A stretch of 37,026 nucleotides of DNA from Rhodobacteraceae bacterium CG17_big_fil_post_rev_8_21_14_2_50_65_11. GTDB lineage: Bacteria > Pseudomonadota > Alphaproteobacteria > Rhodobacterales > Rhodobacteraceae. Every line of letters starts with the position of its first letter. The first letter of the stretch is position 1. Position numbers and translations under genes: made by a program. Below, piece after piece: positions 1 through 37,026 of the stretch. Under the pieces are notes generated by a model. The model had not been told where the DNA came from and searched no databases. It saw nothing but the letters and a program-made list of their open reading frames with translations. Location: assembly GCA_002783145.1 (NCBI GenBank), contig PFEX01000034.1, positions 1 to 37,026 on the forward strand, read 5' to 3'.

Positions 1-480
1 CGGCACGTTGAGCGACACGTAGACGATGATCAGCCCCAGCTTGGTGTCGATGATCCCGAGCCGCGACCACAGCATGAAGACCGGCAGAGACAGCGCGATC
101 CCCGGCACCGTCCGAAACAGCATCAGCCCGAGGAACCACGCGTTCTTGAACCGGAAGCGAAAGCGCGCGAAGGCGTAGCCGCCCGCCATGCCGATCACCA
201 GCGCGATCACCGTCGAGGTCAGCGCGATCACCAGCGAATTGATGAAATAGCTCAAGACCGGGATCGCCACCTGCCCCTCGTCGAAGCCGAAGATCTTGGC
301 GAAATTGTTCAGTGTCACCTGCTCTGGAATCCAGATCGGCGGCCGCGCGAGGATCTCGCGGTTGGGCCGGAACGCCGACAACACGACCCACAGACCGGGC
401 ACCGAGATGATCACCATCAACAGGAAAGTGGTAAGCCACAGCCCCGTCGCGCGTAGCCTTTTTTTCAACGCCCGGCTCAT
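1..480 (-). CDS. Carbohydrate ABC transporter permease, MalG/UgpE type (C-terminal part beyond window)
   Basis: Second inner-membrane permease of a carbohydrate-type ABC importer, the partner of the permease encoded just upstream. The visible 160 residues begin MSRALKKRLRATGLW. They contain a first membrane helix (about residues 12-36), a periplasmic stretch with the family feature LNNFAKIF, and further helices from about residue 77 that begin the transport domain. The EAA loop that docks the ATPase lies beyond the window edge, so the gene is incomplete here, not broken. The ATG at 478-480 overlaps the stop of the upstream permease in an ATGA arrangement, implying translational coupling in one leftward operon. 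No ATPase gene is visible; it probably lies further downstream, outside the window. The family is clear and the substrate is unknown. Confidence 0.9.
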   Translation of the reverse strand, partial: MSRALKKRLRATGLWLTTFLLMVIISVPGLWVVLSAFRPNREILARPPIWIPEQVTLNNFAKIFGFDEGQVAIPVLSYFINSLVIALTSTVIALVIGMAGGYAFARFRFRFKNAWFLGLMLFRTVPGIALSLPVFMLWSRLGIIDTKLGLIIVYVSLNVP

Positions 481-1388
481 TCCGCGCCACCCATGAAGCG
501 ACGCGCCGCCACGAGTTTGGTAAAGAAGAAATAGGTGAAGGCGATCGACAGGATCGTGGAGATGTAGGCCATCGCATTGGCCTGCCCCATTCGGGCATTC
601 TCATACCCGGTGCGCGCGATCAGCGTCCACAGAAGTTCGGTTCGGCCCGCCGGGCCACCGCCCGTCATCACCGTGACGATGTCGAAGGCGCGCGCCACGT
701 CGAGCGAGCGGATCGTCATCGCAATGAAGGCAAAGGGCATGATGAAGGGCAACGTGATATGGCGAAACACCTGCCACGAATTGCAGCCGTCCACCTTGGC
801 GGCTTCCAGCGGGTCGCGCGGCATGGCGAACAGCCCGGCCAGCAGCAGGATCGCAAAGACCGATGTGCTCATCCACACTTCGGCAAAGATGATCGAGAAC
901 ATCGCCAGTTCCCTGTCCACCAGCCACGGAATTGCCTGGTCGGTGATGCCAAGGCTTTGCAGCGCATTGTTCAGAACGCCGATATTGTCGTTGAAGATGA
1001 ACTTGAACTGAAAACCGACGAGGACGGGCGAGAACATCATTGGGAACATCATGATCGTGCGCAAAGTGCGCTGTCCCCAGGTGATGCGGTTGATCAGCAG
1101 GGCAATTCCGAGGCCGAACAGAAATTCCAGGTTGAGCGCGATCAGCAGGAACAGGATGGTGCGGCCGAACACCTCCCAGAAGTCGGGGTCGGAAAACAGC
1201 CGCACATAGTTGCGCAGGCCGATGAAGATCTCGATCGTTTCCGGCCGGATCAACCGGTAGGGCGTCAGCGACGTGTAAAGCGAGAACACGAGCGGCAGCG
1301 CAACCACGAACAGCATCGTGAACAGGGCCGGTGACAACAGCAGGATCGGCGTCAATTTCGCCTGCCGTGTGCGAAGATATCGAAGCAA
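477..1388 (-). CDS. Carbohydrate ABC transporter permease, MalF/UgpA type
   Basis: Inner-membrane permease (303 aa, usual length for the family) of a sugar or glycerol-phosphate type importer. A first helix at about residues 13-37 is followed by a periplasmic loop and five more helices. The cytoplasmic EAA loop that contacts the ATPase is visible as EAAKVDGCNSWQVFRHITLP. The start is a TTG at 1386-1388, chosen because GGAAGGA lies nine bases upstream and no in-frame ATG fits. The gene lies 75 bp after the binding-protein gene and overlaps the next permease by four bases. It belongs to the leftward operon beginning at 5725, so transport is tied to CoA-transferase and MaoC genes. Substrate unknown. 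Confidence 0.92.
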   Translation of the reverse strand: MLRYLRTRQAKLTPILLLSPALFTMLFVVALPLVFSLYTSLTPYRLIRPETIEIFIGLRNYVRLFSDPDFWEVFGRTILFLLIALNLEFLFGLGIALLINRITWGQRTLRTIMMFPMMFSPVLVGFQFKFIFNDNIGVLNNALQSLGITDQAIPWLVDRELAMFSIIFAEVWMSTSVFAILLLAGLFAMPRDPLEAAKVDGCNSWQVFRHITLPFIMPFAFIAMTIRSLDVARAFDIVTVMTGGGPAGRTELLWTLIARTGYENARMGQANAMAYISTILSIAFTYFFFTKLVAARRFMGGAE

Positions 1389-1463
1389 GGGTTGATGTCC
1401 TTCCTGTCCTGCCGGATCAAGGGACGCGGCAACCCGGAAAGGCCGCCGCGCCGTTAGCCAAAC

Positions 1464-2786
1464 TCAGTTGTAGCCGGCGTCTTCCATGATCACGCTTGCC
1501 TCGCGCGCAGCCGCGTCAAGCGCCTCCTGCGAGGTCATGTCGCCCACGATCGCCGCCTGAAGGCGCGGCCAGATCACGTTCGAGACCTCGATCCACTCGG
1601 GGATCAGCGGCGGGGTGAAGGCATCCTCCGCCATCGAGGCCGAATAGGTATCGAACACCTCGACCATGAAATCGCGCCCGTCGGCGGCAAACTCGGCCCG
1701 CGCGTCTTCCCAGACCTGCGTGCGGGTCGGCAACAGGCCGTTGCGCGCCTCGACCATCTGCCGGTCATGGTCGGTCAGGAAGGTCACGAAGGAGACCGCC
1801 GCCTCCATGTTGTCGCAGGTCTCGGTGATCGAGAAACTGTGCGACCCCGACCAGCCGGTGCGGACCCCGGCCGAGCCCATCGGTGCGCGCACCAGGCCGA
1901 CATCGCCGGCGACGCTCGAATTTTCGGGATCGTTGAAGAAGGCCGACCAGCCGGCCCAGTCGAGGTTCAGCGCAACCGACCCGCTGGCAAAGCCGAGCCC
2001 GGTATCGTCCCACAGGTAGTTGGGCACCCCGCGCGGCACTGCCCCGGAGTTGTAGAGATCGACAAACCAGTCGAGCGCTCGCACCCCGGCCTCGGAATTG
2101 AACGTCGGCTCCCAGTCATCATTGAAAAGCTGCCCGCCTTCCGCGACAAGCATTTCGTAGAACCGACCGACGACCGCCTCGTCCTTGCCGACATATTGCG
2201 TGCCGTAGAAATCCGGCGGATCAGCGAAGAAATTCGCTTGATCGGCGACCTGCGCCCAAGTTTCCGGCGGCGTCAGTGCGTAGCCGTATTCGGCCTCGAA
2301 GGCTTGCTGGTTTGCTTCGTCCTCGTAAAGTGACCGGATATAGAACAGGTTCGACACGTCCGAATGGCGCGGCAACTGGACCAGTCGGCCATCCACGGTC
2401 GAGTGCTCCAGCACCCGCGGCACGAAGTCAGACAGGACGTCCTCGGAGATGTGATCGCGCAGATCGACATAGATCCTGCCGTATTGCGGCGCGAAGCTGG
2501 TGTGGTTCGACCCGACGCACCAATCGAGCGTCCCCGCCGCGATATCCTGCTTGATCTCGCGGTCGAGTTCGAAGTGGTTCTGGCGGCTCAGGATCTCGAC
2601 GGTGGCGCCGGTCATCTCCTCCCACGCGGAGATCTCTGAATAGAGCGGTTCGTATTGCGCGCCCCCGATCAGTTTCACCCGCAGGGTGTAGCCGTCAAAA
2701 TTGCCGTAATCCTGAGCAACGCCCGGCATTGCCAACAGCGGCACGAGCGCCGTGGCAAGCATTGCTTTCCCTTTCAGTCTGAACAT
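1464..2786 (-). CDS. Extracellular solute-binding protein of the ABC importer (family 1)
   Basis: Periplasmic receptor (440 aa) delivering substrate to the two permeases downstream. The N-terminus is a typical Sec signal: MFRLKGKAM, a hydrophobic core LATALVPLLAM, and a likely cleavage after GVA or GVAQ. The mature part has the two-lobe fold of family 1 carbohydrate binding proteins, with the lobe-defining pattern SEISAWEEMTGATVEI near the start and a C-terminal helical region. A cysteine in WCVGSNHTS and one in TETCDNME may form a disulfide. The ATG at 2784-2786 follows an AAGGGAGGA ribosome site. It lies 26 bp after the CoA-transferase gene and 75 bp before the first permease gene. A sugar, polyol or sugar-acid ligand is the family expectation; the exact ligand cannot be read from sequence. 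Confidence 0.93.
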   Translation of the reverse strand: MFRLKGKAMLATALVPLLAMPGVAQDYGNFDGYTLRVKLIGGAQYEPLYSEISAWEEMTGATVEILSRQNHFELDREIKQDIAAGTLDWCVGSNHTSFAPQYGRIYVDLRDHISEDVLSDFVPRVLEHSTVDGRLVQLPRHSDVSNLFYIRSLYEDEANQQAFEAEYGYALTPPETWAQVADQANFFADPPDFYGTQYVGKDEAVVGRFYEMLVAEGGQLFNDDWEPTFNSEAGVRALDWFVDLYNSGAVPRGVPNYLWDDTGLGFASGSVALNLDWAGWSAFFNDPENSSVAGDVGLVRAPMGSAGVRTGWSGSHSFSITETCDNMEAAVSFVTFLTDHDRQMVEARNGLLPTRTQVWEDARAEFAADGRDFMVEVFDTYSASMAEDAFTPPLIPEWIEVSNVIWPRLQAAIVGDMTSQEALDAAAREASVIMEDAGYN

Positions 2787-2812
2787 TTTGTCCTCCCTTC
2801 AAACATGCCGGG

Positions 2813-4033
2813 TCACACCCCTTCACGGGGCTTGTTATCTGCTTCGCCGCCCGCCGGCACGAGATCGGGCAGCAGATCGTTGACGATGATTGCGCGGTCA
2901 GCGCCCAGAACCGGCGCGGCGCGGGCGCTTTTCAGCACCTGGCCGTTCAACCGGATCGGGCTGCGCAGCGCATGAAGCGCGGTGTCGGCGTTGCGCCGGA
3001 TCACCTGTTCGAAATCGAGGGTCTGGAACGCCTCGGAGGCCAGCATCTCGGGCCAGTCGAGAACTTCGGAACACCAGATATCGGCGGGCTGAAGCACCGC
3101 CAGCCAGTCGGCGGTGCGGCGCGTCCGTGTCGTTTCGGCGATTGCGGTCTTGATCGCGTCGCGCGCGCGCATCATCGCGGCACCATCGTTGAAATAACGC
3201 TCCAGCCCGTCGATCCCCATCAACCCCGCCAGCCGTTCAAGCGAGGGCGTCATCGCCAGGGCGAGGTAGCCGTCGGCGGTGCGATAGACCCCGTAGGGCG
3301 CGCCCAGATAGGCATGCGCGCCGTTCACCGCGCTGCGTTCGGGGGCGCGTCGGCCATCGTTGAGATGCGTGGTCAGCACCTCGAACTGGAAGTCGATCAT
3401 CGCCTCGAACAGACTGGTCTGGACGTGCGCGCCGCGGCCATGGACACCGCGCCCGACCAGCGCGGCGAGTATGCCATGCGCCAATGCGCCTCCAGCCAGC
3501 ATGTCGGCCACCGCAAGTCCCATCGGCATCGGCGGGTCATCGCGCGACCCGGTCAGCCACAGCAGCCCCGACCGCGCCTGCGCCAGCAGGTCCTGTCCCG
3601 GCAGATCGCGCCACGGGCCGTCTTCGCCGAAGCCCGAAATCGAGCCGTAGACAAGGCGCGGGTTGATCTCGCGCACCGCGTCGTAGCCGAACCCCTGCCG
3701 CTCGATCACGCCGGGGCGGAAATTCTGGATCATCACGTCGGCGCGCGCGATCAACGCGCGCAGCAGCGCCCGGTCCTCCTCGTCGCGCAGATCGGCGGCA
3801 AGGCTTTCCTTGTTGCGGTTGATCGCGTGAAACAACGAATTGTCGCCATCAATATCGGTATCGGACAGGTAGAGGTTGCGGCACAGATCACCGCTGCCGG
3901 GGCGCTCGATCTTGATCACCCGCGCGCCGAGATCGGCCAGCTTCAGCGAGGCGTAGGGCCCGGACAGGAACTGGCTGAAATCGAGCACGACGAGGCCGTG
4001 CAGCGGGCGATCCTCGGTCGGCATCACCTTCAT
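2813..4033 (-). CDS. CaiB/BaiF (family III) CoA-transferase
   Basis: Cytoplasmic enzyme of 406 aa that moves CoA between carboxylic acids through an enzyme-aspartyl intermediate. The N-terminal part has the family pattern VLDFSQFLSGPYAS followed by LADLGARVIKIERPGSGD (about residues 16-50), which forms the CoA-binding Rossmann half. NFRPGVIERQGFGYD (104-118) and GQDLLAQARSGL are also typical. The expected catalytic Asp is D177 in GLAVADMLAGG. The start ATG at 4031-4033 overlaps the stop of the preceding gene (ATGA). In this operon it sits between a binding-protein-like gene and an ABC importer, which suggests it activates the imported compound or a product of it. Acceptor and donor are unknown; candidates such as C4-C5 dicarboxylates or hydroxy acids are only guesses. 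Confidence 0.93.
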   Translation of the reverse strand: MKVMPTEDRPLHGLVVLDFSQFLSGPYASLKLADLGARVIKIERPGSGDLCRNLYLSDTDIDGDNSLFHAINRNKESLAADLRDEEDRALLRALIARADVMIQNFRPGVIERQGFGYDAVREINPRLVYGSISGFGEDGPWRDLPGQDLLAQARSGLLWLTGSRDDPPMPMGLAVADMLAGGALAHGILAALVGRGVHGRGAHVQTSLFEAMIDFQFEVLTTHLNDGRRAPERSAVNGAHAYLGAPYGVYRTADGYLALAMTPSLERLAGLMGIDGLERYFNDGAAMMRARDAIKTAIAETTRTRRTADWLAVLQPADIWCSEVLDWPEMLASEAFQTLDFEQVIRRNADTALHALRSPIRLNGQVLKSARAAPVLGADRAIIVNDLLPDLVPAGGEADNKPREGV

Positions 4034-5157
4034 GCCCGGCTCTCCTCGTGGGCGGCTTGCAGCGCGTCGAGCGTGGCACGCGCAGGCGTATCACCGCGCA
4101 GGAAGGCATGGACGATGTCGCCGCCGCGATCCTGAAAGCCCATGTAACCATCATAGCGCGGGCGCAACCACGCCGTGTCAAGCGTGCGGCGCGTGGCGCG
4201 GAAAAAATCGTGCGTCGCAGCATTGCAGGCCTCGTCTTCCCACGCAACGGCGTTGCCGGGTTGCCCGCCAGCCTCGAAAAACAGGCCCTTCTGGCAGTCG
4301 GCGCCGGCGATCCAGAGCGCGTAATCGGTCGCAATCTCGCGCTCGGTCGAGGCCGCGCTGACGGCAATGCCGGTGCCGCCCAGAACGGTGCCCGAAGGGT
4401 CGTCGCCGCGCAGGCCGGGCGCATCGGTGAAGTGCAGGGGGAAACGGCAATACCCCCTTCGGCTGTAGTTGGTGTAGCCGTAGCCGAAGGGTGAATAGGC
4501 CGGCGCCTCGGCGCTGCGCCCCATCCATTCGTATATGCCGATCGGGTCGAGCGTCAGGCAACGCGGGTCCATCAGCCCCATCACCTCGCCCAACCGGCCC
4601 AGCACCTCTTCACCCGCGGCGCGGTCGACGAAGCTGCTGCCCCCGGCGACATCTGCGCCAAGGTTGCGCACCAGCCCCATGAAGGTCATCAGCGCATTGA
4701 TCGGGATCAGCGCGAAGGCCACCTTGCCCCTGCGGGCAAGGTCCATCACCCCGTCCCAGTCGCGCGGCGCCTCGGCGATCAGGTCGGGGCGGAACGCGGC
4801 GACCGGTGTGGCCGCGTCGATCGCAAGCGCCCATTGCTTGCCGCCGAAATTGTAGCTCGTATGCGACAGGCCGACCGACTGCGCCGCCAGCCTCTTCAGG
4901 TCGGCGTCGCGCCCGGCATCGTCGAACGCGATCAACAGGCCGGTCCCGGCGACCTCGCCGACATGCGGGTGGTCGATCACCATTAGATCGTAGCGGTCGG
5001 CCATTTCCTCGATGGGACGGTCGGCGAAAGCCTGAAGCGAGCGTTTTTCCCAGCGGATCGACACGCCGGGATGCGCCTTTTCATATGCCTCGGAGGTGGC
5101 GACCATCGGTTCGAAGCCGCGCGCGTGGTCCCAGGTCATGCCGACAAGCTCAGCCAT
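4030..5157 (-). CDS. Solute-binding-protein-like protein without signal peptide
   Basis: A 375-aa protein with the sequence pattern of family 1 extracellular solute-binding proteins. The mature-type N-terminus is [18 protein letters not shown], and the C-terminal half has [11 protein letters not shown], then [14 protein letters not shown], typical of the second lobe. There is no signal peptide or lipobox: the fold starts at residue 2, and the nine possible extra upstream codons (MRPGKRQGP) do not supply one. It should therefore stay in the cytoplasm unless exported in complex. The start is the ATG at 5155-5157, which overlaps the end of the MaoC gene as ATGGCTGA. A normal exported binding protein (1464-2786) is present in the same operon, so this copy probably has another role, such as ligand sensing, substrate hand-over or an enzyme built on the fold. 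Family is clear, function unknown. Confidence 0.85.
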
Positions 5158-5725
5158 CGGCCCTTGCCTTTTTCCGGGCCGCAAGCGCGGCGTCTGCCTC
5201 GGCGCGGAAAGCGGCAGGGTCGCGGTAAAGCGCCGTCATCAGGTGTTCGCAGTAAAGCGCCTGTTCACCTTCGCCCTTGAACACCGAATAGCTGACCCGA
5301 ACCTTGCCCATGCGGTGATCCTTGACCTCCTTCGACAGGTTTTCGCGGATCGTGTAGATCGTATCGCCGATGAAGACCGGGGCGATAAAGCGCAGCCTGT
5401 CGTAGCCATACGAAAAAGAGTTCAGGCAATTCGTCGCCGCCAACCCGAGCCCGTAGGAAAACACCATTGCGCCCGCCACCAGCCTGCGGCCGAAGACCCC
5501 CGCCTCGGCTGCGAAGCGTTCGTCGCTGACATAGGGGTGGTGGTCCATCACGAGGCTGTTGAACAGCATGGATTCGCCCTCCGAGATCGTGCGGCGGATC
5601 GAGCGGATCCGATCGCCCGGTGCGAAATCCTCGAAATACCAATCCTCGGAGTTCCAGGCCGGAATCTCGGCGTGATCAGCGGGAAGCCCCGGCAACCCAC
5701 GCGGATGAACGCCGATCTCGGCCAT
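5150..5725 (-). CDS. MaoC-like hot-dog dehydratase, first gene of the leftward operon
   Basis: A 191-aa single hot-dog protein related to MaoC/(R)-specific enoyl-CoA hydratases. The start chosen is the ATG at 5723-5725, preceded by GAGGGGGAG four bases away; a further in-frame ATG nine codons upstream has no such site. A lead-in of about 28 residues precedes the conserved pattern [13 protein letters not shown]. The hydratase-2 motif is modified: around residues 60-66 it reads MDHHPYV where the canonical form is GDxNPxH, so the Asp is kept (D61) but the position of the catalytic His is Val66. The later family pattern reads [14 protein letters not shown], with Ala in place of the usual His. It may be a specialised or non-catalytic partner of the intact MaoC encoded divergently at 5861. 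The stop overlaps the next gene by eight bases. Confidence 0.88.
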
Positions 5726-5860
5726 GGCTCCCCCTCGGTTTTGGTCGATCACTCAATCATTGCAAACTCACAATCATGGATCTGTTTTCATATGTCAAAC
5801 TTTTTTGTATAAGTAAAAAATGACCGCCGACCCTTTGGCGGGACCGACAGGGGAGGCGCA
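5726..5860. promoter_or_regulatory. Divergent promoter region of the catabolic locus
   Basis: This 135-bp gap separates the leftward operon (starts 5725) from the rightward pair (starts 5861). Positions 5753-5820 are much richer in A and T than the surroundings. CAATCAT occurs twice in direct orientation, at 5754-5760 and 5771-5777, a spacing of 17 bases. A TATAAG element near 5810-5815 could be a rightward -10 box. It is the natural place for the IclR regulator encoded at 7361-8191 to act, but no perfect IclR-type palindrome is visible. Confidence 0.55.
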
Positions 5861-6313
5861 ATGGAACGCGAACAGTTTTTCGAGGAATACGAGCTTGGTG
5901 CCGCGCGCCAGACGCTCGCGCGGACGATCACCGAGGCCGATATCGTCTTTCACGCCGGTCATTCGGGGGATTTCTTCCCGCATCACATGGACGCCGAATG
6001 GTGCAAGACGCAGCCCTTCGGGGCCCGCGTCGCCCATGGAACGATGACCTTCACCATCGGGATCGGCCTGACCGCGACCCAGATCAATCCGCGCGCCTTC
6101 ACCTATGGCTACGAACGGTTGCGCTTTCCCGCCCCGGTCTTTGCCGGCGACACGATTCGCACCACCGTGACCATCGGCGCGCTTGACGACGACCCCAAGC
6201 GGCCCGCTCATGGACGGGTGACCGAGGTCTGCGAAACTACCAACCAGCACGGCAAGACCGTGATGTATTGCGAGCATATCCTGCTCGCCGAACGCAAGGA
6301 GGCCATGCAATGA
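5861..6313 (+). CDS. MaoC family dehydratase/hydratase with intact motif
   Basis: A 150-aa hot-dog protein, the usual size for single-domain MaoC enzymes that add or remove water on CoA thioesters. The start ATG follows GGGGAGG. The hydratase-2 motif is well preserved: SGDFFPHH at residues 35-42 supplies the Asp (D37) and His (H42) expected to activate water. It is followed by FGARVAHGTMTF, the second family signature, and FAGDTIRTTV near residue 95. It overlaps the oxidoreductase gene by four bases (ATGA), so the two are probably translated together. Paired with the divergent MaoC gene whose motif is degraded, it is the more likely active hydratase of the locus. A (di)carboxyl-CoA or branched enoyl-CoA substrate is inferred only from the neighbouring CoA-transferase. 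Confidence 0.92.
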   Translation: MEREQFFEEYELGAARQTLARTITEADIVFHAGHSGDFFPHHMDAEWCKTQPFGARVAHGTMTFTIGIGLTATQINPRAFTYGYERLRFPAPVFAGDTIRTTVTIGALDDDPKRPAHGRVTEVCETTNQHGKTVMYCEHILLAERKEAMQ

Positions 6314-7374
6314 CCCTCGATCTCGCACAAGGCTGGCCCGGACCGGCCAATCCCGCCCCCATCGTTCTCGTCGGTGCGGGCGGTATCGTCCGCGATGCCC
6401 ACATGCCGGCCTATGCAAAGGCCGGGCTTGCCGTGACCGGTGTCACCGATGTCGACGCTGCCCGCGCCAAGGCCCTCGCGCAGGACTTCGACCTGCCCGA
6501 CCTTTACCCCGACCTTGCCGCCGCAGTGGCCGACCGGGGCACCAACGCCGTCTATGACATCGCCACGCCGCCGCATGTGCTACCCGAGATCCTGCCGCAC
6601 CTGCCCGACGGCGCGGCGGTTCTGATGCAAAAACCGATGGGTGCCGATCAGGATCAGGCCCGCGCGATCCGCGCCATCTGCCGCGACAAGGGGCTGAAAG
6701 CGGCGGTGAACTTTCAGCTTCGGTTCTCGCCGATGATGATGGCGGTGCAGGACGCGGTGCGGCGCGGCCTTCTGGGCGACTTGCTCGAGATCGAGGTGCA
6801 CGTGAACATCTTCACGCCGTGGACGCTGTTTCCCTTCCTGATCCCGATGAGCCGCGTCGAAATCGCGGTGCATTCGATCCACTACCTCGATGCGATCCGC
6901 GCCGTGGCGGGCAACCCCAAGGGCGTCTTCGCTCGCAGCCTGCACGATCCCCGCGCGGATGACTTCAAGCAGACCCGAACCTCGGTGATCCTCGATTACG
7001 GCGACGCGCTGCGCGGGCTCATGTCGATCAACCACAACCATCAATGCGGGCGAAAGTTCCAGTCCGCGTGGATCCGGTTCGAGGGTAGCGCGGGCGCGAT
7101 GATGGTCAAGCTGGGGGTCAATTTCGACTATCCCAACGGCGAGCCGGATGAACTTTGGCTCTGTCGCGGCGCGGGCGACTGGCAGCAGATCCCGCTTGCG
7201 GGACGCTGGTTCATCGACGCCTTCATGGGACCGATGCGCAACGTTCAGAGGTTTGCCGCCGGCGAAGACGACCATCTGCATTCGGGTGTCGAGGATGCCT
7301 ATGAAACGATGGCACTGGTCGAGGCGTGTTTCAACGCGATAGACCGGCCGCCGGAACCGCTTATTCTCGACTAG
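6310..7374 (+). CDS. Gfo/Idh/MocA family oxidoreductase
   Basis: A 354-aa NAD(P)-dependent dehydrogenase of the glucose-fructose oxidoreductase / inositol dehydrogenase family. The Rossmann loop is visible as VGAGGIVRDAH at residues 21-31. The active-site lysine motif, usually EKP, reads QKP here (107-109, in VLMQKPMG). A histidine-rich catalytic helix follows as AVHSIHYLDAIR. The C-terminal alpha/beta domain carries the substrate site. The ATG at 6310-6312 overlaps the MaoC stop; an upstream in-frame ATG at 6268 lies inside the MaoC gene and is less likely. These enzymes oxidise sugars, polyols or their lactones and acids, which fits the ABC importer in the locus. The gene ends 14 bases inside the convergent iclR gene. 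The exact substrate is unknown. Confidence 0.92.
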   Translation: MTLDLAQGWPGPANPAPIVLVGAGGIVRDAHMPAYAKAGLAVTGVTDVDAARAKALAQDFDLPDLYPDLAAAVADRGTNAVYDIATPPHVLPEILPHLPDGAAVLMQKPMGADQDQARAIRAICRDKGLKAAVNFQLRFSPMMMAVQDAVRRGLLGDLLEIEVHVNIFTPWTLFPFLIPMSRVEIAVHSIHYLDAIRAVAGNPKGVFARSLHDPRADDFKQTRTSVILDYGDALRGLMSINHNHQCGRKFQSAWIRFEGSAGAMMVKLGVNFDYPNGEPDELWLCRGAGDWQQIPLAGRWFIDAFMGPMRNVQRFAAGEDDHLHSGVEDAYETMALVEACFNAIDRPPEPLILD

Positions 7375-8191
7375 GAGGGGCGGTCTTGTCCTCATACGGT
7401 GGCACGGTGGGGCCGCCGAGCGCGACGCTGAGCGTATTCGCCGTGTCGATGACGTGGCGGGCGCAGGTCTGGAACGAGATCGGATCGTCGAACCGCTCAA
7501 GATGCGGGACCGTAAGGGCTGCAACCGTGTGACCGGTGTGATCGAACACCGGCACGGCAATGTTGACGATGCCACGGGCAACGAAACTGTCGGTGATCTC
7601 GTGCCCACGCAGGCGGATCTCGGCCAGTTCCTCGCGCAGGTGGGCTTCGGTCTTGTCCTTGGGAAGCGGCACGCGGGCGAACAGTTCCTGTAACCGGTCT
7701 TCCTCGGCGAAGGCGAGGATCACCCGCCCGGACGAGGCACGCCACAGATCGACCCGCGCGCCGAGCCGAATGCTCATCACATGATGGCTGGGCGGATCGA
7801 CCTGCCCGACGATCAGCACCACGTCATCACTGATGATCCCCAGATGCGCCGACTGATTGATCCGCGCCGTCAGCTTGCGCATGAGCGGCCCGGAAAGAGC
7901 GGTCAATCGCTTGATGAGGGGGGTCTGATGCGCCACCGCGAATAGCTTGGTCGTCAAGGAGTAACGGTCAGTGTCGGGATCCTGCGCAATGTAGCCGCGA
8001 TTTATCAACGCCACCAGCATGCGGAAGATCTCCCCCACCGACCGGCCCATGGAGCGCGCGATGTCGGATTGGCTTAGCCCGTGTTCTTCCCGCGCCAGCA
8101 ACTCGATGATATCAAGGCCCTTCTCCAGCGCGGGGGCCGAGTAGCGTGCAGTCTTCGCGACCTGATCGGGTTCGTTTTTTATGTCTTCCAT
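7361..8191 (-). CDS. IclR family transcriptional regulator
   Basis: A 276-aa regulator with an N-terminal winged helix-turn-helix at about residues 17-80 (ALEKGLDIIELLA, then LSQSDIARSMGRSVGEIFRML). The C-terminal IclR effector domain follows, including the typical RLGARVDLWRASSGRVILAF and IRLRGHEIT region and the late GIVNIAVPVFDHTG pattern. Members of this family bind small organic acids and control nearby catabolic genes. It faces the oxidoreductase gene and shares 14 bp with it at the 3' end, so it most likely controls the divergent promoter at 5726-5860. The ATG at 8189-8191 has only a weak ribosome site. Effector unknown. Confidence 0.93.
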   Translation of the reverse strand: MEDIKNEPDQVAKTARYSAPALEKGLDIIELLAREEHGLSQSDIARSMGRSVGEIFRMLVALINRGYIAQDPDTDRYSLTTKLFAVAHQTPLIKRLTALSGPLMRKLTARINQSAHLGIISDDVVLIVGQVDPPSHHVMSIRLGARVDLWRASSGRVILAFAEEDRLQELFARVPLPKDKTEAHLREELAEIRLRGHEITDSFVARGIVNIAVPVFDHTGHTVAALTVPHLERFDDPISFQTCARHVIDTANTLSVALGGPTVPPYEDKTAPPSRE

Positions 8192-8422
8192 CCTCGGATC
8201 GTCTCGGTCGTCTCGAAAGCGAAAGTGTTTGCCATCACTTCTCGGCTGTCAATCCGCACACCGAAAAAACAGACGTGCGCGCGCCACCGGTCTTTTCGAC
8301 TGTCCTGGACGAATATCCTTGATCGGGACCGCCGCGCGCATGACGCCCTTTCTGAGGTCCAATACACACCTTTTTACCCACCTTCGGAGTGTAGGAGTTT
8401 TCTTCAACAATATCAGGAAGAG

Positions 8423-8499
8423 TGGTGACCCCGGCAGGATTCGAACCTGCAACCTGCCCCTTAGGAGGGGGCTGCTCTATCCAGTTGAGCCACGGGGCC
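8423..8499 (-). tRNA. tRNA-Arg (anticodon CCU)
   Basis: Read on the minus strand, a full cloverleaf is present: acceptor GGCCCCG pairing with CGGGGTC (one G-U), D-arm GCTC/GAGC, anticodon arm GCCCC-CTCCTAA-GGGGC giving anticodon CCT, and T-arm GCAGG-TTCGAAT-CCTGC. The 3' CCA is encoded (8423-8425 as TGG on the plus strand). It reads the rare arginine codon AGG. Confidence 0.96.
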
Positions 8500-8540
8500 G
8501 ACGCCCACGTTTTGCGCAATTCGGCGGCGTCTGGCAAGGC

Positions 8541-8562
8541 GGCAGCATCGAAAATCGCTGCC
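8541..8562. promoter_or_regulatory. Inverted repeat upstream of the LacI-type gene
   Basis: GGCAGC and GCTGCC form a perfect 6-bp inverted repeat around a 10-base centre. It ends 76 bp before the lacI-type start and 41 bp upstream of the tRNA-Arg 5' end. It could be an operator for autoregulation, but there is nothing beyond symmetry and position to support this. Confidence 0.3.
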
Positions 8563-8638
8563 GGTGGCTTCTGCCTTGGACAATCCGGACCCAACTGCTT
8601 AACAATCGTGTGACAGCCACCTCAAGGAGCCGCCAACC

Positions 8639-9676
8639 TTGCCGCCGAAGATTCACGACGCGGGCCGCCCGCAACTGACCCTCCGCGATGTGGCCGAGGC
8701 TGCGCGCGTGTCGGAAATGACGGTCAGCCGCGTGTTGCGCAACCGGGGGGACGTGTCGCAAGGAACGCGGGCAAGGGTGCTGGAGGCGGCGCGCGCGCTC
8801 GGTTATGTGCCCAACAAGATTGCCGGGGCGCTGGCGTCGTCGCGAGTGAACCTTGTCGGCGTAGTGATTCCGTCGTTGTCCAACATGGTGTTCCCGCAGG
8901 TGCTGGCCGGGATTTCCGACGTGCTCGACGACACACCGCTGCAACCCGTCTTCGGCGCCACCCATTACAAGCCCGAACGCGAGGAGGAGGTAATCTACGA
9001 AATGCTGTCCTGGCGCCCCTCGGGGATGATCGTCGCGGGGATCGAGCATTCCGACGCCTCGAGGGCGATGCTGGCCAATTCCGGTATTCCTGTGGTCGAG
9101 ATCATGGATGCGGACGGCGATCCGATCGACGCCATGGTGGGGATCAGCCACCGCGCGGCAGGCGCTCGGATGGCGCGCGAAATCCTCGCCCGTGGCTACC
9201 GGCGCATCGGGTTCATGGGCACCAAGATGCCGCTCGACTTTCGCGCCCGCAAGCGGCTGGAAGGGTTCGAGGGGGTCTTGCAAGAACAGGGCATCGACCT
9301 TGTCGATCGCGCCTTCTATTCCGGCGGCTCCGGCTTCGGCAAGGGACGCGAGATGACGCAGGAAATGCTCTCGCGTCATGGAGACCTGGATTTCCTTTAT
9401 TATTCCAATGACATGATCGCAGCTGGCGGGCTGCTCTACTGCCTTGAACACGGTATGCGCATCCCCGAGGACATGGGGCTTGCGGGGTTCAACGCGGTTG
9501 AGATTCTCGACGGTCTGCCGATGCGGCTCGCCACGATGGACACGCGGCGCCTGGAAATCGGGCGCGCGGCGGCCAAGATCGTGGCCGCGCGCGTTGCGGG
9601 CGAAGAGTGCGACCAGACCGTCACGCTCGACGCCGGGTTCGAGGCAGGCGATACGATGCGCGCGCCCGCTTCTTGA
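8639..9676 (+). CDS. LacI family transcriptional regulator (GntR-like)
   Basis: A 345-aa repressor-type regulator of normal family length. The N-terminal helix-turn-helix and hinge read LTLRDVAEAARVSEMTVSRV (residues 14-33) and LEAARALGYVPNKIAGALAS, typical of LacI/GalR proteins. The remainder is the periplasmic-binding-like effector domain, from VGVVIPSLSNMVFPQVL onward. Within the family it resembles gluconate-type regulators (the VSEMTVSR helix and the FGATHYKPEREEE stretch), so a sugar acid could be the effector. The start is TTG at 8639-8641, supported by AAGGAG nine to ten bases upstream. No metabolic target lies next to it: the following gene encodes a GSCFA protein and the nearest catabolic locus has its own IclR regulator. 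It may act at a distance. Confidence 0.93.
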   Translation: MPPKIHDAGRPQLTLRDVAEAARVSEMTVSRVLRNRGDVSQGTRARVLEAARALGYVPNKIAGALASSRVNLVGVVIPSLSNMVFPQVLAGISDVLDDTPLQPVFGATHYKPEREEEVIYEMLSWRPSGMIVAGIEHSDASRAMLANSGIPVVEIMDADGDPIDAMVGISHRAAGARMAREILARGYRRIGFMGTKMPLDFRARKRLEGFEGVLQEQGIDLVDRAFYSGGSGFGKGREMTQEMLSRHGDLDFLYYSNDMIAAGGLLYCLEHGMRIPEDMGLAGFNAVEILDGLPMRLATMDTRRLEIGRAAAKIVAARVAGEECDQTVTLDAGFEAGDTMRAPAS

Positions 9677-9838
9677 AAGGTGCGCAAACGCAAGGCCCGG
9701 GTGCCGCACTCTGGCGGGCAGCGATCACCCGACAGCGCCGCCGCCCTCAAAAGGGGGATTCTTTTCTTTCAAACCCTCTGCTATCCTTGCTGAAAATGAG
9801 CGGACACAGACCCGCCAAATCGAGCAGGAAGCACAGCC

Positions 9839-11032
9839 ATGAACATACTCACGGACCCATCCGATATCCGTAAGGCGGCGGAACGCGTCGCAGGCAACGC
9901 ACCGGTCGCGGAAGGCGGCGTGCACAAGACATGGTTTCGCGGCAGCAAGGGCAGCCGACCGCCGAAGGCGCTTCAGACGATGCCGGAAACGGTGGTTCTC
10001 GACTACGTCCTCAAGGGCTGGGAACCCGCCGCGCCCTGCATCGACGAGACGACGAAGGTCACCGCCTTCGGCAGTTGCTTTGCCACCTATATCTCGGACT
10101 GGCTGGCTTCGCGCCATTACAACGTCCTGACCCGCGACGAGGGCAGCAACGCCTATGTCGTCAGCTGCGGCGAGGGTATGGTCAATTCCTTCGTTATCCG
10201 CCAGCAATTCGAATGGGCGTTCGAGGGCAAGTCCTTCGACGCCCCCCTGTGGCACGGCTACAAGGCCGAGGAATTCGGCTATGACGAGGACGTGCGGCTG
10301 GAAACCCTGCGCCTGTTCAACGAAACCGATGTCTTCATTCTGACCCTCGGCCTGTCGGAGGTCTGGTATGACGAACCGACCGGCGGGGTTTTCTGGCGCA
10401 CCCTGCCCAAGGACAAATACGACCCCGAACGCCACAAGTTCCGCGTCTCGACGGTGGAGGAAAACCGCGACAACCTGCGCGAGATCTACCGCCTGATCCG
10501 GACGCACCGCCCGGATGCCAGGATCATCCTGACCCTGTCGCCGATCCCCCTGATCGCGACCTTCCGCGACGAAAGCTGCATCAGCGCCAACAGCGTGTCC
10601 AAGGCGGTGCTGCGTGTCGCCATCGACGAGGTGATGCGCGAGTTCAAGCACGAGGGGTACCTGTTCTACTGGCCCTCCTACGAAATCGTGGCCGACATCT
10701 TCAACTTCCCCTTCAAGGAGGATCGTCGCCACCTTCACAGGCCGGTGCAGGATTTCATCCTGATGACGTTCGAGCGGGTCTGGTGCAAACGCGCGCCGGA
10801 CGACCATGAGTATCTGCGCCAGTGGCTGCGTGCGAAAGCCGTCTCCGGCCAATTGAATGACCGTTTCGACGGCGCCCTGCGCACGCGCAACCTTGACAGG
10901 CTGCGCCACATGCTGGGCCGCGCCCGGATCAGCAATTTCAAAGTGACCGAGGCCACGGCGAAGGCGCTGATCCTGCGCTATGTCGAGGAGGAGGAACGCC
11001 GCCAGAGATCCCGTTCCGTGGCGGCGGAGTGA
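9839..11032 (+). CDS. GSCFA domain protein (SGNH-like hydrolase/esterase relative)
   Basis: A 397-aa cytoplasmic-looking protein named for the motif GSCFA, found here at residues 78-82 in TKVTAFGSCFATYISDW. Further family patterns are visible: NAYVVSCGEGMVNSF, then FILTLGLSEVWYDEPTGG, and TLSPIPLIATFRDE. The family is distantly related to SGNH/GDSL esterases, with the Ser of GSC as the likely nucleophile, and is often found in polysaccharide and surface gene neighbourhoods. The ATG at 9839 is preceded by AGGAAG. The gene lies alone, 162 bp after the lacI-type gene, and ends only 7 bp from the convergent serine ammonia-lyase gene. A role in removing or adding acyl groups on surface polymers is inference. 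Confidence 0.88.
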   Translation: MNILTDPSDIRKAAERVAGNAPVAEGGVHKTWFRGSKGSRPPKALQTMPETVVLDYVLKGWEPAAPCIDETTKVTAFGSCFATYISDWLASRHYNVLTRDEGSNAYVVSCGEGMVNSFVIRQQFEWAFEGKSFDAPLWHGYKAEEFGYDEDVRLETLRLFNETDVFILTLGLSEVWYDEPTGGVFWRTLPKDKYDPERHKFRVSTVEENRDNLREIYRLIRTHRPDARIILTLSPIPLIATFRDESCISANSVSKAVLRVAIDEVMREFKHEGYLFYWPSYEIVADIFNFPFKEDRRHLHRPVQDFILMTFERVWCKRAPDDHEYLRQWLRAKAVSGQLNDRFDGALRTRNLDRLRHMLGRARISNFKVTEATAKALILRYVEEEERRQRSRSVAAE

Positions 11033-11039
11033 CGCGCCC

Positions 11040-12452
11040 TCAGCACTCCGGGATGTTCACCGCCAGTCCGCCGCGGCTGGTTTCCTTGTAATTGTCGCTC
11101 ATGTCCATGCCGGTCTGGCGCATCGCCTCGATGCAGTTGTCGAGCGGCATGAAATGCTGCCCGTCGCCGCGCAACGCCAGCGAGGCCGCCGAAACCGCCT
11201 TGATCGCGCCAAGCCCGTTCCGCTCGATGCACGGCACCTGCACCAGGCCGCCGACCGGGTCGCAAGTCATGCCAAGGTGATGTTCCAGAGCGATCTCGGC
11301 GGCGTTCTCGATCTGCTCGTTGCTGCCGCCGAGCGCCGCGCACAGCCCCGCCGCCGCCATGGCGGATGCTGACCCGACCTCGCCCTGACAGCCCACCTCG
11401 GCGCCCGAGATACTGGCATTGTGCTTGATCAGCCCGCCGATCGCAGCCGCCGTCATCAGGAAGGTGCGCCGCCCGGCTTCGGTGGCACCGATGCAATGGT
11501 CGCGGTAATAGCGCAGCACCGCAGGCACAACGCCCGCAGCACCGTTGGTGGGCGAAGTCACAACCTTGCCACCGGCGGCGTTCTCTTCGTTGACGGCCAT
11601 GGCGTAGACGCTCAGCCAATCATTGACGGTATGTGGTTGCGCAAGGTTGGTGCCACGTTCGGCCAGCAACTGCTGATGGATCGACCGCGCCCGCCGGCGC
11701 ACTTTCAACCCGCCCGGTAATTGACCCGCCTGCGACAGCCCCCGGTCGATGCAGGCGTCCATCGCCGACCAGATGGCATCGAGCCTTTCGCGCACCGCGC
11801 CCCGGCCGCAATCGCTGGCCTCGTTTTCCCATTTCATCTCGGCAATCGACTTACCCGCGATGCGCCCCATGCGCAGCATCTCCGCCGCCGACCCGAACGG
11901 ATAGGGATAGCCCTGCGCCACCTTCTCGGCATGCAGCGCCTCGGTCCCGCCCTGCTTGTGGCGCTCCAGTTCTGCGGCGGTCATGACGAAGCCGCCGCCC
12001 ACGGAGTAATAGGTCTCCTCCATGTAAAGCTTGCCGCGCGCGTCCCGGGCGCGCAGGACCATTCCGTTGGCATGACCAGCCAGCGGCGGGCCGAAGTCGA
12101 AGACAACGTCGCTCTCGGGATCGAAGCGCAACTCCGGCAGGCCCGCAGGGCGGACCGCGCCGGTTTCGCGCAGCCGCGCCTCCTCCGCCGCGGCGTCGTC
12201 GGGGTCGATCGTATCGGGCCGGAATCCCAGCAGCCCGAGGATCACCGCCCGGTCGGTCGCGTGCCCCTTGCCGGTGAAGGCGAGCGACCCGTGTAGCGAA
12301 CAGGCGAGATGCGCCACCTCGCCCGCGCCGGGTTCGCGCAGGCCGGTGCGCAACTGGTCAAGGAACCGCGCCGCCGCCGTCATCGGCCCCATCGTGTGCG
12401 ATGAGGACGGCCCGATGCCGATCTTGAAGATGTCGAAGACGCTCAGGAACAT
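11040..12452 (-). CDS. sdaA: L-serine ammonia-lyase, iron-sulfur type
   Basis: Converts L-serine to pyruvate and ammonia with a [4Fe-4S] cluster. The 470-aa single chain combines the N-terminal beta domain ([20 protein letters not shown]) and the catalytic alpha domain. The three cluster cysteines are C355 ([10 protein letters not shown]), C397 (MTCDPVGG) and C408 (VPCIERNG), with the 42 and 11 residue spacings known for single-chain bacterial enzymes. The last residue, C470 in NIPEC, is the tail cysteine that occupies the cluster site in the resting enzyme. The start at 12450-12452 was chosen because AGAGGGG lies just upstream and homology begins there; an open extension of 81 codons further upstream is low-complexity and unlikely. 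It is separate from the curli genes, which end at a terminator-like hairpin 250 bp upstream. Confidence 0.95.
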
Positions 12453-12786
12453 GGGCGAACCCCTCTTGGCTGGACCAGCCGGACCATAGCTGCACGCGGG
12501 CGGGCGGCACACGGAAAACCGACGCATCCCCTGTCCTGACCGACCCGGTGGCGGCTGTCCATCCCGCCGCCCACCCGCCGATGAGCCGTGGCGAAGAGGC
12601 GGCCGGGTCGGCGCAGCGTAGCGCGGCGAAACCGCCACAGCACCGCACGAGTCTTGCAGACGGGGTGCACGCTGGACTGCCCCTTGTTTCGACACGAAAC
12701 AGCGCGCCCTCCGGGACCGGGAGGGCGCGCTTGCCGGCGGTTAGCGGCGAGGTCCGGGACGACCCTGCCTGCCGGACGGGGCAGGC
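12453..12786 (-). other. Intergenic region between the curli locus and sdaA
   Basis: No convincing gene lies in these 334 bases. They contain the leader of sdaA, a strong terminator-like hairpin for the curli genes (12702-12730), and beside it a perfect inverted repeat TGTTTCG-ACA-CGAAACA at 12685-12701, which could be an operator or the descending side of a second hairpin. Open frames crossing it are rich in Arg, Pro and Ala and look like GC-driven chance frames. Confidence 0.6.
12702..12730 (-). terminator. Terminator-like hairpin after the curli genes
   Basis: GCGCGCCCTCC (12702-12712) and GGAGGGCGCGC (12720-12730) form a perfect 11-bp stem with a 7-base loop, 56 bp after the csgB-like stop. 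On the minus strand it is followed by TGTTTC, only a weak U-tract, so termination may be inefficient or Rho-assisted. Confidence 0.65.
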
Positions 12787-13185
12787 TCAGTCGAGCCCGA
12801 ACTGGATAAGAAGACCGGTCTGGCAGCCTGCGCCTTGCGCAACATTTGCGTTGGCGGCGTTGCCGAACTGGAAGATGCCGTAGGCGTCGCAACCGTTCTG
12901 CGAGAGCGTGCCGTAATGGCCATTGCCTTCCTGGTGGACGACGCCCTGGTTGCCGTATCCGCTCTGGCCGATGCCGGCGCCGTTGCCGTTTCCGGCCTGG
13001 TGAACATGGGCGCTGCCATTGGCGGCCTGCGCGATGCCGTAAAGCGCCAGACCGAGGCGGATGGCGTTGGCCTCATCGGCATTGGTCGGGTTGACTTCGA
13101 AGGAGATCGAGCCCCCTGCGCTGGCCATCGGCGCGGCAAGGGTGGCAAGGGCGAGGGTGGCGGCGGTGAGGGTCTTGCGGAACAT
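12787..13185 (-). CDS. Curlin-repeat protein, CsgB-like minor subunit candidate
   Basis: A 132-aa exported amyloid-type protein. The Sec signal is residues 1-23 (MFRKTL, hydrophobic core, cleavage after ASA). A non-repeat segment with conserved look (NPTNADEANAIRLGLALYGIAQ) precedes the curlin repeats. Glutamines recur at 63, 74, 85 and 96 and then at 106, 117 and 128, an 11-residue beat with one residue missing between 96 and 106; the units have the form QxGxxN (QAGNGN, QSGYGN, QEGNGH). Two cysteines, C99 and C121, lie in the repeat part, unusual for curlins. The ATG follows AAAGGA. Order within the locus (third, after csgA-like and csgH) and the less regular repeats suggest a nucleator like CsgB, but the subunit role is inference. 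Confidence 0.85.
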   Translation of the reverse strand: MFRKTLTAATLALATLAAPMASAGGSISFEVNPTNADEANAIRLGLALYGIAQAANGSAHVHQAGNGNGAGIGQSGYGNQGVVHQEGNGHYGTLSQNGCDAYGIFQFGNAANANVAQGAGCQTGLLIQFGLD

Positions 13186-13261
13186 CGGAATATCCTTTCA
13201 GGGGCTGTCAGGTTATGAAAGTGTGTCGATTACACGTGCTTATTGGTTCAAATCGGGCGGC

Positions 13262-13648
13262 TCAAAGCTCGGTTTCCATGGTGCGGCAGAGATAGCTCTG
13301 GCCGTTCACGGTGATGGTCAGCTCGCTGTCATAGGCACTCGCCGCGCCCGACAGCATCGACTGGCCAAGCGTGACGGTCTCGCCGGCACGGGCCGTGAAG
13401 GCCCCGCCCTGGCGAATGTTGGTGCCGCGCCCGGCGAGGTGCAGGGTGTAGCTGCCGGTCAGCCTCTCAACCGCTTGCAGGCGGCCTTCGAAGCGGGTGC
13501 CGGTGGCGGTCTCGCTCACTGCGATCTCGCAGGCGAAGGGGGCAGAGGTGGTGGCGGTCGAGGCACTGGTGCAGGCGGCGGCAAGGCCCGCCCCGGCCAG
13601 GATCAGGGCCGCGGGCAGAAACCGGCGTGGGAGGAGGGGGAGGGTCAT
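13262..13648 (-). CDS. csgH: CsgH-like curli assembly chaperone
   Basis: A 128-aa exported protein resembling CsgH, the periplasmic protein of alphaproteobacterial curli systems that keeps curlins from polymerising too early. The signal is residues 1-26, ending LAAACTSAS; the Cys could be lipidated, although the lipobox is imperfect. The mature part is a small beta-sandwich-like domain: FACEIAVSETATGTRFEGRL, then LTGSYTLHLAGRGTNIRQGG and the late LTITVNGQSYLCRTME. Cysteines in ACEI and YLCR probably form a disulfide. It lies between two curlin genes, 75 bp after csgA-like and 76 bp before csgB-like, exactly where csgH occurs in related genomes. Transcription from the csgA promoter must pass the hairpin at 13683-13715. 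Confidence 0.85.
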   Translation of the reverse strand: MTLPLLPRRFLPAALILAGAGLAAACTSASTATTSAPFACEIAVSETATGTRFEGRLQAVERLTGSYTLHLAGRGTNIRQGGAFTARAGETVTLGQSMLSGAASAYDSELTITVNGQSYLCRTMETEL

Positions 13649-13674
13649 GGATCTGGTCCTTTGTGTCGGAAGGG

Positions 13675-13715
13675 AAAAAGGTGGCCCGCAGGGGGAGGGA
13701 GGCCCCCCGCAGGCC
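13675..13715 (-). terminator. Hairpin with T-run between csgA-like and csgH (attenuating terminator candidate)
   Basis: Positions 13683-13695 and 13703-13715 pair at 11 of 13 positions with a 7-base loop, starting 9 bp after the csgA-like stop. On the minus strand the stem is followed by ACC and then TTTTT (13675-13679). This is the form of an intrinsic terminator inside the operon and would lower csgH and csgB expression relative to csgA. Confidence 0.6.
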
Positions 13716-13723
13716 GGGCGGCG

Positions 13724-14164
13724 TCAGTTCTGGACGATTACCGCGACGTTGCCGTGGCCGACCTGGGTGGAGGACGCGGCGTTGCCGTTGCCGACCTGGA
13801 TCACGCCAACCGCGTTGCCGTTGCCCCACTGGGTGGTGTCGGCGCTGTTGTTCGCACCGATCTGGGCGATGCCGTTGACGTTGCCCGAGCCGTAGGTCGA
13901 GGCCGAGGCGCCGTTGTTCCAGCCGCTCTGGCCGACGACAGTACGGTTGTGGTGGCCGTCCTGAGTGGCGATGGCGGTGTTCCAGGCGCCGTCCTGGTAA
14001 AGGGTCATGTCGTTGAACCAACCCGACTGCGCACCGCCAGCGGCGTTGCCGTAGCCATACTGCTCGACACTGACGTAAGAGCCGCCGGCGGAAGCGACAG
14101 AAGCGACGGGCAGGGCGATGGCGATTGCGAGGGCGACGGTCTTGAAGGTCGATGCGATGGTCAT
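13724..14164 (-). CDS. csgA: Curlin-repeat protein, CsgA-like major subunit candidate
   Basis: A 146-aa secreted amyloid subunit. The Sec signal is residues 1-26 (cleavage after ASA). The rest is repeat: Gln occupies positions 35, 46, 57, 68, 79, 101, 112, 123, 134 and 145, every eleventh residue, with Thr at 90 as the only break. Units have the form QxGxxN (QDGAWN, QSGWNN, QIGANN, QWGNGN, QVGNGN). Eleven residues is one strand-turn of the curlin beta-solenoid, so about five full 22-residue repeats are predicted. The protein ends in VQN directly after the last Gln. The ATG follows AAAGGA. It is the first gene of the locus. Secretion needs CsgG, which is not encoded here. The assignment as major subunit rests on regularity and position. 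Confidence 0.9.
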   Translation of the reverse strand: MTIASTFKTVALAIAIALPVASVASAGGSYVSVEQYGYGNAAGGAQSGWFNDMTLYQDGAWNTAIATQDGHHNRTVVGQSGWNNGASASTYGSGNVNGIAQIGANNSADTTQWGNGNAVGVIQVGNGNAASSTQVGHGNVAVIVQN

Positions 14165-14881
14165 TGTGAAATTCCTTTCGGGCTGATCGTGAGGGGCGAT
14201 GCTGAGGTCGCTGTTTCAGGGGTTGTGTGACGGCGTCAGCGGAGTGCGTCAGCCGATGACCAATCCATGGCCCGGCCCCGTCCGGTCAGGCAATAACGCC
14301 GAAACGACAGCCGATAACAGCGCACCCGTCATCGGATAACCGCCGCTGAAAGGGGCGCGTTATTCGATAACAAGGACGTATTAAATAAATAAAACCAATA
14401 TGATAAATCGTTCAGCACGATCCGTTTCAGGTCGGAACCCTGGCCGGTCCGCTCGCGCTCGCCCGTTGGCCCACCGGGCCGGTCCCGCATCCGGATGGCG
14501 CGCCGCAACCCGATAACACCGTCTTCGTGTGAAAACGACGCGATTCTGCGTCGTCAAGGGGCAGCCCCGACTCGCGCAGCCGTCTGTTTTTTGGGCGATG
14601 GAGCGGACTCGGGCCACTTGGCGACTCATCTGGCGATGCTGACATCGGTCGCGGCGACGAGACCCGCCATCACCCGAATCCCGGTTTTCTGCGGTCAAGA
14701 CCGCGACGGGATCAGATGTCGATCATGCGGAGCACACTGCTACGGAGCTGCACCTGTCGTCACCCGGCAAGAACCGACCCAAGCTCGCCGGTCCGAACCC
14801 GGCCAAGGTCGGTCTGGCCTATCATTCACCCGCTTTCTGTGCGCAGAAGAACCAAAACTGACACGATCGGGGAAGGGAAAC
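14165..14881. other. 717-bp gap between csgA-like and the glycosyltransferase gene
   Basis: Transcription diverges from this gap. The left part (14165-14400) is the curli control region, containing a direct repeat GCGTCAGC (14233-14240, 14246-14253), the phased ATAAC motifs, and an A/T-rich tract around 14378-14408. The right part (14400-14880) is GC-rich with short hairpins such as GGCCC-ACC-GGGCC and leads to the GGGGAAGGG ribosome site of the gene at 14882. An open frame extends that gene back to 14495, but the added 129 residues are low in coding character and not believed. Confidence 0.55.
14293..14371. promoter_or_regulatory. Four phased ATAAC motifs, candidate curli regulator sites
   Basis: ATAAC occurs at 14293, 14314, 14336 and 14367, all on the plus strand. 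The steps are 21, 22 and 31 bases, close to two, two and three DNA turns, so all would face the same side. The last is half of a perfect inverted repeat GTTAT-TCG-ATAAC (14359-14371), and three are preceded by CG(G). They lie 129-207 bp upstream of the csgA-like start. Confidence 0.5.
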
Positions 14882-15967
14882 ATGTCGAGGCCACGCCTTC
14901 TTTTCTTTTTCAACGGGTTGCCGGAATACGAGGCGCTGTTCAACATCGCCCGCCGTTTGCTGGAACGCGGCATGGTGGAGCCTGTCTGCATTTCGCCGTC
15001 CGAAGTGCTACGCCGGGAACCGCGGATCAAGCCGATGATCGCGGCCTCCGGCCTCACGGTGACGGTGCGCCCGAGCCGTTGGATCAAGCTTTTCCCCAAG
15101 CGGTGGCTGCGCAAGGGCGACGCGGCGATCACCATGGTGGACCCGACCATGGACAACAGTCCAACCCGGCCGCGCAGCCTTGCCATGCTGGCGCTGGGGC
15201 TGCCGACGATCTTTGTTCAGCACGGGGTCATGCAAGGCAAGCTGAACCTCGCCAATGACCGGCGCGACATCCATTACGAGTCGCGCCTTCTGCTGACGTT
15301 CGAGGATTTGATCATCCCCGAAATCCTGTCGGAAGAAACGCGGGAAAAGGTGCGCAAGGTCGGGTTCATCAAGCCGTTGCTGTTCGCACCGCGGCCACCG
15401 AAAGGGGCCGTGCCCCGGCATGGCCGCGCGATCCTGTTCTGCCATTCCTTCCGGTGGGCGGGCCGCTACGGAGAGGAGGACGTCGCGCGATTCTACGATC
15501 TCGTCGGCCAGTTCGCGCGCACCCACCCTGACGATCTGGTGATCGTCCGCAGCCACCGGGGCAAGTCCCGCGCGCTTTACAAGGCGCATGACAAGGCCCT
15601 GTCCGAGCAGCGCAATGTCGTGTTTTCCCACGCTTACAAAGGGCCGCTCCGGGGGATGTCGATCACCGATGTGCTCGATCTTGCCGATATGTGCGTCTCC
15701 ACCGCGTCGACGGCGGTGCTGGACAGCGTTTACATGGGCAAACCGACCGCGATCTACGAGAATGATCAACCGGTGTTCCCCAACCTGCCCAATATCGACG
15801 GAATGGAGAGCCTGGAGGCGTTCTTCGCGTCGCCGGAGGTTGCCGACATCGCCGGGGTCAAGGCGCATTATGGGGAGGTGGACGAGAATATCGAAAGGGC
15901 CTGCGATGCGATCGAGAACATGCTGGCGGCGTTACCTGCCCGAGGGGTGTCTCTTTCAGGCGCGTAG
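14882..15967 (+). CDS. Capsule-type glycosyltransferase/glycerophosphotransferase-like protein (GT-B fold)
   Basis: A 361-aa cytoplasmic protein of the type found in capsule and surface polymer loci. It begins LLFFFNGLPEYEALFNIARRLLERG, an N-terminal Rossmann strand and helix. Mid-protein IFVQHGVMQGKLNL resembles the HG-containing loop of polysaccharide and teichoic-type transferases. The C-terminal half has VIVRSHRGKSRALY, then LADMCVSTASTAVLDSVYMG followed by KP, the nucleotide-binding pattern of GT-B enzymes related to CDP-glycerol glycerophosphotransferases. The ATG at 14882 was chosen for its GGGGAAGGG site and because homology-like sequence begins there. It ends 12 bases inside the convergent mtaB gene. 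It could supply the capsule exported by the kps genes at 20367, but donor and acceptor are unknown. Confidence 0.75.
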   Translation: MSRPRLLFFFNGLPEYEALFNIARRLLERGMVEPVCISPSEVLRREPRIKPMIAASGLTVTVRPSRWIKLFPKRWLRKGDAAITMVDPTMDNSPTRPRSLAMLALGLPTIFVQHGVMQGKLNLANDRRDIHYESRLLLTFEDLIIPEILSEETREKVRKVGFIKPLLFAPRPPKGAVPRHGRAILFCHSFRWAGRYGEEDVARFYDLVGQFARTHPDDLVIVRSHRGKSRALYKAHDKALSEQRNVVFSHAYKGPLRGMSITDVLDLADMCVSTASTAVLDSVYMGKPTAIYENDQPVFPNLPNIDGMESLEAFFASPEVADIAGVKAHYGEVDENIERACDAIENMLAALPARGVSLSGA

Positions 15968-17215
15968 CTGTGCCCCGTCGACGCCCGCGATCCTGACCGC
16001 CACGATCTGCCCCTCTGGCTGTGGATCGTCAAAGCTGACCTCGGTGAATTGCTCCGTCCGGCCCATATGCGGGTTTTCCAACAAGACGTTGTGACGGCGT
16101 CCCACTTGCGCGGCCAAATGGGTGGCAACCTGCCGGTTGCCTGCCGCGCGCAACCTTGCAGCGCGATCCTTGATCGCCTTGCCATGCACTTGCGGCATCC
16201 TTGCCGCCGGCGTGCCCGGACGCGGGGAATAGGGGAAGACATGCAGCCATGTCAGCCCGCAATCCTCCACCAGTTTCAGCGAATTCTCGAACATCGCCTC
16301 GTTCTCGGTCGGGAAACCCGCGATGATATCTGCCCCGAAGGTCATCTCGGGGCGCAGGCGGCGGGCCTCTTCCGAGAACCCGATGGCGTCTTCGCGGCTG
16401 TGACGGCGCTTCATCCGCTTGAGGATCATGTTGTCGCCCGCCTGCAAGGACAGGTGCAGGTGGGGCATCAGGCGCGGCTGCGTTGCGATGGCCTGCATCA
16501 GGTTTTCGTCGACCTCGATGGAGTCAATCGAGGAAATCCGCAGGCGCGGCAGGTCCGGCACAAGTTTCAGGATGCGCATGACCAGATCGCCCAGTTTCGG
16601 CCGCGCCGGCAGATCCGCGCCCCAGCTTGTCAGGTCCACGCCCGTCAGCACCACCTCGTTATAGCCGCGATCCACCAGCCGCTTGATCTGGTCCACCACC
16701 ACGCCGGCGGGGACGGAGCGCGAATTGCCCCGCCCGAAGGGAATGATGCAGAAGGTGCAGCGGTGGTCACAACCGTTTTGAACCTGCACATAGGCGCGGC
16801 TGCGGGTGCCGAATCCGTCGATCAGGTGGCTGGCGGTTTCCGTGACGCTCATGATGTCGTCGACCATGACCTTTTCTGTCTGGCCGATGAAATCACCGGC
16901 GAGGCCCGCCCATGTTCCGGGCTGCATCTTCTCGGTATTGCCAAGGACGAGGTCGACCTCGTCCATGTCGCGGAAGGTCTCGGGTTCGGTCTGCGCGGCG
17001 CAGCCGGTGACCACGATCCGGGCGCCGGGGGTGTCGCGGCGCAGCTTGCGGATTTCCTGGCGCGCCTTGCGCACCGCCTCTGCCGTAACCGCACAGGTGT
17101 TGATAACGTGCGTATTCTCGACGCCGGCAGCCTCGGCCAGGGTCTTCATCGCCTCGGTCTCGTAGGCGTTCAGCCGACAACCCAGGGTGTGGAAGATGGG
17201 CGCCGTCCCGGTCAT
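15956..17215 (-). CDS. mtaB: tRNA t6A37 methylthiotransferase MtaB
   Basis: Radical-SAM enzyme (419 aa) that adds a methylthio group to t6A37 of tRNAs reading ANN codons, giving ms2t6A. The N-terminal UPF0004 domain holds three cluster cysteines: C13 ([10 protein letters not shown]), C41 (INTCAVTAE) and C72 (VTGCAAQTE). The radical-SAM motif CxxxCxxC is C149, C153 and C156 in [25 protein letters not shown]-like C-terminus follows ([16 protein letters not shown]). The start is the ATG at 17213-17215, overlapping the dapF stop (ATGA); the frame stays open further upstream, but only as an antisense-like shadow of dapF. GCRLN and the radical-SAM spacing favour MtaB over MiaB or RimO. It is probably cotranscribed with dapF. 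Confidence 0.95.
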
Positions 17216-18051
17216 CGCACGGCCTCCAGAAACTCGGCCGTCAGCACGCCGTCGAAGACATGCGCCGTCGGCCCGGTCATCCAGACCCCATCCGCGCGCC
17301 AGTCGATATGGATGCTGCCACCGTCGAGATCGATGGTCACCTTGCGCCCGGTGAGGCCGCGCCGCGCCGCCGCCACGGCCGTCGCACAGGAAGAGGAGCC
17401 GGAGGCAAGCGTGATCCCCGTGCCCCGTTCCCAGACCCGCATCCGAAGGCGATCCGGCCCGGTCACATGGGCAAACTGCACGTTGGTGCGCTGCGGGAAC
17501 AGCGGGTGATGTTCGATCTCGGGGCCGCGCGCGGCAAGGTCCACCGCGTCGGCATCCTCGACGAAAAAGGTGCAATGCGGGTTGCCCATGCCGGTCGCCA
17601 CGGGGGCGCCCTCGATCGGCAGGGCGCGCGTGTCCACCTCGCGCGCGAGAGGCACATCGCGCCAGTCCAGTAGTGGCTGACCCATGTTGACGCCTGTCAG
17701 GCCGCCACCCGCGTCGACGACGTCCAGAAGGCCGCGCTCCGTCCGGATCTTCAGCACGGTCTTGCCGGTGCGGGTCATCTCGTGCCGGGCCACGCAGCGG
17801 GTGGCATTCCCACAAGCCCCGGCGGTCGACCCATCGGCATTGTAGAAAACCAGAGCAATATCCGCCGCCTCGTCGGCGTGGATCACCGCCAGCTGGTCGA
17901 ACCCAACCCCGCGGTGCCGATCCGCCAGCGCTGCCGCCAGCGACGGCGACATCGCCACCGGAATGCGCCGTGCGTCGATCACCACGAAATCATTGCCGAG
18001 CCCGTGCATTTTCATGAAGGGCAGGCGTGTCTGGGGCCGGTCTTGAGTCAT
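17212..18051 (-). CDS. dapF: Diaminopimelate epimerase, with Ser at the second catalytic position
   Basis: Cytoplasmic enzyme of 279 aa converting LL- to meso-diaminopimelate for lysine and peptidoglycan synthesis. The N-terminal pattern [14 protein letters not shown] and the first catalytic cysteine, C80 in [17 protein letters not shown], are intact. [11 protein letters not shown] (156-166) is also typical. The second active-site motif, usually ACGxGAC after ERGxGxT, reads [11 protein letters not shown]: the expected Cys is Ser217 and the next Cys is C222. The codon is TCC where TGC or TGT would be expected. The frame is otherwise full length, so either Ser works, C222 replaces it, or this is a lineage variant. 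The ATG at 18049-18051 starts the dapF-mtaB pair. Named with good confidence by overall sequence; activity deserves a check. Confidence 0.92.
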
Positions 18052-18108
18052 GCGGGCGCATATACGCCTTCACCACCGGATTTGAAATCCCACGGGACAG
18101 ATTTCTGC

Positions 18109-18137
18109 TTGACGCCCATAGGCCGGGTCAATAGGAA
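18109..18137 (+). promoter_or_regulatory. Promoter candidate for tRNA-Lys
   Basis: TTGACG (18109-18114) and TAGGAA (18132-18137) are separated by 17 bases, 42 bp before the tRNA. The -35 box is good and the -10 box weak. Confidence 0.45.
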
Positions 18138-18179
18138 CACCGCCTGTGGCAGGTGGCTCTTTCACTGCTGCATAAAAGT

Positions 18180-18255
18180 GGGCCGGTAGCTCAGCTGGTA
18201 GAGCAACTGACTTTTAATCAGTAGGTCTCGGGTTCGAACCCCGACCGGCTCACCA
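18180..18255 (+). tRNA. tRNA-Lys (anticodon UUU)
   Basis: Complete 76-nt cloverleaf: acceptor GGGCCGG with CCGGCTC (one G-U), D-arm GCTC/GAGC, anticodon arm ACTGA-CTTTTAA-TCAGT giving anticodon TTT, T-arm CGGGG-TTCGAAC-CCCGA type, and encoded CCA at 18253-18255. Confidence 0.97.
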
Positions 18256-18281
18256 CTTTCCTATGATCATGAACTATCCCT

Positions 18282-18305
18282 GCCCGGCTCGGGCTTGGTT
18301 TCGTA
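18282..18305 (+). terminator. Terminator candidate after tRNA-Lys
   Basis: GCCCG-GCT-CGGGC forms a short 5-bp stem at 18282-18294, followed by TTGGTTTCGT. It lies 27 bases after the tRNA end. The stem is short, so the call is tentative. The rest of 18256-18532 shows no gene. Confidence 0.45.
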
Positions 18306-18532
18306 TTTGACCAACCCCTTGGAAACGTTCACCAAATCACACGCGCCATTTGATCGGGCGAGGCATTTCTCGATGGTGCCGGAGCGAAGACCAACGGTGT
18401 CTTGACCGCCGATCGTTCTGCCGACTCAACGGGATTTCTTCGTCACAACGTTTGACGGATGTTTGACCGAATTGCATGCGTCGGCGGCCACGTCACGAGA
18501 GTGCACACAAGATACTGATCATAAAGGAATTT

Positions 18533-18609
18533 TGGTGGCGGTGCAGGGACTTGAACCCCGGACACGCGGATTATGATTCCGCTGCTCTAACCAACTGAGC
18601 TACACCGCC
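18533..18609 (-). tRNA. tRNA-Met (anticodon CAU), probably elongator
   Basis: On the minus strand a full cloverleaf is seen: acceptor GGCGGTG pairing perfectly with CACCGCC, D-arm GCTC/GAGC, anticodon arm GCGGA-ATCATAA-TCCGC giving CAT, a T-arm with GTTCAAG, and encoded CCA. Initiator tRNA is excluded by the paired first acceptor base. A lysidine-modified tRNA-Ile(CAU) is possible, but the stem resembles alphaproteobacterial elongator Met. Confidence 0.9.
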
Positions 18610-18620
18610 GAACGGGACGG

Positions 18621-18649
18621 GTGCTATGCCAGCCTCATTATGCCGTCAA
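18621..18649 (-). promoter_or_regulatory. Promoter of tRNA-Met
   Basis: On the minus strand TTGACG (18644-18649) and TAGCAC (18621-18626) are spaced by 17 bases. Transcription would begin about five bases before the tRNA 5' end. Confidence 0.65.
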
Positions 18650-18737
18650 GTCAGAAATTGCCCCGGCGCCGGTATTGCGAATAGGGGCGAAGCCGGTGTG
18701 CAGGGTCGCATTCGGGGACTCGACAACAATTCATTGT

Positions 18738-18753
18738 TTCTATATGTATAGAA
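18738..18753 (+). promoter_or_regulatory. ArsR-type operator palindrome
   Basis: TTCTATA-TG-TATAGAA is a perfect 7-bp inverted repeat ending two bases before the arsR-type ATG. TCGACA at 18720-18725 and TATGTA at 18743-18748, spaced 17, could be the promoter, so the operator would cover the -10 box and start site. No ribosome site fits before the ATG, so a leaderless message is possible. Confidence 0.7.
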
Positions 18754-18755
18754 TC

Positions 18756-19100
18756 ATGAAACAGACACCCGATACCCCCGTTCTGACCTTCGCGGCCGCG
18801 GCCTTCTCGGCGCTCGGCTCCGAGCAACGCCTGTCGATCCTGCGCCGCCTTGTGCGCGCCGGGCCTGCCGGGTTGCCGATCGGACAACTGGGCGAGGATG
18901 TCGGGGTGACCGGATCGGTGCTGACCCATCACCTCAAGCAACTGGTTTCGACCGGGCTGGTGCGGCAGGTGCGCGACGGACGGCGGATTTTGTGCTCTGT
19001 CGATCATGAACAGGTCGAGGGGTTGTCTCGGTTCCTCGTCGAGGAATGCTGCGCCGACCGGGGCGGGCACGATCAGCAAAAGGAGACGCCGCATGGCTGA
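18756..19100 (+). CDS. ArsR family metal/metalloid-type transcriptional regulator
   Basis: A 114-aa winged-helix repressor of the ArsR/SmtB family. The DNA-binding helices read LGSEQRLSILRRLVRAG (20-36) and then LGEDVGVTGSVLTHHLKQLV, followed by the beta-wing VRDGRRILCSV. The classic ELCVC arsenic site is absent. Cysteines occur at 80 and as a pair at 98-99 (EECCADRGGH) with His105, which could form a different metal or metalloid site near the C-terminus. The ATG at 18756 lies two bases after the palindromic operator. The stop overlaps the permease start as ATGGCTGA, so the pair forms one autoregulated unit. The inducer is unknown; organoarsenicals or thiophilic metals are the family expectation for a partner of this permease type. 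Confidence 0.92.
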   Translation: MKQTPDTPVLTFAAAAFSALGSEQRLSILRRLVRAGPAGLPIGQLGEDVGVTGSVLTHHLKQLVSTGLVRQVRDGRRILCSVDHEQVEGLSRFLVEECCADRGGHDQQKETPHG

Positions 19101-20118
19101 CATCACGCAATCCCCGATGGCGCCGCGGGCGCTGTGGTCGCGCATCGACAAGGTTCTCCTGACCGGAATCGCCATCGTCATCACCCTTGCGATCCTCGAC
19201 CGGCCTGCCGTCGTGCCGACTCTCATCGAGATGCTGGAGCATTTCCGGGGCACCCTGCCCTTCATCCTGTTCGCCGTTGCCGCCATCGCGGCGATGAAGG
19301 CGACCGGGTCGGAGCGCTTGCTGGACGGCGCCTTCACCGGGCGCGAGACGCGGATGATCCTGCTCGGGGCGCTGGTCGGCGGACTGTCGCCGTTCTGTTC
19401 GTGCCAGGTGATCCCCTTCGTTGCCGCGCTTCTGGCCGCGGGCGCGCCGCTGTCGGCGGTGATGGCCTTCTGGCTGGCGTCGCCCTTGATGGACCCGGCG
19501 ATGTTCTCGATCACGGCGGGCGGCATCGGGTTCGACTTCGCCCTCGGCAAGACGTTGGCGGCGGTTGCCCTCGGTGTGCTTGGCGGGCTGACGGTCAAGT
19601 TGATGGCGACAACGCCTGTCTTCGCCGACCCGTTGCGCGCCCGGCCCAGCATCGGCGGCTGCTGCGGCGCGAAGAAGCTGACGCTGGACTGGCGCTTCTG
19701 GCTGGAGGCAGACCGCCGCCGCATCTTCGGCGACGCTGCTTGGTCGAACATGGTCTTCCTCGGCAAATGGCTGCTCTTCGCTTACCTGTTGCAGGCGCTC
19801 CTGATCCGCTATGTTCCGGCCGACCTGATCGCGCAGGTCATCGGCGGTGACGGGATCGGCCCGGTTCTGCTGGCGGCTTTGGTCGGCGCGCCGGCCTACC
19901 TCAACGGCTATGCCGCAGTGCCGCTTGTCGCAGGCCTGATCGAGCAAGGCATGAACCCCGGTGCCGGCATGGCCTTCATGATCGCCGGCGGCGTCAGTTC
20001 GATCCCCGCCGCGGTTGCGGTCTGGGCCTTGGTCAAGCCACGCGTTTTCGCCGCCTACCTCGGGCTTGCCATCAGCGGCGCCATCCTCGCGGGTCTGGCG
20101 TGGGGCGCGATCGCCTGA
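19093..20118 (+). CDS. ArsP/UPF0718 family permease (efflux candidate)
   Basis: A 341-aa integral membrane protein with about eight helices in two similar halves, belonging to the ArsP/DUF318 permeases. The signature in the first half is GLSPFCSCQVIPF with cysteines 102 and 104; the second half has LVGAPAYLNGYAAVPLVAGL. A vicinal pair C190-C191 (IGGCCGAKK) sits in the central cytoplasmic loop and may bind the substrate. ArsP proteins export trivalent organoarsenicals, and related permeases act on copper or zinc, so the substrate class is thiol-binding but not fixed. The ATG at 19093 follows AAAGGAG and overlaps the arsR-type gene by eight bases, coupling the two. A hairpin at 20152-20179 follows. 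Confidence 0.88.
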   Translation: MADITQSPMAPRALWSRIDKVLLTGIAIVITLAILDRPAVVPTLIEMLEHFRGTLPFILFAVAAIAAMKATGSERLLDGAFTGRETRMILLGALVGGLSPFCSCQVIPFVAALLAAGAPLSAVMAFWLASPLMDPAMFSITAGGIGFDFALGKTLAAVALGVLGGLTVKLMATTPVFADPLRARPSIGGCCGAKKLTLDWRFWLEADRRRIFGDAAWSNMVFLGKWLLFAYLLQALLIRYVPADLIAQVIGGDGIGPVLLAALVGAPAYLNGYAAVPLVAGLIEQGMNPGAGMAFMIAGGVSSIPAAVAVWALVKPRVFAAYLGLAISGAILAGLAWGAIA

Positions 20119-20151
20119 CCGTTACACCGACTCCCTCGAATCAATGATCGT

Positions 20152-20179
20152 CCCCCGGTGCGCCACGACGCATCGGGGG
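20152..20179 (+). terminator. Terminator-like hairpin after the arsR-permease pair
   Basis: CCCCCGGTGCG (20152-20162) and CGCATCGGGGG (20169-20179) form an 11-bp stem with one G-U pair and a 6-base loop, 33 bp after the permease stop. No T-run follows, so termination may depend on Rho. The gap 20119-20366 holds nothing else evident. Confidence 0.5.
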
Positions 20180-20366
20180 GCACCAGTTGCGCGGCCCGGT
20201 CATCGTGGGTGCAAGCAAATGTCGCGTTGCCGGCGCATTGTGCAAAGCGCGCTTTGAAATCGGCTCGCGAGGGGACATAATAGCGCCCAAAAGATCGCCT
20301 AGACAGCGTTCAGCAGAAGCCTCGCACCCATGACGGGGCCATCCATGGCAGAAATACAGGGCCCAA

Positions 20367-21026
20367 ATGCTCGAGTTCAACAATGTCTCAAAGTCGTTCT
20401 GGACCGGTGTCCAACGCAAGGTCATCCTCGACCGGGCCTCGTTTCGGGTCGATATCGGGCATTCGCTTGGCATTCTCGCCCCGAACGGCACCGGCAAGAC
20501 CACGCTGATCAACATGATGGCCGGGCTGGAAAAGCCCGACGAGGGCGAGATTTACCGCGGCTGCCGAATTTCCTTCCCGTTGGGCTTCATGGGCGGGGTG
20601 ATCAACAAGCTGTCGGCGACCGAGAACGCGCGCTACATCGCGGAGCTTTACGGGCTGGACCCCGATTACGTGGAGGCGTTCTGCCGCTGGGTCTGCGACC
20701 TGGAGGAATATTTCGACCGGCCGCTTGGCACCTATTCGGCGGGGATGAAGGCGCGGTTCCAGTTTGCCCTGCTGCTGGCGCTGGAATTCGATATATACCT
20801 GATCGACGAAGGCATGCCGCGCACCACCGATGCCGCCTTCAACCGCAAGGCCGGCAGCATTCTTGCCGACAGATTGAAAACGGCCACTGTAATCATCGTG
20901 TCGCACCAGGCCGAGACGCTTGAAAAATTCGCGCAGCGTGCGGCCGTTCTGAAGGACGGTCAGTTCTACCAGTTCGATACGCTCGAAGAAGCAAAGAGGC
21001 TCTATGACTACGAAACCCAGGGGTAA
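20367..21026 (+). CDS. kpsT: Capsular polysaccharide ABC exporter ATPase, KpsT-like
   Basis: A 219-aa ATPase, the usual KpsT length, that would power export of a lipid-linked capsule polymer across the inner membrane. Walker A is APNGTGKT (38-45), with Ala in place of the first Gly, a change that may be tolerated. The ABC signature region is TYSAGMKARFQFAL, Walker B is FDIYLIDEG, and the H-loop is IIVSHQAETL. The MLEFNNVSKSFWTG start is typical of the subfamily. The ATG at 20367 has a weak CAGGG site. It overlaps the kpsE-like gene by 23 bp. Its obligatory permease partner KpsM is not found beside it, which is unusual for the family. Confidence 0.92.
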   Translation: MLEFNNVSKSFWTGVQRKVILDRASFRVDIGHSLGILAPNGTGKTTLINMMAGLEKPDEGEIYRGCRISFPLGFMGGVINKLSATENARYIAELYGLDPDYVEAFCRWVCDLEEYFDRPLGTYSAGMKARFQFALLLALEFDIYLIDEGMPRTTDAAFNRKAGSILADRLKTATVIIVSHQAETLEKFAQRAAVLKDGQFYQFDTLEEAKRLYDYETQG

Positions 21027-22683
21027 GAAGTTCCGCATCCGCCGGACCGGCCCGACAGCGCCGACCGGCGAGGCCGGTCGTGCCGCTGCGGCGGGGGACG
21101 GCGCCGGCGCCGGCGCTGTCGATGATGGCTTCGGTGATGTCAAGTTCGCGACGGCGGCCACCGGCAACGCGGCTGACGGCGGTGCCGCGCGGGGCGAGAC
21201 CGACCAACAGGCCCCCGCGCGGGCGCCGACCATCGAGGAGGAGCTTGCCGCGATCCGCGCCGAGGGTCTGACCGGGCGGCAGTTGCGCATGGCGCGCCGG
21301 ACGGCACAGAAACACGGGCTGCAACCGGCCTCGGATTTCGACGCGGTGCGGGTGCTCCGGCGCAAGGGGATCGACCCGTTCGAACGGTCGAACATGCTGG
21401 AACTCGTGGTCAACGAACGCGACAAGCAGCCCGATGCGCACCGCCTGCCCGCAACCGTGCGCCAGCCGCAGGTTCCGGCACAGGCCCGACCGACAGCGCC
21501 GGCGCCCGCCGCACCTTCGCTGGATGATGCCGCCCGCGCGCAGGAAATCCTGCGCATGCAGCGCGACATCGCCAATCGCCGCCGCAAGCGCCTGTTATTG
21601 CTGGCGGCGCGGCTTATGGTCTTTATCATGCTGCCGACGATGCTGGTTGGTTATTACTACTACAACGTCGCAACGCCCTTTTACGCCACGACAACCGAAT
21701 TCCAGATCCAGAAATCGGAATCGACCAGCGCGGCGGGCGGGCTTGGCAGCCTTTTCGGTGGCACCAGCTTCGCGACATCGCAGGAATCCATCGCCGTGCA
21801 AAGCTTCCTCGAAAGCCGCGAGGCGATGCTGATGCTCGACGAGGAGTTCGGCCTGCGGGAACATTTCTCGACCCCCGAGATCGACCCGCTGAACCGGCTG
21901 GCCCCGGATGCCTCCAGCGAGGATCTCTACGCGCTTTATTCGCGCAACCTGACCATCGGCTACGACCCGACGGAAGGGTTGATCCGCATGGAAGTGCTGG
22001 CCGCCGACCCGGAATTGTCGCAACAGTTCGCCAGCGCGCTGATCCGCGCCGCCGAGCAGCGAGTCGACCAGATGACGCAGCGCGTGCGCGGGGACCAGAT
22101 GTCCGGTGCGCGCGACAGTTACGAAGCCGCCGAGGAGGCGCTGGCCGCCGCCCAGTTGCGGGTGATAAACCTGCAAGAACAATCCGGCGTCCTGAGTTCG
22201 GAGGCCGAGGTTGGCGCGCTGTTCAACCAGATCTCCACCTTCGAGATCCAGTTGCAGAACGAACGCCTCCGGCTGGCCGAACTGCTATCGGTGGAGCGGC
22301 CCAACCAGACCCGTGTCGAAGTGGCACAGCGCAACATCGCGCGGCTGGAGGCGCTTATCGGGCAATTGCGCGGCTCGATGACCGAAGAGGCGAACAGCGA
22401 GGCGTCGCTTGCACGGGTCAGTTCGGAGCTTGCCGTCGCGGAGGCCGACCTTCAAACCCGACAACTGATGCTGAGCCAGGCCCTGCAACAGATGGAAACT
22501 GCCCGGATCGAGGCGGACCGCCAATCGCTCTACCTGACGGTGTCGGTGAACCCCGTGGCACCGGACGAGGCGGCCTACCCGCGCAAACTGGAAAACACGC
22601 TGCTTGCGTTCCTGATCTTTTCTGGCATTTACCTGATGCTGTCGATGACAGCCTCCATTCTTCGGGAACAGGTATCCGCCTAG
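21004..22683 (+). CDS. kpsE: Capsule export inner-membrane protein, KpsE/PCP-like, with long N-terminal extension
   Basis: A 559-aa polysaccharide co-polymerase type protein that links the inner-membrane exporter to the outer-membrane exit. There are two membrane helices, at about residues 197-220 (LLLLAARLMVFIMLPTMLVG) and 532-552 near the C-terminus, with a large periplasmic part between them. That part starts with the family pattern FYATTTEFQIQKSES, continues SQESIAVQSFLESREAM, and has a long coiled coil at about 360-500. The first 195 residues are extra compared with KpsE: an Ala/Gly/Pro-rich low-complexity stretch, a helical block (TIEEELAAIRAEGLTGRQLR onward, 76-140) and a basic NRRRKR before the membrane. 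The ATG at 21004 follows AGAGG inside the kpsT gene. The kdsA gene starts two bases after the stop. Confidence 0.88.
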   Translation: MTTKPRGKKFRIRRTGPTAPTGEAGRAAAAGDGAGAGAVDDGFGDVKFATAATGNAADGGAARGETDQQAPARAPTIEEELAAIRAEGLTGRQLRMARRTAQKHGLQPASDFDAVRVLRRKGIDPFERSNMLELVVNERDKQPDAHRLPATVRQPQVPAQARPTAPAPAAPSLDDAARAQEILRMQRDIANRRRKRLLLLAARLMVFIMLPTMLVGYYYYNVATPFYATTTEFQIQKSESTSAAGGLGSLFGGTSFATSQESIAVQSFLESREAMLMLDEEFGLREHFSTPEIDPLNRLAPDASSEDLYALYSRNLTIGYDPTEGLIRMEVLAADPELSQQFASALIRAAEQRVDQMTQRVRGDQMSGARDSYEAAEEALAAAQLRVINLQEQSGVLSSEAEVGALFNQISTFEIQLQNERLRLAELLSVERPNQTRVEVAQRNIARLEALIGQLRGSMTEEANSEASLARVSSELAVAEADLQTRQLMLSQALQQMETARIEADRQSLYLTVSVNPVAPDEAAYPRKLENTLLAFLIFSGIYLMLSMTASILREQVSA

Positions 22684-22685
22684 TT

Positions 22686-23519
22686 ATGAAACAGGTTCAG
22701 ATCGGAAAGATCAGCATCGGCAATGACCGGCCCCTGACGGTCATTGCCGGGCCCTGCCAGCTTGAAACGCTCGACCACGCCCGGATGATTGCCGGGCAGA
22801 TGGCCGAGGTCTGCGACAAGGCCGGGGCGCAATACGTGTTCAAGGCCAGCTACGACAAGGCCAACCGCACCAGCCTTGGCGGCAAGCGCGGCGTCGGCAT
22901 GGACGAGGGGCTAACCATCCTGTCGAAGATCGGCGCCGAGTTTGGCTGCCCGGTGTTGACGGATGTCCATTCGGAGGCGCAATGCGCCCCGGTGGCCGAG
23001 GCGGTGGACATCCTGCAAATTCCCGCCTTCCTGTGCCGCCAGACCGACCTTTTGCTGGCGGCAGGGCAAACCGGTGCCGCGATCAACGTCAAGAAAGGGC
23101 AGTTCCTGGCCCCGTGGGACATGGTCAACGTCGTCGCCAAGCTGGAAAGCACCGGCAACACCCGTCTGCTCTTGACCGAGCGCGGCACAAGCTTTGGCTA
23201 CAACACGCTGGTCGCGGACATGCGTGGCCTGCCGATCATGGCGCAAACAGGCTATCCGGTGGTGATGGATGCAACGCATTGCGTGCAGCAACCCGGCGGA
23301 CAGGGCGGGAGCAGCGGCGGCCAGCGGGAATTTGCCCCGGTGATGGCCCGCGCGGCGGTGTCGCTTGGCATTGCGGCAGTATTCATCGAAACCCACGAAG
23401 ACCCTGACAATGCCCCCTCGGACGGGCCCAACATGATCCACCTTGACCGCATGGCCGCCCTTGTCACCAGCCTGATGCAATTTGATCGGCTGGCAAAATT
23501 CGATCCCATTCGCCTTTGA
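22686..23519 (+). CDS. kdsA: 3-deoxy-8-phosphooctulonate synthase (Kdo-8-P synthase)
   Basis: Condenses phosphoenolpyruvate with arabinose-5-phosphate to Kdo-8-phosphate, precursor of Kdo in lipopolysaccharide and in the lipid linker of group 2 capsules. It is 277 aa, normal length. Family patterns are VIAGPCQLET (19-28), FKASYDKANRTSLGGKRG, LTDVHSEAQCAPVAEAVDIL, INVKKGQFLAPWDM and VVMDATHCVQQPGG. C24 in GPC is the metal-binding cysteine of the metal-dependent class, where the Escherichia coli type has Asn. The ATG at 22686 starts two bases after the kpsE stop, so it is in the capsule operon. Whether it is the only copy in the genome cannot be seen. Confidence 0.96.
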   Translation: MKQVQIGKISIGNDRPLTVIAGPCQLETLDHARMIAGQMAEVCDKAGAQYVFKASYDKANRTSLGGKRGVGMDEGLTILSKIGAEFGCPVLTDVHSEAQCAPVAEAVDILQIPAFLCRQTDLLLAAGQTGAAINVKKGQFLAPWDMVNVVAKLESTGNTRLLLTERGTSFGYNTLVADMRGLPIMAQTGYPVVMDATHCVQQPGGQGGSSGGQREFAPVMARAAVSLGIAAVFIETHEDPDNAPSDGPNMIHLDRMAALVTSLMQFDRLAKFDPIRL

Positions 23520-23538
23520 TAACCTGACGGAGCTTTTC

Positions 23539-25035
23539 ATGACCAAACCGCTTCCAAACGTGGCCCAGAACACATGGGCTTTCCTGCGCGACGCGATGAT
23601 CGCGCCGACTGGCTTTCGTGAATACGATGCGCGCTGGAAATACCCCGAAGAGATCAACCTTCCCGGCATCACGGCGCTTGGCCTCGGCCTCGGCACCCAG
23701 ATGCACGAGGCGGGGATCGAGCCGGTGATCGCCGTGGGCAACGATTACCGTGACTATTCTCTGTCGGTGAAGAACGCGCTGATCCTTGGGCTGATTCAGG
23801 CCGGCATTCATGTGAAGGATATCGGCCCGGCGCTGTCGCCGATGGCCTATTTCGCGCAGTTCTACCTCGACGCGCCCGCCGTGGCGATGGTCACCGCCAG
23901 CCACAACCCCAACGGCTGGACCGGGGTGAAGATGGGCTTCGAGCGCCCGCTGACCCATGGACCCGACGAAATGGCGCGCCTGCGCGATATCGTGCTGGGT
24001 GGCGAAGGCGTGGCGCGGCCCGGCGGCCACTACGAATTCGTGGACGGTGTGCGCGAGGCCTACCTCGATGACCTCGTCGGCGATTTCACGATGACCCGCA
24101 AGCTGCGCGTGGTCTGCGCCACCGGCAACGGCACCGCCTCGGCCTTCGCGCCGGAGTTGTTCCAACGGTTGGGGGTGGAGGTGGTCTCCTCGCACAACGA
24201 CCTCGACTACACCTTCCCGCACTACAACCCCAATCCCGAAGCGTTGGAGATGCTGCACGACATGGCCGCGACGGTGACGGCAAACGGCGCCGACCTCGCG
24301 CTTGGCTTCGACGGCGACGGCGACCGCTGCGGCCTGGTGGACAACGAGGGCGAAGAGATTTTCGCCGACAAGGTGGGCGTGATAATGGCGCGCGATCTGG
24401 TCCGGCTTTACCCCGGATCGACCTTCGTCGCGGATGTGAAATCGACCGGGCTTTATGCCTCCGACCCGGAGTTGAAGAAACACGGCGCCAAGGCCGATTA
24501 CTGGAAAACCGGGCACAGCCACATGAAACGTCGGGTGCACGAACTGGGTGCACTGGCGGGATTCGAAAAATCCGGGCATTACTTCCTCGCCGAACCGATC
24601 GGGCGCGGTTACGATTGCGGGATGCGGGTCGCTGTCGAGATCTGCAAGCTGCTGGACCGCAACCCGGACATGTCGATGGCCGACCTGCGGCGCGCGCTGC
24701 CGGTCACCTATTCCTCGCCCACCATGTCGCCCTATTGCGCCGATACCGAGAAATACGAGGTACTGGATCGGCTGGTTGAAAAGCTGGTCGCGCGCCACGA
24801 GGAGGGCGGCACGCTCGGCGGTCAGAAGATCGCGGATGTGGTCACGGTGAACGGCGCCCGGGTAATGCTGGAAAACGGCGGCTGGGGGCTGGTGCGCGCC
24901 TCGTCCAACACGCCCAACCTTGTGGTGGTCTGCGAAAGCCCCGAAAGCGACGCGGACCTGCGCGCAATCTTCCACGATCTCGACGCGGTCATCCGCACCG
25001 AACCGTCCGTGGGTGCCTACGACCAGACGATCTGA
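23539..25035 (+). CDS. Phosphomannomutase/phosphoglucomutase
   Basis: A 498-aa alpha-D-phosphohexomutase interconverting hexose 1- and 6-phosphates (mannose or glucose), feeding nucleotide-sugar synthesis for polysaccharide. The phosphoserine loop is TASHNPNGWTGVK (near residue 120), the metal loop is GFDGDGDRCG, and the sugar-specificity loop is GFEKSGHYFLAEP; the C-terminal phosphate-binding loop is LVRASSNTPN. The start is the ATG at 23539, preceded by GGAG; an in-frame ATG at 23482 lies within kdsA and would add 19 unlikely residues. The gap to kdsA is 19 bp, so it is cotranscribed. The GEKSGH-type loop (here FEKSGH) fits dual PMM/PGM enzymes, but the preferred sugar is not certain. Confidence 0.93.
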   Translation: MTKPLPNVAQNTWAFLRDAMIAPTGFREYDARWKYPEEINLPGITALGLGLGTQMHEAGIEPVIAVGNDYRDYSLSVKNALILGLIQAGIHVKDIGPALSPMAYFAQFYLDAPAVAMVTASHNPNGWTGVKMGFERPLTHGPDEMARLRDIVLGGEGVARPGGHYEFVDGVREAYLDDLVGDFTMTRKLRVVCATGNGTASAFAPELFQRLGVEVVSSHNDLDYTFPHYNPNPEALEMLHDMAATVTANGADLALGFDGDGDRCGLVDNEGEEIFADKVGVIMARDLVRLYPGSTFVADVKSTGLYASDPELKKHGAKADYWKTGHSHMKRRVHELGALAGFEKSGHYFLAEPIGRGYDCGMRVAVEICKLLDRNPDMSMADLRRALPVTYSSPTMSPYCADTEKYEVLDRLVEKLVARHEEGGTLGGQKIADVVTVNGARVMLENGGWGLVRASSNTPNLVVVCESPESDADLRAIFHDLDAVIRTEPSVGAYDQTI

Positions 25036-25040
25036 CCGGG

Positions 25041-25062
25041 CGTCGGCCGACGTCGAGACGTC
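25041..25062 (+). promoter_or_regulatory. Palindromes upstream of the sulfatase gene
   Basis: A perfect 12-base palindrome CGTCGGCCGACG (25041-25052) overlaps the first of two GACGTC palindromes (25049-25054, 25057-25062). They lie 65-87 bp before the GTG start at 25128. They could be an operator or a processing hairpin in the operon; only symmetry supports this. Confidence 0.35.
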
Positions 25063-25127
25063 CGCCAGGGTCACAGCAGGGGCTGGCGCGCGTCGCTGCC
25101 CCTGTTCCTGCGAAGAGGAGGTCGTCG

Positions 25128-26786
25128 GTGAACATTCTTTTCATCATGTATGATCAGTTGCGGTTCGATTACCTGGGCTGCGCCGGCCATCCGCATCTGG
25201 AGACACCGAATTTCGACCGCGTTGCGGCGAAGGGCGTGCGGTTCACCAATGCCTATGCGCAATCGCCGATCTGCGGCGCGTCGCGGATGTGTTTCTATAC
25301 CGGGCGCTATGTCTCGTCGCACGGGGCTGCCTGGAACGGGTTTCCGCTGCGGGTGGGCGAACAGACGATGGGCGACCACCTGCGCCGGCTTGGCATGGGG
25401 TGCTGGCTGATCGGCAAGACCCACATGAAGGCCGACGCGGAGGGCATGGAACGGCTCGGCCTCACGCCCGACAGCGTGATCGGCGCGCGGCAGGCCGAAT
25501 GCGGCTTTGACGTGTGGCAGCGCGACGATGGGCTTTGGGGCGAGGGGCCGGACGGGTTCTATGACGAAAAGCGCAGCCCCTATAACGAATACCTCAAATC
25601 CAAAGGCTACCCCGGCCACAACCCGTGGTCGGATTTCGCCAATGCCGGCGTCGATGAGGCGGGCGACATCGCCTCGGGCTGGATGTTCATGAATGCCGAC
25701 AAGCCAGCCAATATCGCCGAGGAAGACAGCGAAACGCCGTGGCTGACCGGCGAGGCCATGCGTTTCATTGATCAGGCCGAAGGGCCGTGGTGCGCCCATC
25801 TTTCCTACATCAAGCCGCACTGGCCCTATATCGTGCCCGCCCCTTACCACGACATGTATGGTCCGAACCATGTGTGCCCCGCGTCCCGTCACGACGCGGA
25901 GCGCGCGGATCCGCACCCGGTCTACGGGGCCTACATGAACGGCAAGGTCGCGCGGGCCTTTCAGCGTGACGATGTGCGCGACAAGGTGATCCCGGCCTAT
26001 ATGGGCTTGATCAAGCAGGCCGACGATCAACTCGGGCGGCTTCTGGATCATCTGGAGGCGACCGGGCGGATGGACGACACGATGATCGTGCTGACCTCGG
26101 ATCACGGCGATTACCTTGGCGATCACTGGCTGGGCGAGAAGGATCTGTTCCACGAGCCATCGGTCAAGATCCCGATGATCGTTTATGACCCGCGCGCCGA
26201 GGCCGACGCGACCCGTGGCACCACCTGCGATGCGCTGGTCGAGTCGCTCGACCTTGCCGCCACCTTCATCGAGGCGGCGGGCGGCGCGGTGCCACGCCAT
26301 ATCGTCGAGGGCCGTTCGCTCATGCCATGGCTGCGCGGGGAAACGCCCGGTTGGCGGCGCTTCGTGATCAGCGAATACGACTATTCGGCGACGCCGCATT
26401 GCGCGGCACTGGGGCTGGCGCCGAAGGACGCGCGGCTGTTCATGGTGTTCGACGGGCGCTGGAAACTGATGCACGCGGAGGGCGAATTCCGCCCGATGCT
26501 GTTCGATCTGCAAACGGTCCCCGAGGAATTCCACGATCTGGCCAAGGCAGGGGACCACCCCGAGCTTGACCGGCTTTACGGATACCTCGCCGAGTGGGGC
26601 CGGCGTCAGGCGCAGCGCGTGACACGCTCCGACGAGCAGATTATCGCCGGGCGCGGGGCCTCGATGCGCAAGGGGATCCTGCCCTTCCTTGTGGACGGCT
26701 CCGAGGTCGCCCCGGACCTGACCGCGCCGGTGCGAGGCCCGGCGCGTGCGCGACCTGACCGACCAAAGGACGCCCCCGATGCGTGA
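25128..26786 (+). CDS. Sulfatase-family hydrolase (arylsulfatase / phosphonate monoester hydrolase-like)
   Basis: A 552-aa enzyme of the alkaline phosphatase superfamily, without a signal peptide, so probably cytoplasmic. Metal-site residues are visible in FIMYDQLRFDYLG (D9) and in LTSDHGDYLGDHWLGEKDLF. The residue converted to formylglycine would be C49 in SPICGASRMCFYTGRY; the motif is CxAxR, not the more common CxPxR, a variant known to be accepted in the family. The GKTHMKADAEG segment is typical of phosphonate monoester hydrolase and choline-sulfatase-like members. The start is GTG at 25128, preceded by AAGAGGAGG. It lies 92 bp after the phosphohexomutase gene. It may desulfate or dephosphorylate a sugar ester, but the substrate is not predictable. 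The last 35 residues are disordered and charged. Confidence 0.9.
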   Translation: MNILFIMYDQLRFDYLGCAGHPHLETPNFDRVAAKGVRFTNAYAQSPICGASRMCFYTGRYVSSHGAAWNGFPLRVGEQTMGDHLRRLGMGCWLIGKTHMKADAEGMERLGLTPDSVIGARQAECGFDVWQRDDGLWGEGPDGFYDEKRSPYNEYLKSKGYPGHNPWSDFANAGVDEAGDIASGWMFMNADKPANIAEEDSETPWLTGEAMRFIDQAEGPWCAHLSYIKPHWPYIVPAPYHDMYGPNHVCPASRHDAERADPHPVYGAYMNGKVARAFQRDDVRDKVIPAYMGLIKQADDQLGRLLDHLEATGRMDDTMIVLTSDHGDYLGDHWLGEKDLFHEPSVKIPMIVYDPRAEADATRGTTCDALVESLDLAATFIEAAGGAVPRHIVEGRSLMPWLRGETPGWRRFVISEYDYSATPHCAALGLAPKDARLFMVFDGRWKLMHAEGEFRPMLFDLQTVPEEFHDLAKAGDHPELDRLYGYLAEWGRRQAQRVTRSDEQIIAGRGASMRKGILPFLVDGSEVAPDLTAPVRGPARARPDRPKDAPDA

Positions 26787-26897
26787 CGCGGCGGGCGATG
26801 CCGCGCCAAACGCCATTACGGATGATCGCGCCTGAAACCGGGTGGCGCATGTTACGGCCCGATGTTTCGGCGGAATAAACCGAACAGGGTGCACCCG

Positions 26898-27161
26898 ATG
26901 TTCCCAACACGCCGCTTTTTCATCCTCGGAACCGCTGCGCTGACAGGCTGTTCTCGCCTGCCAGGCTTGCCTGCCAGACCGCTTGAGTCGATCATTCTGG
27001 ACAGGGCATTCGCGGGCCGCGCGGTCGGTGCGGGTGTGTTCCAAGATGTCATCTACTTTGGACGCGACGGGCGCGTGATCAATGATGCCATCGTGATCCG
27101 TTGGGGCTTCCCTATGGGCCGCGTGCGCTTTGAGATGCGGCTTGAGATGCGGCCGGTGTGA
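26898..27161 (+). CDS. Short putative lipoprotein, possibly a truncated DUF3833-like gene
   Basis: An 87-aa open frame with a bacterial lipoprotein signal: basic MFPTRR, a hydrophobic stretch FFILGTAA, and the lipobox LTGC with Cys18. After it, the pattern LDRAFAGRAVGAGVFQD loosely resembles the start of DUF3833 lipoproteins, which are normally about twice as long. The expected later part is not found in any frame before the tRNA-Leu gene, so this is either a remnant or a small unrelated lipoprotein. A tandem duplication of 12 bases (27130-27153) lies in its last codons. The start was set at 26898, where a weak AGGG site and the signal begin; 26862 is an alternative. Confidence in a functional gene is low to moderate. 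Confidence 0.4.
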   Translation: MFPTRRFFILGTAALTGCSRLPGLPARPLESIILDRAFAGRAVGAGVFQDVIYFGRDGRVINDAIVIRWGFPMGRVRFEMRLEMRPV

Positions 27162-27184
27162 CCGCACAGCCACGACAGCCACGA
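27130..27184 (+). repeat. Two adjacent short tandem duplications
   Basis: TTGAGATGCGGC is repeated exactly in tandem (27130-27141, 27142-27153). CAGCCACGA is repeated in tandem 13 bases later (27167-27175, 27176-27184). Two perfect short duplications so close together suggest replication slippage in sequence under little constraint. Confidence 0.8.
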
Positions 27185-27253
27185 CCGGACGGCCAGAACC
27201 GCGGAAAACGTCCGGACCCTGGCACATTTGTAAGCAGAAGCATACGGGAGAAA

Positions 27254-27340
27254 TGGTGCCCAGGAGAGGACTCGAACCTCCACGTCCATACAGACACTAG
27301 CACCTGAAGCTAGCGCGTCTACCAATTCCGCCACCTGGGC
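27254..27340 (-). tRNA. tRNA-Leu (anticodon CAG)
   Basis: An 87-nt class II tRNA on the minus strand: acceptor GCCCAGG pairing perfectly with CCTGGGC, anticodon arm CTAGC-TTCAGGT-GCTAG giving CAG, a long variable arm (TGTCTGTATGGACG), T-arm GGAGG-TTCGAGT-CCTCT type, and encoded CCA at 27254-27256. Confidence 0.96.
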
Positions 27341-27357
27341 AGGTGTCGCGAGATGGG

Positions 27358-27386
27358 CGGATACCCTCGCTTCGGGGTGGTGTCAA
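27358..27386 (-). promoter_or_regulatory. Promoter of tRNA-Leu
   Basis: On the minus strand a consensus TTGACA (27381-27386) is followed after 17 bases by TATCCG (27358-27363). The start site would be about ten bases before the tRNA. Confidence 0.75.
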
Positions 27387-27390
27387 CGGG

Positions 27391-27424
27391 CCTGTTGCAA
27401 AAATTCCGCATTCTTTGCAACAGG
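27391..27424. promoter_or_regulatory. 11-bp inverted repeat just upstream of the tRNA-Leu promoter
   Basis: CCTGTTGCAAA (27391-27401) and TTTGCAACAGG (27414-27424) are perfect inverted copies around a 12-base centre. The element ends five bases from the -35 box of tRNA-Leu and is 108 bp upstream of the NDUFA9-family start. Since transcription diverges here, a terminator is unlikely and a protein-binding site is the better guess. Confidence 0.55.
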
Positions 27425-27531
27425 GTCAGCAACGCCGGCACGGGCGCGACCGGAACCGGGGCGTTTTGCGCCTTGTCCTGAAAGGGCATGACGCGTATCA
27501 CGACCCCTGACCAAGACCGGAGGGACCAGCT

Positions 27532-28518
27532 ATGTCGAAACTCGTGACCATCTTTGGCGGGTCTGGATTCGTCGGACGCTATATAGCGCAGCGCATGGCG
27601 AAAGAGGGTTGGCGCGTGCGGGTGGCCGTGCGCCGTCCGAACGAGGCGCTCTTCGTGCGTCCCTACGGTGCCGTGGGTCAAGTGGAGCCGGTGCTGGCCA
27701 ATATCCGCGATGACGCGTCTGTTGCCGCCGCGCTGCACGGTGCACAGGCCGTCGTGAACTGCGTCGGGGTGTTGACCGAACGCGGCAAGAACGGGTTTGA
27801 CGCGGTGCAGGCGGAGGGCGCGGAACGGATTGCGCGACTGGCCGCAGCCGAGGGTGTGGCGCGCATGGTGCAGATCTCGGCGATCGGGGCCGATGCCAAG
27901 TCCGACAGCGCCTATGCCCGGACCAAGGCCGCAGGCGAAGCGGCGGTGCTGGAACATTTCCCCGATGCCGTGATCCTGCGCCCCTCCATCGTCTTCGGCA
28001 CCGAGGACCAGTTCTTCAACCGGTTCGCGCAGATGACGAAATTCGGCCCGGTGCTGCCTCTTGTCGGTGGCCATTCGCGGTTTCAGCCAGTTTATGTCGA
28101 AGACGTGGCACAGGCCGCCGTCAAGGGTGTTCTGGGGCAGGCAGGCCCCGGCATCTACGAGCTTGGCGGTCCGGATGTGGAAACCCTGCACGACCTGATG
28201 GTCAAGATGCTGGGCGTCATTCGCCGGCGTCGCCTGATCATCAACCTGCCGTTCTGGGTTGGTTGGTTGATGGCGGTCGGCTTCGGCGCGCTTCAGGCCG
28301 TGACGCTGGGGCTGGTCCATAACGGCATTCTCACCCGCGACCAGTTGCGCCAGCTTCGCAAGGACAACGTGGTCAACGAGGGGGCGAAGGGCTTTGCCGA
28401 TCTTGGGATTGAGCCGATGGATATGGATGCCATTCTGGCCGAATACCTGTGGACGTTCCGGCCCGGCGGTCAGTATTCCGATATGCAAGCCAGCGCGCGG
28501 AACCTTCGCAACACCTGA
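27532..28518 (+). CDS. Complex I NDUFA9-family NAD(P)-binding protein
   Basis: A 328-aa member of the extended/atypical short-chain dehydrogenase superfamily, similar to the NDUFA9 subunit of respiratory complex I. The nucleotide-binding motif is FGGSGFVGRYIAQ at residues 8-20. The usual active-site Tyr-Lys pair appears as SAYARTKAAGE. ILRPSIVFGTEDQFFNRFAQ and FQPVYVEDVAQAA are characteristic of the NDUFA9 group. A hydrophobic segment near residue 240 (LPFWVGWLMAVGFGALQAV) may contact the membrane. The ATG follows GGAGGGA. In related genomes this gene is followed by uppP and the gltD-gltB genes, as here, though uppP lies on the opposite strand. A role as a complex I-associated or quinone-biosynthesis factor is inferred from the family only. 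Confidence 0.9.
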   Translation: MSKLVTIFGGSGFVGRYIAQRMAKEGWRVRVAVRRPNEALFVRPYGAVGQVEPVLANIRDDASVAAALHGAQAVVNCVGVLTERGKNGFDAVQAEGAERIARLAAAEGVARMVQISAIGADAKSDSAYARTKAAGEAAVLEHFPDAVILRPSIVFGTEDQFFNRFAQMTKFGPVLPLVGGHSRFQPVYVEDVAQAAVKGVLGQAGPGIYELGGPDVETLHDLMVKMLGVIRRRRLIINLPFWVGWLMAVGFGALQAVTLGLVHNGILTRDQLRQLRKDNVVNEGAKGFADLGIEPMDMDAILAEYLWTFRPGGQYSDMQASARNLRNT

Positions 28519-28798
28519 AAGAATTCAGCGCAATATGGACGACCGGGTTTTCGCTTTTGGGGACATGAGACAAACAGCCGGTAAAGCGCGACCTCTCGAC
28601 ACGGCGATGTGGCTGAAGGTCAGGCAAGGCACGACATTTGCCCGGACATGGCCAACATGATGCACACAGACCCAACGTTCGATCGCAGCACCAAGGTTCG
28701 ACGCTGCGTTGCGCGCCCGAATGTCGCCAACATCCCGAATCGCCACCTGTCGTGACTGCGTCGTAGGGGGGGCAGGAACCTTGTGTCGGGTGGTCACA

Positions 28799-29602
28799 CT
28801 AGGAATAGGCAACCACCAACAGGATGACCCCAAGGATCACGCGGTAGATCACGTAGGGCGTGTAACTGACGCTGCGCAGCAAGCGCATCATGATCGCCAA
28901 TGCCGCAAGGGCCGCGAAAAAGGCCATGACCGCCGCAATGGCTCCGTCTTGGGCGGCGGCGGCATCGGCGGTTGTGATGACCTCGGCCCCCAACAAAAGC
29001 CCGGATGCCATGATCGTCGGGATCGACATCAGCATCGACAGCCGCGCCGCCTCGGACCGGTCATAGCCCAACAGCCGCGCCCCGGTGATGGTGATGCCTG
29101 AGCGCGAGGTGCCGGGGATCAGCGCGACGGCCTGCCAAAGGCCCATGATCAGCGCGTGCCGCACCGACCAGTCTGCGGCGGCCAACCGTGACGCCCCTTT
29201 GTGGTCGGCCCAGTAGAGCACCAGTCCGAATCCGAGCATCGTCCAGCCGATCACCGCGACGGAGCGCATCGCGGTGTCGAGCCCTGACAGGTTAAGCGCC
29301 AATCCCAGCAGGACTACCGGGATCGTGGCGATGGTCAGTCCAAGGGCGAGCCGCGCAGCCCCGGTATCGCGGCGTCCAGCGGCCAGATGGCCAAAACCGA
29401 TCAGCGCCGTGCCGACATCGCGCCAGAAATAGAGAACGACCGCGCCAAGCGTGCCGACATGAACGGCCACGTCAATGATCTGCCCCTGATCTTCCATACC
29501 CGTCAGGCCGGGCAGCAGAATCAGGTGCCCGGAGGAGGAAATCGGCAGGAATTCCGTTACGCCCTGGATGACGGCAACGAGGAAGAGGTGAAGAAGCGTC
29601 AC
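28799..29602 (-). CDS. uppP: Undecaprenyl-diphosphatase
   Basis: Inner-membrane phosphatase (267 aa, about eight helices) that recycles undecaprenyl diphosphate to the monophosphate carrier used for peptidoglycan and surface polysaccharides; loss or gain affects bacitracin tolerance. Both active-site motifs are present: QGVTEFLPISSSGHLIL (residues 13-29) and the PGTSRSGITITGARLLGYDR loop. The start is GTG at 29600-29602, preceded by AAGGA. The gene faces the NDUFA9-family gene with 280 bp between stops, in which no gene is evident. It is divergent from gltD across an A/T-rich gap of 231 bp. Export of capsule polymers by the genes at 20367-25035 would not itself require this carrier if the polymer is built on a Kdo lipid. 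Confidence 0.95.
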   Translation of the reverse strand: MTLLHLFLVAVIQGVTEFLPISSSGHLILLPGLTGMEDQGQIIDVAVHVGTLGAVVLYFWRDVGTALIGFGHLAAGRRDTGAARLALGLTIATIPVVLLGLALNLSGLDTAMRSVAVIGWTMLGFGLVLYWADHKGASRLAAADWSVRHALIMGLWQAVALIPGTSRSGITITGARLLGYDRSEAARLSMLMSIPTIMASGLLLGAEVITTADAAAAQDGAIAAVMAFFAALAALAIMMRLLRSVSYTPYVIYRVILGVILLVVAYS

Positions 29603-29639
29603 GGGAGAGTCCTTGTTTGAGAGAAGTAAGAGGCGCGGA

Positions 29640-29675
29640 ACCTATTGTATTTGAGCTTTAAAACGTGTAATAGGT
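29640..29675. promoter_or_regulatory. Inverted repeat in the uppP-gltD gap
   Basis: ACCTATT (29640-29646) and AATAGGT (29669-29675) are perfect inverted copies 22 bases apart, inside an A/T-rich stretch 38-73 bp upstream of the uppP start. The spacing fits an operator covering the uppP promoter. Confidence 0.4.
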
Positions 29676-29713
29676 AAATGGTTATGACATAATTGAACGG
29701 CAGTTGATGCGAA

Positions 29714-29756
29714 AGTGCTGAACTCGCACTCCATTTTCCCAATATAAGTCAGCACT
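29714..29756 (+). promoter_or_regulatory. Overlapping alternative hairpins upstream of gltD
   Basis: AGTGC (29714-29718) can pair with GCACT (29726-29730), or the longer AGTGCTGA (29714-29721) with TCAGCACT (29749-29756). The two pairings exclude each other. They lie 78-120 bp before the gltD start. It may be an operator or a leader switch; no transcription start is established. Confidence 0.35.
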
Positions 29757-29833
29757 ACTGTCTTTTCATGGTTCCCGAAGCGGTTTATACCGACGCTCCT
29801 AGCTGATCCTATGGGGAACCGGGGAAGGACGCC

Positions 29834-31267
29834 ATGGCTGTCGAGAAGATGCTCAAATTCGTAACCGTGGGCAAGGACATGCCCGAAAAGCGCGCGGCCG
29901 AGACGCGGACGGACGACTTCAACGAGATATATGCCGAATACGCCGATGCCAAGGCCGCCGAGCAGGCCGGGCGCTGTTCGCAGTGCGGCGTGCCCTATTG
30001 CCAGACGCATTGCCCGCTGCACAACAATATTCCAGACTGGCTGCGCCTGACCGCGCAAGGCCGGCTGGAAGAGGCTTATCAGCTCAGCCAGGCGACCAAC
30101 ACCTTTCCGGAGATCTGTGGCCGCATCTGCCCACAGGATCGCCTCTGCGAAGGCAACTGCGTGATCGAGCAATCGGGCCACGGCACCGTGACCATCGGGC
30201 AGGTGGAAAAATACATCACCGATACCGCGTGGGAAAAAGGCTGGGTCAAACCGATCATGCCGGCGCAGGAGCGCCCGGAAAGCGTCGGCATCATCGGTGC
30301 GGGGCCCGGCGGGCTGGCTGCCGCAGACATGCTGCGCCGCGCCGGGGTGCAGGTGACGATCTATGACCGCTACGACCGCGCGGGCGGGTTGCTGACCTAC
30401 GGCATCCCCGGATTCAAGCTGGAAAAGGACATTGTCCTGCGCCGCAATGAACAGCTTGAGGCCGGCGGTGTGACCTTCGTTCTCAATTGCAACGTGGGCG
30501 AGGACATCAGTTTTGCCGAGATCCGCGAAACACATGATTTCCTGGTTCTGGCCACGGGTGTCTACAAGACCCGCGACCTGCAAGGTCCCGGATCAGGCGC
30601 CGCCGGGATCGTGCGCGCCATCGACTTCCTGACCGCCTCGAACCGGGTCGGTTTTGGCGACAGCGTGCCGGAATACGAGTCCGGCGAGTTGAACGCCGAG
30701 GGCAAGAAGGTCGTCGTGATCGGCGGCGGCGATACCGCCATGGATTGCGTGCGCACCGCCGTTCGGCAGGGCGCGACCAGCGTCAAATGCCTCTATCGCC
30801 GCGACCGCGCCAACATGCCGGGCAGCCAGCGCGAGGTGCAGAATGCCGAGGAGGAAGGTGTCGAGTTCGTCTGGCTTTCCGCGCCCAAGGGCTTTTCCGG
30901 CGATCCGGTCACGGGCGTGATGGTGCAGAAGATGCGGCTGGGCCAGCCCGACGCGACGGGACGTCAAAGCCCCGAGGTGATCGAGGGTGCGGATTATGTC
31001 GAGCAGGCCGACCTGGTGATCAAGGCGCTCGGCTTCGAGCCGGAGGCGCTGCCGACTCTGTGGAACACCCCGGAACTGGAGGTTACCCGCTGGGGCACCG
31101 TGAAGGCCGATTTCCGCAACCATCAGACGAATTTGCCCGGTGTTTACGCTGTGGGTGACATTCAACGCGGCGCGAGCCTTGTGGTCTGGGCGATCCGCGA
31201 CGGGCGCGAGGCAGCGGAGGATATCTTGTCGAAACTGGCGCTGAGCGCGGACGTGGCGGCGGAATAG
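29834..31267 (+). CDS. gltD: Glutamate synthase (NADPH) small subunit
   Basis: The beta subunit (477 aa) that takes electrons from NADPH through FAD and passes them by [4Fe-4S] clusters to the large subunit. The N-terminal cluster domain carries C48, C51, C56 and C60 (RCSQCGVPYCQTHCP) and a second set in CGRICPQDRLCEGNC. The FAD loop is IIGAGPGGLAAADM and the NADPH loop VVVIGGGDTAMDC. The C-terminal YAVGDIQRGASLVVWAI is the usual FAD-contact motif. The ATG follows GGGGAAGGA. It is first in an operon with an exported protein gene and gltB, an order with the small subunit upstream. Ammonium assimilation is thus encoded at 29834-36688. Confidence 0.96.
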   Translation: MAVEKMLKFVTVGKDMPEKRAAETRTDDFNEIYAEYADAKAAEQAGRCSQCGVPYCQTHCPLHNNIPDWLRLTAQGRLEEAYQLSQATNTFPEICGRICPQDRLCEGNCVIEQSGHGTVTIGQVEKYITDTAWEKGWVKPIMPAQERPESVGIIGAGPGGLAAADMLRRAGVQVTIYDRYDRAGGLLTYGIPGFKLEKDIVLRRNEQLEAGGVTFVLNCNVGEDISFAEIRETHDFLVLATGVYKTRDLQGPGSGAAGIVRAIDFLTASNRVGFGDSVPEYESGELNAEGKKVVVIGGGDTAMDCVRTAVRQGATSVKCLYRRDRANMPGSQREVQNAEEEGVEFVWLSAPKGFSGDPVTGVMVQKMRLGQPDATGRQSPEVIEGADYVEQADLVIKALGFEPEALPTLWNTPELEVTRWGTVKADFRNHQTNLPGVYAVGDIQRGASLVVWAIRDGREAAEDILSKLALSADVAAE

Positions 31268-31359
31268 GGTCCGGAAACGGGCGCCCCCATGCAGACAGAA
31301 TGCGGCATGCCACATTGTACCTGCCTGCACCGGCCACACTTAAGGGAAGGATTGCTGAC

Positions 31360-32085
31360 ATGTTTTTCTTGATCAACCGTTACCTCGCCGCCGCCGCGTT
31401 TACCCTCTCGCTCGCGGTCGCCGCTGCCGTCGTCGCGCCAGCGATGGCCGTCGCGCAGCAGCGCAGCACCGTCACGCCGCCAGCGGGCTGCACCGCCTTT
31501 CTGACGGTGCAATCGCGCGCCTGCACAGTGTCGCACATGTGGACCTGCGAGGGCGACCCGGAGGGCACCCATTGGCGCATGTCGATGGATAGCGAAGGAC
31601 CATTCTACCTGTCCTTCACCGACGAGGAATTTCGCTGGCTGCTGTCCTATGAATTGCGCAGCGGGGCGCAGAACACGCTTATCGAGCCCGAGGATGATCC
31701 CGCCTCGATCACCGAACTGTTCGAGACCGGGACCGACTCAATGTCCTTTTCGACAATCCATGAAACCGAGGGCGGCCAGCGGGTGCAGCGTGATTACACC
31801 GGCTTCGACCGGCTGACCGGCGAGACCGTGGACATCGACGGGCGCGTCCTGAACCGCACGGAGTTTTCCTATGAGTACGATCTTGGGAACGGCCCACGCC
31901 GGGTGCAGGGCAACCAGTATGTCAGCCGCGACTGGCGCATGTTCTTCGGCGGGCAGGAGGCGACGACGCTGCCGGACGGCGAGATCGAGGAGGGCGACTA
32001 TTCGCCCATGGAATTCGCTGAACCCGGCGAGCGCGGATTCCTGAGCGCGACGCCTTTATATGACTGCGGGGACATGATGTCATGA
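31360..32085 (+). CDS. Exported protein of unknown function inside the glt operon
   Basis: A 241-aa protein with a Sec signal at residues 1-32 (MFFLINRY, a long Ala/Val core, cleavage after AVA). The mature part has four cysteines, C44, C55, C63 and C236, enough for two disulfides in the periplasm. It is acidic, rich in Asp, Glu and aromatic residues, with short strand-like stretches such as GPFYLSFTDEEFRWLLSYEL and a repeated-looking set of beta strands, and has no membrane helix after the signal. The ATG at 31360 has GGAAGG upstream. It lies 92 bp after gltD and 64 bp before gltB, on the same strand. I do not recognise a named family. A periplasmic protein between the two subunit genes of a cytoplasmic enzyme has no obvious link to glutamate synthesis. 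Confidence 0.85.
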   Translation: MFFLINRYLAAAAFTLSLAVAAAVVAPAMAVAQQRSTVTPPAGCTAFLTVQSRACTVSHMWTCEGDPEGTHWRMSMDSEGPFYLSFTDEEFRWLLSYELRSGAQNTLIEPEDDPASITELFETGTDSMSFSTIHETEGGQRVQRDYTGFDRLTGETVDIDGRVLNRTEFSYEYDLGNGPRRVQGNQYVSRDWRMFFGGQEATTLPDGEIEEGDYSPMEFAEPGERGFLSATPLYDCGDMMS

Positions 32086-32149
32086 CGTACCGCGCGCCAC
32101 AGAATACCGGACGGGGCACGCCCCGATCCCCCGTAAAAGGAGAGCTTCA

Positions 32150-35100
32150 ATGACCACCTTCGACGCAAACTGGGTCGCTGCCGAAGCGGCAAAGCGCAAG
32201 TGGATGGCCGAGAACGGCATGTATATCGAGCAGGAGGAACACTCCTCCTGCGGGGTCGGGCTGGTGGTGGCGCTTGACGGCAAGCCGAGCCGGGGCGTGG
32301 TCGAGGCGGGGATAAACGCGTTAAAGGCAATCTGGCACCGGGGCGCGGTCGATGCCGATGGCAAGACCGGCGACGGCGCGGGCATTCACGTGCAGATCCC
32401 GGCCTCTTTCTTCTATGATCAGATCCGCCGCACCGGGCACGAACCGGACATGCGCGCGCTGATGGCGGTCGGGCAGGTCTTTTTGCCGCGCAGCGATTTC
32501 GGGGCGCAGGAAACCTGCCGCACGATCGTTGAATCCGAAGTGCTGCGGATGGGCTATTACATCTATGGCTGGCGCCATGTGCCGGTCGATATCTCGTGCC
32601 TCGGGGAAAAGGCCAACGCGACCCGGCCGGAAATCGAACAGATCCTCATATCCAACACCAAGGGCGTTGATGAAGAAACGTTCGAGCGCGAGCTTTACGT
32701 CATCCGCCGACGGATCGAGAAAGCGGCGCAGGCGGCTGCGATCAATGACCTTTACCTGTGTTCGCTGTCATGCCGCTCGATCATCTACAAGGGCATGATG
32801 CTGGCCGAACAGGTAAGCGAGTTCTACCCCGATCTTCAGGACGAGCGCTTCGAAAGCGCCTTCGCCATTTACCACCAGCGTTATAGCACCAACACCTTCC
32901 CGCAATGGTGGCTGGCGCAGCCGTTCCGCATGTTGGCCCATAACGGCGAGATCAACACGCTGAAGGGTAACCTGAACTGGATGAAAAGCCATGAAATCCG
33001 CATGGCGTCCAACTACTTTGGCGACCGGGCCGAGGATATCAAGCCGATCGTCGCCGGCGGCTCGTCGGATTCAGCCGCGCTTGACGCGGTATTCGAGGTG
33101 TTGGTGCGCGCGGGCCGAAATGCGCCGATGGCCAAGACGATGCTGGTGCCCGAAGCATGGTCGAAATCCTCGACCGAACTGCCCGAGGCGTGGCAGGACA
33201 TGTACTCCTACTGCAATTCGGTGATGGAACCGTGGGACGGCCCCGCTGCACTGGCGATGACCGATGGCCGCTGGGTCTGTGCCGGGCTGGACCGTAACGG
33301 CCTGCGCCCGATGCGCTACGTGGTGACGGGCGAGGGGCTGTTGATCGCCGGGTCCGAGGCCGGAATGGTGCCGATCGACGAGGCCCGCGTGGTCGAGAAG
33401 GGGGCGCTTGGTCCGGGGCAGATGATCGCCGTCGACATGGCAGAGGCCAGGCTCTTCCACGATACCGAGATCAAGGACTTGCTGGCCGCCTCGCGCCCGT
33501 TCGGCGAGTGGGTCGGCAAGATCACCGATCTGGGCGCAGCAACCGAGGGGCTGACCGAAAGCGCCGGGATCGCCGGGCCGGAGTTGCGCCAGCGGCAGAT
33601 CGCGGCCGGCTACACGATCGAGGAACTGGAAGCCATCCTTGCGCCGATGGCCGAGGATGGAAAAGAAACGCTGGCCTCGATGGGCGATGACACGCCCTCG
33701 GCGGTGCTGTCCAAGACCTACCGGCCGCTGTCGCATTTCTTCCGGCAGAATTTCAGCCAGGTGACCAACCCGGCGCTTGACAGCTTGCGCGAATACCGCG
33801 TGATGAGCCTGAAGACCCGGTTCGGCAACCTGAAGAACGTGCTCGACGAGGATAGCAGCCAGACCGAGATTCTGGTGCTGGAAAGCCCCTTCGTGACCAA
33901 TGCTCAGTTCGACGCACTGATGGGGCATTTCGGGGAGAATGTCGTCACCATCGACTGCACCTTTTCCGCCGGCGGAACGCAAGGCGCGCTGCGCGAGGCG
34001 CTGAGCCAGATCCGGGCCGAGGCCGAGGATGCCGTGCGTTCCGGCGCCAACCATATCGTTCTGACCGATAAGGCACAGGGCGCGGAGCGGGTGGCGATGC
34101 CGATGATCCTTGCCACCAGCGCGGTGCACAGCTGGCTGACCAAGCAGGGCCTGCGCACCTTCTGTTCGATCAACGTGCGGTCAGCCGAATGCATCGACCC
34201 GCATTATTTCGCGGTGCTGATCGGCGCGGGCGCGACCACGGTGAATGCTTACCTTGCACAGGACAGTCTTGCCGACCGGATCGCGCGGGGCCTTCTCGAT
34301 TGCACCCTGACCGAGGCCATGGCGCGCTATCGCACGGCGATCGACCAGGGGCTGCTGAAGATCATGTCGAAGATGGGGATCTCGGTGATTTCCTCCTATC
34401 GTGGCGGTTTGAATTTCGAGGCGGTGGGGCTTTCCCGCGCCATGGTGGCGGAATTCTTCCCCGGCATGATCAGCCGCATTTCCGGCATCGGGGTCAGCGG
34501 CCTTCAGAAGAAGGCGGAAGATGTCCACGCCAGAGGCTGGCACGGGCCGGCCGATATCCTGCCCATCGGCGGTTTCTACAAGGCGCGCCGCTCGGGCGAG
34601 AAACACGCATGGGAAGCGCAGACCATGCACATGATGCAGACCGCCTGCGCCAAGGCCTCCTATGAAATCTGGAAGCAGTATTCTGCCAAGATGCGGGCCA
34701 ACCCGCCGATCCACCTGCGCGATCTGCTGGATATCAAGCCCATCGGCAAGCCCGTGCCGATCGAGGAGGTGGAAAGCATCACCTCGATCCGCAAACGCTT
34801 CGTCACGCCGGGGATGAGCCTTGGCGCGCTGTCGCCAGAGGCACACAAGACGCTGAACATCGCGATGAACCGGATCGGTGCCAAGTCCGACAGCGGCGAG
34901 GGGGGCGAGGATCCGGCGCATTTCGTGCCGGAGCCCAACGGCGACAACCCGAGTGCCAAGATCAAGCAGGTGGCCTCGGGCCGGTTCGGGGTGACGGCGG
35001 AATACCTCAATCAGTGCGAAGAGCTGGAAATCAAGGTCGCGCAAGGGGCCAAGCCCGGCGAGGGTGGACAATTGCCGGGGATGAAGGTGACCGACCTCAT

Positions 35101-36688
35101 CGCGCGGCTACGCCATTCGACGCCGGGTGTCATGCTGATCAGCCCGCCGCCGCACCACGATATCTATTCGATCGAGGACCTGGCGCAGCTGATCTACGAC
35201 CTCAAGCAGATCAACCCCACGGTGAAGGTCACGGTGAAACTGGTCGCCAGTTCCGGCGTTGGCACGATTGCCGCCGGGGTGGCCAAGGCCAAGGCCGACG
35301 TAATCCTGATTTCGGGCCATAACGGCGGCACCGGAGCCAGCCCCGCAACCTCGATCAAGTTCGCCGGACTGCCGTGGGAGATGGGCCTGACCGAGGCGCA
35401 CCAGGTTCTGGCGATGAACAAGCTGCGCGAACGGATCACCCTGCGCACCGATGGCGGCCTGCGCACCGGGCGCGATATCGTCATGGCAGCGATGATGGGG
35501 GCCGAGGAATACGGCATCGGCACCGCCGCGCTGATTTCGATGGGCTGCATCATGGTGCGCCAGTGCCAGTCCAACACCTGCCCGGTGGGGGTCTGCACGC
35601 AGGATGAGCGCCTGCGTGCCAAGTTCACCGGAAGCGCCGAAAAGGTGGTCAACCTCATCACCTTTTACGCGCAGGAGGTGCGCGAATTGCTGGCCGCCAT
35701 CGGGGCGCGGTCGCTGGGCGAGGTGATCGGGCGGGCCGACCTTCTGACGCAGGTCAGTCGCGGTTCGGCGCATCTCGACGATCTCGACCTCAACCCGCTC
35801 TTGATCACCGTGGATGGCGCGCGGGAGATCACCTATGACCGCAACAAGCCGCGCAACCCTGTGCCCGACACGTTGGACGCGCAGATCGTGACGGACGCGC
35901 ATCGCTTCCTGGAGGATGGTGAGAAGATGCAGCTATCCTACGCGGTGCAAAACACGCTTCGCACCATCGGCACGCGCACGAGCAGCCATATCGTCAAGCG
36001 GTTCGGGATGAACAACGCGCTGCAACCCGATCACCTGACGGTGAAGCTGGAAGGGTCCGCCGGGCAATCGCTTGGCGCCTTCGCGGCGCCGGGGCTGAAG
36101 CTGGAGGTGTCAGGCGATGCCAACGACTATGTCGGCAAGGGTCTGTCGGGCGGCACCATCGTGGTGCGCCCGCCGCAAGTCAGCCCGCTTGTCGCCGCCG
36201 ACAACGTGATCATCGGCAACACGGTGCTATACGGCGCGACGGGAGGTTACCTGTTCGCGGCGGGTCGAGCCGGCGAGCGCTTCGCGGTGCGCAATTCCGG
36301 CGCGCATGTGGTGGTCGAGGGCTGCGGGTCCAACGGCTGTGAATACATGACCGGCGGTGTCGCGGTCGTCCTCGGGCAGATCGGGGCCAATTTCGGCGCC
36401 GGGATGACCGGAGGCATGGCTTACCTTTATGACCCCGAGGGTGCGGCGCATATGAACATGAACATGGAAACGCTGGTGACCTGCCCGGTCACGGTGGCCC
36501 ATTGGCAGGAGGAACTGCACGGGCTGATCAGGCGTCATGCCGCCGAAACCGGATCGCGCCAGGCAGCCGATATCCTGCAACACTGGGCCGAGGAGAAGGT
36601 CAATTTCGTGCAGGTCTGCCCCAGGGAGATGCTGGACAAGCTGGCCCATCCCCTCGGCATCGAGGAGAGGGCGGTTCCGGCGGAGTGA
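32150..36688 (+). CDS. gltB: Glutamate synthase (NADPH) large subunit
   Basis: The alpha subunit (1512 aa) that releases ammonia from glutamine and adds it to 2-oxoglutarate, giving glutamate. A 33-residue propeptide precedes the catalytic cysteine C34 (EEHSSCGVGLVV), exposed after cleavage as the N-terminal nucleophile of the class II amidotransferase domain (about 34-430). A central domain and the FMN-binding synthase domain follow: GGEDPAHF, then LISGHNGGTGASP and LRTDGGLRTGRDI. The [3Fe-4S] cysteines are in CIMVRQCQSNTCPVGVC. The C-terminal beta-helix is GXGXG-like (GDANDYVGKGLSGG onward). The ATG follows AAAGGAG. It is full length and closes the operon. Confidence 0.97.
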   Translation: MTTFDANWVAAEAAKRKWMAENGMYIEQEEHSSCGVGLVVALDGKPSRGVVEAGINALKAIWHRGAVDADGKTGDGAGIHVQIPASFFYDQIRRTGHEPDMRALMAVGQVFLPRSDFGAQETCRTIVESEVLRMGYYIYGWRHVPVDISCLGEKANATRPEIEQILISNTKGVDEETFERELYVIRRRIEKAAQAAAINDLYLCSLSCRSIIYKGMMLAEQVSEFYPDLQDERFESAFAIYHQRYSTNTFPQWWLAQPFRMLAHNGEINTLKGNLNWMKSHEIRMASNYFGDRAEDIKPIVAGGSSDSAALDAVFEVLVRAGRNAPMAKTMLVPEAWSKSSTELPEAWQDMYSYCNSVMEPWDGPAALAMTDGRWVCAGLDRNGLRPMRYVVTGEGLLIAGSEAGMVPIDEARVVEKGALGPGQMIAVDMAEARLFHDTEIKDLLAASRPFGEWVGKITDLGAATEGLTESAGIAGPELRQRQIAAGYTIEELEAILAPMAEDGKETLASMGDDTPSAVLSKTYRPLSHFFRQNFSQVTNPALDSLREYRVMSLKTRFGNLKNVLDEDSSQTEILVLESPFVTNAQFDALMGHFGENVVTIDCTFSAGGTQGALREALSQIRAEAEDAVRSGANHIVLTDKAQGAERVAMPMILATSAVHSWLTKQGLRTFCSINVRSAECIDPHYFAVLIGAGATTVNAYLAQDSLADRIARGLLDCTLTEAMARYRTAIDQGLLKIMSKMGISVISSYRGGLNFEAVGLSRAMVAEFFPGMISRISGIGVSGLQKKAEDVHARGWHGPADILPIGGFYKARRSGEKHAWEAQTMHMMQTACAKASYEIWKQYSAKMRANPPIHLRDLLDIKPIGKPVPIEEVESITSIRKRFVTPGMSLGALSPEAHKTLNIAMNRIGAKSDSGEGGEDPAHFVPEPNGDNPSAKIKQVASGRFGVTAEYLNQCEELEIKVAQGAKPGEGGQLPGMKVTDLIARLRHSTPGVMLISPPPHHDIYSIEDLAQLIYDLKQINPTVKVTVKLVASSGVGTIAAGVAKAKADVILISGHNGGTGASPATSIKFAGLPWEMGLTEAHQVLAMNKLRERITLRTDGGLRTGRDIVMAAMMGAEEYGIGTAALISMGCIMVRQCQSNTCPVGVCTQDERLRAKFTGSAEKVVNLITFYAQEVRELLAAIGARSLGEVIGRADLLTQVSRGSAHLDDLDLNPLLITVDGAREITYDRNKPRNPVPDTLDAQIVTDAHRFLEDGEKMQLSYAVQNTLRTIGTRTSSHIVKRFGMNNALQPDHLTVKLEGSAGQSLGAFAAPGLKLEVSGDANDYVGKGLSGGTIVVRPPQVSPLVAADNVIIGNTVLYGATGGYLFAAGRAGERFAVRNSGAHVVVEGCGSNGCEYMTGGVAVVLGQIGANFGAGMTGGMAYLYDPEGAAHMNMNMETLVTCPVTVAHWQEELHGLIRRHAAETGSRQAADILQHWAEEKVNFVQVCPREMLDKLAHPLGIEERAVPAE

Positions 36689-36695
36689 TCCCGTA

Positions 36696-36757
36696 TCCGG
36701 CCGTGCGGCCGGACCGGGGCGCTCCCGCCAACAAACGGGCCCTGCGGGGCCCGTTTG
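36696..36757 (+). terminator. Tandem hairpins after gltB
   Basis: Two stems follow the gltB stop: TCCGGCCG-TG-CGGCCGGA (36696-36713, so tight that the inner pairs must open), and CAAACGGGCCC-TGCG-GGGCCCGTTTG (36732-36757), a perfect 11-bp stem with a 4-base loop. The second is a strong terminator-type hairpin, though the following bases (CTGTTGGG) are not a U-run. The stretch 36758-36982 shows no gene. Confidence 0.7.
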
Positions 36758-36982
36758 CTGTTGGGCCCGGCAGCCGCGGCCCGAGGGGCCACGCCTGCGG
36801 TTGCGCATGGGCCGGAAAGGGCGGCGCCTGCGGGGTTGGTCAGGACATCTTGCCAAGAGGCCGTTTGCGGGCATTTCTGCCGCAAACACGCCATGTCGAG
36901 TGTGCCGGGCGAATCGCCAGCCGCCTCAAGGCCAAGCCGCCTTGCGGCGGGCGCTGACGCGCAGCTTGATCCGGCAGGCGAC

Positions 36983-37026
36983 TCACATGGGGGCGAAATC
37001 GCCGTCGGAATAGCCTTGCAGGTAAA
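36983..37026 (-). CDS. C-terminal end of an unidentified leftward gene
   Basis: On the minus strand the last 44 bases read in frame as YLQGYSDGDFAPM and a TGA stop at 36983-36985. The sequence looks like a genuine protein end: it is compositionally unlike chance GC-rich frames and a hairpin CCGCC-TTGC-GGCGG lies about 35 bases downstream. The rest of the gene is beyond the window, so no family can be named. Confidence 0.5.
   Translation of the reverse strand, partial: YLQGYSDGDFAPM

Follow-up and report, generated by a model that had tools for sequence, protein, structure and literature searches.

What does a protein with the fold of a solute-binding protein (SBP) and no visible export signal do when its gene lies between those of a MaoC-type hydratase and a CoA-transferase? 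The question is raised by a locus in Rhodobacteraceae bacterium CG17_big_fil_post_rev_8_21_14_2_50_65_11, where we analysed a 37,026-nt stretch of DNA (the window) that comprises positions 1–37026 of contig PFEX01000034.1, one of the 244 contigs of a 3.09-Mb genome. A preliminary description of this DNA had proposed that the protein, here called SBP-A, is an intracellular receptor, a substrate carrier or an enzyme that has re-used the fold, and that an exported homologue is encoded in the same operon.

Table 1. Coordinates of the genes and codons discussed; positions are those of the window unless a locus is named.
Feature	Position	Strand	Basis
Sugar ABC permease 2, truncated by window end	1..480	-	ORF; homologue order in L007 and others
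Sugar ABC permease 1	477..1388	-	PF00528
Exported SBP of adjacent sugar ABC transporter	1464..2786	-	PF01547, 61.5 bits
Class III (CaiB/BaiF) CoA-transferase	2813..4033	-	PF02515, 342.7 bits
SBP-A, signal-less SBP-fold protein, 375 aa	4030..5157	-	ORF; PF13416/PF01547 matches
SBP-A invariant R332 codon	4162-4164	-	87-row conservation
SBP-A invariant D62 codon	4972-4974	-	87-row conservation
MaoC-type hydratase/dehydratase 1 (MaoC-1)	5150..5752	-	PF01575, 49.5 bits (cut-off 27)
MaoC-type hydratase/dehydratase 2 (MaoC-2), divergent	5861..6313	+	PF01575, 74.9 bits
Gfo/Idh/MocA-type oxidoreductase	6310..7374	+	PF01408, 45.6 bits
IclR-type regulator	7361..8191	-	PF01614 and PF09339
Second-family signal-less SBP, L043	3635-4840	-	Coordinates
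Second-family signal-less SBP, L056	12445-13674		Coordinates
Second-family signal-less SBP, L089	12446-13675		Coordinates
Second-family signal-less SBP, L099	14538-15719		Coordinates
Second-family signal-less SBP, L100	14501-15664		Coordinates
Second-family signal-less SBP, L179	8992-10227		Coordinates

The SBP-A open reading frame runs from an ATG at 5157 to a TGA at 4030–4032. Its start overlaps MaoC-1 by 8 nt and its stop is overlapped by 4 nt by the start of the CoA-transferase gene, as read from the junction sequences, and these overlaps together with the domain matches in Table 1 bear out the siting between a MaoC and a CoA-transferase. The exported SBP gene is separated from its upstream neighbour by a gap and has GGGAGG ahead of its start. 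In relatives that extend further than the window (L051, L139–L142), genes for a UgpC-type ATPase, an enolase-superfamily protein and a rhamnose mutarotase come next. Elsewhere in the window, positions 12787–14164 encode small proteins whose N-termini look like signals and whose N/Q/G-rich repeats give them, by eye, a curlin-like appearance; one further small protein lies in their midst at 13262–13648.

SBP-A matches the Pfam SBP families PF13416 (32.8 bits, cut-off 27) and PF01547 (26.5 bits, cut-off 26, barely passed), and three of six other family members scanned with these models (L057, L163 and L165) fall under both cut-offs. An AlphaFold2 model computed from a 38-row alignment (pLDDT 93.6, pTM 0.91) comprises a complete two-lobe SBP fold, in line with the mature fold described earlier, and a PDB fold search with this model returned 1040 matches at E ≤ 0.001. 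Structural alignment, which covered Foldseek's own matches so that absence of a family there is no exclusion, gave Z 38.5 and rmsd 2.5 over 360 residues for SmoF (7ofy) and Z 38.1 and rmsd 2.8 over 366 residues for LpqY (7ape), and Z 38.0 and rmsd 2.5 over 366 residues for the Thermococcus trehalose/maltose-binding protein (1eu8); all three have the whole two-lobe fold in common with SBP-A, at sequence identities of 17–18%. A pseudogene or chance open reading frame is ruled out by conservation across the family. Database records label SBP-A genes "extracellular solute-binding protein" or "ABC transporter substrate-binding protein"; SBP-A has the fold of an SBP but probably not the function.

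The first strand of the SBP-A model comprises residues 2–9, directly after the ATG, and the longest in-frame version, from a TTG at 5184 nine codons further upstream, adds the polar stretch MRPGKRQGP. N-terminal hydrophobicity was scored with a sliding 12-residue Kyte-Doolittle average, whose maximum was taken between the furthest upstream in-frame start and a point 30 residues beyond where the match begins. The 57 SBP-A places scored in this way (near-duplicates included) gave values of at most 1.18, save one at 1.57 (L049), and the exported SBPs at 43 places of the same loci (likewise with near-duplicates) gave 1.32–2.64, with the window's own at 2.19. In a similar test 86 of 88 SBP-A representatives stayed at or below 1.18, and the two that exceed it, L102 (1.79) and L164 (2.84), owe their higher values to in-frame sequence ahead of the family's ATG, which in L164 is directly preceded by GGAGG, the case of L102 being less clear. 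No convincing export signal was found at the family start in the window protein or the relatives examined, with L102 not fully settled, and these tests rule out a mis-called start or hidden signal for the family, L102 excepted. The signal-less start, being conserved across the family, is therefore not a matter of chance. SBP-A proteins are moreover rich in cysteine (mean 5.75 per protein, n = 87), as is to be expected for a reducing compartment, compared with a mean of 1.97 for 59 mature exported SBPs from operons of this type (near-duplicates counted), of which 58 have exactly two. Judged by sequence, then, SBP-A is probably cytoplasmic and made without an export signal. This upholds what had been read from the window alone, namely a fold that begins at once, nine possible upstream codons that carry no signal and a cytoplasmic location, and among the homologues no signal is conserved upstream of the start.

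The exported SBP of the window has a hydrophobic N-terminus, and its AlphaFold2 model is poor (pLDDT 66.6), with a very low-confidence N-terminus and a first strand from residue 34. BLASTP of SBP-A against this protein detected no significant similarity (best E 1.6) and profile-profile comparison returned a probability of 1.1%, so that the two are not supported as near paralogues; what they have in common is a fold class, by membership of the broad SBP families alone, with no recent ancestor detectable by either method. The exported SBP invoked in the preliminary description is thus present, as its PF01547 match and N-terminus attest, and is not a paralogue of SBP-A recognisable by sequence.

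We collected 111 SBP-A members, with a threshold of at least 200 bits (which excludes the fragment L166 at 138 bits), and clustering at 85% identity left 88 representatives; short duplicate loci (L001–L006, L064–L084, L110–L138) and loci smaller than 3 kb did not enter the fetched-locus search, and the 87-row alignment and tree omit L046 (168 aa). The family spans at least three phyla, Pseudomonadota, Bacteroidota and Actinomycetota, and its most distant member is 28% identical to the window protein. It is sharply bounded: a 20-sequence profile searched against 398 Pseudomonadota genomes found 22 places at E ≤ 1e-99, followed by one weak match at 1.8e-11, and in the fetched loci the profile scores drop from 214 bits to 44, with one fragment in between at 138. 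SBP-A is present in 18 of these 398 genomes and in 26 of 198 genomes of the window's bacterial family (own genome counted in both, one of the 26 being a contig-end fragment), as well as in 6 of 385 genomes of the class and 2 of 369 of another class, samples that overlap in part. A genome-contig scan yielded 40 loci, and a plasmid search 145 matching records, including Streptomyces (3) and Persicobacter (2). Sinorhizobium meliloti 1021 has a member as well (NC_003078, 732468–733559).

The partner that accompanies SBP-A most faithfully is the CoA-transferase, whose gene adjoins SBP-A in all 40 loci of the genome-contig scan. For 73 of the 88 representatives the two genes are no more than 200 bp apart and always share a strand; the CoA-transferase follows SBP-A in 47 and precedes it in 26, the gaps range from -19 to +12 nt, and 51 of these pairs overlap. 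The base rate of 0–12 CoA-transferase matches per genome at E ≤ 1e-30 (13 genomes) puts chance adjacency at the order of a per cent, as a rough estimate. The remaining 15 representatives comprise two with a crotonase-type gene between SBP-A and CoA-transferase, which are about 830 bp apart (L063, L097), four with the CoA-transferase 4.5–6.4 kb off (L105, L106, L156, L164) and nine without one in the stretch read. The tie to the CoA-transferase in the earlier account is thus borne out, with MaoC and transporter as less constant partners. Tree distances of SBP-A and the adjacent CoA-transferase correlate (r 0.826 over 68 pairs, with 0 of 300 permutations as high), which common inheritance alone could explain, and we claim no co-evolution beyond that. 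Both trees contain a MaoC-linked and a crotonase-linked group, and in L063 and L097 the clades are mixed, with a MaoC-linked SBP-A lying near a crotonase-linked CoA-transferase, an arrangement that resembles a partner swap. Long stop-to-stop frames seen in some loci raised the matter of a natural fusion of the two proteins, which we reject for the two compared by coordinates, L155 and L158, where the CoA-transferase is in another frame or is a separate gene.

As to what the CoA-transferase does, the enzyme of the window scores under every NCBIfam equivalog cut-off listed, the closest named model being that of succinate-glutarate CoA-transferase (224 bits, cut-off 750). An aspartate that we take to be the catalytic residue is conserved in 91 of 91 CoA-transferases of SBP-A loci. 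No class III CoA-transferase is known to need an SBP-fold partner.

The nine loci without a CoA-transferase in the stretch read (L049, L050, L152, L153, L154, L157, L163, L167 and L168, the last of which stops 0.7 kb past the SBP-A gene) bear on whether SBP-A depends on this enzyme. Searching their nine genomes with two CoA-transferase queries uncovered no close homologue in eight, the best-scoring match being 31–41% identical or, in G814, absent, with partial matches of up to 46% (G231) and 43% (G1188); G1238 has a 74% match on a different contig. The same queries found matches of 60–62% in four other genomes. Assembly quality varies among the nine, G071 being 82% complete and G814 split over 780 contigs. 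CoA-transferases that do adjoin SBP-A in L158, L160, L162 and L165 are just 37–42% identical to the reference proteins, and a divergent, unlinked partner may therefore exist in the genomes that lack a nearby one, so that the result for the eight genomes argues weakly against SBP-A being a mere CoA-transferase subunit. Six of these nine SBP-A proteins form one clade, and the cleft core is unaltered in all nine; position 65 is Phe or Trp, not His, in six, position 39 varies, L167 has Asn for H11 and L153 has Glu for W306. On account of the differences at positions 65 and 39, the ligand may differ somewhat in this group. Six of the eight such loci of at least 14 kb contain a gene resembling an enolase-superfamily sugar-acid dehydratase.

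Tandem CoA-transferase genes occur in L056 (10139–12476), L089, L101 and L102. In Persicobacter (L056, L089) each of the two adjoins its own signal-less SBP, and no SBP was detected beside the second CoA-transferase of L101 and L102. The SBP at the second Persicobacter CoA-transferase belongs to another family (Table 1) with signal-less relatives in L043, L089, L099, L100 and the haloarchaeon Halostagnicola (L179), all in clusters similar to those of SBP-A. Compared with the window operon's exported SBP, this family is about 25% identical along part of the sequence, and it reaches at most 42 bits with the SBP-A profile. The Halostagnicola cluster encodes an alpha-L-fucosidase, a mandelate-racemase-family protein, a MaoC, a rhamnose mutarotase and an amidohydrolase, with a CoA transferase about 3 kb from the SBP. 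With six loci only, one of them archaeal, we offer two signal-less lineages as a reading and not as proof.

The transporter genes beside SBP-A vary. The SBP-A and CoA-transferase pair is found, in annotated records, with a UgpC-type sugar ABC importer, with another sugar ABC importer (ribose-type in our reading, the records saying sugar ABC) and with a TRAP system, and in Persicobacter (Bacteroidota) with a RhaT symporter; Dpp-like (L049, L050, L152) and TctA-like (L153) transporters are assignments by eye, and counts of "Rbs" transporters were discarded as the reference also matches other ATPases. In L018, L043 and L044 no exported SBP of the window type stands alongside the pair, and in the window the ABC permeases are accompanied by their own exported SBP, separate from SBP-A. 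Since the transporter type varies while SBP-A stays, SBP-A is not the receptor of one importer, and its gene context, in clusters with TRAP or RhaT genes as well as ABC ones, speaks against a dedicated pairing with cognate ABC permeases.

Proteins encoded in the SBP-A clusters look like enzymes that act on sugar acids: a fuconolactonase-like amidohydrolase (104 bits, cut-off 400), a dehydratase of the talarate/galactarate/rhamnonate type (292 bits, cut-off 500) and a Gfo-type dehydrogenase, all three under their equivalog cut-offs, and by annotation a rhamnose mutarotase. Dehydratase-like genes are found in 27 of 57 loci of at least 14 kb, and in 21 of the 49 of those that have a CoA-transferase (limited flanks); either a dehydratase-like gene or a CoA-transferase is found in 55 of the 57. 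With a dehydratase-like gene in only 27 of 57, a common sugar-acid ligand is something we infer. A role for SBP-A as a stand-in for the lactonase is ruled out because several clusters hold both. In L018 (3861–5436) two genes judged by eye, one for an SDR and one fumarylacetoacetate-hydrolase-like, are found next to a MaoC–SBP-A–CoA-transferase set that no ABC importer adjoins, hinting at a diketo-deoxy sugar-acid route.

Residues W9, R13, F44, D57, D62, P64, D114, A116, P223, G260, G261, G263, Q289, G298, Q299, R332 and P333 are identical in 87 of 87 SBP-A rows, and H63, W36 and W306 show one change each. We compared these positions with LpqY on a profile alignment counted by hand, the printed part of which leaves LpqY Glu241 and Trp259 outside. 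D62, G261 and R332 of SBP-A correspond to Asp80, Gly334 and Arg404 of LpqY, and LpqY Asn134 is replaced by the invariant A116. According to the LpqY report, Asp80, Asn134, Arg404 and the Gly334 amide touch the buried glucose of trehalose, and an Arg404Ala exchange abolishes binding (PMC7949145). W9, R13, D114 and Q299 are invariant and specific to the SBP-A family; the AlphaFold2 model places W9, H11 and R13 where strand 1 ends, in the loop and in the first turn of helix 1, the region where LpqY meets the second glucose with Asn25 and Glu26. The SBP-A pocket thus looks retained but rebuilt. Its cleft core stays the same whichever transporter is encoded nearby, which suggests that all clusters have a single ligand, or a single chemical group, in common.

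Taken together, we favour the reading that an SBP fold has been re-used in the cytosol, probably as an enzyme, at some step in the breakdown of sugar acids, and put its probability at about 45%. SBP-A would have retained the sugar-binding-protein fold in full, ligand cleft included, and left transport, would act inside the cell on a sugar or sugar-acid breakdown intermediate and would, in most genomes, work with the neighbouring class III CoA-transferase and with MaoC- or crotonase-type hydratases. Its ligand would probably be a sugar acid or the keto-deoxy product of one, over which SBP-A may close as a catalyst rather than hand it on to the CoA-transferase as a passive carrier. Strict conservation of the cleft and the genomes without a close CoA-transferase tilt the balance weakly towards an enzyme; the former would also fit a dedicated binding protein, and no pathway gap for SBP-A to fill was identified in the clusters. 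Of the earlier interpretation, the cytoplasmic location by sequence, the fold and the CoA-transferase tie hold, and among the three roles proposed for an intracellular protein the enzyme is weakly favoured. The main rival gives SBP-A no catalytic role: it would load substrate onto the class III CoA-transferase, or be an accessory subunit of it, binding a scarce and highly polar acid tightly and delivering it to the enzyme. We hold this to be possible and rather unlikely, even though the linkage (neighbouring genes read in the same direction in 73 of 88 representatives, 51 of them overlapping) fits a subunit or loader at least as well, and the tree correlation, the retained sugar-contact positions and the Persicobacter row (SBP-A, CoA-transferase 1, CoA-transferase 2, second signal-less SBP) all point the same way; it sits less easily with the eight genomes that have no close CoA-transferase (a divergent one being possible), with the mixed-clade pairs 830 bp apart in L063 and L097 and with the lack of a fusion in the loci compared.

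That SBP-A is an intracellular sensor, binding an inducer or intermediate and modulating a regulator or the pathway, we regard as improbable: 29 of the 57 loci that reach at least 14 kb, and the window too, contain IclR-type genes, but the closest partner is the CoA-transferase and not a regulator, and the regulators in the annotated stretches are of several types (IclR, LacI, DeoR, GntR, LysR). We consider it very improbable that SBP-A is exported after all, whether signal-less or with its start mis-called, to serve the ABC transporter that it adjoins in the window. Hydrophobic in-frame sequence upstream of the family start in 2 of 88 representatives would allow for this, but the rest of the family has no signal, the neighbouring genes overlap SBP-A on both sides, the fold begins at residue 2, the protein is cysteine-rich and it also occurs in clusters with TRAP or symporter genes. 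Extending the favoured cytosolic role across both families, we tentatively suggest, with some doubt, that bacteria and archaea have a CoA-dependent sugar or sugar-acid route in which a MalE-type SBP, from at least two SBP lineages, is permanently cytoplasmic and acts as an enzyme or as a high-affinity loading partner of a class III CoA-transferase.

If SBP-A proteins do belong to a cytosolic pathway, importer-type annotation misleads for a family carried by 18 of 398 Pseudomonadota genomes, a binding protein has once more been given a new intracellular job, and the clusters point to a CoA-linked sugar-acid pathway of which we found no description in open-licence PMC articles, where titles and the starts of abstracts likewise turned up nothing on cytoplasmic SBP–CoA-transferase pairs. 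The S. meliloti 1021 member makes the question testable in a genetic model.

By its PF02515 match the window's CoA-transferase belongs to class III, with the succinate-glutarate, formyl-CoA and mesaconate CoA-transferases. From the sugar SBPs of ABC importers that share its fold (SmoF, LpqY and 1eu8), SBP-A differs in having no signal peptide and in not being bound to one transporter type. Cyclohexadienyl dehydratase, as described in the part of the report drawn on here, is kin to SBPs for polar and cationic amino acids, unlike the sugar-SBP-like SBP-A, and a link to a CoA-transferase goes unmentioned there (PMC7683729). Having evolved from an amino-acid SBP, it nevertheless provides the precedent for an SBP fold that has turned enzyme with its two-lobe architecture kept (PMC7683729).
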